Shown: in pieces, positions 1 to 64,000 of the stretch
How the letters are laid out: each line of letters opens with the position of its first letter
Numbering within the stretch: the stretch's first letter is position 1
DNA from: Clostridiaceae bacterium Marseille-Q4143
GTDB lineage: Bacteria > Bacillota > Clostridia > Lachnospirales > Lachnospiraceae
Assembly (NCBI GenBank): GCA_018228645.1
Contig: CP073693.1
Span: forward strand, 1,448,001 to 1,512,000
Reading direction: 5' to 3'
DNA: 64,000 bases
The notes under the pieces: model-generated
Seen by the model: only the letters and a program-made list of their open reading frames with translations
Told to the model about the DNA's origin: nothing
The model's database searches: none
Made by a program: the position numbers and the translations under genes

Positions 1-651
1 TTTTCTTTTGCCCGAAAACCGGGAGCCGATACACAGATCCAGAAAGAAGAAATCGAGATTGATGTCCTTGATAAGACCAGTATTTTTCACATCGGTTCTC
101 TTTCTCTGACTGCACAGCCGGCACGGGATACGACACTTTACGCAGTAAAGAGGGCACGAAAAAAAGGAAGTATCATTTCCTATGATCCCAACTACCGGGC
201 ATCCTTGTGGCCGGATGAAAAAATGGCAAGACAGCAGATGAGAAGTCTGATCCCCTATGTGGATCTTATGAAAATCTCTGATGAGGAAACAGAACTTCTG
301 ACGGATGAAAAAGAAGTAGAAAAAGCAGCAGAGACGCTGTATCGACAGGGAGTAAAGATCGTTGCCGTGACCCTTGGCAGAAAAGGTGCATACATTTATA
401 GCAAAGACGGCGGATGTGTGGTTCCTGGATTTGAAGCGACACAGATCGGAGATACAAATGGAGCAGGAGATTCTTTCTGGGGAGGATTTCTGTATCAGAT
501 TATTGTTTCCGGGAAACGTCTGGAAGAACTGACGAAAGATGACCTTGTGAAATTCGCCCGGTTCGGAAATGCGGTGGCCAGCTTCTGCGTGGAAAAGAAA
601 GGCGCCATTCCGGCAATGCCGACATTGGAACAAGTTAAGAAAAGGCTGTAG
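1..651 (+). CDS. PfkB-family carbohydrate kinase (fructokinase-like), 5' end missing
   Basis: The frame is open from the first base, so the N-terminus lies outside the window; about 216 C-terminal residues remain. It would phosphorylate a sugar with ATP in the cytoplasm. The PfkB signature DTNGAGDSFWGGF, which holds the catalytic Asp and the anion hole, is encoded near 448-489, and an SYDPNYRASLW segment typical of fructokinases lies upstream. The substrate is not certain: fructose is most likely from the family, but other ribokinase-fold sugars are possible. A hairpin with a T-run follows the stop codon. Confidence 0.85.
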   Translation, partial: FSFARKPGADTQIQKEEIEIDVLDKTSIFHIGSLSLTAQPARDTTLYAVKRARKKGSIISYDPNYRASLWPDEKMARQQMRSLIPYVDLMKISDEETELLTDEKEVEKAAETLYRQGVKIVAVTLGRKGAYIYSKDGGCVVPGFEATQIGDTNGAGDSFWGGFLYQIIVSGKRLEELTKDDLVKFARFGNAVASFCVEKKGAIPAMPTLEQVKKRL

Positions 652-654
652 GTA

Positions 655-695
655 AAAAGCTGTAAAACTTCATTGATTGAGGTTTTGCAGCTTTT
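655..695 (+). terminator. Rho-independent terminator after the sugar kinase
   Basis: AAAAGCTGTAAAAC (655-668) pairs with GTTTTGCAGCTTTT (682-695) around a 13-nt loop, with one wobble pair, and ends in Ts. The 3' arm overlaps the promoter of the next gene. Confidence 0.7.
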
Positions 696-705
696 ATTGT
701 ATAAT
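677..705 (+). promoter_or_regulatory. Sigma-A promoter overlapping a terminator
   Basis: TTGAGG (677-682), a 17-bp spacer and a perfect TATAAT (700-705). Transcription should begin near 712, at or next to the ATG at 713, which suggests a leaderless or nearly leaderless mRNA. Confidence 0.6.
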
Positions 706-712
706 CAGGTAC

Positions 713-1675
713 ATGATGAATGAAACCATAGGAATGCTTCAGGAATTACTGGAGCAGAATCAGTTTGAATTGCTGATACCAGAAGAGCCGGATGCGAAAG
801 ATATCCGTCTCGTTTACCTGATGAATGATGCAGTAGAAAGTTTTCTCATTTTCAGAAATTCATGCATGACAGGAACCTACAAAAGTGAATATGAAGGTGA
901 GCTGGAATTTTCCTTAAGCCATGATGAGAAGCGGGAGGAGTACATTCTCTCTGTCTGGCAGGGAGACAGTGTAGTGACGATCCTGTTTCAGAGACTGGAA
1001 CTGGAAGTCCATCTGTACAATTATGGCGGGATCGCGCATTTCTGGGTGCCGGGATATGAATATTTACGGCAGCTGGAATACCGGATCGCCATCCTGCGGG
1101 ATAAACTGGATTATCTGGGAGAAGAATACTGTACGCCTGGGGAGCAAAAGCTTGCCATGCTGACAGATTTCCCACCGCTTAATTACTGCTGTTACCCGGC
1201 GGTCCCGGCGAAATACATTGTGCCCATCGACGATCCGTGGTCACCGTCTCTGGAAGCGCTGGAAGTGATGGAGGAGCTGGCGGAAGAGGCAGGAGATCAG
1301 AGTTTTCAAAAGATCTTGAAAGCATACAGGCACTTTCCGGTGCGGCCATTCAGCCGCTGGATTGGAAGACAGCTGAGAAGAAAGAAGCATGCACCCCTTG
1401 TAGATCTTCTGACCGACCGTATCTGTGAAGAAACGAAGAAATATCCGTGTCGGTCATATGGCGGGACAGCAGACCGGGAGATTGGAGAACTTCTTAAAAA
1501 AGCAGAATCCAGAAAAACAGAGCTGCTGGAGAAAAGAAAAGCCAGAAGGATTGAAGTGATGAGGGAAGAACCTTTTACCACGGCGAAAGACAGTCTGGGA
1601 TTTCAGGTATGGGTGATGATCTATCAGGATGGAGTCTTGAACCGCAGAGTCACCATGGAAAAGATAGAAGGATAA
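713..1675 (+). CDS. Conserved hypothetical protein (possibly DUF3878)
   Basis: Soluble protein of about 320 residues with no signal peptide or membrane segment. I do not recognise a catalytic motif. The N-terminal half is acidic with aromatic-rich strands; the C-terminal third (from about residue 235) is strongly basic and helical, rich in Lys, Arg and Glu. It resembles a Lachnospiraceae family I recall as DUF3878, but that is from memory. ATG 713 (or 716) is preferred over the upstream in-frame TTG at 677, which lies inside the -35 box. There is no good Shine-Dalgarno before 713, in line with a leaderless transcript. It is followed closely by the dipeptidase gene. Confidence 0.7.
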   Translation: MMNETIGMLQELLEQNQFELLIPEEPDAKDIRLVYLMNDAVESFLIFRNSCMTGTYKSEYEGELEFSLSHDEKREEYILSVWQGDSVVTILFQRLELEVHLYNYGGIAHFWVPGYEYLRQLEYRIAILRDKLDYLGEEYCTPGEQKLAMLTDFPPLNYCCYPAVPAKYIVPIDDPWSPSLEALEVMEELAEEAGDQSFQKILKAYRHFPVRPFSRWIGRQLRRKKHAPLVDLLTDRICEETKKYPCRSYGGTADREIGELLKKAESRKTELLEKRKARRIEVMREEPFTTAKDSLGFQVWVMIYQDGVLNRRVTMEKIEG

Positions 1676-1696
1676 GAGAAAGGAGGCATACTATTT

Positions 1697-3181
1697 ATGC
1701 CTTGTACTACGATTTTAGTTGGAAAAAATGCATCTTATGATGGTTCTACCATGATTGCGAGAAATGATGATTCCGCTTCCGGACATTTCACGCCGAAGAA
1801 ATTTGTGGTGGTTCATCCGGAGGAACAGCCGCGGACTTATCGCTCGGAATTATCCCATGTGGAGATTGGACTTCCGGACAACCCTATGCGCTACACGTCA
1901 ATGCCGAATGCCCTTAAAGGAGAAGGGGTCTGGGCAGCCAGCGGTGTCAATGAGGCTCATGTGGCCATGACAGCGACAGAGACCATCACATCCAATCCGC
2001 GGGTGCTCGGTGCAGACCCGCTGGTGGAGTACCAGCCGGCAGAAAACGGTGAGCAGGAGATTCCGGGAGGAATCGGTGAAGAGGATATTGTATATATCGT
2101 GCTTCCGTATATCCATAGTGCCAGAGAAGGTGTGCTCAGACTGGGAAGCCTGCTTGAGCAGTATGGAACCTATGAGATGAATGGTATCGCTTTTCAGGAT
2201 CAGAATGAGATCTGGTGGCTGGAGACTATCGGCGGCCATCACTGGATGGCAAGAAAAGTGCCGGATGATGTTTATGTGGTCATGCCGAACCAGTTGGGCA
2301 TGGATGCTTTTGACCTGGAAGATGCATTCGGTGAGCAGAAAGAGCATCTATGTTCACCGGACCTAAGAGAGTTTATTGCAAAATATCATCTGGACCTTTC
2401 ACAGGACGGTGTGTTGAATCCGAGAGATGCATTTGGAAGCCATGATGATGCGGACCACGTCTACAATACTCCACGTGCCTGGTTTATGGAGCGTTATCTG
2501 AATCCGAATACCTGTATCTGGGATGGACCGGATGCAGATTACACGCCGGTCTCCGATGATCTGCCATGGTGTATGGTGCCGGAGAAGAAGATCACTGTGG
2601 AGGATGTAAAATACGTACTCTCCTCCCATTTTCAGGGAACACCCTATGATCCTTATGCTGCCTATGGAGAGAAGGGCATGAAAGGTGCTTACCGCTCCAT
2701 CGGTATTAACCGGAACGATTTCCTGTCGGTGATCCAGATGCGTCCGGAGAAGAAGAAAGATCACAGTACCATTGAATGGGTGGCATTTGCTTCCAACGCC
2801 TTTAATGTACTTGCTCCGTTTTATGCAGATGTGGAGGAGACTCCGGAATATCTGTCCAACACGACGGCAGAAGTGTCTACAGATAATTACTACTGGTGCA
2901 GCCGTATGATTGCAGCTATGGCAGACGCTTCCTACCGGACTTCCGTATTTCATATTGAACGGTATCAGGAGAGTGTCATGGCCAAAGGGCATGCGCTGAT
3001 CAACAGGTATGATGCGCTGCTTGAGCAGGAATCCGATCCGGAGAAGCAGATGAAACTGAAAGTGGAAGCAAACAGAAAAGTTGCACAGATGCTGAAGAAA
3101 GAGACAGCGTCTACGCTTGATAAAGTACTGTATGAGCTGAGCAATCAGATGAAGAACGCGTATTCCAGATCAGACGCTTAG
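1697..3181 (+). CDS. C69-family dipeptidase
   Basis: 494-residue cytoplasmic Ntn-hydrolase-fold dipeptidase of the C69/U34 type. The N-terminus MPCTTILVGKNASYDGSTM matches the family hallmark: the Cys at position 3 becomes the catalytic nucleophile, and GSTMIARNDD follows. Family members remove N-terminal dipeptides and hydrolyse free dipeptides. A strong AAAGGAGG site precedes ATG 1697, and there is no signal peptide. The ClpX homologue follows 20 bp later, so the two may be cotranscribed and would both serve protein or peptide turnover, which is an inference from position. Confidence 0.9.
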   Translation: MPCTTILVGKNASYDGSTMIARNDDSASGHFTPKKFVVVHPEEQPRTYRSELSHVEIGLPDNPMRYTSMPNALKGEGVWAASGVNEAHVAMTATETITSNPRVLGADPLVEYQPAENGEQEIPGGIGEEDIVYIVLPYIHSAREGVLRLGSLLEQYGTYEMNGIAFQDQNEIWWLETIGGHHWMARKVPDDVYVVMPNQLGMDAFDLEDAFGEQKEHLCSPDLREFIAKYHLDLSQDGVLNPRDAFGSHDDADHVYNTPRAWFMERYLNPNTCIWDGPDADYTPVSDDLPWCMVPEKKITVEDVKYVLSSHFQGTPYDPYAAYGEKGMKGAYRSIGINRNDFLSVIQMRPEKKKDHSTIEWVAFASNAFNVLAPFYADVEETPEYLSNTTAEVSTDNYYWCSRMIAAMADASYRTSVFHIERYQESVMAKGHALINRYDALLEQESDPEKQMKLKVEANRKVAQMLKKETASTLDKVLYELSNQMKNAYSRSDA

Positions 3182-3201
3182 ACAAAAAAGAGAGGATTTA
3201 T

Positions 3202-4650
3202 ATGGATAACGAAAAAGATTTCAGAGAGATAGATGAAAACGGGGTGGAGCTCTCCGATGTGAAGGAGACGGAGATTCATGAGGAACATCCGAAAGACGAA
3301 TACGAAGATGTCTGCTTTATCTGCCATCGTCCGGAGAGCAAGGCAGGAAAAATGATTCATCTGACACCGGAGATTCATATCTGCGCGGAGTGTATGCAGC
3401 GGACCATGGATATGATGAATAACGGAAATGTGGATTACAATAAGATGGATTTTTCACGGATGCCAAATATCAGCATGATCAATCTGTCTGATCTGCAGAA
3501 TATGATTCCGAAACGGCAGAAGGTGAAAAAGAAAAACCCGGAAAAGGAAGCAGAAGCGCAGAAGATGTTTGATATTCATGCCATTCCGGCACCCCATAAG
3601 ATCAAGGCAAGTCTTGATGAATATGTGGTAGGTCAGGAGAAGGCGAAGAAAGTGATCTCCGTTGCGGTATATAATCATTACAAACGTGTGGCAGCAGGCT
3701 CCGATGCGGACGGCATCGAGATTGAGAAATCCAACATGCTGATGATTGGACCGACCGGAAGTGGCAAGACCTATCTGGTAAAGACACTGGCGAGACTCCT
3801 GGACGTGCCGCTGGCCATCGCGGATGCAACTTCACTGACGGAAGCAGGTTATATCGGAGACGATATCGAGAGCGTGCTCTCCAAGCTTCTGGCAGCTGCG
3901 GACAATGATGTGGAGAAAGCAGAGCGCGGCATTGTCTTCATCGATGAGATTGACAAGATTGCCAAGAAGAAAAATACCAATCAGAGAGATGTCAGCGGAG
4001 AATCCGTACAGCAGGGACTTTTGAAACTGCTGGAAGGAGCAGACGTGGAAGTACCGGTGGGAGCCAACAGCAAGAATGCCATGGTACCGCTGGAGACCAT
4101 GAACACGAAGAACATTCTGTTTATCTGTGGCGGCGCGTTCCCGGATCTGGAGGAGATTATCAAAGAGCGGCTGAACAAGCAGTCCTCCATCGGATTCCGT
4201 GCAGATCTGAAGGACAAGTATGACAATGATAAAAATCTGATCCGCCAGGTGACAGTAGAAGATCTGCGTAATTTTGGAATGATTCCGGAGTTTCTGGGTC
4301 GTCTGCCGGTTATCTATACGCTGGATGCACTTAGCGAGGAGATGATGGTGAAGATTTTGAAAGAGCCGAAGAATGCGATTCTCAAGCAGTATCAGAAGCT
4401 GCTGGCGCTGGATGAGGTGAAGCTGGAATTCACGGATGATGCCCTGACTGCCATCGCGAGAAAAGCCATGGAGAAGGATACCGGAGCCAGAGCATTGCGT
4501 GCGATCATAGAAGATTTCATGCTGGATATCATGTATGAAATTCCGAAGGACGACAATATCGGCCAGGTAACGATTACGGCAGATTACATTAACCACAAGG
4601 GTGGACCGCTGATTACCATGCGGGGTGTGCCTGCACTGGAAGGAGAGTAA
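3202..4650 (+). CDS. clpX: ClpX-type AAA+ unfoldase
   Basis: 482 residues, longer than the usual ~420 because of an acidic N-terminal extension of about 35 residues. A C4 zinc finger follows (Cys38, Cys41, Cys61, Cys64), then the AAA+ module with Walker A GPTGSGKT (183-190), pore loop GYIG, Walker B IVFIDEID (about 243-250), sensor and arginine-finger regions, and an SSIGF loop near residue 328 that in ClpX contacts ClpP. It should unfold substrates for ClpP in an ATP-dependent way. Walker A is followed by TYLVKTLA rather than the more usual TLLAQTLA, and no clpP, tig or lon is adjacent, so this may be a second, diverged ClpX rather than the main copy. Confidence 0.88.
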   Translation: MDNEKDFREIDENGVELSDVKETEIHEEHPKDEYEDVCFICHRPESKAGKMIHLTPEIHICAECMQRTMDMMNNGNVDYNKMDFSRMPNISMINLSDLQNMIPKRQKVKKKNPEKEAEAQKMFDIHAIPAPHKIKASLDEYVVGQEKAKKVISVAVYNHYKRVAAGSDADGIEIEKSNMLMIGPTGSGKTYLVKTLARLLDVPLAIADATSLTEAGYIGDDIESVLSKLLAAADNDVEKAERGIVFIDEIDKIAKKKNTNQRDVSGESVQQGLLKLLEGADVEVPVGANSKNAMVPLETMNTKNILFICGGAFPDLEEIIKERLNKQSSIGFRADLKDKYDNDKNLIRQVTVEDLRNFGMIPEFLGRLPVIYTLDALSEEMMVKILKEPKNAILKQYQKLLALDEVKLEFTDDALTAIARKAMEKDTGARALRAIIEDFMLDIMYEIPKDDNIGQVTITADYINHKGGPLITMRGVPALEGE

Positions 4651-4656
4651 GGCGTT

Positions 4657-5112
4657 ATGAGACTTCTGTTTGTACAGCTGGCGCTGGCACTGTTCCAGAT
4701 CGATCTGGCAGTGAAGCATGAGATGGATGAGCAGCCGGACGGACAGCCGGAACAATTGCTCCCGGGCGGCGTTGTAGGGTTGAAAAAACTTCATAATCAT
4801 GGAACAGCAGGCGGAAAATATGTGGGACATATGCCGGAGATCATTCGCATCAGCGGTGCGGTGACCATTGCCTGCATTGGATTTATGATCCGATCCCTCG
4901 TAAAACCGGAGGGACTGACGAAGAGAATCGGCTGGGCATTTCTGACAGGAGGTGCGCTTTCCAATCTTTATGACCGCTGTAGAAAGGGTTATGTAGTGGA
5001 CTATATCCGGTTTCATACTCCGTGGAAACGGCTGAATGATCTGGTATTCAATCTGGCTGATTTCTTTATTATGATCGGAGCTGTTCTGGTCAGTATTGGA
5101 AGAGAAAAATAA
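4657..5112 (+). CDS. Signal peptidase II-like membrane protein
   Basis: 151 residues. The two aspartyl motifs of prolipoprotein signal peptidase are present: NLYDR with GYVVDYI near residues 104-117, and VFNLADFFIMIG near 129-140. The central asparagine region appears as LHNHGTAGG. The N-terminus is unusual: instead of a clean first membrane helix with a DQxxK motif there is FQIDLAVKHEMDE followed by a charged stretch. It begins 6 bp after clpX. LspA cleaves lipoprotein signal peptides in the membrane; this looks like a paralogue whose activity is likely but not assured. Confidence 0.75.
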   Translation: MRLLFVQLALALFQIDLAVKHEMDEQPDGQPEQLLPGGVVGLKKLHNHGTAGGKYVGHMPEIIRISGAVTIACIGFMIRSLVKPEGLTKRIGWAFLTGGALSNLYDRCRKGYVVDYIRFHTPWKRLNDLVFNLADFFIMIGAVLVSIGREK

Positions 5113-5122
5113 ACACCATAAG

Positions 5123-5151
5123 AAAATGGCTGCCTTAAGGGGCAGCCTTTT
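5123..5151. terminator. Bidirectional terminator
   Basis: GGCTGCC (5128-5134) pairs with GGCAGCC (5141-5147) around a 6-nt loop, with As upstream and Ts downstream. It serves the LspA-like gene on the plus strand and the small membrane protein on the minus strand, whose stop codon lies in it. Confidence 0.75.
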
Positions 5152-5578
5152 CTGCTTTGGCAAGAGCTGTTTTGATGGCGCTCACCAGCATAAGAGAAGT
5201 GTACTGGCTGTCTTCTGAATAAGAAAGATTTTCCAGAGACTGCGTCTCGCAGATCTGTGCTGACAGAGCATCCAGCGCCGGTTCCATGAGAGGATACATG
5301 GCAGCTACGGATTCGCTGAGCTGCCGGAACCGGATGGAGGAAATATAATCCTGATCTACCGTGATGGCAATTTCCACCGGATTTCCGCCAAGCATCAGGG
5401 ACGTGGTGTAGATCCCGGCGGTATAGGGGGACGGGGACTCTTCAGAGGTCTGTGCAGTCTGATCCGGTGAAAACATGAAGATCAGAAGGAGAAGAAAGAA
5501 GATGCCGAGGACGACAAATACTGCCGTATAGATCAGTTCTTTCATATGAAATACCCAGATTCTGGTTTTGGCACTCAT
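5135..5578 (-). CDS. Membrane-anchored protein with degenerate FMN-binding-like domain
   Basis: 147 residues: one N-terminal transmembrane helix (about 15-36), a short Ser/Pro linker, then a small extracytoplasmic domain. The pattern YTAGIYTTSLMLGGNPVEIA ... VDQDYISSIRF ... Q.LENLSYSEDSQYTS ... AIKTALAKA follows the layout of FMN_bind domains of RnfG/NqrC type. The hallmark S/T-G-A-T flavinylation motif is missing: the corresponding stretch reads SEDSQYTS. It may therefore be a non-flavinylated relative. It stands alone on the minus strand; partners are not evident. The similarity is by eye only. Confidence 0.6.
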   Translation of the reverse strand: MSAKTRIWVFHMKELIYTAVFVVLGIFFLLLLIFMFSPDQTAQTSEESPSPYTAGIYTTSLMLGGNPVEIAITVDQDYISSIRFRQLSESVAAMYPLMEPALDALSAQICETQSLENLSYSEDSQYTSLMLVSAIKTALAKAEKAAP

Positions 5579-5709
5579 GGAAGGCAGCTTCCTTTCGGTC
5601 AGAGGGTCTTTTGCTATACTCTATGAGGGACATTTTCGATTTATGAATCTGATTTCTTTGTGAATTATGTCAAATTTCCTCTTTCTTTTTTTGCTATTTT
5701 GCATTAATA

Positions 5710-5715
5710 TATAAC
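5710..5715 (+). promoter_or_regulatory. Probable -10 element for the regulator-ftsEX operon
   Basis: TATAAC within an AT-rich run; the -35 region is a weak T-rich stretch near 5687-5692. Initiation near 5722 would place the hairpin at 5728-5766 at the very start of the transcript. Confidence 0.35.
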
Positions 5716-5727
5716 GTAGGTATTTAG

Positions 5728-5766
5728 TATCTGCAAAATTTCTGAGGTGTTTTGCGGATATTTTTT
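5728..5766 (+). terminator. Terminator-like hairpin in the operon leader (possible attenuator)
   Basis: TATCTGCAAAA (5728-5738) pairs with TTTTGCGGATA (5750-5760), one wobble pair, 11-nt loop, followed directly by six Ts. It lies downstream of the likely promoter and 44 bp before the regulator start, with no plus-strand gene ending nearby, so it may attenuate the operon. Confidence 0.6.
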
Positions 5767-5810
5767 AGGGGAGTTTGCACAAACATATTTTCGTAAAGGA
5801 GAGGAGAACT

Positions 5811-6896
5811 ATGATTTCAAACCAGATACTCCAGAACACAATTGATGGACTGAAGGGAATTACCAGGATTGATTTGTGCGTGCTGGACATGGAGGGGCAG
5901 GTCCTGGCGTCCACAGAAAAGCAGCCGGAAAGCTTGGGGGCAGAAGTTGCGGCTTTTATCACATCACCTGCAGACAGCCAGGTTGTTCATGGCTATCAGT
6001 TCTTTAAAGTATTTGATGAGAACCAGCTGGAATACATCCTGCTGGCAAAAGGATCCAATGATGATGTGTACATGGTTGGAAAGATGGCGGCATTTCAGCT
6101 GGGCAGCCTTCTGACCGCATATAAAGAGCGGTTTGACAAAGATAACTTTATCAAGAACCTGCTTCTTGATAATCTGCTTCTGGTAGATATTTACAACCGC
6201 GCGAAGAAACTTCATATTGCGACGGAAGTACGGCGTGTGGTATTTATTATTGAGAGCAGCCGGGAGAGAGTGAATACGGCACTTGATAATGTGCGTAATC
6301 AGTGTGGATCCAAATCTAAAGATTTCATCACAGCAGTGGATGAGAAAAATGTGATTGTGGTAAAGGAACTGGCACCCGGCGAAGGATACGACGAGATGTA
6401 TAAAGCGGCACAGGATATGAAGGAAGCCGCAAGTATTGACGGTGAGGATGTGCATGTGGCACTCGGTACAATCGTCGGCGAGATCAAGGAAGTATCCAGA
6501 TCCTACAAAGAGGCGAGGATGGCACTCGACGTAGGAAAGATTTTCTTTGATGACAGAGATATCATCGCCTATAGTTCTCTTGGAATCGGACGTCTGATCT
6601 ATCAGCTGCCCATTCCGCTCTGTAAAATGTTTATCCGCGAGATCTTCGACGGAAGATCACCGGATGATTTTGATGAAGAGACTCTGACAACGATCAACAA
6701 GTTCTTTGAGAACAGCCTGAACGTGTCAGAAACCTCCAGACAGCTCTATATTCACAGAAATACGCTGGTATACCGGCTGGACAAACTTCAGAAGTCCACA
6801 GGTCTTGATATCCGCGTGTTTGAGGACGCCATCACATTCAAGATTGCGTTGATGGTAGTGAAGTACATGAAGTATATGGAGACTCTGGATTATTAA
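5811..6896 (+). CDS. CdaR/PucR-type helix-turn-helix regulator
   Basis: 361 residues starting at ATG 5811, set by the AAAGGAGAGGAG site just upstream. The N-terminal part resembles a small-molecule sensing domain (LCVLDMEGQVLAST), the middle a GGDEF-like linker domain as in CdaR-family regulators, and the last 60 residues hold the PucR-type HTH with NVSETSRQLYIHRNTLVYRLDKL. Members of the family often respond to sugar acids or nucleobases; the ligand here is unknown. It is encoded immediately upstream of ftsE (32 bp gap) and likely in the same transcript, suggesting a role in wall-hydrolase regulation, which is inference. Confidence 0.8.
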   Translation: MISNQILQNTIDGLKGITRIDLCVLDMEGQVLASTEKQPESLGAEVAAFITSPADSQVVHGYQFFKVFDENQLEYILLAKGSNDDVYMVGKMAAFQLGSLLTAYKERFDKDNFIKNLLLDNLLLVDIYNRAKKLHIATEVRRVVFIIESSRERVNTALDNVRNQCGSKSKDFITAVDEKNVIVVKELAPGEGYDEMYKAAQDMKEAASIDGEDVHVALGTIVGEIKEVSRSYKEARMALDVGKIFFDDRDIIAYSSLGIGRLIYQLPIPLCKMFIREIFDGRSPDDFDEETLTTINKFFENSLNVSETSRQLYIHRNTLVYRLDKLQKSTGLDIRVFEDAITFKIALMVVKYMKYMETLDY

Positions 6897-6928
6897 TGCT
6901 TAAGTAATACTGGTATAGGAGGATTTCC

Positions 6929-7609
6929 ATGATAACACTGGAAAATGTTGTGAAGTCATATCCCAATGGCGTTGGTGCCATTAACGGGATCAGCCTTCAC
7001 ATCGACAGAGGAGAGTTTGTGTTTATAGTCGGAGACAGCGGTTCCGGAAAATCTACGCTGATCAAGCTTCTGCTGAAGGAGCTGGAACCAACGGAAGGTA
7101 CGATCCGCGTCAATGGCGTGCTGCTGAACCGTATGAAGAAACGTAATATCCCGAAGTACCGCCGAAAGATCGGCTGCGTATTCCAGGATTTCCGTCTTTT
7201 GAAGGATCGCAATGTCTATGAAAATGTGGCATTTGCCCAGCGTGTCATAGTGACTCCCACCAAGGAGATCAAGAAAAATGTTCCGGCCATGCTTTCCCTC
7301 GTCGGTCTGGCAGAGAAGTACAAGTCCTTCCCACGCCAGCTTTCCGGTGGTGAACAGCAGCGAGTGGCGCTTGCCAGAGCACTGGTGAACAGTCCGGACA
7401 TTCTGCTGGCGGACGAGCCTACAGGTAACCTGGACCCGAAGACTTCCAGAGAGATTATGAAGCTTCTGGAGGAGATCAATGCCCGCGGTACAACAGTTCT
7501 GGTGGTAACACATGATCAGGATATTGTAAATACGTTGAAGAAACGAGTGATTCGTATGCAGAAGGGAATCATTACGGGAGACGAGAAAGAAAGCGGGTAC
7601 ATCGGATGA
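6929..7609 (+). CDS. ftsE: Cell division ATP-binding protein FtsE
   Basis: 226-residue ABC ATPase. Walker A GDSGSGKS at 35-42, Q-loop in VFQDFRLL, signature LSGGEQQR near 138-145, Walker B ILLADEPT and a switch His in VVTHDQD. FtsE works with FtsX as a type VII ABC complex that transmits cytoplasmic ATP hydrolysis to extracytoplasmic peptidoglycan hydrolases. A good GGAGG site lies upstream, and its stop codon overlaps the ftsX start (ATGA). The M23 and S41 genes directly downstream fit the usual FtsEX effector arrangement. Confidence 0.95.
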
Positions 7610-8514
7610 GATTCAGTACAATAGGATATTGTTTTCAGCAGGGATTTAAGAATATATGGAGAAATAAACTGTTCTCCCTTGCATCCATGGCGACCATGTC
7701 AGCATGTATTTTCATGTTCGGCATCTTCTTCTGCATTGTGCAGAACTTTCAGCATTTCGTAAAATCGGCAGAGGAAGGCGTTGCCATTACCGTTCTCTTT
7801 GACGAGGGAACGACGGAAGATCAGATCATGGCCATCGGACAGGATCTGACGAAGCGCGCCGGGGTCTCGGAAGTCGTCTATGTATCAGCGGATGAGGCAT
7901 GGAAGAGCTATCAGAAACAGTATTTTCAGGGAAATGAAGAGCTGGCAGACGCATTTGTCAATGATAACCCATTGGCCAACAGCGCCAACCTGGAGATCTA
8001 CATGAAGGATATCTCATTGCAGGACGATCTGGTAACCTATATCGAGTCCATTGACGGAGTGAGAAAAGTGAATCGTTCCGATCAGGTAGCGGATATGCTG
8101 AGTGGATTTAACCGTCTGATAAGTTATGTGTCCGTGGCAATTATCGGACTGCTTCTGGCAGTTTCCGTATTCCTGATCAGCAATACGGTGGCGACCGGTA
8201 TTGCTGTCAGAAAAGAAGAGATTGCGATTATGCGTCTGATCGGAGCGAAGAATTCCTTTATCAAGGCACCGTTCCTGATCGAAGGCGTTATCATTGGATT
8301 GGTGGGAGCAGCGCTTCCGCTGGCGGTTCTTTATTATCTGTACCATAAGATTGTACTGTACGTTGCAGCGGAATTTAACATGCTGACCAGCGTCATGAAA
8401 TTCCTTCCGGTGAACGAGCTGTTCAGCACATTGCTGCCGGTAGGTATGCTTCTTGGTGTGGGTATTGGTTTCTTTGGCAGTGTATTCACCAGTCAGCGGC
8501 ACCTGAAAGTATAA
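7606..8514 (+). CDS. ftsX: Cell division permease-like protein FtsX
   Basis: 302 residues with four predicted membrane helices: one near the N-terminus (about 25-47), a large extracellular loop (about 50-165) that in the family contacts the hydrolase partner, then three C-terminal helices around 170-195, 220-245 and 270-295. It starts in a 4-bp overlap with ftsE, indicating translational coupling. The next gene encodes a coiled-coil M23 protein of PcsB/EnvC layout, the expected partner. Confidence 0.93.
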   Translation: MRFSTIGYCFQQGFKNIWRNKLFSLASMATMSACIFMFGIFFCIVQNFQHFVKSAEEGVAITVLFDEGTTEDQIMAIGQDLTKRAGVSEVVYVSADEAWKSYQKQYFQGNEELADAFVNDNPLANSANLEIYMKDISLQDDLVTYIESIDGVRKVNRSDQVADMLSGFNRLISYVSVAIIGLLLAVSVFLISNTVATGIAVRKEEIAIMRLIGAKNSFIKAPFLIEGVIIGLVGAALPLAVLYYLYHKIVLYVAAEFNMLTSVMKFLPVNELFSTLLPVGMLLGVGIGFFGSVFTSQRHLKV

Positions 8515-8527
8515 AGGAGACGACAGC

Positions 8528-9799
8528 ATGAAACGGCGCCTGATCAGTGCGGCCCTGATATTTGCACTTGTTCTGGTTCTTCCGGGCATTGGCACGCGGG
8601 CAAATCCGGGAGATTCCGGAAATGAGGAAGAAGCGGAAGAGGATTCAGACACCGATGCGTTGGAACAGAAACGAAAAGATACTCTGAAGCAGATTGAGTC
8701 TATCAAATCGGATATCAGTACCGTGGAAAATCAGATCAAGGATCTGAAACAGAATAAAAGTAATCTTCAGGCTTATATCAGCAAGCTGGATAAGGAAGTG
8801 AATACACTGGCTTCCCAGATTAAAAATCTGCAGACCCAGATTAAAAGCAGCGAAGCGCAGATCAGTGATAAAAAAGATGAGATCGAAGCCAGCACAGCGG
8901 AGCTTGCAAAAGCGGAAGAAGAGATGGATGAGCAGTATTCTATGATGAAGAAACGCATCCAGTATATGTATGAGAACGGCGGGCAGTCCTGGTTTGAACT
9001 GCTGCTGGAGTCGGAAAGCTTTCCGGATCTGGTAAACCGGATAGAGTATGCATCGGAGATGACCGGCTATGACCGGGATATGATGCAGCAGCTCAAAGAG
9101 GCGAGAGATGTGGTAGAAGAACAGAAAAACGCACTTGAGCAGGAAAAGCAGGAACTGGAAGACGCTAAGAAAGATCTGCAGACCATGCTGTCGAAAGTAC
9201 AGGAACAGCAGACTGCCATTAATAAGGCAATGGCTGCAAAGACACAGGAAATTGCAGACTATCAGAGTCAGATTAATACGGCAGCCGGACAGCAGGATGC
9301 CTATGAGGACCAGCTGGATGAGCAGGAGAAGCTGCTTGCCCAGGTGGAAAATCAGATCGCAGCTGCAGCTGCGGCGAAAGCTGCGGCAGATGATGGAGAC
9401 GGAGGAAGCTCCGGATTCATGTGGCCATGTCCGGCCAGTCACCGAATTACCAGCGGGTTCGGAAATCGAACAGCACCGGTGAAAGGAGCATCCACTTACC
9501 ATAAGGGAATTGATATTGGAGCATCCAGTGGTTCAGCCATTGTAGCAGCGTCTTCAGGACGTGTAACGACAGCAACCTACAGCAGTTCGGCCGGAAATTA
9601 TGTGGTCATATCCCATGGCGGCGGCATCTCTACCGTGTATATGCATGCATCGGCACTCTATGTGTCGGAAGGAGATACCGTATCAGCGGGTGATACGATA
9701 GCGGCAGTTGGATCCACCGGATTTTCGACAGGACCGCATCTTCACTTTGGAGTGATTGTAAATGGCAGTTATGTGAATCCATCCGGGTACGTAAACTGA
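8528..9799 (+). CDS. Coiled-coil M23 peptidoglycan endopeptidase (EnvC/PcsB-like)
   Basis: 423 residues: signal peptide (about 1-25), a long coiled coil (about 45-280) rich in Gln, Glu and Lys, an Ala-rich linker, and a C-terminal M23 domain from about 295. Zinc-site motifs HKGIDIG (about residue 324) and HLHFGV (about 404) are intact, so the domain should be active and not a degenerate activator. It should cut cross-bridge or stem peptides outside the membrane. Placement right after ftsEX and the coiled coil indicate that FtsX controls it, as known for PcsB and EnvC-type proteins. Confidence 0.9.
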   Translation: MKRRLISAALIFALVLVLPGIGTRANPGDSGNEEEAEEDSDTDALEQKRKDTLKQIESIKSDISTVENQIKDLKQNKSNLQAYISKLDKEVNTLASQIKNLQTQIKSSEAQISDKKDEIEASTAELAKAEEEMDEQYSMMKKRIQYMYENGGQSWFELLLESESFPDLVNRIEYASEMTGYDRDMMQQLKEARDVVEEQKNALEQEKQELEDAKKDLQTMLSKVQEQQTAINKAMAAKTQEIADYQSQINTAAGQQDAYEDQLDEQEKLLAQVENQIAAAAAAKAAADDGDGGSSGFMWPCPASHRITSGFGNRTAPVKGASTYHKGIDIGASSGSAIVAASSGRVTTATYSSSAGNYVVISHGGGISTVYMHASALYVSEGDTVSAGDTIAAVGSTGFSTGPHLHFGVIVNGSYVNPSGYVN

Positions 9800-9828
9800 T
9801 ATAGAAGGCAATAAAAGGAGATACAGCA

Positions 9829-11022
9829 ATGGAAGAGAACCGGAAACATCATTCCTTCAGAAAGGGACTTATCTGCGGAGTGCTGATCAGTGTGCTGACA
9901 GTCTCTGTCTGCGGCTGCGGTGCTGCCTGGATGCTTGGTCATCTGGGATTTACAGCACTCACTTCCGGAGGTAATGCGGAAGAGCAGGCGAAGATATCCA
10001 CCAAGATGCAGGAACTGCAGAGTTATATCGACCGGTTTTATCTGTTTGATTATGACGAAGAGAATGTGGAGAGCGGCATCTATAAGGGCATGATGGCCGG
10101 ACTTGGCGATGTGTATACTAACTATTATACACCGGAAGAATATGCAAGCTTTATGGAGTCTTCCAACGGAAGCTACAGCGGAATCGGGGCCATGTTAAGC
10201 CAGGATTACAATACTGGAATTATCACGGTTGTGAAAGTCTTTGAAGGATCACCTGCTGCGGAGGCAGGGGTACAGCCAGATGATATTCTGTATAAAGTAA
10301 AAGGGGAAGAAGTAACCGGAATGGATCTGAATCTTGTTGTATCGGATCTGAAAGGTGAAGAGGGAACCGATGTGGAGGTAAGTTTCATGAGAGGCACGGA
10401 TGTGCTGGATCTGACACTGACGCGCCGGAGCATTGAAGTTCCTACTGTGGAGTACCGGCTGATTACAGATAAGATCGGTTATATCAGTATCAGTGAATTC
10501 GATGATGTGACGGATGACCAGTTCATTGCAGCCCTTGATGATCTGAACTCTCAGGGTATGGAAAATCTGATCATTGACCTTCGGGATAACGGAGGCGGCC
10601 TGGTGGATGTGACCTGCGATATTCTTGATCAGCTTCTTCCGGAAGGCTTGATTGTCTACACGGAAGACAAAGATGGCAACCGTGAGGAAGAGACTTCCGA
10701 TGCGGAACACTACTTCCCGGGTAAGATGGCGGTGCTGGTCAATGGAAACAGTGCCAGTGCTTCGGAGATTTTTGCAGGAGCCATCAAGGATTACGGAGTG
10801 GGAACCCTGATCGGAACCCAGACCTTTGGTAAAGGCATTGTGCAGAGTCTGTTTCCGCTAAGCGATGGATCTGCGATCAAGGTCACCGTTTCCCGATATT
10901 ATACGCCGGCAGGCAATAATATCCACGAAGTGGGCATTACGCCGGATATTATTCTGGAAAAGGATACGGAGAGCGAAGAAGACAATCAGCTGCAGAAAGC
11001 CATTGACGTATTAAAAGAATAA
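9829..11022 (+). CDS. S41 carboxy-terminal processing protease (CtpA-like)
   Basis: 397 residues: N-terminal signal or anchor helix (about 13-35) with a Cys-rich stretch, PDZ domain (about 105-190, including GSPAAEAGVQPDDILY), then the S41 catalytic domain. The nucleophile Ser lies in NGNSASASEIF (about residue 308) and the general-base Lys in GTQTFGKGIVQ (about 335), so the Ser-Lys dyad is intact. It acts outside the membrane on protein C-termini. Last gene of the ftsEX operon; it may process the M23 hydrolase or other envelope proteins, which is inference. Confidence 0.92.
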   Translation: MEENRKHHSFRKGLICGVLISVLTVSVCGCGAAWMLGHLGFTALTSGGNAEEQAKISTKMQELQSYIDRFYLFDYDEENVESGIYKGMMAGLGDVYTNYYTPEEYASFMESSNGSYSGIGAMLSQDYNTGIITVVKVFEGSPAAEAGVQPDDILYKVKGEEVTGMDLNLVVSDLKGEEGTDVEVSFMRGTDVLDLTLTRRSIEVPTVEYRLITDKIGYISISEFDDVTDDQFIAALDDLNSQGMENLIIDLRDNGGGLVDVTCDILDQLLPEGLIVYTEDKDGNREEETSDAEHYFPGKMAVLVNGNSASASEIFAGAIKDYGVGTLIGTQTFGKGIVQSLFPLSDGSAIKVTVSRYYTPAGNNIHEVGITPDIILEKDTESEEDNQLQKAIDVLKE

Positions 11023-11031
11023 GAAAAAGAG

Positions 11032-11073
11032 ACTCCCTGTTTACCGGGATTTCCGGTAAACGGGGAGTTTTTG
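11032..11073 (+). terminator. Terminator of the ftsEX-M23-S41 operon
   Basis: A long stem between ACTCCCTGTTTACCGG (11032-11047) and CCGGTAAACGGGGAGT (11053-11068), followed by a T-run. It lies 9 bp after the S41 stop codon and may also work for the minus-strand hydrolase. Confidence 0.85.
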
Positions 11074-11082
11074 TGTAACATA

Positions 11083-11874
11083 TTAAAGATATTTTTTGAT
11101 CCAGCGGACTGTTTCCGTAAGAAGGATTTCTGATGGCTTCCGGTCGCGGGTCAGGACATTATAGATATGATCCGCATGAGGGATCAGGATGAGTTCACTT
11201 CCTGGATGGGAAGAGGTACGGCGGATCTCCTCTGCGTGGAAAGACGGAACCAGCTGGTCCTGTTCGCCGCCGACTGCGAGGAGCGGTCCTTTGTAGTTTC
11301 GAAGCTCTGCGAGAGGTGTGGAAGCCTGAATCTCTTCAAACCACTGTCTGGAAAGTCTTAAGTCCTCGCGCCAGTCCATGGGAATCCGGGCGTAGCCATT
11401 CTCTACAGCTTCCGGATAATAGTACTGATACCAGTTTTCAAAAATTCCGGCATGCTCCTGACATGCACCGGACCAGCTGACAGCGCAGTGGAGTTTCGGA
11501 ATCTTATCAAGAACCGCTGCCATGATCCGCGCGCCCTGGCTGAAGCCTAAGATTCCGACCCGATTCTGGTCAGAACGTTTAAATTGGCACATGGCATGAT
11601 AGATACAGCAGGTGTCTTCGATTTCTCCGGAAAATGTGAGCACTTCTTCTTTCTCCCGGCTTTCTCCACAGCCGGCATAATCAAAGCGGATAGAGGCGAT
11701 TCCTTGTTCTGCCAGGCGGTTCGCCAGCTGTACAAACAAATTGCCAACTTCATCTTTATGTGAGGCGGTCCCATGGCAGAGTATCATCACCGGAAAGGGT
11801 CCTGTTCCGTCCGGACAAACCCATACAGCCGGAATCTCATGATTGCCGTTTCTGATACCAATTCTTCCGATCAT
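11083..11874 (-). CDS. Alpha/beta hydrolase (serine hydrolase)
   Basis: About 263 residues, cytoplasmic. HGTASHKDE supplies the oxyanion region, the nucleophile elbow is GFSQGAR, the acid is in GGEQDQLVP and the catalytic His in PHADHIYN, so the triad is complete. This pattern matches prolyl-oligopeptidase-like esterases (YqiA/BD-FAE type); the substrate is unknown. The start at 11874 is chosen because AAAGGATGA sits about 6 nt upstream; an ATG three codons earlier has no spacing to that site. It is a single gene between two operons. Confidence 0.85.
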   Translation of the reverse strand: MIGRIGIRNGNHEIPAVWVCPDGTGPFPVMILCHGTASHKDEVGNLFVQLANRLAEQGIASIRFDYAGCGESREKEEVLTFSGEIEDTCCIYHAMCQFKRSDQNRVGILGFSQGARIMAAVLDKIPKLHCAVSWSGACQEHAGIFENWYQYYYPEAVENGYARIPMDWREDLRLSRQWFEEIQASTPLAELRNYKGPLLAVGGEQDQLVPSFHAEEIRRTSSHPGSELILIPHADHIYNVLTRDRKPSEILLTETVRWIKKYL

Positions 11875-12002
11875 ATATGTCATCCTTTCTGTATCGTCAC
11901 TGATTTTCTAACCACATTTTACCATATCTGCCGGAGAGCGGATGAGTTTTTTATCGACAATAATTTTCGTTTAAAAATCCCCTTTATTTGAAAGTGTAAC
12001 TT

Positions 12003-12011
12003 TGCTATAAT
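12003..12011 (+). promoter_or_regulatory. Extended -10 promoter for the class A PBP gene
   Basis: TGCTATAAT, an extended -10 with a perfect TATAAT, 24 bp before the ATG. The -35 region is weak. Confidence 0.55.
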
Positions 12012-12035
12012 AGACAGAATAAAGGAGGCTGACTA

Positions 12036-14801
12036 ATGAATTACAGTAAAAAAAGCACCTCCAGAAAGCAGAAGGCGCTCAAGTCCAGGAAAAGTAAAAT
12101 GGGCAAAAAGCTGGGCGTTGTCTTTCTGAAGACGCTGTTGGTACTGTTCATTGCCGTGGGCGTAGCAGGTCTGTGCGGCGGGATCGGTATCGTAAAAGGA
12201 GTAATCGAGAATGCTCCGGATATTACGAGTGCGAGTGTACTTCCGAGAGGCTACAAATCTACGGTCTATGATGCGGACGGCAACAAGACTGCAGAGCTGA
12301 TCGCAGAGGGAACCAACCGTACCTATGTGAAACTTGACAATATTCCAAAACATGTGCAGGAAGCATTTATTGCCATTGAAGATGAACGTTTTTATGACCA
12401 TAACGGAATTGATATTCAGGGTATGCTGCGTGCCGGTGTGAAGTTTGTGACCAGTGGGTTCAGAACGACGCAGGGTGCAAGTACCATTACCCAGCAGCTT
12501 TTGAAAAATAATGTATTTGACTTCATGTCCGAACATGGAATGCTGGAGAAGATCGAACGAAAGCTGCAGGAGCAGTACCTTGCCGTGAAGCTGGAAGACA
12601 TCATGAGTAAGGATGAAATTCTGGAAAGTTACCTGAATACCATCAATCTGGGCCAGAATACGCTTGGTGTACAGGCAGCGGCAAACCGTTATTTTGGAAA
12701 GAGTATCAGTGAACTGGATATTTCGGAAGCGGCAGTACTGGCGGCAATTACCAAGAGTCCGGCAGAATACAATCCGATCAAACATCCGGATGCGAATAAG
12801 ACGCGCCGGGCGCTGGTTTTGGAAAATATGCTGGATCAGGGATATATTTCCCAGAACGATTATGACAGCGCCATGGAAGATGATATATATGCCCGGATCA
12901 GTGAACACAACGAAGAGATTCAGTCCACCAATACGGTCTATTCCTATTTCGTGGATGCACTGATCGATCAGGTGCAGAAGGATCTGGTAGAGAAAGCAGG
13001 ATATTCAGCGACACAGGCATCGAATGCTCTGTACAGCAGTGGACTGAAGATTTACAGTACACAGAAGCCGGAGATTCAGTCGGCATTGGATGAAGAATTT
13101 GCCAATGGGGAGAACTTCCCGGCAAATACGAAAGTTGCCATTGAGTGGGCCATGAGCGTGGTCGATAAAGATGGAAATACGACCAATTACAGCCAGGAGA
13201 TGATGTTCAAATACTATAAGGAACAGAATTCCGGCTATGAACCGCTTTATAGTTCTGAGGAGGAGGCACAGGCTGCCATTGACGGCTATGTGGCGACACT
13301 GGGAATCACCGACGACGATACGGTCTATGAGAAATCATCTTTCATCATGCAGCCGCAGGCTTCCATGGTCATTGAAGATCAGAAGACCGGCGAAGTGGTG
13401 GCAATGATCGGAGGCCGTGGTGAGAAGACGGCCAACAAGACACTGAACCGTGTTACCAACGCTCTCAGAAACCCAGGTTCTACTTTCAAGATCGTAGCGG
13501 CGTATGCACCGGCATTTGAAGAGCTTGGATATGGACCGGGCACCGTACAGTACGACGGACCGTTTGCCTACACAGAGAACGGAAAAGTCGGACGATTAGT
13601 CAATAACTGGGATAAGAAGACTCAGTACAGAGGATGGACGACGCTTCGTGAAGCGATTGCCCGTTCCATGAATATCGTGGCGGTCAAGACGATTACGGAT
13701 GTCACTCCGAGTGTGGCTATAGATTATCTGCTCCGCTTCGGATTCACCAGTCTGCAGCTGGATGGAGCAAACTCCGATGCCGGTCAGGCAATGGCCCTTG
13801 GCGGACTGACCAATGGTGTATCCAATCTGGAGCTGACCGCAGCCTATGCGGGAATAGCAAATGGAGGTTCTTATTATAAGCCGAAGCTGTACTCGAAGAT
13901 CGTGGACAATGAAGGTAATGTGATCCTTGATAATACGGTGGAGGAGCCGACACAGGTGATCTCTGAGCAGAATGCATGGCTTCTGATCGACTGTATGAAA
14001 GATGTAGTCACCGGTGCAGGCGGAACGTCCAGTGCAGCCAAGATCAGCAATATGACTACTGCCGGTAAATCCGGTACCACTTCCGAGAACCGTGATGTAT
14101 GGTTCGTCGGCATGTCTCCGTATTATACGGCAGGCATCTGGGTAGGATATGACAACAACGGTTACAAGCATGAACTGAGCAGTAAGGCAGGAGAGACAAG
14201 TTTCCATAAGAAGCTGTGGTCCAAAGTCATGAGCCGGATTCATCAGAATCTGGAAAATAAAGATTTCGACAAACCTTCGGGCATTGTACAGGTAACGATT
14301 TGTACTAAGTCCGGCAAGCTGGCAATTCCAGGTGTATGTGACAGCGATGGACGATCCGGCATCGTCATCAATGAATATTTTGCGGATGGCACACAGCCCA
14401 CAGAGACCTGCGATAAACACGTACTTGCGAATATCTGTGCAGATACCGGACTGCTGGCAACGACCATGTGCCCGAATCAGATTGTACAGTCCAAAGTACT
14501 GCTTCCACCGATGCAGAGTGGAGTGGCAGAGGCAGTCACACTGGATACCGCATATGGCATCAGTTCCAATCTGCAGGCAGCGACCTGTACCGTTCACACG
14601 GGAGGTGTCTATCTGCCAAGTATTTATGAGCAGACTGGTTCTGCAGCAGGCGCAGTGACACCGACGGATCCGAATGCGGCGGCAGCGGATCCAAATGCAG
14701 CGGCGGCTGACCCGAATGCGGCGACAGCCGATCCAAACGCGGCGGCAGCGGCCGACCCGGCAGCCGGTGATGGAACTGCAGGTTCCGCAGAAGGACAGTA
14801 A
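12036..14801 (+). CDS. Class A penicillin-binding protein with acidic Ala-rich tail
   Basis: 921 residues. A basic cytoplasmic tail and one membrane helix (about 28-52) are followed by a GT51 glycosyltransferase domain with EDERFYDHNG and GASTITQQLLKN, and a transpeptidase domain with STFK (about residue 483), SMN and KSGTT. It should polymerise and cross-link peptidoglycan outside the membrane. The last 60 or so residues are a low-complexity tail of DPNAAAA repeats, absent from the second class A PBP encoded opposite. AAAGGAGG precedes the ATG. Confidence 0.93.
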   Translation: MNYSKKSTSRKQKALKSRKSKMGKKLGVVFLKTLLVLFIAVGVAGLCGGIGIVKGVIENAPDITSASVLPRGYKSTVYDADGNKTAELIAEGTNRTYVKLDNIPKHVQEAFIAIEDERFYDHNGIDIQGMLRAGVKFVTSGFRTTQGASTITQQLLKNNVFDFMSEHGMLEKIERKLQEQYLAVKLEDIMSKDEILESYLNTINLGQNTLGVQAAANRYFGKSISELDISEAAVLAAITKSPAEYNPIKHPDANKTRRALVLENMLDQGYISQNDYDSAMEDDIYARISEHNEEIQSTNTVYSYFVDALIDQVQKDLVEKAGYSATQASNALYSSGLKIYSTQKPEIQSALDEEFANGENFPANTKVAIEWAMSVVDKDGNTTNYSQEMMFKYYKEQNSGYEPLYSSEEEAQAAIDGYVATLGITDDDTVYEKSSFIMQPQASMVIEDQKTGEVVAMIGGRGEKTANKTLNRVTNALRNPGSTFKIVAAYAPAFEELGYGPGTVQYDGPFAYTENGKVGRLVNNWDKKTQYRGWTTLREAIARSMNIVAVKTITDVTPSVAIDYLLRFGFTSLQLDGANSDAGQAMALGGLTNGVSNLELTAAYAGIANGGSYYKPKLYSKIVDNEGNVILDNTVEEPTQVISEQNAWLLIDCMKDVVTGAGGTSSAAKISNMTTAGKSGTTSENRDVWFVGMSPYYTAGIWVGYDNNGYKHELSSKAGETSFHKKLWSKVMSRIHQNLENKDFDKPSGIVQVTICTKSGKLAIPGVCDSDGRSGIVINEYFADGTQPTETCDKHVLANICADTGLLATTMCPNQIVQSKVLLPPMQSGVAEAVTLDTAYGISSNLQAATCTVHTGGVYLPSIYEQTGSAAGAVTPTDPNAAAADPNAAAADPNAATADPNAAAAADPAAGDGTAGSAEGQ
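14667..14765 (+). repeat. Tandem 21-24 bp repeats encoding DPNAAAA units
   Basis: Four imperfect units (starting at 14667, 14688, 14709 and 14730) and a partial fifth encode DPNAAAA-type heptads or octads at the PBP C-terminus. The third positions vary among units, so these repeats are older than a recent slippage event. Confidence 0.8.
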
Positions 14802-14821
14802 TCATATTACAACAGACATAA

Positions 14822-14878
14822 AAAGATCCCCGGTATGGGAAGCTGAATATTGGATCAGCCTCATGCCGGGGATTTTTT
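14822..14878. terminator. Bidirectional terminator between two PBP genes
   Basis: ATCCCCGG pairs with CCGGGGAT, with an inner GGCTGA/TCAGCC-type stem, As on the left and a T-run on the right. It serves both convergent PBP genes. Confidence 0.8.
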
Positions 14879-14895
14879 GTATGTTTGGAATCCGG

Positions 14896-16833
14896 TTAAT
14901 CATTCAGGGCTTTGGAGGTCAGTCCCTGATGAAGTTCGGTCATATAAGTGTTCCAGATCTCCAGTGGATAGGAAGCTCCGGAAAGAGCCTTGGCGCTTCT
15001 GGGAGAGTCAAATCCGACCCAGACACCGGTGGTATAATATCCGGTATAACCGACAAACCATCCATCCAGATTATCGTTGGTGGTACCGGTCTTGCCTGCA
15101 CAGGGCATGCCGGGAATGGCATTTCCGTGGGCAGTACCGCGTGTCAGAACCCCTTCCAGAATATTGGTCATCTCATGAGCTGCGGATGACTGATAGACCT
15201 GCTTTTCTTCCTGTTCCGGCATGACGACGATATTGCCGTCCATGTCGGTGATCATGGTGATGCAGGTGGGCTGCCGGTAGACACCTTCATTTTCCAGAGT
15301 GGCATAGGCTGCGGTCATTTCCAGGGAGCTGGCTCCGGTAGTCAGTCCACCCAGGGCAGCAGCCGGTGTATAATCCGTATCTTTAATGGAAGAGAAATTC
15401 ATATCCAGCAGATAGGAAATCCCCACTTCCGGGGTCAGTTCTTTGAACAGTTTATAGGCAACTGTGTTCTTGGACTGCTCCACAGCCGTGCGCAGAGAGA
15501 TGGCACCGGCATACCGGTTGCCCGAGTTGGACGGTCCATCCACCTCTTTGGAATCAATAACCGTGCTGGAAGCGGAATAGCCGCGTTCCAGAGCCGGAGT
15601 GTAGACAATCAGCGGTTTGATGGAACTTCCGGGCTGGCGGAAACTTAAGTAAGCACGGTTATAATCCTGGGAGACACCTTCCTGAGATCTGCCGCCCACA
15701 ATGGCGGTGACGAGGCCGGTCTCATTATCAATGGTGACGGCAGATGCCTGCAGGGCATAGGTGCCGTTGCTGTTCATAGTATTATAGGCTTCCAGTTCAT
15801 TGTCGATGGTATCCTGCAGAAGTGCCTGGGCGTCCATATCGATGGAAGTATAGACCCGGTATCCACCGGTATACAGCTTTTCATGACAGGTATCGTAGTC
15901 TTCGCCGGTTGCTTCCATAAGCGCCCGTGTCGCACATTCATAGATATAAGTGTGCGCCCAGGTGCGGGTAAACTGCGGGGAGGAGTTATCAAGGGTGATC
16001 TGTTCGTTCAGTGCTGTCTGGTAATCACTCTCGGAGATCATGCCGTCATCCAGCATGTTTTTCAGGATCAGGTCACGGCGCGTCAGGGTGTCATCCTTAT
16101 GCTTCAGTGGATCGTAGAGGCTTGGACTGTTGGGAATCGCGCACAGGAATGTGGCCTCTGAAAGGGTCAGTTCCGATGCGTCTTTTCCGAAATACCCCTG
16201 ACTTGCCGCCTGAATCCCATAATAGCCGTTGGAAAAATAAATATTGTTGATATAGAATTCCAGCAGTTCCTCTTTGGAATATTTTTTCTCCAGCGCCATG
16301 GCGATGAAGATCTCTTCCACTTTACGTTCCCAGCGGACCGTATGGGTCAGGTAAATATTCCGGGCCAGCTGCTGGGTGATGGTACTTCCGCCCTGGGTAA
16401 TGCTCTCGCTGGAGATGATGGATTTCGCCGCACGGATGATTGCCAGCGGATCGAATCCATGATGCTTGTAGAACCGCTTGTCCTCAATACTGACAAATGC
16501 CTCTTTTACCGTGTCCGGAATTTCATCTGAAGTAAGATAAATCAGGTTACGGTCGTTTTTCAGAAGAGCAATGAGGTTGCCGTCCTTATCATATACTTCT
16601 CCCTGCTGGTCGGTCTGGAAATCAGCGGCGGTGGAAGTCTCCATAATCTGCTGTGCTTCCTGATGCAGCTGGAAGATTTTCTGAATGTATCCGGTTTGAA
16701 AGATGATAAAACAGACGCCTAGGAAGATACAGAGGATCGCCAGCTGTGTGATGTTGAAAAACAGGTTTCCCATATCTTTTTTCCGTTTTTTCTTTTTTCG
16801 TCGTTTCTTCTTTAAAGGTTCTTCGTTTTCCAT
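14896..16833 (-). CDS. Class A penicillin-binding protein (PBP1A family)
   Basis: 645 residues starting at 16833, where GGGAG lies 5 nt upstream; in-frame upstream starts lack a ribosome site. The cytoplasmic tail is extremely basic (KKKRRKKKKRKK), followed by a membrane helix, GT51 with EDKRFYKHHGFD and GGSTITQQLARN, and a transpeptidase domain with SSIK (about residue 402), SKN and KTGTT. All catalytic motifs are intact. It polymerises and cross-links peptidoglycan. It lacks the repeat tail of the convergent PBP and is divergent from uvrB. Confidence 0.93.
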   Translation of the reverse strand: MENEEPLKKKRRKKKKRKKDMGNLFFNITQLAILCIFLGVCFIIFQTGYIQKIFQLHQEAQQIMETSTAADFQTDQQGEVYDKDGNLIALLKNDRNLIYLTSDEIPDTVKEAFVSIEDKRFYKHHGFDPLAIIRAAKSIISSESITQGGSTITQQLARNIYLTHTVRWERKVEEIFIAMALEKKYSKEELLEFYINNIYFSNGYYGIQAASQGYFGKDASELTLSEATFLCAIPNSPSLYDPLKHKDDTLTRRDLILKNMLDDGMISESDYQTALNEQITLDNSSPQFTRTWAHTYIYECATRALMEATGEDYDTCHEKLYTGGYRVYTSIDMDAQALLQDTIDNELEAYNTMNSNGTYALQASAVTIDNETGLVTAIVGGRSQEGVSQDYNRAYLSFRQPGSSIKPLIVYTPALERGYSASSTVIDSKEVDGPSNSGNRYAGAISLRTAVEQSKNTVAYKLFKELTPEVGISYLLDMNFSSIKDTDYTPAAALGGLTTGASSLEMTAAYATLENEGVYRQPTCITMITDMDGNIVVMPEQEEKQVYQSSAAHEMTNILEGVLTRGTAHGNAIPGMPCAGKTGTTNDNLDGWFVGYTGYYTTGVWVGFDSPRSAKALSGASYPLEIWNTYMTELHQGLTSKALND

Positions 16834-16951
16834 AATTACTCCCATTAATATGATGTCGGGGCTCGGACAGAATTTGCAGTTTCTACAGCCCCAAAATATT
16901 ACCAACATTATACCGTGATTATACAGGTGGAACAAGTAAAAAGTAGGAAAA

Positions 16952-16991
16952 AGTACAGAACAAACATTCGATTCGTTCTGTACTTTTTTTA
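16952..16991. promoter_or_regulatory. Inverted repeat with SOS-box-like site upstream of uvrB
   Basis: AGTACAGAAC (16952-16961) and GTTCTGTACT (16975-16984) form a perfect 10-bp inverted repeat with a 13-nt centre, followed by Ts. Within it, the minus strand of 16957-16970 reads CGAATGTTTGTTCT, which matches 11 of 14 positions of the Gram-positive LexA consensus CGAACRNRYGTTYG. It sits just before the uvrB promoter. It could instead be a terminator for antisense transcription. Confidence 0.45.
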
Positions 16992-16998
16992 TTTAGAA

Positions 16999-17007
16999 TG
17001 ATATACT
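16999..17007 (+). promoter_or_regulatory. Extended -10 promoter for uvrBA
   Basis: TGATATACT gives an extended -10 (TATACT at 17002-17007) about 50 bp before the uvrB ATG; the -35 (TGTACT at 16979-16984) is weak and lies in the arm of the inverted repeat. Confidence 0.5.
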
Positions 17008-17055
17008 GATCAGGTAACCATACTAAGAACGAAGTGATAACAATCAGGAGAAATC

Positions 17056-19041
17056 ATGGATCATTTTAAGTTAGTATCTGAATATCAACCAACCGGAGAC
17101 CAGCCCCAGGCAATCAAAGAGCTGGTGGAAGGTTTTAAAGAAGGCAACCAGTTCGAGACACTTCTTGGTGTTACCGGATCCGGCAAGACCTTTACCATGG
17201 CCAATGTGATTCAGCAGCTTAATAAGCCTACGCTGATCATTGCCCATAATAAAACGCTGGCCGCACAGCTTTACGGGGAGATGAAGGAATTCTTTCCGGA
17301 GAATGCAGTGGAATATTTTGTTTCCTATTATGACTATTACCAGCCAGAGGCTTATGTGCCCTCCAGCGATACTTATATTGCCAAAGATTCTGCGGTCAAT
17401 GACGAGATTGATAAGCTGCGCCTGTCGGCGACGGCGGCCCTCATTGAGCGGCGGGACGTGATTATCGTCTCCAGTGTGTCCTGTATCTATGGCCTGGGTG
17501 AGCCGGAAAATTTTGAAAAAATGATGGTCTCCCTGCGTCCGGGTATGGAGAAGGACCGGGACGAGGTCATCCGGCAGCTCATCGACATCCAGTATGACCG
17601 GAACGAGATGGATTTTAAACGAGGTACTTTCCGGGTGCGCGGAGATGTGGTGGAGATTATTCCGGCCAATGAATCCGATACCGCTGTGAGGGTGGAATTT
17701 TTCGGGGATGAGATCGACCGGATTACCCAGATCGACGTGCTCACAGGAGAGATCAAGGGAGAGCTGGAGCATGTGGCTATTTTCCCGGCTTCTCACTATG
17801 TAGTACCTGCTGAGCAGATTAAGAAGGCAACAGCGGCGATTGAGCAGGAACTGGAAGAGCGGGTGCGCTATTTTAAAGGAGAAGATAAGCTTCTGGAAGC
17901 CCAGCGCATTGAGGAACGGACGAATTTTGATATCGAGATGCTCAAAGAAACGGGATTTTGCTCAGGAATCGAAAACTATTCGAGACATCTGGCAGGATTA
18001 AAGCCGGGGCAGCCTCCCCATACGCTGATGGATTATTTCCCGGATGATTCCCTGATTATTATCGATGAGTCCCATAAGACCGTACCCCAGATCCGGGGCA
18101 TGTTCTTCGGCGATCAGAGCAGAAAAACCACGTTGGTGGATTATGGGTTCCGTCTTCCATCGGCAAAGGATAACCGGCCACTAAATTTTGAGGAGTTTGA
18201 AAGCAAGATCAATCAGCTGTTGTTTGTATCAGCAACACCGGGAGAATATGAAGCAGAACACGAGCTTCTAAGAGCAGAGCAGATTATCCGTCCTACCGGA
18301 CTTCTGGATCCGGAGGTGGTTGTACGTCCGGTAGAGGGACAGATCGATGACCTGATCGGTGAGATTAATAAAGAAGTGGCAGCCCACCATAAGGTACTGA
18401 TCACCACCCTGACGAAACGGATGGCAGAAGATCTGACGAATTATATGAAAGAACTCGGAATTCGCGTACGGTATCTGCATTCAGATGTGGATACGCTGGA
18501 GAGAACCGAGATTATCCGGGATATGCGTCTGGATGTCTTTGATGTGCTGGTGGGTATCAACCTGTTGCGAGAAGGACTGGATATCCCGGAGATTACGCTG
18601 GTGGCAATTCTGGATGCGGATAAGGAAGGATTCTTACGATCCGAGACGTCCCTCATTCAGACCATTGGCCGTGCTGCGCGAAACAGCGAAGGCCATGTAA
18701 TCATGTATGCGGACAATATGACGGACTCCATGCGTCTGGCCATTGAGGAGACAGAGCGAAGACGTGAGATCCAGAAAGCATACAATGAGGAGCATGGAAT
18801 TACTCCGCAGACGATTAAAAAAGCGGTGCGGGATCTCATTAGTATTTCTAAAGAAGTGGCACAGAAGGATCTGCAGTTTGAGAAAGATCCGGAGTCTATG
18901 AGCGCAAAAGAGCTGGAAAAGCTCATTGGAGAAGTACAGAAGAAAATGAAGAAGGCGGCAGCGGAGCTGGATTTCGAGACGGCGGCAATGCTGCGTGATC
19001 AGATGATTGGACTGAAGAAGCAGTTACAGGAGATTTCATAG
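17056..19041 (+). CDS. uvrB: Excinuclease ABC subunit B
   Basis: 661 residues, the usual length. Walker [10 protein letters not shown] near residue 39, the DNA-separating beta-hairpin with [12 protein letters not shown] near 92-103, DESH motif near 338, helicase motif QTIGRAARN near 535, and a C-terminal UVR domain (about 625-660) for UvrC contact. UvrB verifies lesions and loads UvrC in nucleotide excision repair. uvrA begins 3 bp after its stop codon, so the pair is an operon; an SOS-like site lies upstream. Confidence 0.98.
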
Positions 19042-19044
19042 AAG

Positions 19045-21882
19045 ATGGCAGAAGAGAGAAGAAAATTTATCAAGATCAGAGGTGCCAATGAGCACAATCT
19101 GAAAAATATCAGTCTGGAGATTCCGAGAAATGAGCTGGTGGTGCTCACCGGACTTTCCGGATCAGGAAAAAGTTCCCTGGCATTTGATACCATCTATGCA
19201 GAGGGACAGAGACGCTATATGGAGTCCTTATCTTCCTATGCAAGACAGTTTTTGGGCCAGATGGAAAAGCCGGATGTGGAGAGTATTGAAGGACTGTCCC
19301 CGGCTATTTCCATCGATCAGAAATCCACCAACCGGAACCCCAGATCTACTGTGGGTACGGTAACAGAGATTTATGACTATTTCCGTCTGCTCTATGCGAG
19401 AATCGGGATTCCCCACTGTCCAAAATGTGGCAGGGAGATTAAAAAGCAGAGCGTGGACCAGATGGTGGATCAGATTATGACATTGCCGGAGCGGACGAAG
19501 ATTCAGCTGCTGGCACCGGTAGTAAAGGGACGGAAGGGCGAACATGTAAAGGTACTGGAGAAAGCCAGAAAGAGCGGTTTTGTTCGGGTGAAGATCGACG
19601 GCCATCTCTATGATCTGTCCGAGGAGATCAAGCTGGAGAAGAATAATAAGCATCTGATCGAGATTGTGGTAGACCGTCTGGTGGTGAAGCCGGGTATTGA
19701 GAAGCGTCTGACAGACTCGATTGAAACGGTCCTTGGATTATCTGACGGACTTCTGGTGGTGGAAGTGATTGATGGTGAGATCATGACCTTCAGCTCCAGT
19801 TATGCCTGCCCGGACTGCGGCATCAGCATCGAGGAAGTGGAACCGAGAAGCTTTTCCTTTAATAATCCCTTCGGCGCCTGCCCGGAGTGTTCCGGACTCG
19901 GCTATAAGATGGAGTTTGACGAGGATCTGATGATTCCGGATAAATCTCTGTCCATCGCAGAGGGTGCGATTCAGGTGATGGGATGGCAGTCCTGTACGGA
20001 TCCGTCCAGCTTCACCTATGCGATCTTAAGAGCACTTTCTGAAGCTTATAGTTTTGATCTGAATACGCCGTATCAGGATTTGCCGGAAAATGTCCGCCAT
20101 ATGCTGATCCATGGCACCGATGGCATGGAAGTGATGGTGCATTACAAAGGACAGCGTGGGGAAGGTATCTATCCGGTAGCCTTTGAAGGCCTTATTAAGA
20201 ACAGTGAGCGCCGTTACCGGGAGACTGGTTCAGACACAATGAAACAGGAATACGAATCCTTTATGCGGATCACTCCCTGTCGTGCCTGCCATGGACAGCG
20301 TCTGAAAGCTACGTCTCTGGCAGTGACCATTTGCGATAAGAATATATATGATATGACCAATCAGTCCGTTCGTGATCTCCATGCATTCCTGGAGCAGATG
20401 ACGCTGACAAAACAGCAGCTTCTGATTGGCGATCAGATCTTAAAGGAGATTAAAGCGAGAATCCGTTTCCTGATGGATGTGGGACTCGACTATCTGTCCC
20501 TGACCCGTGCAACGGGAACCCTGTCCGGCGGCGAGGCACAGCGTATCCGTCTGGCAACCCAGATCGGTTCCGGACTGGTAGGTGTGGCCTATATTCTGGA
20601 TGAACCAAGTATCGGACTTCATCAGAGGGATAACGATAAATTGCTGGCAACCTTATGTAAACTGCGCGATCTGGGCAATTCTGTGATCGTGGTGGAACAT
20701 GATGAGGATACCATGCTGGCGGCGGATTATATTGTGGATATCGGTCCGGGAGCCGGAGAGCACGGTGGACAGGTGGTGGCCACCGGTACGGCAAAGGAGC
20801 TGATGGAGAATCCCAATTCCATTACGGGAGCCTACTTAAGCGGCCGCATGAAGATTCCGGTACCGGAGACAAGACGGACACCCACCGGCTGGATGACGGT
20901 GAAAGGTGCCCAGGAAAATAACCTGAAAAATATTGATGTGAAATTCCCGCTGGGAGTGCTCACCTGTGTGACAGGGGTATCGGGATCGGGAAAGAGTTCC
21001 CTGGTCAATGAGATTCTGTATAAGAGCCTGGCAAAGCAGCTGAACAGGGCAAGAACCATTCCGGGAAAACATAAATGCATTGAAGGAATGGAGCAGCTTG
21101 ACAAGGTGATCTGTATCGACCAGTCTCCCATTGGAAGAACCCCCCGTTCCAATCCGGCTACCTACACAGGCGTGTTCGATATGATCCGTGATCTGTTTGC
21201 GGCAACCTCCGGCGCCAAAGCAAAAGGTTATAAAAAAGGACGCTTCAGCTTTAATGTCAAAGGCGGACGCTGTGAGGCCTGCTCCGGTGACGGTATCTTG
21301 AAGATCGAGATGCATTTCCTGCCGGATGTGTATGTTCCCTGTGAGGTTTGTCAGGGAAAACGGTATAATCGGGAGACACTGGAAGTAAAATATAAAGGAA
21401 AGAGCATCTATGACGTGCTGGAAATGACGGTGGAGGAGGCACTGACATTTTTTGAAAATGTGCCCTTTGTACGCAGAAAGATTCAGGCCCTCTATGATGT
21501 AGGACTTTCCTATATCAAGCTGGGACAGCCATCTACGACCCTGTCTGGCGGCGAGGCACAGCGTATCAAGCTGGCAACGGAGCTGTCTCGCAGAAGTACG
21601 GGAAGGACTGTCTATATCCTGGATGAGCCAACTACCGGACTTCATTTTGCAGATGTGCATAAGCTGACAGAGATTCTTCAGCGCCTGGCAGAGGGCGGCA
21701 ATACGGTCATTGTCATTGAACATAATCTGGATGTGATTAAGACCGCTGACTATATCATTGATATGGGACCGGAAGGCGGAGATGGCGGCGGAACCATGGT
21801 TGCCTGTGGTACCCCGGAGGAAATCGCGGAAGTACCGGAATCTTACACCGGATATTATGTGAAAAAGTATTTGAAGAAATAG
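19045..21882 (+). CDS. uvrA: Excinuclease ABC subunit A
   Basis: 945 residues. Two ABC ATPase modules: Walker [10 protein letters not shown] near residue 33 and GVSGSGKSS near 645; signature LSGGEAQR appears in each half. Zinc-finger cysteines lie in CPKCG / CPDCG ... CPECSGLG and in CEACSGDG ... CEVCQGKR. UvrA recognises DNA damage as a dimer and delivers UvrB. Coupled to uvrB by a 3-bp gap. Confidence 0.98.
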
Positions 21883-21891
21883 GAAGATGAC

Positions 21892-21920
21892 TTTTCAAAA
21901 ACAGGAAAGTGTTGTATGAT
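21892..21920 (+). promoter_or_regulatory. Sigma-A promoter for murB
   Basis: TTTTCA (21892-21897), 17-bp spacer, TATGAT (21915-21920). Initiation near 21927 gives a leader of about 35 nt to ATG 21962. Confidence 0.5.
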
Positions 21921-21961
21921 AAATATTTAGAGTTATGAGTAATCAGAGCAGGAGAAAAAAG

Positions 21962-22858
21962 ATGCTGGAACAATTGCGAAAGCTGGTGGGCGAAGATCAC
22001 GTATGGATCAATGAACCCATGAAAAATCATACGACATTCCGGGCAGGAGGCTGTGCTGACTATCTGGTTGAGCCGGAGTCTGTGGATGCAGTCCGGGAAA
22101 TTGTCCGTCTGTGTTGTCAGGAGAATATGCCCTATTATGTAGTTGGGAACGGAAGCAACCTTCTGGTCAGTGATAAAGGTTATCACGGAGTCATTCTCCA
22201 TTTATATAAAAATATGTCTGATTTTGAGATCAGTGGAAATCACCTGAAAGCTCAGGCAGGAGCGCTGCTGGTTCGTGTGGCGAAGATGGCTGCAAAGGAA
22301 GGACTTTCCGGTCTGGAATTTGCATCGGGTATTCCGGGAACCATCGGAGGCGCCATGGTTATGAATGCAGGTGCCTACGGTGGAGAGATAAAGGATGTAG
22401 TCACAAAAGTCCGGGTACTTTTGCCGGACGGGACCATCCGGGATTATACGGGAGAAGAGATGGCATTTGGCTATCGGAAAAGCCGTGTGATCGAGGAACA
22501 GGGAATTGTTCTGGAGGCAGAGCTGGAGCTGAAGGCAGATGATCCGGAAGCGATTGCTGCCAGAATGGAAGCATTAAAAGAAAAGCGAGTGTCGAAACAG
22601 CCGCTGGAGTATGCCAGTGCGGGAAGCACTTTCAAACGTCCGGAAGGTTATTTCGCGGGAAAACTGATAGAGGATGCAGGTTTAAGAGGTTTTAGGATCG
22701 GAGATGCGCAGGTGTCGGAAAAACATTGCGGCTTTGTGATCAACCGTGGAAATGCCACGGCATCCGAGATTATGGAACTGATACAGGAAGTACAGAAGCG
22801 GGTGTACGAACAGTCCGGTGTCCGTCTGGAGCCGGAGGTAAAGCTTCTGGGTTTTTAA
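21962..22858 (+). CDS. murB: UDP-N-acetylenolpyruvoylglucosamine reductase
   Basis: About 298 residues, type II MurB as in Firmicutes. FAD-binding motifs NHTTFRAGG and GNGSNLLVSD, the substrate segment GIPGTIGGAMVMNAGAYGGE, and catalytic Ser in YASAGSTFKRP plus C-terminal Glu region are present. It reduces enolpyruvyl-UDP-GlcNAc to UDP-MurNAc with NADPH in the cytoplasm. The ATG at 21962 has GGAG 9 nt upstream; an in-frame ATG at 21935 lies only about 8 nt from the predicted transcription start and has no ribosome site. Confidence 0.95.
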   Translation: MLEQLRKLVGEDHVWINEPMKNHTTFRAGGCADYLVEPESVDAVREIVRLCCQENMPYYVVGNGSNLLVSDKGYHGVILHLYKNMSDFEISGNHLKAQAGALLVRVAKMAAKEGLSGLEFASGIPGTIGGAMVMNAGAYGGEIKDVVTKVRVLLPDGTIRDYTGEEMAFGYRKSRVIEEQGIVLEAELELKADDPEAIAARMEALKEKRVSKQPLEYASAGSTFKRPEGYFAGKLIEDAGLRGFRIGDAQVSEKHCGFVINRGNATASEIMELIQEVQKRVYEQSGVRLEPEVKLLGF

Positions 22859-22878
22859 GGTAGAGAGGGAGATACAAC

Positions 22879-23754
22879 ATGAGACTGGTGATCGTGACTG
22901 GAATGTCCGGCGCGGGCAGAACGACAGCCTTGAAGGTGCTGGAAGATGCAGGCTATTTTTGCGTGGACAATCTGCCGGTTCCTTTTATCGATAAATTTGC
23001 TGAGCTGACAGCGTCAGGAAACAGTGAGATCACAAAAGTAGCCATCGGAATCGATATCCGGAGCGGCAAATCACTGGGACAGCTGGAACAGGTGCTGGAA
23101 CATATGACGATGGAAGGAATTTCCCATGAGATTCTCTTTCTGGATGCGTCAGATGAAGTCCTGGTGAAGCGTTATAAAGAGACCAGAAGAATGCATCCCC
23201 TTGCGGAGTCCGGCAGAGTGGAGCAGGGAATCACACTGGAACGGGAACGTCTGGCATTTCTGAAAAAGCAGGCAGACTATATCATTGACACAAGCCAGCT
23301 GCTGACAAGGGAATTGAAACAGGAGCTGGATAAGATCTTTATCCAGAACCGGGAGTTTAAGAATCTGATGATCACGGTTCTGTCCTTCGGGTTCAAGTAC
23401 GGAATTCCCAGTGATGCGGATCTGGTATTTGATGTGAGGTTCCTTCCGAATCCTTATTATTATGAGAATTTAAGAAAACTGACTGGAAACGATCAGGAGA
23501 TTCAGGACTTTGTCATGGGTTATGACATGGCTCATGTATTTCTGGACAAGCTGGAGGATATGTTACTGTTTCTGGTGCCGAACTATGTGCTGGAAGGTAA
23601 AAATCAGCTGGTAGTAGCCATCGGCTGTACCGGAGGAAAGCACCGTTCTGTGACACTGGCAAATAAATTGTATGAGCGTCTTCAGAAGCAGGCAGATTAC
23701 GGCGTGCGTCTGGAACACCGGGATATCGGCAAAGACGCTGCCCGGGGAAAGTGA
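22879..23754 (+). CDS. rapZ: RNase adapter / nucleotide-binding protein RapZ (YvcJ)
   Basis: 291 residues. P-loop in TGMSGAGRTTALKVLEDAG near residue 8, followed by DNLP, and the C-terminal RapZ domain with VAIGCTGGKHRSV near residue 242. In Bacillus YvcJ is a GTPase-like protein affecting competence; in Enterobacteria RapZ controls glmS mRNA. Its role here is expected to be the Firmicute one. Next gene is whiA; the usual yvcK between them is absent. Confidence 0.93.
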   Translation: MRLVIVTGMSGAGRTTALKVLEDAGYFCVDNLPVPFIDKFAELTASGNSEITKVAIGIDIRSGKSLGQLEQVLEHMTMEGISHEILFLDASDEVLVKRYKETRRMHPLAESGRVEQGITLERERLAFLKKQADYIIDTSQLLTRELKQELDKIFIQNREFKNLMITVLSFGFKYGIPSDADLVFDVRFLPNPYYYENLRKLTGNDQEIQDFVMGYDMAHVFLDKLEDMLLFLVPNYVLEGKNQLVVAIGCTGGKHRSVTLANKLYERLQKQADYGVRLEHRDIGKDAARGK

Positions 23755-23761
23755 GGATAAA

Positions 23762-24709
23762 ATGTCTTTTTCCGGAGAGATCAAGGAAGAACTTTCGACG
23801 CTGGTTCCGGCGGCTCATCACTGCCGTCTGGCAGAAACTGCGGCAATTTTGCTGTTTTGCGGAAAGATCATTCTGACGGAGACAGATTCCTGTTGTGTAA
23901 AAATACAGACGGAAAATCTTCCGGTGGCAAGAAAGTACTTTACATTACTGAGAAAAACATTTAATATGAGAGCTGAAGTATCTGTCCGAAAAAGCCGGGA
24001 AATACGGTATTATTCCATAGTAATCCGGTGTGATAAGGATGCGAGAAGGCTTCTTGCCGGCACGCATCTGATGAATCCGGATGGACACATTGACGGAGAT
24101 ATCCGTCAGATACATAACAGTCTTCTGAAACAGAACTGTTGCAGGCGTTCATTTATTCGAGGGGCATTTCTTGCAGCAGGGTCCGTCAGTGATCCGGAGA
24201 AATCCTATCATTTTGAGATTGTCTGCAGCACACAGGAAAAAGCAGAGGAACTTCAGAGTCTTCTGACTGCATATGAGATCGATGCAAAGATTGTCATGCG
24301 GAAAAAGCATTACGTAGTCTATGTAAAAGAGGGATCTCAGATTGTGGAACTGCTGGGACTGACAGGAGCCCATGTGTCTCTGATGCAGCTTGAAAATGTA
24401 CGGATTGTGAAAGAGATGCGGAATTCTGTGAACCGCAAGGTAAACTGTGAAACCGCAAATCTAAACAAGACTGTATCCGCAGCAGTGCGGCAGGTAGAAG
24501 ACATTAGATACATTCAGAGGACAATTGGATTTCAGGAACTGAACGAAGGATTGGCGGAGATGGCAGTACTCCGGCTGGAACATCCGGAAGCCAGTTTAAA
24601 GGAGCTTGGGGATTTGCTGACGCCACCCGTTGGAAAATCGGGAGTGAATCACCGTCTTCGGAAACTGAGTCTGATTGCGGAAAAACTGCGCGAAGGTAAA
24701 GAGGAGTAA
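23762..24709 (+). CDS. whiA: DNA-binding protein WhiA
   Basis: 315 residues beginning at ATG 23762, 7 bp after rapZ; the reading frame continues upstream within rapZ but the GAGG site fits this start. LAGLIDADG-like N-terminal fold with SFSGEIKEELS and an RRSFIRGAFLAAGSVSDPEKSYHFEI segment, then a C-terminal HTH with LGDLLTPPVGKSGVNHRLRK. WhiA binds DNA and influences chromosome segregation and division in Firmicutes and sporulation in Actinobacteria. Cotranscription with rapZ and the HPr-like gene is likely. Confidence 0.94.
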   Translation: MSFSGEIKEELSTLVPAAHHCRLAETAAILLFCGKIILTETDSCCVKIQTENLPVARKYFTLLRKTFNMRAEVSVRKSREIRYYSIVIRCDKDARRLLAGTHLMNPDGHIDGDIRQIHNSLLKQNCCRRSFIRGAFLAAGSVSDPEKSYHFEIVCSTQEKAEELQSLLTAYEIDAKIVMRKKHYVVYVKEGSQIVELLGLTGAHVSLMQLENVRIVKEMRNSVNRKVNCETANLNKTVSAAVRQVEDIRYIQRTIGFQELNEGLAEMAVLRLEHPEASLKELGDLLTPPVGKSGVNHRLRKLSLIAEKLREGKEE

Positions 24710-24729
24710 AAAGGAGGAGCAGAAACACT

Positions 24730-24987
24730 ATGATTAAGAAACCGATTACTGTTCAGCTGGCAAATGGCCTTGAGGCAAGACCGGTGGCGCTGCTGGTTCA
24801 GGTAGCAAGCCAGTATGAGAGTAAGATCTATGTAGAGACAGAGAATAAAAAGGTGAATGCAAAGAGCATTATGGGAATGATGACTCTTGGTCTGAATGCA
24901 GGTGAGTCTGTAGTAGTAAGTGCAGATGGAACCGATGAGCAGGCTGCAATTGAGAATATCGAAAAGTATCTGAGCAGTCACAACTAA
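24730..24987 (+). CDS. HPr/Crh-like protein with Glu at position 15
   Basis: 85 residues of HPr fold. At position 15, where HPr carries the PEP-dependent phosphorylatable His, this protein has Glu (NGLEARPVALL). Ser46, the target of HPr kinase, is kept in KSIMGMM. The combination resembles Crh of Bacillus, which has Gln15 and acts only in carbon catabolite regulation, and the position after whiA matches the yvcJ-yvcK-yvcL-crh order. It cannot serve sugar uptake by His phosphotransfer. A strong terminator follows. Confidence 0.88.
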   Translation: MIKKPITVQLANGLEARPVALLVQVASQYESKIYVETENKKVNAKSIMGMMTLGLNAGESVVVSADGTDEQAAIENIEKYLSSHN

Positions 24988-25009
24988 GCACAGATCACAT
25001 AGAGGAGAA

Positions 25010-25048
25010 GGGGCTGTTTGCAGAACCAAGGTTCGCAGCAGCCCTTTT
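25010..25048 (+). terminator. Terminator after the HPr-like gene
   Basis: GGGCTGTTTGCAGAACC (25011-25027) pairs with GGTTCGCAGCAGCCC (25030-25044) around AA, followed by TTTT. Confidence 0.85.
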
Positions 25049-25091
25049 GTTATCATATAGGACAGTTAAGAAAAGCAGGAGAAAAGAGCCT

Positions 25092-25850
25092 ATGGAAGCA
25101 TACACAGGATTTGCGGAAGTCTATGACCTGTTTATGGATAATATTCCCTATGAAGAATGGGGAACCTATGTAAAAGGGCTTCTGAAAGAATATGGAGTGG
25201 ATGAAGGACTGGTGCTGGAGCTGGGATGCGGCACAGGTACCATGACGGAGATTCTGGCATCGGCAGGCTACGATATGATCGGTATCGACCAGTCAGAGGA
25301 GATGCTGGAGGAAGCACTGGAGAAAAAGCAGGAGTCCGGCCATGAGATTCTGTATCTTTGTCAGGATATGCGGGAATTTGAGCTTTATGGAACGGTGCGG
25401 GCAATTATCTGTATTTGCGATTCTATGAATTATATTCTGGAAGAGGAAGAGGTACTTGGTATTTTAACCTCCGCAGCACACAATTATCTGGATTACGGCG
25501 GACTGTTTATTTTCGATCTGAATACAGAATATAAGTACCGGGAGATTCTGGGAGAGCAGACCATCGCGGAGAACCGGGAAGAGGGAAGTTTTATCTGGGA
25601 AAATTATTATGATGAAGAGTCTATGATCAATGAATACGACCTGACTCTTTTTGTGAAGGAACCGTCAGGACTTTACAGAAAAGAAGAAGAAAATCATTTT
25701 CAGAGGGCATATTCGCTGGAGACGATCCGGGAACTGGTGAAGAAATCAGGACTGAAACTTCTTCATATTTACGACGCATTTACCCATGAACCGGCAAGAG
25801 AAGATTCGGAGCGGGTTTATGTGATCTGTCAGCGTCCAGAAGAAAAATGA
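25092..25850 (+). CDS. Class I SAM-dependent methyltransferase
   Basis: 252 residues starting at ATG 25092 with GGAG upstream. SAM-binding motif I VLELGCGTGTMTEILA near residue 40, motif post-I IGIDQSEEMLE, and a later IICICDSMNYI segment, as in YqeM/Methyltransf_25-type small-molecule methyltransferases. The substrate is unknown. Its stop codon is 23 bp before hslO, so they are probably cotranscribed. Confidence 0.85.
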   Translation: MEAYTGFAEVYDLFMDNIPYEEWGTYVKGLLKEYGVDEGLVLELGCGTGTMTEILASAGYDMIGIDQSEEMLEEALEKKQESGHEILYLCQDMREFELYGTVRAIICICDSMNYILEEEEVLGILTSAAHNYLDYGGLFIFDLNTEYKYREILGEQTIAENREEGSFIWENYYDEESMINEYDLTLFVKEPSGLYRKEEENHFQRAYSLETIRELVKKSGLKLLHIYDAFTHEPAREDSERVYVICQRPEEK

Positions 25851-25873
25851 CGAAGAAAAAGGAGAAGAGACAG

Positions 25874-26752
25874 ATGAAAGATTATATTGTAAGAGCGACA
25901 GCAGCAGAAGGACAGATCCGTGCATTTGCCATTACTTCCAGAGAGCTGGTGGAGACTGCGAGACAGGATCATAATACCAGTCCGGTAGCTACTGCAGCAC
26001 TGGGACGACTCTTGAGTGCAGGTGCCATGATGGGTGTCATGATGAAAGGTGAAAAAGATGTGTTGACCTTGCAGATCCGCTGCAATGGACCTATCGGAGG
26101 ACTGACAGTCACCGCAGATTCCCACGGAAATGTAAAAGGATTCGTGGAGAATCCGGATGTGATGCTGCCTCCCAATGCGAAAGGAAAGCTGGATGTGGGC
26201 GGAGCGCTGGACCTTGGATTTTTAAGCGTGATCAAAGATCTGGGGCTTAAAGAACCCTATGTGGGCCAGACAGAACTGAAAACAGGTGAAATTGCAGAAG
26301 ATTTGACTTACTATTTTGCCAATTCTGAACAGGTGCCTTCTTCCGTAGGACTGGGTGTCCTTATGGAGAAGGATAACACCGTCCGTCAGGCAGGCGGATT
26401 TATTATTCAGCTGATGCCCTTCGTGGAGGACAGTGTGGTAGACCGGCTGGAGAAGAAGCTGTCTTCCGTAGATTCTGTCACATCCTATCTGGACAGAGGA
26501 TTTACACCGGAACAGCTGCTGGAAGAATTCCTGGGCGAATTTGGTCTGGAGATTCTGGATAAACTGGATACCCGGTTCCACTGCGACTGCAGCCGTGAGA
26601 AAGTAGAAAAAGCGCTGATCAGTGTGGGGAAAAAAGAGCTGAATGACATGGTACAGGAAGGAAAGCCGGTTGAGGTGAAATGCCATTTCTGCAATACCCC
26701 ATATGTATTTGATATGGAAGAACTGAAAAACCTGATCAGAAGGAGCAAATAA
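25874..26752 (+). CDS. hslO: Redox-regulated chaperone Hsp33
   Basis: 292 residues. Starts at ATG 25874, directed by AAAAAGGAG; an ATG 27 bp upstream overlaps the previous stop but would add residues not usual in the family. The C-terminal zinc site is CDC (about residues 237-239) and CHFC (about 270-273), the redox switch that releases zinc on oxidation to activate the holdase. Cytoplasmic protection against oxidative unfolding. nadE starts 1 bp after the stop codon. Confidence 0.95.
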   Translation: MKDYIVRATAAEGQIRAFAITSRELVETARQDHNTSPVATAALGRLLSAGAMMGVMMKGEKDVLTLQIRCNGPIGGLTVTADSHGNVKGFVENPDVMLPPNAKGKLDVGGALDLGFLSVIKDLGLKEPYVGQTELKTGEIAEDLTYYFANSEQVPSSVGLGVLMEKDNTVRQAGGFIIQLMPFVEDSVVDRLEKKLSSVDSVTSYLDRGFTPEQLLEEFLGEFGLEILDKLDTRFHCDCSREKVEKALISVGKKELNDMVQEGKPVEVKCHFCNTPYVFDMEELKNLIRRSK

Positions 26753-26753
26753 G

Positions 26754-28679
26754 ATGAAATATGGATTTGTGAAGACAGCAGCGGTCTCTCCGAAGATCCG
26801 CGTGGCTGATACAGAGTACAATGCACAGGAAACCATCCGTCTGATGAGGGAAGCCTGGGAGAAGGGTGCCAGGATCATTGTATTTCCGGAGCTTGGCATT
26901 ACCGGTTACACCTGTTCCGACCTGTTCCGCCAGGATATTCTGCTGGAAGGAGCGCAAAAAGCGTTGCAGGAGATCGTAGCGGCAAGTAAAGGTATGGACG
27001 GTCTTTTCTTTGCAGGTCTTCCACTGGAAATAAACGGAAAGCTCTACAATGTGGCAGCTGCTTATTCTGACGGACATTTGCTGGGACTGGTGCCAAAGGC
27101 ATATATTCCCAATTACAGTGAGTTCTATGAGGCGCGTCATTTTACGGCAGCACCAGTTGGATGCACTTCTGTTACATGGCAGGATGGGACAACTGTTCCC
27201 TTTGGAACAGATCTTCTGTTTACCTGTAAAACCATGCCGGGCCTGAAGGTGGCAGCGGAGATCTGCGAAGATCTGTGGACGCCCAATCCGCCCAGCGTCT
27301 GCCACGCCATGCACGGTGCGACTGTGATCGTCAATCTGTCTGCCAGTGATGAGGTTACCGGCAAGGATTCCTATCGCCGGGATCTGGTGAAGATTCAGTC
27401 CGGCCGTCTGGTATGCGGCTATATCTACGCCAGCGCAGGCGAAGGAGAGTCCTCCACGGATCTGGTATTCGGGGGACATCATCTGATCGCAGAGAACGGC
27501 TCCGTGCTGGCAGAGTCTGAAAGATTCACCAACGAGACTATCTATGGAGACCTGGACATTGAACGTCTGGTGGGAGAGAGAAGACATTATACGACCTATG
27601 ATGTAACTGCAGATCCGGATGGTTATATGGAAATAACTTATGGGATGAAATCCGCGGATGCATCTTTTGACCGTTATGTGGACAAGGCTCCCTTCGTGCC
27701 GGGACGGAAAGAGGAGCGCGAGAAACGTTGTGAGGAGATTCTTGCCATCCAGTCCATGGGACTGAAGAAACGTATGGAGCATACCCATTGTAAAAGCGTG
27801 GTCATCGGTATTTCCGGAGGTCTTGACTCCACACTGGCACTTCTGGTGGCAGCAAGAGCAGTGGATCGCCTGAACCTGCCAAGAACTTGTATTACAGCAG
27901 TGACCATGCCATGCTTTGGAACCACGGACCGTACTTACAATAATGCCTGTGAGCTGACCAGACGTCTTGGGGCACAGCTTCGGGAAGTGGATATTAAGGA
28001 AGCGGTCAACATTCATTTCCGTGATATCGGGCATGACAGCAGTGTCCATGATGTGACCTATGAGAATTCCCAGGCCAGAGAGCGTACCCAGATTCTGATG
28101 GATGTGGCAAACCAGACCTGCGGTATGGTCATCGGAACCGGAGATATGTCCGAGCTTGCCCTTGGCTGGGCGACTTATAACGGTGATCATATGTCCATGT
28201 ACGGTGTCAATGTATCCGTGCCGAAGACCCTGGTGCGCCATCTGGTACGCTACTATGCAGATACCTGCGGGGATGAAGAGCTTTCCGCAATTCTGTTGGA
28301 TATCCTTGATACACCGGTGAGTCCGGAACTTCTGCCACCGGAAAATGGAACCATCTCCCAGAAGACGGAAGATCTGGTAGGGCCTTATGAGCTTCATGAT
28401 TTTTATCTTTACTATATGCTTCGCTTCGGTTTTGCACCGGATAAGATTTTCTATCTGGCAAAGCAGGCCTTTGCAGGGGAGTACGATGATGAGATCATTC
28501 TAAAATGGCTCAAAACCTTTATGCGCCGGTTCTTTGCACAGCAGTTCAAGCGTTCCTGTCTGCCGGATGGCCCGAAGGTCGGTACGGTAGCCGTGTCTCC
28601 GAGAGGAGACCTGCGTATGCCGAGTGACGCCTGCGCGAAGCTCTGGCTGGACAGTCTGGAGAAGATCAATTTATCATAA
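26754..28679 (+). CDS. nadE: Glutamine-dependent NAD+ synthase
   Basis: 641 residues with the two-domain layout. The N-terminal nitrilase-type glutaminase has Glu in FPELGITGY, Lys in LVPKAYIPNY and the nucleophile Cys in AAEICEDLW; the C-terminal synthetase has the pyrophosphate loop ISGGLDST. It makes NAD+ from deamido-NAD, ATP and glutamine. Tight 1-bp spacing to hslO. Confidence 0.96.
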   Translation: MKYGFVKTAAVSPKIRVADTEYNAQETIRLMREAWEKGARIIVFPELGITGYTCSDLFRQDILLEGAQKALQEIVAASKGMDGLFFAGLPLEINGKLYNVAAAYSDGHLLGLVPKAYIPNYSEFYEARHFTAAPVGCTSVTWQDGTTVPFGTDLLFTCKTMPGLKVAAEICEDLWTPNPPSVCHAMHGATVIVNLSASDEVTGKDSYRRDLVKIQSGRLVCGYIYASAGEGESSTDLVFGGHHLIAENGSVLAESERFTNETIYGDLDIERLVGERRHYTTYDVTADPDGYMEITYGMKSADASFDRYVDKAPFVPGRKEEREKRCEEILAIQSMGLKKRMEHTHCKSVVIGISGGLDSTLALLVAARAVDRLNLPRTCITAVTMPCFGTTDRTYNNACELTRRLGAQLREVDIKEAVNIHFRDIGHDSSVHDVTYENSQARERTQILMDVANQTCGMVIGTGDMSELALGWATYNGDHMSMYGVNVSVPKTLVRHLVRYYADTCGDEELSAILLDILDTPVSPELLPPENGTISQKTEDLVGPYELHDFYLYYMLRFGFAPDKIFYLAKQAFAGEYDDEIILKWLKTFMRRFFAQQFKRSCLPDGPKVGTVAVSPRGDLRMPSDACAKLWLDSLEKINLS

Positions 28680-28694
28680 CGGAGGAGAAAGTAT

Positions 28695-28976
28695 ATGGAT
28701 AACGAATCAAGAGAAAAATTAAGACCTGTTCTGTATCTGGCAGCAGGTGCCTATCTTGTCTATCTGGCATTTAAGATGTACGGAGGGCTGGGACAGATGG
28801 CAGGGACTGAACATACGGTGAGCATGATTGCCATGGTAGTATTCGGTGTGTTCGGAGCTGCAACCTTTATCTTCGGGCTTCTGGTGGCGAAGAAAGTATT
28901 TCTGGATCAGAAACCGGGTGCATTCGGGGAGACCCCGGAAGAGACCGAAGAGTCGGAGCAGGAAGAGGAAAAATAA
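28695..28976 (+). CDS. Small two-helix membrane protein, unknown function
   Basis: 93 residues with two membrane helices (about 12-30 and 43-68) and a very acidic C-terminal tail (ETEESEQEEEK). I do not recognise a family. GGAGG lies before ATG 28695, 15 bp after nadE, so it is likely the last gene of the hslO-nadE transcript. Confidence 0.7.
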   Translation: MDNESREKLRPVLYLAAGAYLVYLAFKMYGGLGQMAGTEHTVSMIAMVVFGVFGAATFIFGLLVAKKVFLDQKPGAFGETPEETEESEQEEEK

Positions 28977-29002
28977 GGAAACTTAAAAAAGTCATAATCA
29001 GA

Positions 29003-29066
29003 AACCTCATTCATATAGTTTATAGAGAGTTAAAGTGCGACTATAAAATATGGAATGAGGTTTTTG
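29003..29066 (+). terminator. Terminator-like stem that includes the next ribosome site
   Basis: AACCTCATTC (29003-29012) pairs perfectly with GAATGAGGTT (29053-29062), followed by TTT. The GAGG at 29057-29060 in the 3' arm is also the only plausible Shine-Dalgarno for ATG 29069. The loop is about 40 nt and holds a TATAAA that could be a -10. Confidence 0.55.
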
Positions 29067-29068
29067 TT

Positions 29069-30331
29069 ATGCCGGAAAATGAGATGATGGAGACAGAAGC
29101 AGATGGAATTGTAGGAAAACTGCAGGTCCGTCTGGTGGAAGAAGGGACACGCCGTCCGGTTGCGGGGGCGGACATACAGATCACCTATGAAGGCAGCCCG
29201 GACAGTCCGGTGAAAAGTACGGTGACGGATGAGTCCGGAATGACGGGGATTATGGATCTTCCTGCGCCGGATCCCTCCTACAGTGAAAATTATTCGGAGC
29301 AGCAGCCCTATTCGGAGTATACGGTGCGGGTGCTGGCTCCCGGTTATGAAGATGTGGAAGTGGCGGGAACGGAAGTGCTGCCGAATGTGACAGCGATTCA
29401 GGAGATCCGGATGCGGAAAGCCAGACAGCAGGAAGAATTTTGGCGGATTGTCATCGGCCCACATACACTTTTCGGCAATTATCCACCCAAGATTGCGGAA
29501 CCGGAGATCAAGCCGGTGACGGAGACCGGGGAGATTGTCTTAAACCGGGTAGTTATTCCGGAATATGTCATCGTTCATGACGGTGTACCTACGGACAGTA
29601 CAGCAAAAAACTACTGGGTCCGTTACCGGGATTATATTAAAAATGTGGCTTCCAGTGAGATCTATGCCACCTGGACGGACGCTGCCATCCGGGCAAATGT
29701 GCTGGCAATCATGTCATTCACCCTGAATCGTGTCTATACAGAATGGTACAGAAATAAGGGATATGATTTCACGATTACCTCTTCTACGGCATTTGATCAG
29801 AAATGGATTTACGGGAGAAATATTTTCCAGGATATTTCCGATGTGGTGGATGAGATGTTTGGAAATTATCTGTCCAGACCCAATGTAAAACAGCCGATCC
29901 TCACCCAGTACTGTGACGGGCGGCAGGTATCCTGCCCAAACTGGATGACCCAGTGGGGTTCCCAGGCGCTGGGACAGCAGGGATATTCCACCATTGAGAT
30001 TCTGAGGTATTATTATGGGGAGAGCATCTATATCAACACGGCAGTGGAGATTGCAGGAGTCCCGTCTTCCTGGCCGGGATATGATCTGGGAGAAGGGTCC
30101 GGCGGTACTAAGGTACGGCAGATGCAGGAGCAGCTGAATGTAATTGCGCAGGCTTATCCGGCTCTTCCCATGGTAGATGCGGACGGTATTTTTGGGCCGG
30201 AGACCAAAGCAGCAGTAGAAAAATTTCAGTCCATCTTTGGACTCCCGGTGACCGGAATCGTAGATTATCGCACCTGGTATAAAATATCCGAGATCTATGT
30301 GGGTGTCTCCAGAATTGCAGAGCTGGCATGA
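29069..30331 (+). CDS. SleC/SpoIID-like cortex protein with peptidoglycan-binding domain
   Basis: 420 residues, no signal peptide. An N-terminal carboxypeptidase-regulatory-like beta-sandwich (about 10-115) is followed by a domain with DYIKNVASSEIYATW ... NVLAIMSFTLNRVYTEWYR ... LTQYCDGRQVSCPNWMTQWG, the pattern of SpoIID/SleC-type proteins, and a C-terminal PG_binding_1 domain (about 345-410) with DGIFGPETKAAVEKFQ. Clostridial SleC degrades spore cortex during germination. The absence of a signal peptide fits synthesis in the mother cell. Role in sporulation or germination is inferred. Confidence 0.8.
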   Translation: MPENEMMETEADGIVGKLQVRLVEEGTRRPVAGADIQITYEGSPDSPVKSTVTDESGMTGIMDLPAPDPSYSENYSEQQPYSEYTVRVLAPGYEDVEVAGTEVLPNVTAIQEIRMRKARQQEEFWRIVIGPHTLFGNYPPKIAEPEIKPVTETGEIVLNRVVIPEYVIVHDGVPTDSTAKNYWVRYRDYIKNVASSEIYATWTDAAIRANVLAIMSFTLNRVYTEWYRNKGYDFTITSSTAFDQKWIYGRNIFQDISDVVDEMFGNYLSRPNVKQPILTQYCDGRQVSCPNWMTQWGSQALGQQGYSTIEILRYYYGESIYINTAVEIAGVPSSWPGYDLGEGSGGTKVRQMQEQLNVIAQAYPALPMVDADGIFGPETKAAVEKFQSIFGLPVTGIVDYRTWYKISEIYVGVSRIAELA

Positions 30332-30379
30332 TCTGCGGATAACAACGATAATTTAAGAAAAACATAAGAAATAAAGTCT

Positions 30380-30407
30380 TTGCAATTTAAAAAAAATTGA
30401 GTATAAT
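30380..30407 (+). promoter_or_regulatory. Sigma-A promoter for mreB/mbl
   Basis: TTGCAA (30380-30385), 16-bp spacer, perfect TATAAT (30402-30407). It gives a leader of about 90 nt containing a short GGGG/CCCC stem near 30427-30439. Confidence 0.65.
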
Positions 30408-30502
30408 GTAGTGTATCGGTTTGCGGGGTAATCCCCCCTTGACAGAAGAAAAAAACAGATGCATCATTTGAAATAGATGAAAAGAACGAAAGGAGAACAT
30501 TT

Positions 30503-31501
30503 ATGGCAGGAACAGATGTAGGAATTGATTTGGGAACAGCCAGCATCCTTGTGTATATCAAAGGAAAAGGTGTCGTATTGAAAGAGCCGTCCGTAGTGGC
30601 GTTTGACAGAGATACAAATAAGATTAAAGCAATTGGTGAGGAGGCCCGCCTGATGCTGGGCCGTACACCTGGCAATATTGTGGCAGTACGTCCCCTTCGT
30701 CAGGGCGTTATTTCTGATTTCACCGTTACGGAGAAGATGCTGGAGCACTTCATCCGCAAGGCAGTCGGCAAAAAGACATTCCGGAAGCCGAAGATCGCAG
30801 TCTGCGTGCCAAGCGGTGTTACCGAGGTAGAGAAGAAAGCAGTTGAGGATGCGACCTATCAGGCAGGAGCAAGAGAAGTATTTATCATCGAGGAGCCGAT
30901 TGCAGCAGCTATCGGAGCAGGTATCGATATTTCCAGACCGTGCGGAAATATGATCGTGGATATCGGAGGCGGTACCACAGATATTGCAGTCATCTCTCTT
31001 GGAGGAACTGTAGTTAGCACTTCCATTAAGATTGCAGGTGATGATTTTGATGAGGCGATTGTCCGTTTCATGAGAAAGAAACATAATCTTCTGATCGGAG
31101 AGAGAACCGCAGAAGATATTAAGATTAAAGTAGGAAGCTGCTATCCGAGATCCGAGGTAGACAGCATTGATGTCCGCGGACGTAACCTGGTAACCGGTTT
31201 ACCGAAGACGGTAACCGTTACTTCTGAGGAGACTGAGGAAGCGCTGAAAGAGACCACTTCCCAGATTGTGGAGGCTGTTCACAGTGTACTGGAGCGCACG
31301 CCACCTGAGCTGACTGCAGATATTGCAGAGCGTGGAATCGTTCTGACCGGAGGCGGAGCACTGCTTCGTGGACTGGAAGAGCTTCTGGAGTCCAAGACAG
31401 GAATCAACACCATGACCGCAGAAGATCCCATGAAGTGTGTGGCAATCGGAACCGGTAAATTCGTAGAGTTCCTTTCCGGACATAAGGATGAAGAACCGTA
31501 A
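30503..31501 (+). CDS. Rod shape-determining protein, MreB/Mbl family
   Basis: 332 residues of actin fold. Phosphate-1 motif GIDLGTASILVYIKGKG at the N-terminus, connect-1 and phosphate-2 DIGGGTTDIAVISLGG near 153-168, adenosine motif LTGGGALLRGLEELL near 282. It polymerises under the membrane and positions elongation-wall synthesis. It stands alone, without mreC and mreD next to it, which suits an Mbl-type paralogue, but sequence inspection does not separate MreB from Mbl. Confidence 0.92.
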   Translation: MAGTDVGIDLGTASILVYIKGKGVVLKEPSVVAFDRDTNKIKAIGEEARLMLGRTPGNIVAVRPLRQGVISDFTVTEKMLEHFIRKAVGKKTFRKPKIAVCVPSGVTEVEKKAVEDATYQAGAREVFIIEEPIAAAIGAGIDISRPCGNMIVDIGGGTTDIAVISLGGTVVSTSIKIAGDDFDEAIVRFMRKKHNLLIGERTAEDIKIKVGSCYPRSEVDSIDVRGRNLVTGLPKTVTVTSEETEEALKETTSQIVEAVHSVLERTPPELTADIAERGIVLTGGGALLRGLEELLESKTGINTMTAEDPMKCVAIGTGKFVEFLSGHKDEEP

Positions 31502-31523
31502 TCAATAAGAAGAACAGATGTGG

Positions 31524-31579
31524 GGCTGTTGCAGAAAGGCAGAAGATCAAAAATCTGCTTTTTTGAAGCAGCCTTTTTT
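31524..31579 (+). terminator. Terminator after mreB/mbl
   Basis: GGCTGTTGC near 31524 pairs with GAAGCAGCC ending at 31573, with an inner GGCAGA/TCTGCT stem, followed by TTTTTT. Confidence 0.75.
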
Positions 31580-31593
31580 GTACGGGGTTAAGG

Positions 31594-33825
31594 ATGGAGA
31601 TACGAAAAGGATATGTGGAACACATTGTGTTCCGCAACACAGAAAATGGATATACGGTTTTTCAGATGGTGACCGACGATGAGGAACTGACCTGTGTCGG
31701 TGTGTTCTCCGTGATTTCCGAGGGGGAACTGATTCAGGTGTCCGGCACGATGAAGGAGCATCCCTTATACGGGGAACAGCTACAGGCAGAACAGTATGAA
31801 CTTCTGGCGCCGGAAGATGAGACGGCTATGGAGCGTTATCTGGGGAGCGGTGCCATTAAGGGGATCGGAGCGGCGATGGCAGCACGGATTGTCCGGAGAT
31901 TCAAAGGAGATACCTTTCGGATTATTGAGGAAGAGCCGGAGCGTCTGGCAGAGGTCAAGGGCATCAGTGAGCGGAAAGCCATGGAGATCTCGGAACAGAT
32001 GGCAGAGAAAAAGGAACTGCGTCAGGCCATGATGTTTCTGACTCAGTACGGTATCTCCATGTCACTGGCAGTGAAGATTTATCAGGAATACGGACCGAAG
32101 ACTTATCAGGTGGTGCAGGAAAATCCGTATCGTCTGGCAGATGACATTTCCGGAATTGGATTTAAGATGGCAGACGAGATCGCGGGGCGGATCGGGATTC
32201 ATACGAATTCCGATTACCGGATCCGAAGCGGACTTTTGTATGTGCTTTTACAGGCGGCTGCGGAAGGACATACCTGTCTGCCGCGAGAGATGCTGCTTCG
32301 CCGGGCATCGGAGCTTTTGCATGTGGCAGAGGAAGATATTGAAGTACAGATGATGAATCTCTGTATGGATCGAAAACTGATCCTGAAGGAAAAGAATGAC
32401 CAGACCATGGTCTTTTACAGCCAGTATTACTATATGGAACTGAACACGGCCAGAATGCTCCACGACCTGAATCTGACCTGCAGGATGGAGGAAGAGGATA
32501 TCCTGAAGAAACTGCAGGCAGTGGAACGGCAGGAGAAGATGGAGCTGGATGAGATGCAGCGCCGGGCGGTGGTGGAATCGGTGAAGAACGGTCTTCTGAT
32601 TCTGACGGGAGGTCCCGGAACCGGTAAGACGACAACGATCAATTCCATCATCCGATATTTTGAGACGGAGGATATGGAGATCCTTCTGGCGGCGCCTACG
32701 GGCCGTGCGGCCAAGCGAATGACGGAGGCGACCGGTTATGAGGCAGTGACCATTCACCGGCTTCTGGAGCTCTCCGGCGCGCCTTCGGAGGATCGGGCAC
32801 AGGCTTCCTTCGAGCGAAATGAGGAAAATCCGCTGGAGGCGGATGTGATCATTATCGATGAAGTGTCCATGGTGGATATTTTCCTTATGCATGCACTTTT
32901 AAAAGCAGTGACGCCGGGAACTCGTCTGGTACTGGTGGGGGATATCAATCAGTTGCCAAGCGTGGGTCCAGGCTGTGTATTAAAGGACATTATCCGGTCC
33001 GAAGCGTATCCGGTTGTCATGCTGACGAAGATTTTCCGTCAGGCCAGCCAGAGTGACATTATCGTCAATGCCCATAAGATCAACCGTGGAGAACAGGTGA
33101 CGCTTGATAATAAGAGCCGGGATTTCTTCTTTCTGGAACGGCAGGATCCGAATGTGATTCTGCGGGTAGTGCTTGCGCTGGTGCAGGAAAAGATGCCGCG
33201 TTATGTAAATGCGAAGATGTACGATATTCAGGTGCTGACACCCATGCGGAAGGGTGTGCTGGGTGTGGAACATCTGAATGAAATCCTGCAGCGATATCTG
33301 AATCCGCCTGCGGAAGACAAGGCAGAGCGGCAGACTGCCCGGGGGATGTTCCGGGAAGGCGACAAGGTCATGCAGGTAAAAAATAACTATCAGATCGAAT
33401 GGGAGGCAAAAAACCGGTATGGCATAGCCATCGACAAAGGAACCGGAATCTTTAACGGCGACATGGGTGTGATTCAGGAGATTGACCTGCAGGCAGAGCA
33501 GGTGGAGGTCCTGTTTGACGACTACCGGACCGTGACCTACAGCTTTGAAAGCCTGGATGAGCTGGAACTGGCCTATGCGGTCACGATTCACAAATCCCAG
33601 GGAAGTGAGTATCCGGCAGTGGTGATTCCGCTGCTCACAGGTCCACGGATGCTCATGAACCGAAATCTTCTCTATACGGCAGTTACGAGAGCCAGATCCT
33701 GTGTGACACTGGTGGGAAGTAAGGAGACCTTCCGGATGATGGTGGAAAACAGCAGTGAGCAGGCGCGTTACAGCGGTCTTGCGGACCGCATCAGTGAGGT
33801 GGAGCAGCTTGAGCAGATGGAATAA
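31594..33825 (+). CDS. recD2: RecD2-type ATP-dependent DNA helicase
   Basis: 743 residues, superfamily 1B. N-terminal OB-like region (EHIVFRNTENGYTVFQM) and helix-hairpin-helix repeats (about 85-190), then the helicase core with Walker A TGGPGTGKTTT (about 340-350), Walker B IIDEVSMVD, and the C-terminal motif VTIHKSQGSEYPAVVIP. RecD2 works without RecBC in DNA repair and replication restart. comF begins inside its 3' end. Confidence 0.93.
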   Translation: MEIRKGYVEHIVFRNTENGYTVFQMVTDDEELTCVGVFSVISEGELIQVSGTMKEHPLYGEQLQAEQYELLAPEDETAMERYLGSGAIKGIGAAMAARIVRRFKGDTFRIIEEEPERLAEVKGISERKAMEISEQMAEKKELRQAMMFLTQYGISMSLAVKIYQEYGPKTYQVVQENPYRLADDISGIGFKMADEIAGRIGIHTNSDYRIRSGLLYVLLQAAAEGHTCLPREMLLRRASELLHVAEEDIEVQMMNLCMDRKLILKEKNDQTMVFYSQYYYMELNTARMLHDLNLTCRMEEEDILKKLQAVERQEKMELDEMQRRAVVESVKNGLLILTGGPGTGKTTTINSIIRYFETEDMEILLAAPTGRAAKRMTEATGYEAVTIHRLLELSGAPSEDRAQASFERNEENPLEADVIIIDEVSMVDIFLMHALLKAVTPGTRLVLVGDINQLPSVGPGCVLKDIIRSEAYPVVMLTKIFRQASQSDIIVNAHKINRGEQVTLDNKSRDFFFLERQDPNVILRVVLALVQEKMPRYVNAKMYDIQVLTPMRKGVLGVEHLNEILQRYLNPPAEDKAERQTARGMFREGDKVMQVKNNYQIEWEAKNRYGIAIDKGTGIFNGDMGVIQEIDLQAEQVEVLFDDYRTVTYSFESLDELELAYAVTIHKSQGSEYPAVVIPLLTGPRMLMNRNLLYTAVTRARSCVTLVGSKETFRMMVENSSEQARYSGLADRISEVEQLEQME

Positions 33826-34528
33826 ATTTGACCCGGTGGGACTTTTGTTTCCACGCAGATGTCCCGTATGCCATGAGGTAGTAGAAGATCCCGGAGAGCT
33901 TGCCTGCGACATTTGCAGGACAAGACTTGTGAGAGTTCGGGATCCATTCTGCGGGAAGTGCGGAAAACCACTCGCCGTAGAAGAACAGGAATACTGTGGG
34001 GACTGTATGCGAAAGAAGCATGCTTATGACAGAGGGCGTGCCGCATTTGTGTATGAGGAATGGATGCGGCGGTCCATTGCGCAGTATAAATATGGAGGCA
34101 GGAGAGAATATGCAGAATTTTATGCAGAGGAAATTCTGCTGGCCTGTGCGCGGGAGATGATAAGATGGAAAGCGGAAGTACTGGTTCCGATCCCGCTTCA
34201 TCCATCCAGACAAAGAAAAAGAGGCTATAACCAGGCAGAACTTCTGGCGGCGAAGCTGTCGAAAAAAAGTGGCATTCCAATGGATGCGGACTGCCTTATA
34301 AGAACAAAAAAAACCCGGGCACAGAAGGAATTAAGTGACCGGGACCGTCTTGAAAATCTGAAAAACGCTTTTTCCGTTCAGGAAAAAAAGGTTCCCTGTA
34401 AACGAATCATTCTGGTGGACGACATCTATACGACAGGAAGTACCATGGACGAAGCAGCCCGTGTTTTAAAGGAAAACGGTGCAGAATTCATATATTTTTT
34501 ATGCATTTCTGTTGGAAGAGGCTCCTGA
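33809..34528 (+). CDS. comF: ComF-family phosphoribosyltransferase-like protein
   Basis: About 239 residues, starting at TTG 33809 inside the recD2 3' end, where GGTGGAG gives a ribosome site; the frame upstream lacks a better start. Paired cysteine motifs CPVC, CDIC, CGKCGK and CGDC form N-terminal zinc knuckles, followed by a PRTase domain with PIPLHPSRQRKRGYNQAE and the PRPP loop LVDDIYTTGSTMDEA. In competent Firmicutes ComFC is needed for DNA uptake; here it may be tied to recD2 through coupling. Confidence 0.9.
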   Translation: MSRWNKFDPVGLLFPRRCPVCHEVVEDPGELACDICRTRLVRVRDPFCGKCGKPLAVEEQEYCGDCMRKKHAYDRGRAAFVYEEWMRRSIAQYKYGGRREYAEFYAEEILLACAREMIRWKAEVLVPIPLHPSRQRKRGYNQAELLAAKLSKKSGIPMDADCLIRTKKTRAQKELSDRDRLENLKNAFSVQEKKVPCKRIILVDDIYTTGSTMDEAARVLKENGAEFIYFLCISVGRGS

Positions 34529-34540
34529 GTGTGTTATACT
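34512..34540 (+). promoter_or_regulatory. Sigma-A promoter inside the comF 3' end
   Basis: TTGGAA (34512-34517), 17-bp spacer, TATACT (34535-34540), driving the two membrane-protein genes and probably cdaA-cdaR. Confidence 0.6.
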
Positions 34541-34568
34541 ATGTAGTATTGAGGTGGAGACTGCTTAT

Positions 34569-35012
34569 ATGATTAATGAAGAGAAAGTAATTCTGATGAC
34601 CAGAGCTTCTCTCTATGAAGAGAAGCAGAAAAAGAAAGCTTTGAAGATCAGCAAATATTTCCGGCATGACTATATCAGCCTGCAGCTCCTTACTGGATGG
34701 TTTTTTGCAACCGTCAGCTTTGCACTCTGTGCGGCACTGTGGGCAGTATGTAATATGGAATATCTGCTGAATAATATACATAAGATGGATTTGAAAAGTT
34801 TCGGACTGACCATACTGGTGCTGTATGTACTTACAGTAGCGGTCTATTCTTGTCTGCTGTACGGAGTATGTTCCTACCGCTATAGTCAGGCCAGAAGAAG
34901 TGTGGGAAGTTATGCTCAGACTTTAAAGAAGATCTCCGATATTTATGAGAAAGAGGAAGCAGCAGGATCGGAGAAAACAGACGGAGGAGAGAAGCATGAC
35001 AGCATTACTTGA
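34569..35012 (+). CDS. Two-helix membrane protein, unknown function
   Basis: 147 residues from ATG 34569, with GAGGTGGAG about 10 nt upstream. A basic N-terminus is followed by two membrane helices (about 45-65 and 78-102) and a charged C-terminal tail. No family recognised. It overlaps the next gene by 17 bp and lies two genes upstream of cdaA, so it may belong to a c-di-AMP-associated operon; this is only positional. Confidence 0.7.
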   Translation: MINEEKVILMTRASLYEEKQKKKALKISKYFRHDYISLQLLTGWFFATVSFALCAALWAVCNMEYLLNNIHKMDLKSFGLTILVLYVLTVAVYSCLLYGVCSYRYSQARRSVGSYAQTLKKISDIYEKEEAAGSEKTDGGEKHDSIT

Positions 35013-35946
35013 GATAAAACAGCGCATGAAGGAATTTTATGCGAAATATGATATTTATATTATTCCGGCTGTGAAGTTTATTCTGGCAATGGCGGCGTTT
35101 TTTACAATCAACAGCCAGATTGGGTTCATGGAGAAGATTACCAGCCCTGTGATTTCCGTACTGCTGGCACTCTTATGTTCCTTCCTTCCAGTCAACATGA
35201 TTGCCGTATTTGGAAGCTTGCTTATGTGTGCACATGCCTTTGCACTTTCCTTAGAAGTATTTGCTATGACAGCGGGACTCCTGCTGATCATGTATCTTCT
35301 GTATTTCCGGGTTGCCCCTGGACAGGGCTATGTGCTGGTGCTGACGCCGCTGGCATTTCTGCTTCAGATTCCTTATGTGATACCGCTGGTGCTGGGACTG
35401 GTAGGAGGTCCGGTCTGTGCGGTGCCCATGGCATTTGGAACAATGCTTTACTATCTGATGTATTATATGAAAACGAATGAAACCATGCTGTCCAGTACGG
35501 AAACAGAGGGCATGGCTTCCCGTCTGACCTATCTGGTGGAAAATGTGCTGAACAACAAAGCGGTACTGATGACGATTCTGATCTTTGCTCTGGTGCTGAT
35601 GGTGGTCTATGCGATCCATCGGATGAGTACGGATTACGCGTGGTACATGGCGATCGGTTCCGGCGCAGTGCTGAATGTGGTGCTGTTCCTGACCGGCGGA
35701 CTGATCATGCAAGTCAGAATTTCCCTGTTGGGCCTTGTGATCGGTACAGCAGTGTCTGTACTGATCGCACTGCTTGTAGAGTTTTTTGTATTCAGCGTGG
35801 ACTATTCCAGAACGGAATATGCTCAGTTTGAAGATGATGAATATTATTACTATGTGAAGGCAGTGCCGAAGATGTCCATTGCCATTCCTGATAAAAAAGT
35901 AAAGAAGATTAATACGAGACGCAGAAACACAAGGAGAAAACACTAA
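34996..35946 (+). CDS. Polytopic membrane protein, unknown function
   Basis: 316 residues from ATG 34996 (GGAGGAGAG upstream). About eight membrane helices fill residues 20-270, followed by a cytoplasmic tail that is tyrosine-rich and acidic (EDDEYYYYVK) and then very basic at the end (TRRRNTRRKH). I recognise no domain. It is translationally overlapped with the previous gene and 33 bp from cdaA. Confidence 0.72.
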   Translation: MTALLEIKQRMKEFYAKYDIYIIPAVKFILAMAAFFTINSQIGFMEKITSPVISVLLALLCSFLPVNMIAVFGSLLMCAHAFALSLEVFAMTAGLLLIMYLLYFRVAPGQGYVLVLTPLAFLLQIPYVIPLVLGLVGGPVCAVPMAFGTMLYYLMYYMKTNETMLSSTETEGMASRLTYLVENVLNNKAVLMTILIFALVLMVVYAIHRMSTDYAWYMAIGSGAVLNVVLFLTGGLIMQVRISLLGLVIGTAVSVLIALLVEFFVFSVDYSRTEYAQFEDDEYYYYVKAVPKMSIAIPDKKVKKINTRRRNTRRKH

Positions 35947-35979
35947 GCAGCAATTATAAAGGAAAAGGATGTGAGACGA

Positions 35980-36855
35980 ATGAATCTTCAACAGCTTTAC
36001 AGATATCTTTCGCTGGATGCGCTGCATGTGACATGGACGGATGTGGCGGAGATTATCATTTTGTCCTTTATCATTTACCAGATTCTGATCTGGATTAAGA
36101 CAACCCGTGCGTGGTCGCTGCTGAAGGGCTTTTCGGTTATCATGGCTCTTCTTGCCGTTGCCGCGATTTTTCATATGAATACCATTCTGTGGATTGCGAA
36201 GAACTTCTTCAGCCTTGGTATTATGGCGGTCATCGTCGTATTTCAGCCAGAACTGCGTCGGGCGCTGGAACAGCTGGGTGAAAATAATCTGCTGACGACG
36301 ATTGTTCCGTTTGACAGTTCCAGAAAAGAAGAACTCAGCATCTCCGATCGGACTATCTCCGAACTGGTGAAGGCAAGCTTCGAGATGGGAAAGGCGCGGA
36401 CAGGTGCACTGATGGTTCTGGAACAGAGCGTCAGCCTGAATGAGTACGAGAGAACCGGTATTGCCATTGACTCTCTGGTATCCAGCCAGCTGATCCTGAA
36501 TATTTTTGAAAAAAACACACCACTCCATGACGGAGCTGTGATTCTGTCAGGGGACAGAGTGCGTTCTGCCACCTGTTATCTGCCGCTGTCCGATAATATG
36601 ACCCTGAGCAAGGCCCTTGGAACCAGACACCGTGCGGCAGTGGGTATCAGCGAGGTCAGTGATTCTCTGACGATCGTTGTATCTGAGGAGACCGGTTCCG
36701 TATCGGTGGCAAAGAATGGCCGGCTCTTAAGAAATCTGAATCAGGAGCAGTTAAAAGAACAGCTCCAGACTCTTCAGACCAGAATTTCAGAAAAGAACAG
36801 AAAGATTAAACTGTGGAAAGGACGTGGCCGACATGAAGACAAAGCTGCTGAATAA
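35980..36855 (+). CDS. cdaA: Membrane diadenylate cyclase CdaA
   Basis: About 291 residues. Three membrane helices (about 20-90) precede the DAC domain, whose catalytic motifs HDGAVIL (about residue 185) and TRHRAAVG (about 216) are intact. It condenses two ATP into c-di-AMP, which controls potassium and osmolyte transport and wall homeostasis. ATG 35980 is preferred because AAAGGATGTGA, nearly the full anti-SD match, ends 5 nt before it; a GTG at 35971 lies inside that site. cdaR follows with an overlap of 23 bp. Confidence 0.95.
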   Translation: MNLQQLYRYLSLDALHVTWTDVAEIIILSFIIYQILIWIKTTRAWSLLKGFSVIMALLAVAAIFHMNTILWIAKNFFSLGIMAVIVVFQPELRRALEQLGENNLLTTIVPFDSSRKEELSISDRTISELVKASFEMGKARTGALMVLEQSVSLNEYERTGIAIDSLVSSQLILNIFEKNTPLHDGAVILSGDRVRSATCYLPLSDNMTLSKALGTRHRAAVGISEVSDSLTIVVSEETGSVSVAKNGRLLRNLNQEQLKEQLQTLQTRISEKNRKIKLWKGRGRHEDKAAE

Positions 36856-38092
36856 TCTGCCGTTTAAAATTATCTCTGTGATAGCCGCAATTGTTCTGTG
36901 GCTGATTGTGGTAAATATTGATGATACGGTCGAGACAGATGTATTTAAAAATCTGCCGGTAACCCTGATCAATACAGATACACTGACTTCCCAGGATCAG
37001 ACTTACCGGATTGAGCCGGGTACCGATAAGGTGAATGTAACCGTCCATGCGAGGAGAACGGAGCTTGCGAAGATCAAATCTTCGGATTTCGTCGTGACGG
37101 CGGATATGCAGAAGGATCTGCGCTATGACAGCATGGTGAAGATCGAAGTTATCTATACCGGAAATGCGACGATCGACAGCATCGAGCAGAGCCGGGAGAA
37201 TGTACTGGTAAGCATTGAAGAAAAAGCAACAGAGGAATTCAAGGTAACCGTAGACACGACAGGAACGCCGAGTGCGGGACTTGAAAAGGGAACGGTAACG
37301 CCTGAAAAATCGCTGGTTGAGATCAGTGGACCGAAGTCTGTGGTGGAACAGGTGAAGAAAGTTGTTGCAAGCGTAAATATCAACGGCATTACAGGAACTT
37401 CTGTACTGAACTGTCGTCTGAAGCTGACCAACAGCGACGGAGTGGAGATCGACGATTACTCCCAGCTGGAGTATGAGTGGAAGGATAAAGACTTCTCTGT
37501 GACGGTTACAACGCTGAAGAGCAAGGTGGTCGGTATCGGTTTTGATATCAGTAAGGCTGCGCCGGAAGGATATGGAGTGGCTTCTGTGAGCTATAAGCCG
37601 GAGACGGTGACTATTGCCGGAGGACAGTCCGATATCCGTCCTATTTATAATCTCAATATTCCGCCGGAGGCGCTGAATCCGGAAGGAAAGACGGGAAGGA
37701 TAGAGCAGACGGTGGATATCAGTGAATATCTGCCGGAGGATATTATTATTCCGGAAGAGGATGAACATGAGATCGTGGTGACTATGGAGATTGTTGCCAT
37801 GGAGACGATGGAGTACAGTTTCACGCCGGATCAGATCACGTATACCAATATCAGTGACGGAATCACGGTGGATCTGGCAAACTGCGAGACACTGGTGCTT
37901 CCGGTCAGCGGTCTGACTGCCGATCTGGCAGGTCTGACCCAGGACAGAATCCAGATAACGGCGGATATGTCAGGTGTAGTACGCACGGGCAATTACTCTG
38001 TACCAGTTATGGTCACCATATCGGACGGAGATGCATTTTCCTGCCCGTCTGACCTGGAAGTTACGGTACATGTAGTTTCCACGGATAATTAA
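36833..38092 (+). CDS. cdaR: YbbR-domain regulator of the diadenylate cyclase
   Basis: 419 residues: one N-terminal membrane helix (about 9-28) and four YbbR-type beta-rich repeats in the extracytoplasmic part. In other Firmicutes CdaR binds CdaA and modulates its activity. It overlaps the end of cdaA. The usual third gene, glmM, is not downstream: a terminator and a glycan locus follow. Confidence 0.9.
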   Translation: MKTKLLNNLPFKIISVIAAIVLWLIVVNIDDTVETDVFKNLPVTLINTDTLTSQDQTYRIEPGTDKVNVTVHARRTELAKIKSSDFVVTADMQKDLRYDSMVKIEVIYTGNATIDSIEQSRENVLVSIEEKATEEFKVTVDTTGTPSAGLEKGTVTPEKSLVEISGPKSVVEQVKKVVASVNINGITGTSVLNCRLKLTNSDGVEIDDYSQLEYEWKDKDFSVTVTTLKSKVVGIGFDISKAAPEGYGVASVSYKPETVTIAGGQSDIRPIYNLNIPPEALNPEGKTGRIEQTVDISEYLPEDIIIPEEDEHEIVVTMEIVAMETMEYSFTPDQITYTNISDGITVDLANCETLVLPVSGLTADLAGLTQDRIQITADMSGVVRTGNYSVPVMVTISDGDAFSCPSDLEVTVHVVSTDN

Positions 38093-38109
38093 AAAAGTAA
38101 CAGAACAGA

Positions 38110-38147
38110 CAGACTCGAAGCACAGGAGTGTTTTGAGTCTGCCTTTT
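38110..38147 (+). terminator. Terminator after cdaR
   Basis: CAGACTC (38110-38116) pairs with GAGTCTG (38135-38141), extended inward by wobble pairs, followed by TTTT. Confidence 0.65.
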
Positions 38148-38168
38148 ATGATTTTTGCGGAGGATGGA

Positions 38169-40769
38169 ATGGAAAAGAAAAAAAGATATTTACTGTATTG
38201 GGCGGTTGTCTGCCTGCTGGTATTTATAATCGGCGCGGCCATTCCCCGCAGTGAAATGCGTTCTCTTGGACTGGAAGGAGCCAATCAGGCAAACTTAAAA
38301 AATGCAACAGAAGAACTGACCGAAGGAAAGACGCTGACATTTACAGTGGCACCGCCGGAAAAAACGACAGACCAGATCGGCTTTTTTGTTACGCTGAACG
38401 GACATGAATTTAAGGATGGTATGCTCAGAATCATAGCCAGTGACGGTGAGAAAGTCATTGGAGGGCGGGATTTTCCCCTTGCTGATCTGAATGGAGATCA
38501 GTTTCTTTTTGTAAAGCTGGAAGAAGTACCGGAAATACTGACTGTCCGGATTGCCAGTGACAGCAGAAAGGACGGACCGTCCATCTGGCTGAATGAGACG
38601 ACGGTGACGCCGGGTGAGGCAGTGATGGATGGTGAAACACTGTCCCAGAGTCTTGTCTATAATCTGACCTATACCGTGCAAGTACACCGATTTGTGCAGC
38701 CGCTGATACTGGCTCTGATTCTTCTGCTTTTTGGAATGGCCGTGTACAGTGCAGGCGGATTTGTAAAAGCACAGAAAAGAGAAAATGAACTCCCCAGGCT
38801 TCAGCAGGGGATCACCATGCGGAGAATTGCAGGACTTGGCATAGCGGTGGTGCTGTGTGCGCTTCTGTTTTTTTATCTTTATGATACCCGCATTCGAATT
38901 GCGCAGAATACGACAGAAAAAGTGACGATTTATCAGCCAGACGGAGATTCACTGGAGATTACGAAGAATACAGCGGAGTTAAAGCAGCTGGTACGTCCGG
39001 AACAGGACCGGCTCACCGGATTCGGTATCCGGTTCTGGATTACAGATGGGGCAGTCCTTTCAGGAGGAAGCATGCATGCCAGAGTGACGGATCTGACACT
39101 GGGAGAAATCCTGTGTGAAACGGATATTCCGGCGGAACAGTTTATCTCAGGTGAATATGTGGGGCTGTTGTTTGAAAATTCCCAGACGGGTGTGAAAGAC
39201 CATGAATATGAGATTGATCTGACCTTTTCCAGGGAACTGTGGAACAGTGGCCTGGAAGTGATGACCAGCCACAGAAATCTTTGTGTAAATGCGTATTTGT
39301 ATTTTAATATTTTCCTCAAGAAATTTTTCTTCTTTATGTTTCTCGGTGTGGAAGGACTGATCTGTCTCTTCTGGTATCTGGCTTTTGTGAGAAAGGTGCG
39401 GGTGGAGACACTATTCCTGGTGACGGTACTTGGACTCGGTCTATTCTATAATGTACTGATTACGCCGCAGATGGTGCCGGACGAGGCGAAGCATATTGAT
39501 ATGGCATATCGGTACAGTAACGAGCTGCTTGGATATGAGTCACTGGGCGATACTACCTGTCTTATGAGAGCAGATGATGCGGCAATGGAGTTTACCTCTT
39601 CTCCTTCCTTTAAAAATTACCGGAATATCTACTACGGATTGTTTTCACGGGTGCAGGATGATCGGATGGTGGAAGCGGACATTAACAGCAACATTGAGGG
39701 AAGCATTCTCTTCTACGCACCGGCGGTGCTGGGTATGACACTCGCACGGCTGCTGCATCTGGGAACGGTGCCAATGCTGCTTCTTGCCAGATATCTGAAT
39801 CTGGCAGTTTTCGCCTTGCTTACATGGCTGGGAATGAGACGACTTCCTTTTGGAAAGACAACACTTTTCCTTATTTCTGTACTGCCGGTCAATCTGCAGC
39901 AGTGTACGTCATTTTCCCATGATGCCATGGTTCACGGAATTCTGTTCCTGTATGGTTCTCTCTGCCTGGAGGCAATTTATGTGAAAGAAAAACTGACCGG
40001 ACAGAAAATGCTGCTTCTTGCTGTACTGGGAGTGGCGGCAGTGTATTGTAAGAGCGGAAGTTATCTTCCGATGGTGCTTTTGACGCTTCTGATTCCGGCG
40101 GCAGCTTATGGAAGCAGACAGATGAAACTATTCGGTACCTGTTCGCTGTTCGGAACGGTGCTGTTTACATTCCTGATGAAAAATGCGGCAGTCGTAAGAG
40201 GAATTACCGGAACTACGGAAGCAACCAGCGTCGTGACCAGTGTTGCCGGAAGCGGCAGCGGGGACGCAGTCTATGCGACTGGATATACCCTTGGTTATTT
40301 TCTTCATGATCCGCTGCAGCTCATTTACATGATTGTCAATACAATTCTCGACAAAGGCGGATTTTACATGGAATCCCTGATCGGCTACAAGCTTGGATGG
40401 GTGGAGATCGAGACTTCGGAGATGCTGGTAGTGCTCTTTTTGTTCCTGCTGTTTTTATCCATCTTAACTACACGGGAAGAGGCGGTGTGGATAAACAGTG
40501 TGCAGAGAGGAATCATGATCATTTCCTGCCTTGGATGTGCCGGATTTATTGTGCTCGGCATGCTGCTTTCCTGGACACCTGTCGGGCATGTATCCGTGGA
40601 AGGTGTGCAGGGACGTTATTTCCTTCCGTTTCTGCTGATTTTACTGACTGCATGCAGAAATAACGGAATTTATCTGCGGACCAAAATGGACAGAACGATT
40701 ATCACAGCTGCGTTAAGCGGTCAGCTTCTGACGATTGTCTATGTGATTAAACAAGTAATGGCTGTGTAG
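38169..40769 (+). CDS. Large polytopic membrane protein (DUF2142-like)
   Basis: About 866 residues from ATG 38169, with GGAGG 5 nt upstream. One N-terminal helix, a beta-rich extracytoplasmic domain (about 30-170), helices near 175 and 220, another outer domain, and then about ten C-terminal helices. The motif PDEAKHIDMAYRYSNELLG is typical of DUF2142 proteins, which resemble GT-C glycosyltransferases in layout. It opens the glycan locus and may transfer or modify a lipid-linked sugar; this is inference. Confidence 0.78.
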   Translation: MEKKKRYLLYWAVVCLLVFIIGAAIPRSEMRSLGLEGANQANLKNATEELTEGKTLTFTVAPPEKTTDQIGFFVTLNGHEFKDGMLRIIASDGEKVIGGRDFPLADLNGDQFLFVKLEEVPEILTVRIASDSRKDGPSIWLNETTVTPGEAVMDGETLSQSLVYNLTYTVQVHRFVQPLILALILLLFGMAVYSAGGFVKAQKRENELPRLQQGITMRRIAGLGIAVVLCALLFFYLYDTRIRIAQNTTEKVTIYQPDGDSLEITKNTAELKQLVRPEQDRLTGFGIRFWITDGAVLSGGSMHARVTDLTLGEILCETDIPAEQFISGEYVGLLFENSQTGVKDHEYEIDLTFSRELWNSGLEVMTSHRNLCVNAYLYFNIFLKKFFFFMFLGVEGLICLFWYLAFVRKVRVETLFLVTVLGLGLFYNVLITPQMVPDEAKHIDMAYRYSNELLGYESLGDTTCLMRADDAAMEFTSSPSFKNYRNIYYGLFSRVQDDRMVEADINSNIEGSILFYAPAVLGMTLARLLHLGTVPMLLLARYLNLAVFALLTWLGMRRLPFGKTTLFLISVLPVNLQQCTSFSHDAMVHGILFLYGSLCLEAIYVKEKLTGQKMLLLAVLGVAAVYCKSGSYLPMVLLTLLIPAAAYGSRQMKLFGTCSLFGTVLFTFLMKNAAVVRGITGTTEATSVVTSVAGSGSGDAVYATGYTLGYFLHDPLQLIYMIVNTILDKGGFYMESLIGYKLGWVEIETSEMLVVLFLFLLFLSILTTREEAVWINSVQRGIMIISCLGCAGFIVLGMLLSWTPVGHVSVEGVQGRYFLPFLLILLTACRNNGIYLRTKMDRTIITAALSGQLLTIVYVIKQVMAV

Positions 40770-40793
40770 GACAGCCTGGAGAGGAACGATTTT

Positions 40794-42329
40794 ATGGATA
40801 AAAAAAGACTGGCCGTCAATATGGCGGCACAGCTTCTTGCATTTGCCGTCAATATGGGGATCAGTTTTCTCCTGGCACCGATTATCGAAGCCAAGATGGA
40901 AAATACCTATGGATTTGTCACTTTGGCCAACCAGTTTGTATTGTATGCCCAGATTGTTGTGTCTGCGTTAAATACAATGGCCAGCCGTTTTATCACAATC
41001 CACATCCACAGAGGGGAAGACCAGACGGCCAGTGAATATTTTTCATCGGTATTCTTTGGCAATGTGATGATGGCGGGGATATTTCTACTGCCGGCGCTTG
41101 TCATTGTCATTTTCATGGGGAGTATGCCGTTTTTGAATGTACCGGCGGATGTGCTTCATGACGTGCAGCTTCTGTGGGCTTTTGTATTTGCAAACTTTTT
41201 CTTAAGTATTATTACGTCTGTATACGGAATTTCTACCTATGCGACGAACCGTCTGGACCTGACATCCATCCGTACCATGTACGGAGATATTATCCGGATT
41301 GTATTTTTATTTGGAACATTTCTGATTTTTAAACCGACACTGTGGTTTATCGGAGCAGCATCCCTTTTAAGCACGGCGTATACAGCCTTCTGGAACCGCA
41401 GATTTACCCGGCAGCTTCTGCCCCAGGTGCAGATGAAGATATCCAATTTCCGTTGGAAAAAGGTGTGGGAGCTGGTGTCTCTGGGAGCCTGGAATTCCCT
41501 GACCCGTCTGGGACAGCAGCTGCTGGATGGTGTGGATATTCTGCTGTCAGGCGCACTGATTCTGGATGGAAATGCTTCTATGACCATGCTGTCCCTGGCA
41601 AAAATGGTGCCGACAGCGATTTCCAGTCTTATGGGAACGGTGGTAGGCGTGTTCAATCCACAGATCACCATTGCCTATGCAGAGGATAACACGGAAAATC
41701 TCGTGAAGATTATTAAGAGCTGCAACCGGATTCTCATTTTTATCATGAGTATCCCCATTGCATTTCTGACCGCTTACGGAAGAGATTTCTATGCCATGTG
41801 GCAGCCCACCAAGGATGCGGACATGCTGCAGAGACTGTCTCTGCTGGCGGTAGGGGTGCTCTATGTGAGCATGAGCATTCAGGTGCTCTATCATGTATTT
41901 ATTATTACGAAAAAAGTAAAATGGAATTCTTTAGTTATCCTTGGTTCCGGAGTGCTGTCCTCCTGTCTGTCACTGCTTTTGTTGAAGACAACGGATCTGG
42001 GAGTCATGGTATTTCCGTTGTCCAGTATGCTGACCGGACTTCTGCGAAATCTTATTTTTACTCCGATCTATGCGGCCAGATGCCTGAAGATCCGCTGGAA
42101 CCGGTTCTATGGAGATATTCTGCTGGGTTGGATTTCTATTGGCAGTATTGTGATTCTGGGAAATCTGTCCCGGATGGTATTCCCGGTAGATTCCTGGATA
42201 AAACTGATTCTGACAGGCGTGGTTATGGGACCGCTGGCATTGGCCTTAAATTTCCTGATTATTCTTAGAAAAGAGGAGCGGGAAATGGTGATTGGCATGT
42301 TGAAGTCCAGGCTGAAAGGAGCAAAATAG
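40794..42329 (+). CDS. Oligosaccharide flippase (Wzx/MOP superfamily)
   Basis: 511 residues with about 12-14 membrane helices, in the pattern of PST-type polysaccharide exporters. It should flip lipid-linked oligosaccharides across the membrane. It is 24 bp after the DUF2142-like gene and 4 bp before the first glycosyltransferase, which supports a glycan role. No sequence feature shows the substrate. Confidence 0.85.
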   Translation: MDKKRLAVNMAAQLLAFAVNMGISFLLAPIIEAKMENTYGFVTLANQFVLYAQIVVSALNTMASRFITIHIHRGEDQTASEYFSSVFFGNVMMAGIFLLPALVIVIFMGSMPFLNVPADVLHDVQLLWAFVFANFFLSIITSVYGISTYATNRLDLTSIRTMYGDIIRIVFLFGTFLIFKPTLWFIGAASLLSTAYTAFWNRRFTRQLLPQVQMKISNFRWKKVWELVSLGAWNSLTRLGQQLLDGVDILLSGALILDGNASMTMLSLAKMVPTAISSLMGTVVGVFNPQITIAYAEDNTENLVKIIKSCNRILIFIMSIPIAFLTAYGRDFYAMWQPTKDADMLQRLSLLAVGVLYVSMSIQVLYHVFIITKKVKWNSLVILGSGVLSSCLSLLLLKTTDLGVMVFPLSSMLTGLLRNLIFTPIYAARCLKIRWNRFYGDILLGWISIGSIVILGNLSRMVFPVDSWIKLILTGVVMGPLALALNFLIILRKEEREMVIGMLKSRLKGAK

Positions 42330-42333
42330 AAAG

Positions 42334-43353
42334 ATGTTCAGTATCGTCATTCCGGTCTATAATGCGAAAACGTCACTGGAGCGCTGTGTGGATTCCTGGC
42401 TTTGCCAGACGAGAAAGGATCTGGAAATCATTCTGGTGGATGATGGTTCTTCCGATGGAAGCAAAGAGCTTTGCGACGAGTTGGCTAAGAATTATTCTGG
42501 CACCTGTCTCCGGGTGATTCATCAGGCTAACAGCGGTGTATCCGCGGCACGAAATGCGGGAATCCGGGCAGCAGAAGGAGAATTCCTTCTTTTCACGGAC
42601 AGTGATGACTATGTGGAGCCGGACTATCTGGAAAAGATGGCAGCTCTGCAGGAAAACAGTGACGCAGATCTGGTACTCTGCGGGTATCATCATCTCTATG
42701 ATGGTGCAGATATTGTAAAAGTACCGGGAGAGACCCATGTGAGTACTATGGCAGAGTTCCAGCAGGAATTTCTGGAGCTCTATAAAAAGAGTGATCTTAA
42801 TATGCCATGGAATAAACTATATCGGAAAGCATTGGCTGGTGTATTTGATACGTCTTTGAGCCTGGGGGAAGATCTCCTGTTTAATCTCGAATATTTATCA
42901 AAATGCCGGAGGGTTGCTGTTCTGGGAGAACCGCTGTGCTGGTATGTTCAGGACATGGGAAAGACGACCCTGTCTTCCGAAAAACGTCAGAACCGGATGG
43001 AACTGGCAGAACGCATCTGCAGGGAGACGGAAAATTTCTATGAGAAGACCTGGGGAACCCCTTGTAAGGACGGCAGTATTTTTCTTCGTTATATGAACGA
43101 AGTCATGGATGAATGTGAGAAACTTCCGGATGACAGAACGCTGGCTTATCGGGAAAAATTAGAAATTCTGCACGGCTATGCGAAGGATCCGCTGGTGAAA
43201 AATCGTGGATCCGAGGTGCGGTTTACGTATCCGGATTACCGGATTTTATGGATTTTTTTGAAGAGGGATATGGTACGGACGGTCTATGGTCTGTGCGTGG
43301 TACGCAGCCTTCTGGTGAAAGGGCTGCATGAAATACGGAGGAGCCGAAGATGA
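42334..43353 (+). CDS. GT2 family glycosyltransferase 1
   Basis: 339 residues, GT-A fold. N-terminal SIVIPVYNAKTSLERCVDS, nucleotide-binding VDDGSSDGS, acceptor region SGVSAARNAG and metal-binding DSDDYV near residue 90. It transfers a sugar from a nucleotide donor on the cytoplasmic side. The donor is unknown. Ends in a 4-bp overlap with the next gene. Confidence 0.9.
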   Translation: MFSIVIPVYNAKTSLERCVDSWLCQTRKDLEIILVDDGSSDGSKELCDELAKNYSGTCLRVIHQANSGVSAARNAGIRAAEGEFLLFTDSDDYVEPDYLEKMAALQENSDADLVLCGYHHLYDGADIVKVPGETHVSTMAEFQQEFLELYKKSDLNMPWNKLYRKALAGVFDTSLSLGEDLLFNLEYLSKCRRVAVLGEPLCWYVQDMGKTTLSSEKRQNRMELAERICRETENFYEKTWGTPCKDGSIFLRYMNEVMDECEKLPDDRTLAYREKLEILHGYAKDPLVKNRGSEVRFTYPDYRILWIFLKRDMVRTVYGLCVVRSLLVKGLHEIRRSRR

Positions 43354-44336
43354 CAACCCCATTAATCAGTGTAATTGTACCGGTATACCGGGTAGAAGAG
43401 TATCTGGAACGATGTGTGAAAAGTATTCTTTCCCAGACTTATGAGAACCTGGAAGTGATTCTGGTGGACGATGGGTCTCCGGATCAGTGCCCGGCCATCT
43501 GCGATGCCTGTGCAGAAAAAGATGCCAGGGTGAAAGTGATTCATCAGGAAAACAAAGGTCTTTCCGGGGCGAGAAATGCAGGGATCGATGCAGCCTCCGG
43601 AGAATATCTGGCATTTGTGGACAGTGATGATTATGTGAGTCCGCATTTTATCGAGGAACTGTATCAGCTTCTGCAGGACACCGGCTGCGCCATCGGACAG
43701 TGCCGTTTTTCCTATATGAAAGGGGACGGACTGGTGGAAGAAGGCGATTCTGCGTTCTGCATTTACCGGGGAGAGAGTCTGATGGAACAGCTCTATGGAC
43801 CGGAGGAGAAAGCCACCTGTTTTGTGGTGGCCTGGAACAAGCTGTACCGGGCGGAACTTTTTAAAGAGACAGGAATCCGGTATCCGGAAGGACGGATTCA
43901 CGAGGATGAGGCGACCACGTATCGGTTGTTTCATGAGGCGAAGAAGCTGGCATTTCTTGACCGGGCGTTGTATGGATATTACACAGAAAATGGAGGCAGC
44001 ATTACATCTGTCTTCTCTGCAAAGCGGCTGCAGTGGCTGACGGCTCATGAGGAACGGATTGCATTTTTTAAGAAAAATGGTTATGAGAAGCTTCTTCCGG
44101 CAGCTTACCGGAAGCTCTGTGACGCCTGCATTACTTTCTATTTCCGCTGCACAGAGCAGGTGAAAGATGCAGAAGAACTCAAGAAAGAGCTGCGGAAGCG
44201 GTTGGAAACTTACCGGGCGAACGGGGCTGCCTGGATCGCAGCGCTGCCTTTAAAAACCCGCATGGGATATGAATTATTTTCCATGAGTCCGGGACTTTAT
44301 GCTAAAATGCTTCAGAAAATGCAGGAGACATCATGA
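43350..44336 (+). CDS. GT2 family glycosyltransferase 2
   Basis: 328 residues. SVIVPVYRVEEYLERCVKS, VDDGSPDQCP, LSGARNAGID and DSDDYVS are all present. The first 60 residues are close to those of the next glycosyltransferase, indicating tandem duplication. Coupled by 4-bp overlaps on both sides. Confidence 0.9.
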   Translation: MTTPLISVIVPVYRVEEYLERCVKSILSQTYENLEVILVDDGSPDQCPAICDACAEKDARVKVIHQENKGLSGARNAGIDAASGEYLAFVDSDDYVSPHFIEELYQLLQDTGCAIGQCRFSYMKGDGLVEEGDSAFCIYRGESLMEQLYGPEEKATCFVVAWNKLYRAELFKETGIRYPEGRIHEDEATTYRLFHEAKKLAFLDRALYGYYTENGGSITSVFSAKRLQWLTAHEERIAFFKKNGYEKLLPAAYRKLCDACITFYFRCTEQVKDAEELKKELRKRLETYRANGAAWIAALPLKTRMGYELFSMSPGLYAKMLQKMQETS

Positions 44337-45391
44337 ACGAGAAAATCAGTGTTATAGTACCAATCTATAAAGTGGAACAGGTGCTGAAACGTTGTGTGGA
44401 CAGCATCCTTTCCCAGACCTATGAGAATCTGGAGATCATCCTGGTGGATGACGGGTCACCGGATCAGTGTCCGGCCATCTGCGATGCTTATGCCAGGCAG
44501 GATGCCCGCATCAAAGTGGTACATAAGAAAAATGGCGGCCTTACTTCGGCATGGAAAGAGGGAGTCCGGCATGCTGAAGGCGAATGGCTTGGCTTTGTGG
44601 ACAGTGACGACTGGATTGAGCCGGATATGTATGAGCGGCTATATGAGCCGCTGAAAGCACAGCAGGCGGATATGTCCATGGCAGGTCTGGTCTTTGATTA
44701 CGAAGATCCCAATTATCCGCCGCGAAAAGAAGGCAACCGGCTGACGAAGGAATATTACAGTGCGAAAGAATGGCAGGAATTGTTCCCGGTACTGATCAAT
44801 GATGGAAGCTTTATCGGAAGAACCATTCAGCCATCCCGGGTGACTAAACTGTTCCGGAGGGAACTGGTGGAGCAAAATCTTGACCTGTGGGACGACCGGG
44901 TGACGGTGGGAGAAGATCTGCAGATGGTCTTTGCGGCTGCAATAGATGCGAAGGGAGTCTGCGTAGTGCCAGATTATTATCCCTATCATTACTGGTATAA
45001 TACGGCGTCTATGACCGGACAGTATGATGCCCGCTATCTTGAAAAAATTAAATTGCTGCGGGAACGGATGGAGGCAATTTCGGACGCCAAAAAGGGATAT
45101 GACTTCCGGCCGCAGATACGAAATGATTTCCTGAGTCTTGCCATTATGGCAGTGAAAAATGAGATCTGGAGAAATCATCGGGATCCTTTCTTCACGGTAC
45201 TTCAGAAAACAAAAGAAATGTGCAGGGACAAGGCAGTGCAGGAAGCGCTGAACAACCATACCATGGACCGTCTGGGATTGTCTGTGAAGATTTATATTTT
45301 TATGATGAAACATGGACTTGCATTTCCCTGTTATGTAGTAACCAAGTTATTTTTTACCTTATATTATGGAGTTTTTTCACATGTACAATAA
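44333..45391 (+). CDS. GT2 family glycosyltransferase 3
   Basis: 352 residues. SVIVPIYKVEQVLKRCVDS, VDDGSPDQCP and DSDDWIEP are intact, but the usual ARN motif is replaced by LTSAWKEGV. This suggests a different acceptor from its neighbours. The 3' end overlaps the HAD phosphatase gene by 11 bp. Confidence 0.88.
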   Translation: MNEKISVIVPIYKVEQVLKRCVDSILSQTYENLEIILVDDGSPDQCPAICDAYARQDARIKVVHKKNGGLTSAWKEGVRHAEGEWLGFVDSDDWIEPDMYERLYEPLKAQQADMSMAGLVFDYEDPNYPPRKEGNRLTKEYYSAKEWQELFPVLINDGSFIGRTIQPSRVTKLFRRELVEQNLDLWDDRVTVGEDLQMVFAAAIDAKGVCVVPDYYPYHYWYNTASMTGQYDARYLEKIKLLRERMEAISDAKKGYDFRPQIRNDFLSLAIMAVKNEIWRNHRDPFFTVLQKTKEMCRDKAVQEALNNHTMDRLGLSVKIYIFMMKHGLAFPCYVVTKLFFTLYYGVFSHVQ

Positions 45392-46229
45392 AAAGAGAAA
45401 AGCCATCTTCTTTGACATAGATGGAACATTACTGGCCTCGGGGGAGGGAATTCATGAGAGCGTGAGGGATGCGCTTAAGAAAGTAAGAAATCATGGGCAT
45501 CAGATATTTATTGCTACCGGGCGTGCCTGGTGCTGTCTGCCGGAAGAACTGCAGGATGTGGAACTGGACGGGCTTATTGCCAGTGCAGGAAGTGATATCT
45601 GGTTTCACGGACAGAATGTGTACCGTCAGTCTCTTTCACCGGAACTGATTGAACATACTTGTCAGATCTTAAAAGAGATGGATGCGGTCTATCTGCTGGA
45701 AGGATTTGACCGGATCTATGTGTCCGAGAAAGCGCAGCGGATTCTTCTTGGGAAAGAGGTGCTGCCAAATGACAATCCGGAGCTGGTTCGCTGGAAAAAG
45801 TATTTTCGGCAGAAGCCAAACCTGTATCCGATCGAGGAATGGACACCGGATGGGGAGAAGGTGCCGAAGATTACCTTTATGTTATTTCAGAAGGAGCAGG
45901 TGGAGAAAGTAAAAGAGATCATGTCAGAACATTTTCATGTGGTCTTTTTCCCGGCGGCTTACGATGACTTCTGGAATGGTGAATTGATTTCCCGAAGGGC
46001 GGATAAGGGGACTGCCATTCAGAAAGCGGCAGAACTTCTTCATATAGGGATTGAGGACACCATCGCGTTCGGGGACAGCATGAATGATTATGAGATGATC
46101 GAGAAGGCTGGCTGCGGTGTGGTGATGGCAAACGGGGATGAATACCTGAAGACAATTGCAGACCGGATCTGTGAGTCTGTACAGGAAGACGGCGTGGTTC
46201 GGGAACTGGAACGGATGCATCTGATCTAG
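45381..46229 (+). CDS. HAD-IIB (Cof-type) phosphatase
   Basis: About 282 residues; ATG 45381 is chosen because GGAG lies about 9 nt upstream. Motif I FFDIDGTLL, motif II ATGRAW, motif III Lys in KGTAIQKA and motif IV GDSMNDYEMI are complete, with a C2 cap between. Such enzymes dephosphorylate sugar phosphates or cofactors. Position within the glycan locus suggests a sugar phosphate substrate; unproven. Confidence 0.88.
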   Translation: MYNKKRKAIFFDIDGTLLASGEGIHESVRDALKKVRNHGHQIFIATGRAWCCLPEELQDVELDGLIASAGSDIWFHGQNVYRQSLSPELIEHTCQILKEMDAVYLLEGFDRIYVSEKAQRILLGKEVLPNDNPELVRWKKYFRQKPNLYPIEEWTPDGEKVPKITFMLFQKEQVEKVKEIMSEHFHVVFFPAAYDDFWNGELISRRADKGTAIQKAAELLHIGIEDTIAFGDSMNDYEMIEKAGCGVVMANGDEYLKTIADRICESVQEDGVVRELERMHLI

Positions 46230-46239
46230 GAGGCCGTTA

Positions 46240-48114
46240 ATGAAGAAGATTTGGAATACAACAACGAAAAACTGGGTATACGGAATACTGGCATGCATGG
46301 CACTCATGATTACGCTCAATGCGGATTTGAGCAGTATCAGTGCAGAAGCTGCACAGGGTGGATTTTTCAATGTTCTTGCCATGACGATCAAGAAGCTGGA
46401 ATATGTTCTTCCGGTATTTACCTATCGGGATGGACTGCTGGCACTTCTGGTACTGTTCTTTTTTCAGAAGACAACGATCTGTCAGGAGAGCGGCATTTCG
46501 CCATGGAGCGTCCGGATTCCCGCAGGTTTTACTGCTTTTTTCCTGGTATTTGGCTACAGCTTTTACTATACAAATTCCTGGAATCTGATCATTATGGACA
46601 AGCTGCATCTGTTTCTGGCAGCGGTTATGATGGTGGGTTATTATGCACTGTTTGTGAGGATCTTTCATCTTGTTGTGGATAAACTTCCGATTTTAGCGGC
46701 AGCATGTGGAGAACGTCCCGGAAAATGGTCGGAACTGGTCTTTGAACGGCATGCGTTCTGGGGACCGTTTCTGGTAATTCTGATTTGCTGGATGCCGTAC
46801 ATTCTGGCAAAATTTCCTGCTGCATCCATGCCGGAGACACTGGCGGAGATGCGGCAGTTCTACTGGAATGATATCAATAACTATTATCCGCCCATGCACA
46901 CCATTTTGTTAAGCCTTGTGATGCAGCTTGGAAATGCAGTTCATTCCTATACATTAGGATTTTTCCTGAATCTGGTACTGCAGCTTGGAATGCTGTTATC
47001 TGCATTTGCTTACGGATTTACGCTGATGAGAAGATGGCAGACCCCTTATAAGCTTCGCTGGGCAGCCCTTGCCATTATCTGTATTGTAGAATTTTTCCCG
47101 ATGGAATCCACCGTGGTGGAGAAGGATATCCCGTATGCGGCCTGCGTGATCTTCCTGGTGCTGCTCCTTTATGAACTGGTGCGGCAGATGCACAAGGGAA
47201 ATGGAATGAACCGTGTGCAGATGGCAGGATATGTACTGGCCTGCATCGGAACAGCGGGATTTCGAAATGAGGGAATTTACCTGGTACTGGTGTCCGGTAT
47301 TGCTGTGACTTTCTATGTGATGCACACATGGTGGAAAGAGGACCGCAGGAAATGCGGCAGAGTATTGCTGACCGTGCTGCTTCCGGTATTGCTGGTGCTG
47401 TTTTATCAGAAGGGATTGCTTCCGGCCTGCGGTGTTGCCGACAACGGACCAAAGGAAGCGCTCTCCATTCCATTTCAGCAGACAGCGCGCTATGTGAGAG
47501 ATTATGGATATGAGATTTCTGAGGAAGATGCGGAGATTATTTCCCGGGTGCTGGATTATGAGAATCTGGCGGAGAAGTATGATCCGATCACGTCTGATCC
47601 GGTCAAATATACCTATCACGCAGAAACGACAGAGGATCTGACTGCTTACTTTGGACTCTGGTTCCGGCAGCTTCTGAAACATCCGGGAAGTGCAGTGGAG
47701 GCTACCATGAACAATGCCTATGGATGGTTTTATCAGGAAGGATATGCCCAGAACTATATGATGACATCCAAGATCGACGGTCAGGATGTGCGCTGGGAAA
47801 TCAACCAGCCAGCTAAACTGGCAGGTGTCCGTCAGGTTATGGAACGTGTGGCCAAATGGCTGTCCCGTGTTCCGGTGGTGAACTGGTTTGAAAATGCGGG
47901 CATCGTGTCATGGTTTACCATCCTTCTGACAGCCTTCCTGATCGGAGCAGGAAGAAAGCGGTATCTTCTGCCGATGGCTCCGGTGCTGACAGCCCTCATG
48001 GTGTGCATTGCAGCACCGACCTTCAATTATCAGATGAGGTATATTATGCCGATCATGTTCTGTGTGCCGTTCTATGCGGCCATGGCTGTGCAGGCATTGA
48101 GAGAAAAATTGTGA
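46240..48114 (+). CDS. Large polytopic membrane protein (DUF6020-like)
   Basis: 624 residues with about 12 membrane helices and one larger extracytoplasmic loop (about 410-540). The pattern is that of GT-C-type glycosyltransferases or a family I recall as DUF6020; no catalytic motif is certain. It begins 10 bp after the phosphatase gene and ends the glycan locus at a terminator. Confidence 0.75.
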   Translation: MKKIWNTTTKNWVYGILACMALMITLNADLSSISAEAAQGGFFNVLAMTIKKLEYVLPVFTYRDGLLALLVLFFFQKTTICQESGISPWSVRIPAGFTAFFLVFGYSFYYTNSWNLIIMDKLHLFLAAVMMVGYYALFVRIFHLVVDKLPILAAACGERPGKWSELVFERHAFWGPFLVILICWMPYILAKFPAASMPETLAEMRQFYWNDINNYYPPMHTILLSLVMQLGNAVHSYTLGFFLNLVLQLGMLLSAFAYGFTLMRRWQTPYKLRWAALAIICIVEFFPMESTVVEKDIPYAACVIFLVLLLYELVRQMHKGNGMNRVQMAGYVLACIGTAGFRNEGIYLVLVSGIAVTFYVMHTWWKEDRRKCGRVLLTVLLPVLLVLFYQKGLLPACGVADNGPKEALSIPFQQTARYVRDYGYEISEEDAEIISRVLDYENLAEKYDPITSDPVKYTYHAETTEDLTAYFGLWFRQLLKHPGSAVEATMNNAYGWFYQEGYAQNYMMTSKIDGQDVRWEINQPAKLAGVRQVMERVAKWLSRVPVVNWFENAGIVSWFTILLTAFLIGAGRKRYLLPMAPVLTALMVCIAAPTFNYQMRYIMPIMFCVPFYAAMAVQALREKL

Positions 48115-48115
48115 T

Positions 48116-48166
48116 AAAAAAGACCGGGATTCCGGCTGGTTTTACAGCAGGAATTTCGGTCTTTTT
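48116..48166. terminator. Bidirectional terminator
   Basis: AAAAAGACCG (48116-48125) pairs with CGGTCTTTTT (48157-48166), with inner GGATTCC/GGAATT and GCTG/CAGC stems. It serves the glycan locus and the minus-strand methyltransferase. Confidence 0.8.
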
Positions 48167-48181
48167 GTGCTATGTGGGGAT

Positions 48182-49384
48182 TTATTTTTCTTCCACCACC
48201 TGGAAAATAAAGAACTTAAGATAATAACTTTCATCTGCGGCCCACAGGATCGGATGATCCGGAGCCTGAGTGCGGAACTCCACCTGACGAAGTCGTTTGT
48301 GAGTAGCTTTGGCAGCTTCCTTTACAGTCTTTGCCAGCAGCTCCTGCGTCATAAAGTGAGAGCAGGAACAGGTGGCAAAATAACCACCGTCTTTTACCAG
48401 CTTCAGACCTTTCATGTTGATTTCACGATAGCCCTTGATGGCATTTTTAGTGGCTTCTCTGGATTTTGTAAAAGCAGGCGGATCAAGGATAACCACATCG
48501 TACTTTTCGCCGGCAGCAGCAAGCTTCGGTAATTCATCCAGCACATTGGCACAGCGGAAGTGGACGGTGTCCTGCAGTCCGTTAAGGCGTGCGTTGGCTT
48601 CAGCCTGAGAGACTGCATATTCAGAGATATCAAGTCCGGTCACATCACTGGCACCTGCAATACCGGCATTCAGCGCAAAGGTTCCCATATGGGTAAAACA
48701 GTCCAGCACTTTTTTGCCTTTGCAGATGCGCTGCATGGCAAGTCGGTTATATTTCTGATCCAGGAAAAATCCAGTCTTCTGACCGTTTGCCACATCTACC
48801 AGATAGTGTACACCGTTTTCAACGATTTCTACGGTGGTGTCAAATTCCTCTCCGATAAAGCCCTTTACTTTTGGAAGTCCCTCTTTGGTTCGTTCGTTGG
48901 CATCGCTTCGTTCGTAGACGCCGCGGATCGTGATGCCGTCTTTGGCCAGCAGTTCTCTTAAAATTATTACGATCTCTTCTTTGAAAGCTTCCATTCCGAG
49001 AGCCAGACACTCTACTACCAGGATATCTTCATATTTGTCAATGACCAGTCCGGGGAGAAAATCTGCCTCACCGAAAATAATCCGGCAAGAGGAAGTATCC
49101 ACGGTAGTTTTCCGATAGTCCCATGCATTTTTCACCCGCATGGTTAAGAATGCGTGATCGATTTCCTGATCAGCTTTTCTCGTCATCATACGGATGCGGA
49201 TTTTTGAATTCTGGTTAATAAATCCGCTTCCCATAGGGTAACCGTCAAAATCGTGGACAGTTACCAAATCGCCATTCTTGAACCGCCCGGTAATGGTATC
49301 TATCTCGTTATCAAAAACCCAGGCTCCGCCGGATTTGATTGTGCGGCCCTCGCCCTTTTTCAATGTTACAATCGTGTGATACAT
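48182..49384 (-). CDS. RlmI/YwbD-like rRNA (cytosine-C5) methyltransferase
   Basis: 400 residues from ATG 49384, with AGAGGA upstream. N-terminal PUA-like domain (KSGGAWVFDNEI), then a Rossmann methyltransferase with KVLDCFTHMGTFALNAG, VTGLDISEYAV and the motif VILDPPAFTKS. RlmI of E. coli modifies 23S rRNA C1962; the Firmicute homologue is less studied. The upstream frame extension is rejected because it runs through its own promoter. Confidence 0.88.
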   Translation of the reverse strand: MYHTIVTLKKGEGRTIKSGGAWVFDNEIDTITGRFKNGDLVTVHDFDGYPMGSGFINQNSKIRIRMMTRKADQEIDHAFLTMRVKNAWDYRKTTVDTSSCRIIFGEADFLPGLVIDKYEDILVVECLALGMEAFKEEIVIILRELLAKDGITIRGVYERSDANERTKEGLPKVKGFIGEEFDTTVEIVENGVHYLVDVANGQKTGFFLDQKYNRLAMQRICKGKKVLDCFTHMGTFALNAGIAGASDVTGLDISEYAVSQAEANARLNGLQDTVHFRCANVLDELPKLAAAGEKYDVVILDPPAFTKSREATKNAIKGYREINMKGLKLVKDGGYFATCSCSHFMTQELLAKTVKEAAKATHKRLRQVEFRTQAPDHPILWAADESYYLKFFIFQVVEEK

Positions 49385-49439
49385 AAAATCCTCTTTCTGT
49401 GCTGTTTCCTTACAGCTTTTGTATTTATAATCTGTTTTT

Positions 49440-49468
49440 AGTTTAGCGGTTGAAAAAAGCAGTGTCAA
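49440..49468 (-). promoter_or_regulatory. Sigma-A promoter for the RlmI-like gene
   Basis: On the minus strand TTGACA (49468-49463), 17-bp spacer, TAAACT (49445-49440). It overlaps divergent plus-strand promoter elements. Confidence 0.65.
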
Positions 49469-49500
49469 GAGGTATAAGGCGTGGGAAACGGGCCATACTC
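49450..49500 (+). promoter_or_regulatory. Sigma-G-like and sigma-A-like promoters for the SASP leader
   Basis: GTATA (49472-49476), 17-bp spacer, CATACTC (49494-49500) fits the forespore sigma-G pattern GHATR/CATWHTA at all but the last base. A sigma-A-like TTGAAA (49450-49455), 17 bp, TATAAG (49473-49478) overlaps it. Either would transcribe the structured leader and the SASP gene. Confidence 0.5.
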
Positions 49501-49524
49501 TTTTTAGGTTATAGTTTCTTGAAT

Positions 49525-49680
49525 CCAGCCAGTTGAAAGTGACAGGCTGTGAAGAGGAACCGCTTGCGCTAAGTCCTCGATCCAGCGGTACTAACATTCG
49601 AACATCGCTGAATGCTCGTTCTCATGAAGTACCGGGACTGCGGACGTTCCCTTCACAGGCTATCACTTCCGCCTGGCTGG
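49525..49680 (+). ncRNA. Long structured leader RNA of the SASP gene
   Basis: A nearly continuous nested hairpin. CCAGCCAG (49525-49532) pairs with CTGGCTGG (49673-49680). After a symmetric 4x4 internal loop, the 18-nt arms 49537-49554 and 49651-49668 pair with two mismatches. Then GGAACCGC pairs with GCGG...TTCC, AGTCC with GGACT, and CGGTACT with AGTACCG around an apical region carrying CATTC/GAATG. It lies between the promoter and the SASP start. It could be a cis-regulatory leader or a separate small RNA; I match it to no known family. Confidence 0.6.
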
Positions 49681-49742
49681 TAATCAGTGAATTATAATTA
49701 AAACTAGCTGTTATAACGAAGGAGTAGCAGAAAGGAGTATCT

Positions 49743-49934
49743 ATGGATTTTAACCAGTTAGAAGAGAGCGATCGGATGAAGTATGAAATTGCGGAAGAAC
49801 TGGGATTGCTTGAGAAAGTGCAGAAGGGTGGCTGGAAATCTCTATCATCCAGAGAGACCGGAAAGATCGGCGGGATCTTAAGCACCAGACGGAAAGCACA
49901 GGCGAAAAAAGAAAGACCGGATGTTGCAGAATAG
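49743..49934 (+). CDS. Small acid-soluble spore protein, alpha/beta type
   Basis: 63 residues. The segment MKYEIAEELGL carries the family's first block with a germination-protease-like site (E-I-A), and LSSRETGKIGGILSTRR corresponds to the second block with GxIGG, both involved in DNA binding. Such proteins coat and protect spore DNA and are degraded on germination. AAAGGAG precedes ATG 49743. Transcription from a forespore promoter is suggested upstream. Confidence 0.8.
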   Translation: MDFNQLEESDRMKYEIAEELGLLEKVQKGGWKSLSSRETGKIGGILSTRRKAQAKKERPDVAE

Positions 49935-49951
49935 ATGGAGTCATCTATTCT
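49928..49951 (+). terminator. Hairpin at the SASP stop codon
   Basis: AGAATAGATG (49928-49937) and CATCTATTCT (49942-49951) form a perfect 10-bp stem with a GAGT loop. The T-run is weak (TTTT at about 49963), so termination is probable, not certain. Confidence 0.55.
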
Positions 49952-50397
49952 GTATCAGTCCCTTTTGCGAGATTTTAACAGTCATTTTTTATTTTGTAGG
50001 GCAGATAGAAAATAAAAGTTATTTTTTGCCCAATCAGGCAGTGCAGACACGCGAAAATTCTAAAAAAAAATAAGTCTTGTTACTTGATTTGGACATATAG
50101 AAAATCTGTGATATCAGATGCCCAGAAAATTAGGAAAATTTTGGCAAAAGATGCATAAGAATCTCTATATGTCCAATTTGTTTAATTTATGAAACTATAT
50201 AGCGAAAAATATTTTTTTCGCTGCAAATATTGGGCGTGGAGAGACACAAACATTCCATATACCCAAATGGATCAGCTGCGAGGGAAGTGCTGCCTTCATA
50301 CAAAATATTCCACAAGAGGGGCGAAGTCTATCGTCCGGCCTCCGGTTTCATGAAACCATGCAGGAATGGTGTGATAAATAAAAAGGAGGCTGTACGT
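49952..50397. other. AT-rich intergenic stretch with nested inverted repeats
   Basis: No credible gene. It contains GGGCA/TGCCC arms near 50000 and 50030, a perfect 13-bp inverted repeat TTGGACATATAGA (50089-50101) with its partner at 50164-50176, and an AGCGAAAAA/TTTTTCGCT hairpin at 50201-50222. Base composition is clearly lower in G+C than the flanks, which suggests foreign or decayed DNA. Confidence 0.6.
50089..50176. repeat. 88-bp element bounded by a 13-bp inverted repeat
   Basis: TTGGACATATAGA and TCTATATGTCCAA enclose 62 bp that include a smaller ATCTG/CAGAT palindrome. No clear target-site duplication is visible. Confidence 0.5.
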
Positions 50398-50535
50398 ATG
50401 CTATTTCTTGAATATCTCCAATGCTCTGCCTGTCAGAAGGCAAAAAAATGGTTGGATGAGCATCAGATTTCCTGTGAAGACCGTCACATTATGGAGAACA
50501 ATCCGACGTCTGATCAGATGCGAATAGGAGCCTGA
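50398..50535 (+). pseudogene. Truncated ArsC/Spx-family gene
   Basis: Starts normally at ATG 50398 behind AAAAAGGAGG. The first 41 residues match the ArsC/Spx thioredoxin-like fold: LEYLQCSACQKAKKWLDEH with a CxxC redox motif, and NPTSDQM. The frame then stops after four unrelated residues; the family is normally about 115 residues. The break at about 50520 joins the tail of the opposing HTH gene, which points to a deletion. Confidence 0.7.
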
Positions 50536-51191
50536 TAATCAGCACCCAGCATCTGCTTTTTCTTTTCCTGAAACTGCCAGAAATAGTTTTCTTCCACATC
50601 GGACCAGGAGTGGGTGGCGCGGTCGTAGACCTGAAGAAATCCTTCCAGTTCCGGATGCTGGCGTACGGTATTATTCAAGTATTCTTCACCGGTCAGGGGA
50701 TTGATCTCACCTGCCGGACGGACACGGCGGAATGCTTCAGGGATCTGGAAAGTGATGCGGTCTCCGTTCTCCAGGGTGCGGTCAATCATGTCATCCGTAC
50801 CAGAAGAATTCTGATCTGTATTCTTTTCAGAAAGCGTCGGGGATGGAGTCTGGGACATTGGAGGTACTGCAATATCAGTTTCATTCTCCATATCCGGAAG
50901 GAAAGAAGGCTGTGCCATATGAGGCGGCAATTCTCTGGCTGCCTGCGGCCATGCATATTCGGACGCGATGCGGTCGGCAGGCTCCAGTCGTATGGAAACC
51001 CGGTATCCGAGAAGGCCGGCAATCGTGTACATATCCTGCTCCGGGAAATTATCCCGTTTTAGTCGCTGGGTCAGATTCTGTCGGGACATGGGCTGTCCGG
51101 TAGACTGGGTATAGAGATCTGCCAGATCTTTGATGGTCATATGTTTTCTGTTCAGCAGTATTTTAATCTGTTCGCCAAATGATAATTCCAT
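50514..51191 (-). CDS. HTH-domain protein, unknown function
   Basis: 225 residues, AAGGAGG before ATG 51191. The first 70 residues form a Cro/C1-type helix-turn-helix with GEQIKILLNRKHMTIKDLA and MSRQNLTQRLKRDNF. A polar Pro/Ser-rich linker (about 75-140) and a C-terminal region with GEINPLTGEEYLNN and WSDVEENYFW follow; that part is unknown. It is divergent from the Csp-type protease and may regulate it. Its 3' end overlaps the truncated ArsC gene. Confidence 0.75.
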   Translation of the reverse strand: MELSFGEQIKILLNRKHMTIKDLADLYTQSTGQPMSRQNLTQRLKRDNFPEQDMYTIAGLLGYRVSIRLEPADRIASEYAWPQAARELPPHMAQPSFLPDMENETDIAVPPMSQTPSPTLSEKNTDQNSSGTDDMIDRTLENGDRITFQIPEAFRRVRPAGEINPLTGEEYLNNTVRQHPELEGFLQVYDRATHSWSDVEENYFWQFQEKKKQMLGADYQAPIRI

Positions 51192-51316
51192 AAGAGCCTC
51201 CTTCTTTCAGGTGTATATTCTGTGGTTATGATTATAATACAGAGACCTGACGATGTAAATTAGAAAGTTTCTTTTCCGATTATCCGGAATAAAATAAAAT
51301 AAAAAGGATTTGGCGC

Positions 51317-53029
51317 ATGAACAGTCAGAAAGCAGATAATGATCTGAACCTGGCACTGGATGCCAGGGAAGAAGAACGGGAACGGTCTCTGAACCTGAAT
51401 GTAGGTTATGACAGGGAAGACCGGACGTGGGAGTTGATTGTCAAATATTCCGGGAGCCTGGAACGGATTGCTTCGGATGCCATGCAGGTAACGGAATTAT
51501 CCAACGAATATGCAATTTTAAGAGTACGGGAGTCGCTGGTGGAGACACTGGCGGCTCTTCCTGAAATTGAATATATGGAAAAACCGCATCGTCTGTATTT
51601 TCAAAGAGAAAATGGAAAGAGCGTTTCCTGTGTGAATCCAGTGCAGAGAGCGCCCTTGTCACTCACAGGAAAAGGAGTGCTGATAGCAGTGCTTGATTCC
51701 GGCGTGGATTATACCCATCCAGAATTTCGGAATGTCGATGGTACGACCCGGATACGGGCATACTGGGATCAGACAGGTACAGGAACTTCAACGGATGGAT
51801 GGTTACAGCCAGCAGAGCTTCCACCGGAGGGGTTTCATCAGGGGGTAGAATATAGTCAGGAACAGATAAATGAAGCGCTTATATCTGGAAAGAAGCTGCC
51901 AATGATCGACAGCAATGGTCATGGAACCGCAGTAGCTGCTATTGCGGCAGGAACCGGAGGCGTTGCGCCGGACAGTGAACTTCTGGTGGTGAAGCTTGGC
52001 ATTCCCGGGGAGACTGGATTCCCCAGAACCACGGAACTGATGGAGGGATTGGACTATGTGCTTCGAAAGGCACTGGAATACAGGATGCCGGTGGCAGTGA
52101 ATATCAGTTTTGGAAATACCTATGGATCTCACAGGGGGACCAGTCTTCTGGAAACTTATTTTGACGATATGAGCAGCCGTTGGAAAAATGTGATCTGTGT
52201 AGGTAGCGGAAATGAAGGAAACAGAGCTGGACACACGGCAGAAAATTTAACCGGGGTGAAGGAGCAGCTGGTGGAACTGACAGTAGCCTCCTATGAACCG
52301 GCATTGAGTATACAAATATGGAAGAATTATGTGGATCGATTTCAGATCTATCTGACAGCACCGGATGGAACGACAGTCGGTCCTTTTTATGAACAGCCGC
52401 CTGCTCAACGCTATCTGACGGGCAGAACAGAACTGTTGGTCTATTACGGGGAACCTGGCCCTTACAGCGTGGATCAGGAAATCTTTATCGAGATGATCCC
52501 ACTTAGTGAATATATAGATGCAGGGGTGTGGACGATCCGGTTGGTTTCGGAAAAGATTGTGGATGGAGCCTGGCAGATGTGGCTTCCGGGAAGTGCGGCT
52601 CTGGGAAGCGATACACGTTTTTTACGTCCGGTAGAAGAGACGACGCTTACCATTCCCTCCACCGCATCCAAGGTCATTACCGTGGGGGCTTATGATGCGC
52701 GGACCAATGCCTATGCAGACTTCTCCGGTCGGGGCGGCAGAAGTGGAATTCAGAAGCCGGATCTTGTGGCACCTGGTGTGGATATTCTGACTGCCGCGCC
52801 TGATGGCAGATATACCCGCCAGACCGGCACTTCCTTCGCCGTGCCCTTCGCCACCGGTGCCGCGGCTTTGCTCATGCAGTATGGGATTATCAATGGAAAT
52901 GATCCCTATCTCTATGGGGAAAAAGTGAAGGCATATCTCCGCCGCGGTGCTGCTCCGCTGCCAGGGATTCGGGAGTATCCCGATGAGCGGGTGGGGTATG
53001 GGGAGGACGTTATAATAAGGTTACATTGA
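51317..53029 (+). CDS. Csp-like subtilisin-family (S8) serine protease
   Basis: 570 residues, no signal peptide. An N-terminal inhibitory propeptide-like domain (about 25-100) is followed by the S8 catalytic domain with Asp in VLDSGVDYTHPEF (about residue 127), His in NGHGTAVAAI (about 201), oxyanion Asn in SGNEGN and Ser in GTSFAVPFATG (about 505). A jellyroll-like insert separates the last two. This layout is that of the clostridial germination proteases CspA/B/C, which process SleC. The full triad indicates activity. The SleC-like gene at 29 kb could be a substrate; inference. Confidence 0.85.
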   Translation: MNSQKADNDLNLALDAREEERERSLNLNVGYDREDRTWELIVKYSGSLERIASDAMQVTELSNEYAILRVRESLVETLAALPEIEYMEKPHRLYFQRENGKSVSCVNPVQRAPLSLTGKGVLIAVLDSGVDYTHPEFRNVDGTTRIRAYWDQTGTGTSTDGWLQPAELPPEGFHQGVEYSQEQINEALISGKKLPMIDSNGHGTAVAAIAAGTGGVAPDSELLVVKLGIPGETGFPRTTELMEGLDYVLRKALEYRMPVAVNISFGNTYGSHRGTSLLETYFDDMSSRWKNVICVGSGNEGNRAGHTAENLTGVKEQLVELTVASYEPALSIQIWKNYVDRFQIYLTAPDGTTVGPFYEQPPAQRYLTGRTELLVYYGEPGPYSVDQEIFIEMIPLSEYIDAGVWTIRLVSEKIVDGAWQMWLPGSAALGSDTRFLRPVEETTLTIPSTASKVITVGAYDARTNAYADFSGRGGRSGIQKPDLVAPGVDILTAAPDGRYTRQTGTSFAVPFATGAAALLMQYGIINGNDPYLYGEKVKAYLRRGAAPLPGIREYPDERVGYGEDVIIRLH

Positions 53030-53162
53030 AGAAAGTCAGTAAAATCAAGTGTTTCCGTTCATTTTCCCAACACAGAAACGAAGCACTTTCACCATGATTT
53101 TGAAGAAAATCTGCCCGGGTTGGATTCAAAATGATATGGAAAGAAAGATTTGTAGCAATGAC

Positions 53163-53188
53163 GTAACATGAACAGTTGGTTCTGTTAC
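53163..53188. repeat. Inverted repeat at the left edge of the mobile element
   Basis: GTAACA (53163-53168) and TGTTAC (53183-53188), with inner GAAC/GTTC arms and a one-base bulge. It lies between the chromosomal protease gene and tnpV and could be part of an element end, an operator or a terminator. Confidence 0.4.
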
Positions 53189-53224
53189 AGACAACAGTTT
53201 AAACGAAAGAGAGGTCATAGGGAT

Positions 53225-53572
53225 ATGAAACTGACTTATACAAATGTAAATGGATACCTGATTCCGAACCTCACCTATAAATCCGGTGAGCAGATGGAAC
53301 AACTTGGCAAATATGGATTCTTACGCAGAGATTATCTGAAGAACCATCGGAATTCAACGTATCAGGTGATGCTTTTACAGGATTCCATTGGAGGGCATCT
53401 TCTGGAAGTGGACAAGGCAGCCAGAGAACGGGAAGAAGTGCTCCTGAAGCAGTTGGAAGAAAAAGAACCACTGCCAGATAAGGAGAAAAATCAGATGACA
53501 TGGGTAAGAGCAGCCAATCAGCACAGAGCGATTGCAGAAGAGATTATCCTGAAAGAATTGATTTATGTATAA
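53225..53572 (+). CDS. tnpV: Transposon-encoded protein TnpV
   Basis: 115 residues starting at ATG 53225 behind GAGAGG. The pattern YLIPNL...LGKYGFLRRDYLKNHR and the C-terminal TWVRAANQHRAIAEEIILKELIYV matches the TnpV family of Tn4451-type mobilizable elements, where it may act as an excision or accessory protein. It marks the left part of the mobile element. No recombinase gene is adjacent. Confidence 0.82.
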   Translation: MKLTYTNVNGYLIPNLTYKSGEQMEQLGKYGFLRRDYLKNHRNSTYQVMLLQDSIGGHLLEVDKAAREREEVLLKQLEEKEPLPDKEKNQMTWVRAANQHRAIAEEIILKELIYV

Positions 53573-53630
53573 GGAATGCCAGTAATCAATCTGGCAGGTA
53601 ACTGATAAAAATAGAATATTGTGAGCGAAG

Positions 53631-53672
53631 TAAGGCGTGAGTCATAAAATATGGCTTGCGTCTTTCTTTTTG
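53631..53672 (+). terminator. Terminator after tnpV
   Basis: GGCGTGAGTCAT pairs with ATGGCTTGCGTC through several wobble pairs, followed by TTTCTTTTT. Confidence 0.6.
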
Positions 53673-53692
53673 CCTGAAAGGAAGTGATAAGT

Positions 53693-55522
53693 TTGAACAA
53701 GAAGTTTTTGAAGCATTATATGGAAACCAATCCAGAAGGGACAGCACAGACCTATATCTTTCTGGTGGACAATCAGGATATAGCGTTGAATATTGTGATG
53801 TCAGGTTATCAGGCACTTTGCCTGGTGCAGGAAGATGACGGATATTATTTCAGTGCAGATTCCTTTATAGAGGAAATGAGGTCTATTCAGTTTACTGGAA
53901 GCTGTCAGAGTGCCTATCATTATGTGGCTGCCTGTACGGTGAAGTGGATGAATGATAAGTTACAGATATTTTTCAAAGACGCTGGTCTTGATGGAAAAGC
54001 AGGCTGGCAGTTGTTCAAAGAGAAAGAGTACCTTGGCAAATTGGATAATCAGAAAGAAGTTGAGAAACTACTGGAACAGTATATTCTTCGGTTTGAACGA
54101 GAACCGAAAGAACAACCGGAACTGAGCCGTTTTCATTTATTTGATGCAAAAGGGAATGTGAAAGGCGTCCGGGATATGGAGATTGTAGATTATCTGGTGG
54201 AGAATGTTCAGTTTTTTGTGGTAGGAATTACACCTTATTATTATGAACATGGTGCCTATTGGGAAGATCATAATGGGGTGAGAATGAAATACCGTATACA
54301 GAAGCTGATCTATCGAGATCAGATACAGAGTGGCGTAATTAAAAGAATTTATAATCTGCTGATTACACAGCCGAAAGTTCACCGGGAGGCATATGAACTA
54401 AATAAGCAGCCTGTGCGGTGGATTAATTTTAAAAATGGATATTATGATCCGATTACGGGTGAAATGCTGGAACACAATCCGGATTATCTGACAATCAATC
54501 AGATACCATTTCCCTATTATCCGGAAGACAGAGAGCAGGTGATGCAGGGCGGCGAAAATATCAAAAAATATCTTGCATCCTCTCTTCCAAATATAGAAGA
54601 ACAGCAGACGTTCTGGGAGTATTTTGGATACTGCATGACACAGGATACGCAGTTTCAGAAATTCCTTACACTGAAAGGAAATGGTGGAACCGGAAAGTCT
54701 GTGGCAGTATCGCTGATTCAGCATGTAGTTGGAATCAACAATATGTCCAGCATTTCTTTACAGGATTTAAATAAACGATTCTATGCGACTGGAATGTACG
54801 GAAAGCTATTAAATGCCTGTGCGGATATTCCATGCAAGGCAATGGAGAATACAGATGTATTAAAGAAAGCAGTCGGTGAGGACACACTGATTTATGAGAA
54901 AAAAGGACAGGATGCAATTCATTTCCACTCTTATGCAAAGCTGCTTTTTTCTACCAATGAAATGCCACAGAATCTTGAGGACAAGTCAGATGCTTTTTAT
55001 CGTAGACTACTGATTCTCGATATGAACCGGGTAGTAAAAAGTGGTGAAAAAGATCTGCACTTAAAGGAAAAGGTACAGGCAGAATCCGATTATGCAATTC
55101 ATATGGCGATGATTGCATTGAAAAATCTGTACGAACAGGGAAAGTTCACGGAGAGCGAACACAGCAAAGAATGTGTAAGAGAAGTGCAACGGACGTCAGA
55201 TAGTATCTGTGCTTTTATTGATGAGTCATTGGTGCGTGCCAAAGGGAAACGTCTGAAACGAAGTGAAGTGTTCCATATGTATGAGGAATACTGCAAAGAG
55301 AATGGCAGACAGGGGCATGGTAAATCCAACTTTTTCAGGAATATGACAGATAAAGGTTTCCTTCTGAAGCAGTACAATGGTGAGTTCTATTATCAGGATA
55401 TTGCAGTTAAGGAAGAAGATTTTTGTCCTGTAGATCCAGAAGAAAGAATACCTTTTGAAGAAACAGATATAGATTATAAACAGTTACAATTAAATATGAA
55501 TCAGGGAATTAAGGGCATTTAG
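53693..55522 (+). CDS. Phage/plasmid primase-helicase (P4/D5-like)
   Basis: About 609 residues. TTG 53693 is preferred: AAAGGAAGTGAT, nearly a full anti-SD match, ends just before it; a GTG at 53684 lies within that site. The C-terminal half holds an SF3/D5-type ATPase with Walker A LKGNGGTGKSVAVSLI (about residue 325) and an LLFSTNEMP segment, followed by a winged-helix region. It should start and drive replication of the excised element. No Rep protein is otherwise seen. Confidence 0.82.
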   Translation: MNKKFLKHYMETNPEGTAQTYIFLVDNQDIALNIVMSGYQALCLVQEDDGYYFSADSFIEEMRSIQFTGSCQSAYHYVAACTVKWMNDKLQIFFKDAGLDGKAGWQLFKEKEYLGKLDNQKEVEKLLEQYILRFEREPKEQPELSRFHLFDAKGNVKGVRDMEIVDYLVENVQFFVVGITPYYYEHGAYWEDHNGVRMKYRIQKLIYRDQIQSGVIKRIYNLLITQPKVHREAYELNKQPVRWINFKNGYYDPITGEMLEHNPDYLTINQIPFPYYPEDREQVMQGGENIKKYLASSLPNIEEQQTFWEYFGYCMTQDTQFQKFLTLKGNGGTGKSVAVSLIQHVVGINNMSSISLQDLNKRFYATGMYGKLLNACADIPCKAMENTDVLKKAVGEDTLIYEKKGQDAIHFHSYAKLLFSTNEMPQNLEDKSDAFYRRLLILDMNRVVKSGEKDLHLKEKVQAESDYAIHMAMIALKNLYEQGKFTESEHSKECVREVQRTSDSICAFIDESLVRAKGKRLKRSEVFHMYEEYCKENGRQGHGKSNFFRNMTDKGFLLKQYNGEFYYQDIAVKEEDFCPVDPEERIPFEETDIDYKQLQLNMNQGIKGI

Positions 55523-55627
55523 GGCAAAATAAGCAAAAAGAAATGTTACCGGAGCAGGAGAAATAACAAAGATAGCTGCCAGAGTACATAAAATTTTGCT
55601 TTTTTTACACTGATTGCCCTTTTTCAG

Positions 55628-55680
55628 GTATCAACGTTTTAGCTGATACAAATATAGGTTTTTCCCGAATTTGGGAGAAA
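55628..55680. promoter_or_regulatory. Inverted repeats upstream of parM (possible centromere or operator)
   Basis: GTATCA (55628-55633) with TGATAC (55644-55649), and TTCCC with GGGA around 55662-55676. In ParMRC systems the centromere parC lies just upstream of parM and also works as operator. Confidence 0.35.
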
Positions 55681-55717
55681 GTCAAAAATAAATATTAAGA
55701 AAGTATGAGGTATGATT

Positions 55718-56662
55718 ATGAGAATGATGAAAAACAACAATAATGAGACAGTTATGGTGATCGGGATTGATCATGGGTATGGAAACATGAAAACAGCCAC
55801 CAGATGCTTTCCATCCGGTGTAGCCAGATATGACAAGGAGCCAATCTTCCAGAATAATCTTCTTGTTTACAATGGCATGTATTACCAGATCGGAGAGGAA
55901 CACAAGGAGTTCTGTGCAGAGAAAACGCAGGACGAGGACTATTATGTGCTGACACTGGCGGCTATCGCAAGGGAACTGGATGGGAAAGGTATGAACCGGG
56001 CAAAGGTACACATTGCAGCCGGACTTCCACTTACCTGGGTAGCTACACAGAAAGAAGATTTCCAGAAATATCTTCTCCAGAATGAATGTGTGGATTTTAC
56101 ATTCCGCAATAAAGAATATCATGTGGAGTTTGCAGGAGCTGATATTTACCCACAGGGATTTGCAGCAGCTTTTTACCGTTTACAGGATTTCAAAGGAATC
56201 AATATGCTGGCAGATATTGGAAATGGAACTATGAATATCATGTATATCAATAATTCCCGTCCATTAGAGAAGAAATGCTTTACAGAGAAATATGGAACGC
56301 ATCAGTGTGTGCTTGCTGTAAGGGAATCCCTGTTGAAAGAACTGGGAACAGTGGTGGACGACCTGGTGATTGAGCAGGTGATCCGTACCGGGACAGCAGA
56401 TATTGGCGAGAAATATCTGACAGTCATTCGTAAAGCTGCCGGAGATTATACGAAAGAAATCTTCCATAAGTTGAGAGAACGGGAATATAATCCAGAACTG
56501 ATGCGTTTGTATGTGGTCGGCGGTGGCGGTTGTATGATCCAGAATTTTGGAGAATATGACAAGAGCCGGGTGACAATTGTACGGGACATCTGTGCCACAG
56601 CGAAAGGCTATGAAGCAATGACCGTAAGGAAAATCCAGAGAAACGGAGGGATGCTTGTATGA
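55718..56662 (+). CDS. parM: ParM/StbA-like plasmid segregation actin
   Basis: About 314 residues. ATG 55718 fits the GAGG spacing best; other ATGs lie 6 bp upstream and 6 and 9 bp downstream. Actin-fold motifs: phosphate-1 GIDHGYGNMK, phosphate-2 LADIGNGTMNIMYI and adenosine VVGGGG. ParM filaments push plasmid copies apart. The adjacent gene, overlapping by 4 bp, fits the ParR adaptor. Confidence 0.85.
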   Translation: MRMMKNNNNETVMVIGIDHGYGNMKTATRCFPSGVARYDKEPIFQNNLLVYNGMYYQIGEEHKEFCAEKTQDEDYYVLTLAAIARELDGKGMNRAKVHIAAGLPLTWVATQKEDFQKYLLQNECVDFTFRNKEYHVEFAGADIYPQGFAAAFYRLQDFKGINMLADIGNGTMNIMYINNSRPLEKKCFTEKYGTHQCVLAVRESLLKELGTVVDDLVIEQVIRTGTADIGEKYLTVIRKAAGDYTKEIFHKLREREYNPELMRLYVVGGGGCMIQNFGEYDKSRVTIVRDICATAKGYEAMTVRKIQRNGGMLV

Positions 56663-57111
56663 GAAAAGAACGGAAAATCATCAACACCAATATCCGTTTG
56701 AATCTTTGTGATGAGCAGGACAGGCAGGCATGGGAATATTTGCAGACGATGGACAGGAAAAAATATAAATCGTACACCAGAGCAGTTGTAGTTGCTTTAA
56801 ACGATTATTTTTCCAGAGAGTACCGGAATGAAGCAGATCCGTATCTGGAAACCAGAGAAAAGGAAGATGCTTTTCTGGAAAGGGTGGAAACAGCTATCCG
56901 GGATGGAGTAAAAGAATCCGTTCCGATGGCTATGGCGAAGAACCTGATTGAAATGCTTGTACCGTTTGTAAAAGAATCGGTAGGAGAAATTAATCTGTCG
57001 GACAGAACACTAACAATGGAGAAAACGGATGGAGAGATCGCAGAAGATAATCTGGACTGGGAGAAAGAAGCTGATATGGATGCAGCACTGGATTTTGCGG
57101 ATAGTTTTTAG
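56659..57111 (+). CDS. ParR-like partition adaptor
   Basis: 150 residues. The N-terminus (INTNIRLNLCDEQDRQAWEYL) looks like a ribbon-helix-helix DNA-binding domain and the C-terminus is acidic, as in ParR proteins that link the centromere to ParM. It overlaps parM by ATGA. The assignment rests mainly on context and size. Confidence 0.65.
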   Translation: MRKERKIINTNIRLNLCDEQDRQAWEYLQTMDRKKYKSYTRAVVVALNDYFSREYRNEADPYLETREKEDAFLERVETAIRDGVKESVPMAMAKNLIEMLVPFVKESVGEINLSDRTLTMEKTDGEIAEDNLDWEKEADMDAALDFADSF

Positions 57112-57130
57112 CTGTCTGTAAAAAGGAAAA

Positions 57131-57163
57131 GCAGTCCGGTTTGCATAAAATAAATCGGACTGC
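57131..57163 (-). terminator. Terminator of the Xre gene
   Basis: GCAGTCCG (57131-57138) and CGGACTGC (57156-57163); the T-rich side (TTTTCCTTTTT) is downstream on the minus strand. Confidence 0.7.
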
Positions 57164-57164
57164 C

Positions 57165-57398
57165 TTAAGTGGAGCTATTCTTTTTTCTTGGGTAAGGACG
57201 TTTATCATCTGTCAGGTTTAGCAGATAGTCAACGCTGGTGTTATGAAATTCAGCCAGTTTAATCAGAATGTGAGTAGGGATATCGACATCACCACATTCA
57301 TAATTACTGTAAATACGCTGACTGCAATTCAGAATTTCACCCATATTCTTCTGCGTAAGGTCACGATCTTCACGCAGATCCCGTATTCTCTGATACAT
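57165..57398 (-). CDS. Xre-family transcriptional repressor
   Basis: 77 residues starting at 57398, where AGAGGTGA is 5 nt upstream. Cro/C1 HTH with RIRDLREDRDLTQKNMGEIL and SQRIYSNYECGDVDIP. Two 15-bp sites that are nearly palindromic lie in the divergent intergenic region and are probable operators. It likely controls its own gene and the small membrane protein opposite. Confidence 0.85.
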   Translation of the reverse strand: MYQRIRDLREDRDLTQKNMGEILNCSQRIYSNYECGDVDIPTHILIKLAEFHNTSVDYLLNLTDDKRPYPRKKNSST

Positions 57399-57427
57399 GC
57401 GTTTCACCTCTAGCATAATAATAACTT

Positions 57428-57472
57428 AGCGAGATATTCACTATTGAAATATAGCGAGAAATTCGCTACACT
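57428..57472. promoter_or_regulatory. Twin operators and sigma-A promoter between xre and the membrane gene
   Basis: AGCGAGATATTCACT (57428-57442) and AGCGAGAAATTCGCT (57453-57467) repeat with 25 bp between starts. The second lies in the 17-bp spacer of TTGAAA (57444-57449) and TACACT (57467-57472), so repressor binding would block the plus-strand promoter. Confidence 0.6.
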
Positions 57473-57504
57473 GAATTTAAAAATGCAGAAGGGAGAAGTA
57501 CAGA

Positions 57505-57768
57505 GTGAAAGAGAAAGTGAAAAAGGTGCTGGTGTGGATTTTTGAATTTGTTTTATTTTGTGGATATTTCTATGTTTTATTCGTGAATCTGGTATGTGGA
57601 TTTGGATATGGAGGGATAAGCAGCAGAGGACAGGCAATAAAGATTTTATGTGCTTCGTTCTTCCTTGCAGTGGGACTTCCCGGATTGATCTGGTATCAGC
57701 ATCGCAGACTTATGAAACTGGAGAATTTATTGCATGACCTGTTTGAAATTTGCGACAAAATAAAATAG
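57505..57768 (+). CDS. Small membrane protein of the mobile element
   Basis: 87 residues from GTG 57505 with GGGAG upstream. Two membrane helices (about 7-31 and 44-64) and a short charged tail. No family recognised. It lies under the twin-operator promoter opposite the Xre repressor. Confidence 0.6.
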   Translation: MKEKVKKVLVWIFEFVLFCGYFYVLFVNLVCGFGYGGISSRGQAIKILCASFFLAVGLPGLIWYQHRRLMKLENLLHDLFEICDKIK

Positions 57769-58524
57769 CAGTAATAGAAAAATAGACTGACAGTAAGGAA
57801 AGCTTTACGGAAACAGAATAGCAGAAAAAGGTAATGGCAGTGATGGCATTTCTATTGGTAAAAATCAGTGAAATGTTCATGACTGCTATTTTTATGCTTT
57901 TCAGCAGAAATGGAAAGTGATTCAGAAAAAGAAAAGCAGAAATAACAGCGAAATATGGCAGAGAGACATTTGCAGATGGAAAACGTTGTATAAGCAAGGC
58001 AAAGAAGAAATATAGAGTGCTGGATACGGCACATGATTGTCCGATACTTCGCATCGGAGTGGTGCATGACTAGCCTGTTTCAGAAAGGAAAAATCTATGG
58101 AATGTGGAGATTTTCTCTTTCTTTTACAGTCAGTTCCTGCACCACAAAACCACTGTCATCTCAATTTTGGCTTAATAACGCAGAGGAGAATGTTGCTTAC
58201 TTGGTGCTGGTTCAGTGGTGGGGAGATGACAGGCAAGTTTCGCAAAGTGGCAAGCCACTCTGCACCGGAGCCAGCCTTTGGGCTGTTCCTAAACTTGCCA
58301 GAGGGCTCTGCCCCTTGGAACCCCGGCACGTCAATGACGTAAGTATTTCTGCGAAATGTCCACCGGACATTCCTACGGAATACTTACTGATTGACTAGGA
58401 CTCTGTCCTGCACCTGTATAAGAGAGCGTTGCACTCTCTTATAAATCTCCTGCCAATATGCCGCCAGAACGCTGTGGCTGTTAACAAAGAATGAAAATCA
58501 AGCAATGAAAGGAGACAAAAGCCT
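57769..58524. other. Non-coding region containing the oriT candidate
   Basis: No convincing gene. The left part (57769-58200) shows nothing distinctive. The right part is rich in inverted repeats (see the oriT entry). An open frame at 58097-58342 runs through these repeats and has no homology signal I can recognise. Confidence 0.55.
58232..58442. other. Candidate origin of transfer (oriT)
   Basis: A cluster of inverted repeats before mobC: GGCAAGTTT (58232-58240) with AAACTTGCC (58291-58299); AGTGGC/GCCACT (58246-58259); ACGTC/GACGT (58328-58340); GTAAGTATT (58339-58347) with AATACTTAC (58379-58387) enclosing ATGTCC/GGACAT; and ATAAGAGAG/CTCTCTTAT (58418-58442). Position and structure fit an oriT for the downstream relaxase; the nick site cannot be read from sequence alone. 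Confidence 0.5.
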
Positions 58525-58905
58525 ATGAGAAAACGAAATCATACAGTAACCATACGGATGAATAAAGAGGAATACGATTTGTTTCAGAGCAAGGTTAAAG
58601 AATCCGGAAGAACACAGCAGGAAGTTGTGATAAAAGCAATCGCAGACTTGAAGATAGCATCGGCAGAGGAAATAGAAGAACTGAAAAGACTGAACCAGAT
58701 GTTTGCGGATATCCTTTGTCAGCTCCGGGGAGCTACGACAAATATCAACCAGATTGCAAGAAAACTGCATACAGATGGAGAAATCCCAAACGACAGTATG
58801 TTGTATTTCCTCAATAAAAATATTCTCAAGTATCGGAAGGAGAGTGAAAGGATATGGCAGTTAATAAGACGATTAATAAGCGGACAAATACACATGGAGC
58901 AATGA
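58525..58905 (+). CDS. mobC: MobC-like relaxosome accessory protein
   Basis: 126 residues. N-terminal ribbon-helix-helix (HTVTIRMNKEEYDLFQSKV), then a MobC-type block with LCQLRGATTNINQIARKLH. MobC binds near oriT and aids strand opening for the relaxase. Its 3' end overlaps the relaxase gene by 52 bp. Confidence 0.88.
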   Translation: MRKRNHTVTIRMNKEEYDLFQSKVKESGRTQQEVVIKAIADLKIASAEEIEELKRLNQMFADILCQLRGATTNINQIARKLHTDGEIPNDSMLYFLNKNILKYRKESERIWQLIRRLISGQIHMEQ

Positions 58906-60095
58906 GAAATTGTATTGAATATGTTTTACGGCAGGACAAGACAAGTGAGCTGATTACTTATGTAACAGGCCCGTACTGTCACAATGAAATTAATTATGAT
59001 TTGGTGTACAGAACCTTTTTGGAAGAAAAGAAGATGTGGAATAAAGATACAGGGAGAATGTATGCCCACAACATTATTTCCTGGCATAAGGATGAGCAGA
59101 TCACCCCGGAGCAGGCATTTGAATTTGGAAAAGAGTTTGCAGAAAATTGGTTCAGTGGATTCCAGACCTTAGTGGCTGTGCATAAGGATAAAGACCATAT
59201 CCACTGCCATTTGGTTACTAATTCAGTGAGTTATGAAGATGGGAGAAAGCTACATAATACCAGAAAAGATCTGGAACGTATGAAACAGCTTACCAATCAG
59301 ATGTGCCGGGAACGAGGACTGACCGTTGCCGAAAAAGGAAAGCATTTTGATGGAAGTCAGATTGAAAAAGGGGAAGTCATTGCATGGAGCAAAGACAAAT
59401 ATAATCTGTTCTGTCAGCAGGTAAAGGATAGCTTTGTAGCGGACTGTGCAATGGCAGTGTTAAAAGCACTGGAAAATTGTATCAGCAAAGAAAAGTTTAT
59501 AGAAAAAATGAAGCAGTTCGGATGGAACGTAAACTGGACAGAGAAACGGAAGCACATCACATTTCAGAACCAGGATGGGAAGAAAGTGCGAGATAGCAAT
59601 TTGTCAAAAACATTTCATCTGGACATCAGCAAGGAGGGATTGGAGAATGAATTTGATAGAAATAGGAAAAAAGCCAGAGATTCAGCCAACAGAGACAGCA
59701 GATCAGATGAAGAACTTGCCGGATACTACCGACAAGTGGAAGCAGCTTGCGAAGGAGCAGGCGGCGTTACTGGAGCTAGTGACGGAAGAGAGAGACGAGT
59801 TACAGGTGAGAATTCAGAAGATGAACGAGTTTATCCAGAAATTTCAGGAAAGGACACACAAGCTGAAGATGGAAAAACAGAAGCTATTCTTCGAGAGTCA
59901 CGAAATGCAAGACGAAATTCGGAAATTAAACGACGAAATTCATCGTTTGACAACCGAACTGTCCGAAACGCAGAAGTTGAATCAATCGCTTCAGAAGAAC
60001 AACGACGATTTAAGGAACAGAAACGGCTTGAAGAGCAGGAGCGAGCAAGAGCAGCTCGAAGAAGAAATAAAAGACGTTCGGGACCAGAACTCTAA
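58854..60095 (+). CDS. mobA: MOBP-type relaxase (MobA/VirD2-like)
   Basis: 413 residues. The N-terminal relaxase domain has the metal-binding three-His motif in HKDKDHIHCHLVTNS (about residues 105-119) and candidate nucleophile tyrosines further N-terminal. It should nick oriT and stay bound to the 5' end during transfer. The C-terminal 150 residues are charged and low in complexity, and their DNA also encodes the start of the next gene in another frame. Confidence 0.9.
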   Translation: MAVNKTINKRTNTHGAMRNCIEYVLRQDKTSELITYVTGPYCHNEINYDLVYRTFLEEKKMWNKDTGRMYAHNIISWHKDEQITPEQAFEFGKEFAENWFSGFQTLVAVHKDKDHIHCHLVTNSVSYEDGRKLHNTRKDLERMKQLTNQMCRERGLTVAEKGKHFDGSQIEKGEVIAWSKDKYNLFCQQVKDSFVADCAMAVLKALENCISKEKFIEKMKQFGWNVNWTEKRKHITFQNQDGKKVRDSNLSKTFHLDISKEGLENEFDRNRKKARDSANRDSRSDEELAGYYRQVEAACEGAGGVTGASDGRERRVTGENSEDERVYPEISGKDTQAEDGKTEAILRESRNARRNSEIKRRNSSFDNRTVRNAEVESIASEEQRRFKEQKRLEEQERARAARRRNKRRSGPEL

Positions 60096-60741
60096 ATTGC
60101 AGATACAGGTTAATAAATCATCTGTTGAAGCAGTAGATGATGCACAGAAGAAACAGAAAGAAGCAGAGAAAAAGATGGAACAGGCAGAAGCAAAAGCCCG
60201 TAATGAAAAGAAACGTGCAGAGATGGAAATCCGTAAAACGAAAAAAGAAGTAAAGTCCAGAACCGAAAAAATGAGGGACGCAGAATATTTCTGGGGAATA
60301 GGATACATTACAGTAATCCTGTTTGCAATCATACAGAATGGTGCTTTTCAGCATGATTTCATAGATTTTTTTAGGATTCCATTCACATGGTATGTTCGAT
60401 TTTGTGAATGGTTGGTATATCCGACTTATGATAATGGGTTCAATCAAAAAATAGCTTATACGGGGGGAGAAGCCTGGGTTATCAGGATTTTGGCAATCGT
60501 AGCTATAATTTTTATATTGGCAATTATGATAGTAATGATTATAGAAGCAATAAAACGATACAAAAAAATGTGGGATGAAATTTCACAGATGTTTTTAATT
60601 GGAAGTCTTTCAGGAATAACAGTGCTTGGAGATGTAACTAGAAAATATCTGCCAGTGAATTTGATTTTGCTATTTATACTCATTAATATGGGTATCATGC
60701 TACTCAGAATATATCTTCGGAAGAAGTTTTATTGTATGTAA
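59647..60741 (+). CDS. Coiled-coil membrane protein overlapping the relaxase gene (MobB-like?)
   Basis: About 364 residues from ATG 59647, behind AAGGAGGGATTGGAGA. A long coiled coil (about 30-220) is followed by two or three membrane segments (about 232-250, 290-320 and 335-355). The first 449 bp are shared with mobA in a different frame; beyond 60095 it is the only frame. In RSF1010/R1162 a membrane protein, MobB, also overlaps mobA out of frame and stabilises the relaxosome. No sequence homology is claimed. Confidence 0.75.
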   Translation: MNLIEIGKKPEIQPTETADQMKNLPDTTDKWKQLAKEQAALLELVTEERDELQVRIQKMNEFIQKFQERTHKLKMEKQKLFFESHEMQDEIRKLNDEIHRLTTELSETQKLNQSLQKNNDDLRNRNGLKSRSEQEQLEEEIKDVRDQNSKLQIQVNKSSVEAVDDAQKKQKEAEKKMEQAEAKARNEKKRAEMEIRKTKKEVKSRTEKMRDAEYFWGIGYITVILFAIIQNGAFQHDFIDFFRIPFTWYVRFCEWLVYPTYDNGFNQKIAYTGGEAWVIRILAIVAIIFILAIMIVMIIEAIKRYKKMWDEISQMFLIGSLSGITVLGDVTRKYLPVNLILLFILINMGIMLLRIYLRKKFYCM

Positions 60742-60769
60742 TTTGTCATTTTAATGACCAGTGGATGGT

Positions 60770-60959
60770 ACCTGACAAATGATAAAGCTGTTATTATGAT
60801 TGCACACCGCCTAAAAACAGTACAGAAAGCTGAACGGATTTTCGTTCTGGAGAATGGAAAACCGTACAGCAGGGAATACATGAAGAACTTGTGAGACAGG
60901 ATGGGATTTATCGTCATTTTATTGTTGAAAGAAGAGAGGCAACAAAATGGAGAGTTTAG
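60770..60959 (+). pseudogene. 3' remnant of an ABC exporter with a frameshift
   Basis: NDKAVIMIAHRLKTVQKAERIFVLENGK matches the H-loop and C-terminus of an exporter ATPase (fragment quoted in parts: IAHRLKTV, FVLENGK). The frame then shifts: one missing A near 60860 moves the remaining HEELVRQDGIYRHF and following residues to another frame, ending at TAG 60957-60959. Upstream domains are absent. It may be the leftover of an exporter gene of the type that often follows ECF loci. Confidence 0.65.
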
Positions 60960-61945
60960 GAGTCTAAATGTCTGGTGCGGCGATATTCCAAAGGTGATAC
61001 ACCAAAATGCTTTTTAAACACAGAGGCGAATTTGCTCTGATTCAGATATCCGACCTGTGCTGCAATCTCAGCTACAGACAGTCGTGTTGAGGCAAGCAGT
61101 TCGCCTGCTTTATTCATACGCATTTCACGCAGATAGACAGAAATATTCTGTCCGTAAACACCGCGAAAATAATTTTTTAGACTGGTTTCGCTGATAGAAA
61201 AATATTCAGCCAATTCCCACGCAGGATGATGCTGCCTTAGGTCTGAGGTGATGATATTTTCGACCTTTTTAGCAATATTAACCTGAGATTCAGTAAAGAA
61301 AGTGCAGGCCTGAGACTTAGGGATAGCCTCCAAATTTTGTAGTACTGAGAATAAAGCGAGCGTATATATTTTCATTTGAATGACTGCAAAAGAGGCCGGA
61401 AAATCATATAATTCCCATAGTTTTTTGAGAATTTCCTCAGTTTCGTGGGCCGCTGTCGATATATAAGTGCTTCCATGAGGACAAAACATCTCTGAGATTT
61501 TTCTGAAATCAATGCTAAATTCATTTTGTACCCATGTATTTTCTAAAGTAAATGTATCTATATCAATAAAGAATTCAAGCCCCTCATAGATGCGCCTTGG
61601 ATAAACATATTCTTTTTGGGCAAAGCATTCTGTGAGAGAAAGTTCTCTGTCTTTGATGTAGACAAAATTTTTGCTGTTTAGGATCATTTCACAACGACCT
61701 GTCACACAATAGTTAAGAAGCAATGGACCTTTTGTAATGGAGCTGTCTGATCGAAGGTCGGGAGCCGTCCAGGTTGGAGAATTTATAAAAATATATGCCA
61801 GAGACAGACCGGGGAAAAGTGAAAAAAAGGTCATCGAACCTTTACCTTCCTTCGTATTTAATATAAGCTCCATACTATATTCAGCCTGTTTTATGGATAT
61901 ACCCGGTATTTTGATGCATTTTTGGATCACGTCGTTAATTTTCAT
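60956..61945 (-). CDS. AraC-family transcriptional regulator
   Basis: 329 residues from ATG 61945, with GGGAG upstream; an extension to 62032 lacks a ribosome site. The N-terminal part (about 1-220) is an unknown sensor domain; the C-terminal 100 residues contain two HTH motifs with LAEYFSISETSLKNYFRGVYG and VAEIAAQVGYLNQSKFASVF. It is divergent from the ECF operon and probably regulates it. Confidence 0.88.
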   Translation of the reverse strand: MKINDVIQKCIKIPGISIKQAEYSMELILNTKEGKGSMTFFSLFPGLSLAYIFINSPTWTAPDLRSDSSITKGPLLLNYCVTGRCEMILNSKNFVYIKDRELSLTECFAQKEYVYPRRIYEGLEFFIDIDTFTLENTWVQNEFSIDFRKISEMFCPHGSTYISTAAHETEEILKKLWELYDFPASFAVIQMKIYTLALFSVLQNLEAIPKSQACTFFTESQVNIAKKVENIITSDLRQHHPAWELAEYFSISETSLKNYFRGVYGQNISVYLREMRMNKAGELLASTRLSVAEIAAQVGYLNQSKFASVFKKHFGVSPLEYRRTRHLDS

Positions 61946-62137
61946 AGAAGATCTCCCTGATATAAGTACTTTTGCCCTGTAACAGATAATATTATAGGAT
62001 TTGAAGAGAGCAGAGTCAACAATAAAACCCAATGCTGTTTGGAGCTAAAATGATATTTGGTTGTAGAGATATAACAAAACATATGGTATTTTATGGAGTA
62101 GTTAGATAGAGCTAATTATACAAGGGAGGTATTCTGT

Positions 62138-62722
62138 ATGAATAACAAATTACAGGCGAAGGACCTGATTAATCTGGGACTTTTCACAGTCCTTTATTTT
62201 GTACTCGGATGTTGTGTGGCAATTCCGATTGGATTTGTTCCGATATTTCTTCCGATTCTTGGTGCATTGTGGACACTGATCACAGGAATTCCATTTATGT
62301 TATTCCTGACAAGGGTAAAGAAGTTTGGTATGGTAACGCTGATGGCAATTCTGAGTGGCCTTTTGATGGGACTTACCGGAATGGGATATTGGGGTGTACC
62401 TTTGGGGCTTATCTTTGGGCTGCTGGGAGATTTGATTCTGAAATTTGGCAATTATAAAAGTGCTAAAAGGAGCCTGATTGGATATGCAGTATTCAGTCTC
62501 TGGATGGTTGGTACATATATTCCAATGTACTTCATGGTAGAAGATTCAAGAGCCAGCTTCGCAGCCAGTTTTGGTAAAGAGTATGCAGATAAAGTAATGG
62601 CTGTCATGCCTATGTGGAGCATTGTTCTTGTGATTGCAGGTATCTTTATCTGCGCAATCATTGGAGGAATGATTGGAAAAGCGTTGCTCAAAAAACACTT
62701 TGTAAAAGCAGGAATCGTGTAA
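62138..62722 (+). CDS. ECF transporter S component (MptD-like)
   Basis: 194 residues with about five or six membrane helices. It fits the substrate-specific S component family I recall as MptD; the substrate is not known. GGGAGG lies 9 nt before ATG 62138. Its TAA overlaps the next ATG (TAATG), so translation is coupled to ecfT. Confidence 0.8.
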   Translation: MNNKLQAKDLINLGLFTVLYFVLGCCVAIPIGFVPIFLPILGALWTLITGIPFMLFLTRVKKFGMVTLMAILSGLLMGLTGMGYWGVPLGLIFGLLGDLILKFGNYKSAKRSLIGYAVFSLWMVGTYIPMYFMVEDSRASFAASFGKEYADKVMAVMPMWSIVLVIAGIFICAIIGGMIGKALLKKHFVKAGIV

Positions 62723-63465
62723 TGGATGAGATATTATCTGCTACTGTTGACAGCAGAAATGGAATTGTTTTAGATCCTAGAACAAAATTGTTTATGCTTA
62801 TAACGATTACAACATTGATGTTCAGTACCAGCAATGATGGAATCATGAATATAGTAAAACCAATACTAAGCCTTATACCATTTGCATTGATTTTGTCAGA
62901 GCACAAATTCAAAACAGCCGGTAAATATGCAGTTCTCTATGCGGTATGCTTTGTACTGGAGCGGCTGGCATTGAATGTTTGGAGTGGTATGATTTCTTTT
63001 CTGGTATTGGCAGCAACATCAATTATGACGCGTTTTGCACCGGGAATTATGACAGGTGCATATCTGATCTCTTCTACATCTGTAAGTGAGTTTATCAGTG
63101 CAATGGAGCGGATGCATGTCACAGAAAAAATCATTATACCGTTGTCAGTTATTTTCCGTTTCTTTCCTACAATCAAGGAAGAATATCAGGCAATCCGGGA
63201 TGCAATGAAAATGAGAAATATCCGTTTTGGTGGTAAAAATCCATTCCTTATGATTGAATACCGGCTGATACCATTGATGGTATCCGTAATAAAAATTGGT
63301 GATGAGCTGTCTGCAGCAGCTCTAACAAGGGGACTTGGTGCACCGATCAGAAGAACCAATGTCTGCGAGATTGGCTTTCATGTACAGGATTTTATTGCCA
63401 TTGTTGTTTGCTTTGCATGCTTTATATTGTTCTTTTTGCATCAGTATATTGTTTTTTTGAGGTAG
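62722..63465 (+). CDS. ECF transporter transmembrane component EcfT
   Basis: About 247 residues from ATG 62722. Membrane helices in the first 110 residues and near the C-terminus; the cytoplasmic helices carry AMKMRNIRFGG and the second Ala-Arg-Gly type motif AAALTRGLGAP, which couple to the ATPases. An upstream in-frame extension is rejected because the S-component gene occupies it. Confidence 0.87.
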   Translation: MDEILSATVDSRNGIVLDPRTKLFMLITITTLMFSTSNDGIMNIVKPILSLIPFALILSEHKFKTAGKYAVLYAVCFVLERLALNVWSGMISFLVLAATSIMTRFAPGIMTGAYLISSTSVSEFISAMERMHVTEKIIIPLSVIFRFFPTIKEEYQAIRDAMKMRNIRFGGKNPFLMIEYRLIPLMVSVIKIGDELSAAALTRGLGAPIRRTNVCEIGFHVQDFIAIVVCFACFILFFLHQYIVFLR

Positions 63466-63471
63466 TACATT

Positions 63472-64000
63472 ATGATAAAAATAGATCATGCAACATTTAC
63501 ATATGGAGAAAATAATGAATATTCTGTGGGAATCCGGGATATTGATCTGGAGATAGAAGATGGTCAGGTTATTGTGCTATGTGGGGAGAGCGGTTGTGGA
63601 AAAACAACACTCACTCGAATGATCAATGGGTTGATTCCACATTATTATGAAGGAAAATTAACTGGTGAGATATGGATAAATGGGATAAATGTTTCGCAGC
63701 AGCCACTGTATGATACAGCAAAAATTGTTGGAAGTGTTTTTCAAAATCCACGGTCACAGTTTTTTAATGTAGATACAACAAGCGAGATTACTTTTGGATG
63801 TGAAAATCTTGGAATGCCAAAGGAAGAAATCAAAGATCGATTGCAGGCTACAATTCAGGAGCTGCATCTGAAAAAATTGATTGGACGCAATATTTTTCAG
63901 CTTTCAGGTGGAGAGAAGCAGAAGATTGCCTGTGCAGGGGTTTCTATCATGAAACCGGATATTTTTGTCCTGGACGAACCCTCTTCTAATCTGGATGCAG
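63472..64000 (+). CDS. ECF transporter ATPase, 3' end missing
   Basis: About 176 residues are visible from ATG 63472 (GAGG upstream); the window ends inside the gene. Walker A GESGCGKTT, Q-loop VFQNPRSQFFN (typical of ECF/cobalt-type ATPases), signature LSGGEKQK and Walker B IFVLDEPSS are present. It powers the S/T module encoded just upstream; a second ATPase half probably follows. Confidence 0.9.
   Translation, partial: MIKIDHATFTYGENNEYSVGIRDIDLEIEDGQVIVLCGESGCGKTTLTRMINGLIPHYYEGKLTGEIWINGINVSQQPLYDTAKIVGSVFQNPRSQFFNVDTTSEITFGCENLGMPKEEIKDRLQATIQELHLKKLIGRNIFQLSGGEKQKIACAGVSIMKPDIFVLDEPSSNLDA

Follow-up and report, generated by a model that had tools for sequence, protein, structure and literature searches.

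The long hairpin that precedes a SASP gene in the window (the whole 64,000-nucleotide stretch of DNA analysed here) appears to be a single member of an uncatalogued family of repeats in gut Lachnospiraceae, and not a control element specific to a spore gene. We consider it reasonably probable that the hairpin is one chromosomal member of a Lachnospiraceae hairpin repeat that is dispersed and apparently non-autonomous, and that spread and was maintained by the steps proposed below. The copies have in common a core of ~110 nt with a fixed motif, and in most of them this core is the tip of long, locus-specific and mutually complementary arms; in some genomes the arms are shared between copies.

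The hairpin upstream of the SASP gene

The alpha/beta-type SASP gene is located on the plus strand at 49743..49934 (63 aa in the ORF list; PF00269, 36.1 bits, E 6.4e-9). A sigma-G-like promoter, GTATA-N17-CATACTC, was read from the sequence at 49472..49500 on the same strand, 243 nt before the SASP start and with the hairpin in between. Its frequency in the window corresponds to 0.03 expected occurrences in 320 nt, and such a box also precedes some SASP homologues.

The MFE of 49515-49690 is -75.4 kcal/mol, compared with -48.6 +/- 3.7 for 200 dinucleotide shuffles (z -7.27), and as none of these folded as well, the near-continuous hairpin described in the first-pass annotation is real. When an RNA with a start at 49506, which was assumed for this extended fold, was folded (49506-49820, -103.7 kcal/mol), the stem extended outwards to 49507/49699, and the whole hairpin including its arms therefore occupies 49507..49699 of the plus strand. 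In a scan of the window in 200-nt steps it was among the strongest folds, together with the stretches at ~14600-14900 and 58200. The 8-bp clamp (49525-49532/49673-49680), the 18-nt helix with two mismatches (49537-49554/49651-49668) and the inner stems that had been named beforehand were all present among the MFE pairs, and the placement of the hairpin between a plausible sigma-G promoter and the SASP gene was borne out.

By the MFE pairs, the 5' arm at 49507..49554 (plus strand) is a stem part specific to this locus, the arms of other copies being different, and the 3' arm at 49651..49699 (plus strand) is complementary to it, 40 of the 53 columns in an alignment of the arms being Watson-Crick pairs. 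The conserved core of the dispersed family, at 49550..49660 on the plus strand, was the one match to the covariance model in the whole window, and its score of 102.4 bits arises by construction as the window row is part of the training alignment of the model. The plus-strand core contains the conserved motif CGCTnnCGCT at 49561..49570 (A4 columns 13, 14, 16, 19 and 21, at least 96% conserved), within which the MFE pairs form a mini-hairpin at 49562-49569, and an inner stem with CAGCGGTACTAA as its left half at 49583..49594 (A4 columns 52, 58 and 59, at least 98% conserved) and GAAGTACCGG as its right half at 49626..49635 (A4 columns 118, 119, 120 and 123, at least 97% conserved). The positions that are near-invariant across copies are found in CGCTnnCGCT and in the inner GGTACTAA / AAGTACC stem.

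The Shine-Dalgarno sequence AAAGGAG (49731..49737, plus strand) is outside the hairpin, as judged from the sequence and the fold, and for 49728-49748 the probability of being unpaired is predicted to be 0.54 with the hairpin and 0.56 without it. Because the accessibility of the ribosome site is equal in both cases, the expected effect of the hairpin, if any, would be on mRNA stability and not on initiation; the window copy may still affect mRNA stability or translation.

Of 299 genomes, 130 have homologues of the SASP. The best 30 homologue loci were scanned together with L165, and the hairpin family was found at none of these 31, a count that has to be read with the fact that only 7 of the 30 searched SASP genomes have the family at all according to model R1. 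When 100 nt were searched, 8 of 30 homologues had a sigma-G-like box at a distance of 24-65 nt from the start (500 mononucleotide shuffles: mean 1.5, max 6), and in the remaining 22 there was no such box within 100 nt of the start. A ninth homologue, L375, has a box within 320 nt, at 257 nt from its start and with no hairpin there. One of the 31 scanned loci, L360, has less than 90 nt upstream and was dropped from the counts of promoter boxes and of inverted repeats. The boxes ahead of the eight homologues support the promoter reading of the window motif, short of proving it.

The hairpin had been proposed to be a SASP-specific regulatory leader, and its position between the sigma-G-like promoter and the SASP start does suit such a role. 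We nevertheless rejected this proposal, which we regard as very improbable, because none of the 31 SASP loci carries the hairpin (with the family known in 7 of those genomes) and because many copies elsewhere adjoin other genes, which largely refutes it. The first-pass annotation had itself set a repeat against its own proposal, and the hairpin family is indeed scattered in many copies.

In several Lachnospiraceae SASP genes (among L165 and L354-L383) the sigma-G-like -10 region and the Shine-Dalgarno sequence form the arms of an inverted repeat, the sequence of which varies by genome; the pairing partners were judged by eye. Perfect stems of at least 8 were found in 8 of 30 SASP upstream stretches and in 4.5% of shuffles, counting stems anywhere in the 84-nt stretch, at least two of which are of another kind. 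In such an arrangement a read-through RNA would be predicted to mask the ribosome site, and RNA from the SASP promoter would not. The window retains both halves of the inverted repeat, CCATACTC at 49493 and GAGTATCTATGG at 49735, with the match broken by two bases, and the giant hairpin sits between them (49493-49500 / 49735-49746).

Distribution, core and arms of the repeat

A BLAST search of 397 genomes from the Roseburia porci family (R. porci being the genome of locus L001) with the leader detected the core in at least 7, with more than one copy in four of them; weak matches at L082 and L083 (E 0.03-0.04) were taken as chance. The covariance model R1, built from eight copies, had matches in at least 80 of 299 genomes of the family (E <=1e-3), with the best 12 candidates per genome scored and nine genomes reaching 12, and it failed to match two truncated copies in G010 that BLAST had detected. 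The repeat, which is absent from Rfam, is consequently present in about a quarter of the sampled genomes of a dominant gut family. With model R2 at least 31, 47 and 29 matches were found in G462, G014 (Eubacterium sp. MSJ-21, locus L033) and G154 respectively, among the best 150 candidates of each, and in a sample of 295 genomes across the order 24 had matches (E 1e-4); the E-values of both models are rough owing to a short calibration. Matches were also found in 9 of 39 genomes sampled through named loci.

With ORFs called crudely, 59 of the 74 copies are outside ORFs of at least 90 codons and 15 overlap one; of those outside, 19 are between convergent and 4 between divergent ORFs. The copies adjoin various other genes, for example ribosomal protein genes (genes by eye) on either side of those in L088. 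In that locus (G203, L088:1480-1840) there are three partial tandem copies with a spacing of 129 nt, within a ribosomal protein operon and antisense to it by eye. The repeat unit in G154 is 142 bp with complementary ends, 25 copies aligning over more than 100 nt, and it thus has terminal inverted repeats, as in a MITE. Short forms in the same genome (L194, L197, L198 and L199) keep the repeat ends and lack much of the core. Copies are opposed to the leading strand in 26 of 31 cases in G462 (hand count), and run with it in 8 of 10 in G193 and 13 of 25 in G154 (local GC skew); a replication-strand rule that is strong in G462, absent in G154 and reversed in G193 is not general and was rejected. 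The orientation of copies relative to genes likewise varies from one genome to another. Searches gave no phage or plasmid match for the window copy and no plasmid match for a G014 copy, and three exact-pattern scans of viral contigs gave no match; a single 38-nt phage match (E 1e-3) was to an unannotated faecal phage record.

At the gathering threshold Rfam had no match in the window or in L081-L084. At a relaxed threshold the best of three matches in the window had an E of 2.1, and at E 0.5 the 20 further loci gave two matches, neither of them on the element core, in agreement with the first-pass annotation, in which the hairpin was matched to no familiar family. We take CAGCGGTACTAA to be reminiscent of the 23S 3' end, and an rRNA-derived origin was considered for this reason and discarded, there being no Rfam match in the window or L081-L084. 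No account of the hairpin repeat was found in the mainly non-subscription literature on Lachnospiraceae palindromic or miniature inverted repeats and structured RNAs, or in the literature on REPIN/RAYT systems in Firmicutes.

Across 46 aligned matches 92.1% of cells are paired, compared with 67.4% when shuffled and 31-43.4% with slid partners, and 29 of 31 pairs are changed on both sides, compared with 21.7 in shuffles; as this alignment was fitted to the model, the pairing figures lean towards structure. When eight sequences were aligned with MAFFT without structure, 17 of 31 pairs were changed on both sides. The compensatory changes in relatives that had been named as support for a structured leader were therefore found.

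Within one genome, copies are more alike in the core than in the arms. The BLAST alignment of one non-orthologous pair (92.9% identity over 113 nt) ends there, and other non-orthologous copies are alike past the core, up to 158 nt at ~78%. The left and right arms of the same copy were aligned to each other in 128 of 129 copies, the remaining copy having no flank. The mean score in G014 was 28.0 for own left against own right, 11.6 for left against the left arms of other copies and 9.0 for the between-genome background. The own partner was the best one in 23/24 copies of G014, 27/31 of G462, 10/10 of G193, 5/6 of G254 and 6/8 of G057, and in only 5/12 of G154 and 3/7 of G033. The copies in the latter two genomes share arms and may perhaps be younger. 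In four copies of G462 the two arms scarcely match (scores 7-10).

The six well-aligned orthologous pairs (a seventh, 359958, was excluded as it was misaligned by an indel) differ at 7 of 515 core positions and 83 of 1230 arm positions. Locus G014 156452 accounts for six of the seven core changes and 40 of the 83 arm changes; compared with its G462 orthologue, both arms differ, with eight compensatory pairs, and 6 of 87 core positions are changed. The compensatory arm pairs total nine over the six orthologous pairs, including those eight, whereas G462 has lost the pairing of 22 arm pairs present in the G014 fold. That both arms changed together at 156452 suits template-switch correction better than slow paired substitution. 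Template switching is reported to homogenise the arms of inverted repeats (PMC8604942), and quasipalindrome correction by this route (PMC7202029, PMC8604942) would fit the arms observed here; it is a mutational process and not an element, and could account for the arms while leaving the common core unexplained. Mostly locus-specific, self-matched arms are a warning that compensatory change alone proves no RNA selection, and the hairpin repeat is a natural system in which arm correction can be measured.

Mismatches in the arms were also compared by strand. On the strand of the neighbouring genes there were 153 GU and 106 AC mismatches (p 0.004; the 84 of 128 copies with both ORFs on one strand), at convergent or divergent sites 39 GU and 43 AC, and in the orientation of the element 168 GU and 195 AC, with no GU excess. 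There is little GU excess in the core (113 vs 87, p 0.08; by genome 68 vs 46, p 0.05), and the RNA strand test was given up there because of this weak signal. The arm excess suits wobble tolerance in a transcript; strand-biased mutation would give the same.

Sister genomes and candidate mobilisers

Genomes G014 and G462 have 93-97% identity in matching pieces along a 20-kb region, and their sites were compared over 400 kb of G014 and part of G462. The sites at G014:C1 280027 and 189934 and at G462:C1 2806460 and 2847700 are each occupied in only one of the two genomes, the counterpart being short or clean, and at G014 280027 the arms are wholly missing from the sister genome. Presence and absence between sister genomes is thus observed, the direction for the most part not, and it follows that the hairpin family spreads or has spread. 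There are short direct repeats at the element junctions, which deletion would fit equally well. At the empty site of L282/L352 the left arm is kept and the break is at a short direct repeat, so that loss of the palindrome fits better than insertion. The flanks of L275 and L334 are 81% identical and hold the element in opposite orientations and with other arms. In the comparison of G193 with G422 for empty sites, the sequences were too diverged.

At three G014 sites (143146, 186706 and 368029) another giant hairpin is present in the same interval of G462. The one at the 143146 site, in L321, is called as TwoAYGGAY by Rfam, and those at the 186706 and 368029 sites align with a TwoAYGGAY element; in L281 TwoAYGGAY adjoins the element in G014 and is absent in G462. 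TwoAYGGAY RNA (RF01731) therefore resembles the hairpin repeat in having several copies in the same two genomes and in being present, itself or its like, in the same interval at three sites, whereas the window element has no match to its Rfam model. The finding of TwoAYGGAY or its like at these three sites suggests that this candidate RNA and the hairpin repeat form one class of hairpin elements. All TwoAYGGAY matches in L120 (1233-1394), L281 (1085-1249), L321 (7332-7496) and L325 (2785-2949) are outside the cores of the family seen in the window, which they adjoin or replace. Some TwoAYGGAY copies in those genomes have long outer stems.

In kind, the hairpin repeat is comparable to ERIC or REPIN repeats. 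The intergenic imperfect palindromes of the ERIC/IRU type are like it in size, in their intergenic hairpin form, in their many copies and in having no known mobilising enzyme; compared by description only, ERIC differs in belonging to another lineage, and the outer stems of the hairpin repeat are mostly locus-specific and matched. REPIN/RAYT systems share with it genome-specific repeat populations that persist in lineages (PMC3116915, PMC8049555), but no association with a Y1 transposase was found for the hairpin repeat, and its conserved core greatly exceeds the length of a REP, given as 20-40 bp (PMC3733652).

A REPIN-like repeat moved by a Y1 transposase (RAYT or IS200-type) would account for the hairpin form, the genome-specific subfamilies and some inverted pairs, and RAYT-like genes, judged by length, are present in some host genomes. 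This looked promising because of the long Y1 proteins, but Y1 genes were counted by hand in 29 of 46 genomes with the element and 58 of 104 without it, and the element was absent from all of 20 loci surrounding Y1 genes, the majority of which are RAYT-like in length. On these counts the Y1/RAYT partner was rejected, and we think it very unlikely that such an enzyme moved the repeat. The ORFs between three neighbouring pairs of copies appeared ordinary by eye.

Competing explanations

The dispersed-repeat explanation that we favour can be set out as follows. The family would have been spread by an enzyme, and its arms would be kept matched by arm-to-arm correction of imperfect palindromes through template switching during replication, perhaps with some selection for a transcribed stem. 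In the window, the SASP mRNA would start at the foot of a hairpin of ~193 nt with its ribosome site left free, and the likeliest effect would be that of a 5'-terminal stem slowing the decay of a spore mRNA, or none. Several results count against this explanation. Neither a transposase nor a target duplication nor an excised form was demonstrated; the empty sites are possibly deletions (L282/L352); eight of the nine compensatory pairs come from a single locus, and there are 22 broken arm pairs; arms are not their own best partners in 7 of 12 G154 and 4 of 7 G033 copies; four G462 copies have nearly unmatched arms; the likeness of some non-orthologous copies extends past the core, over as much as 158 nt; and 22 of 30 SASP homologues have no box within 100 nt, with the box of L375 at 257 nt and no hairpin. 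That the core diverges little at orthologous loci and that GU is in excess on the transcribed strand point to a selected function, which a passive repeat would not need.

These last two results also favour an RNA family in which most copies are functional cis-acting or small structured RNAs that are recognised via the fixed inner motif and regulate many genes, hence their scatter. Much the same has been proposed for TwoAYGGAY. The presence of TwoAYGGAY or its like in the same sister-genome interval at three sites agrees with an RNA family, as do the strong covariation, the lower divergence of the core than of the arms between orthologues and the arm GU excess on the neighbours' strand (153 vs 106, p 0.004). 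Orientation varies, however (G462 26/31 opposed, G193 8/10 with, G154 13/25), and the element is reversed at the probably orthologous site L275/L334. There is no arm GU excess in the orientation of the element (168 vs 195), that of the core is weak (p 0.08), and the arm bias could be produced by strand-biased mutation. A family of functional RNAs is thus a serious possibility which we consider unlikely. We hold it to be somewhat more doubtful that hairpins already present, terminators for instance, receive the core in their loop, the arms being the former target hairpin. The arms of L275, L276 and L291 resemble terminator stems by eye, ~25 of 74 copies are within 60 nt after the end of a co-oriented ORF (hand count, crude ORFs), and several relatives of the SASP gene have the -10/Shine-Dalgarno inverted repeat, between the halves of which (CCATACTC and GAGTATCTATGG) the window hairpin is found. 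With such insertion the arms would not be expected to be wholly missing from the sister genome, as they are at G014 280027, and no empty, intact target hairpin was found in the part of G462 compared. Slightly more doubtful again is a composite of these ideas, in which the repeat is a mobile cassette whose core enters hairpin loops, whose arms are rewritten by arm copying and which swaps with TwoAYGGAY, one such cassette having entered the SASP leader. If this were so, the loop that separates the -10 region of the SASP gene from its Shine-Dalgarno sequence would have received a cassette that is now the 5' end of a spore mRNA, and sites of this kind would become long self-matched hairpins able to exchange cassettes.

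Two further features of the window are located downstream. A CspB-type subtilisin-like protease (Peptidase_S8 and CspB_prodomain) is encoded near the SASP gene, at 51317-53026; proteases of this type act in spore germination. The region 53684-60095 encodes a primase-like protein (DUF5906/D5_N) and, by eye, MobC-like and relaxase-like proteins at 58525 and 58854 respectively, which suggests an integrated mobilisable element, and the strongly folding stretch at 58150-58450 could be its candidate transfer origin.
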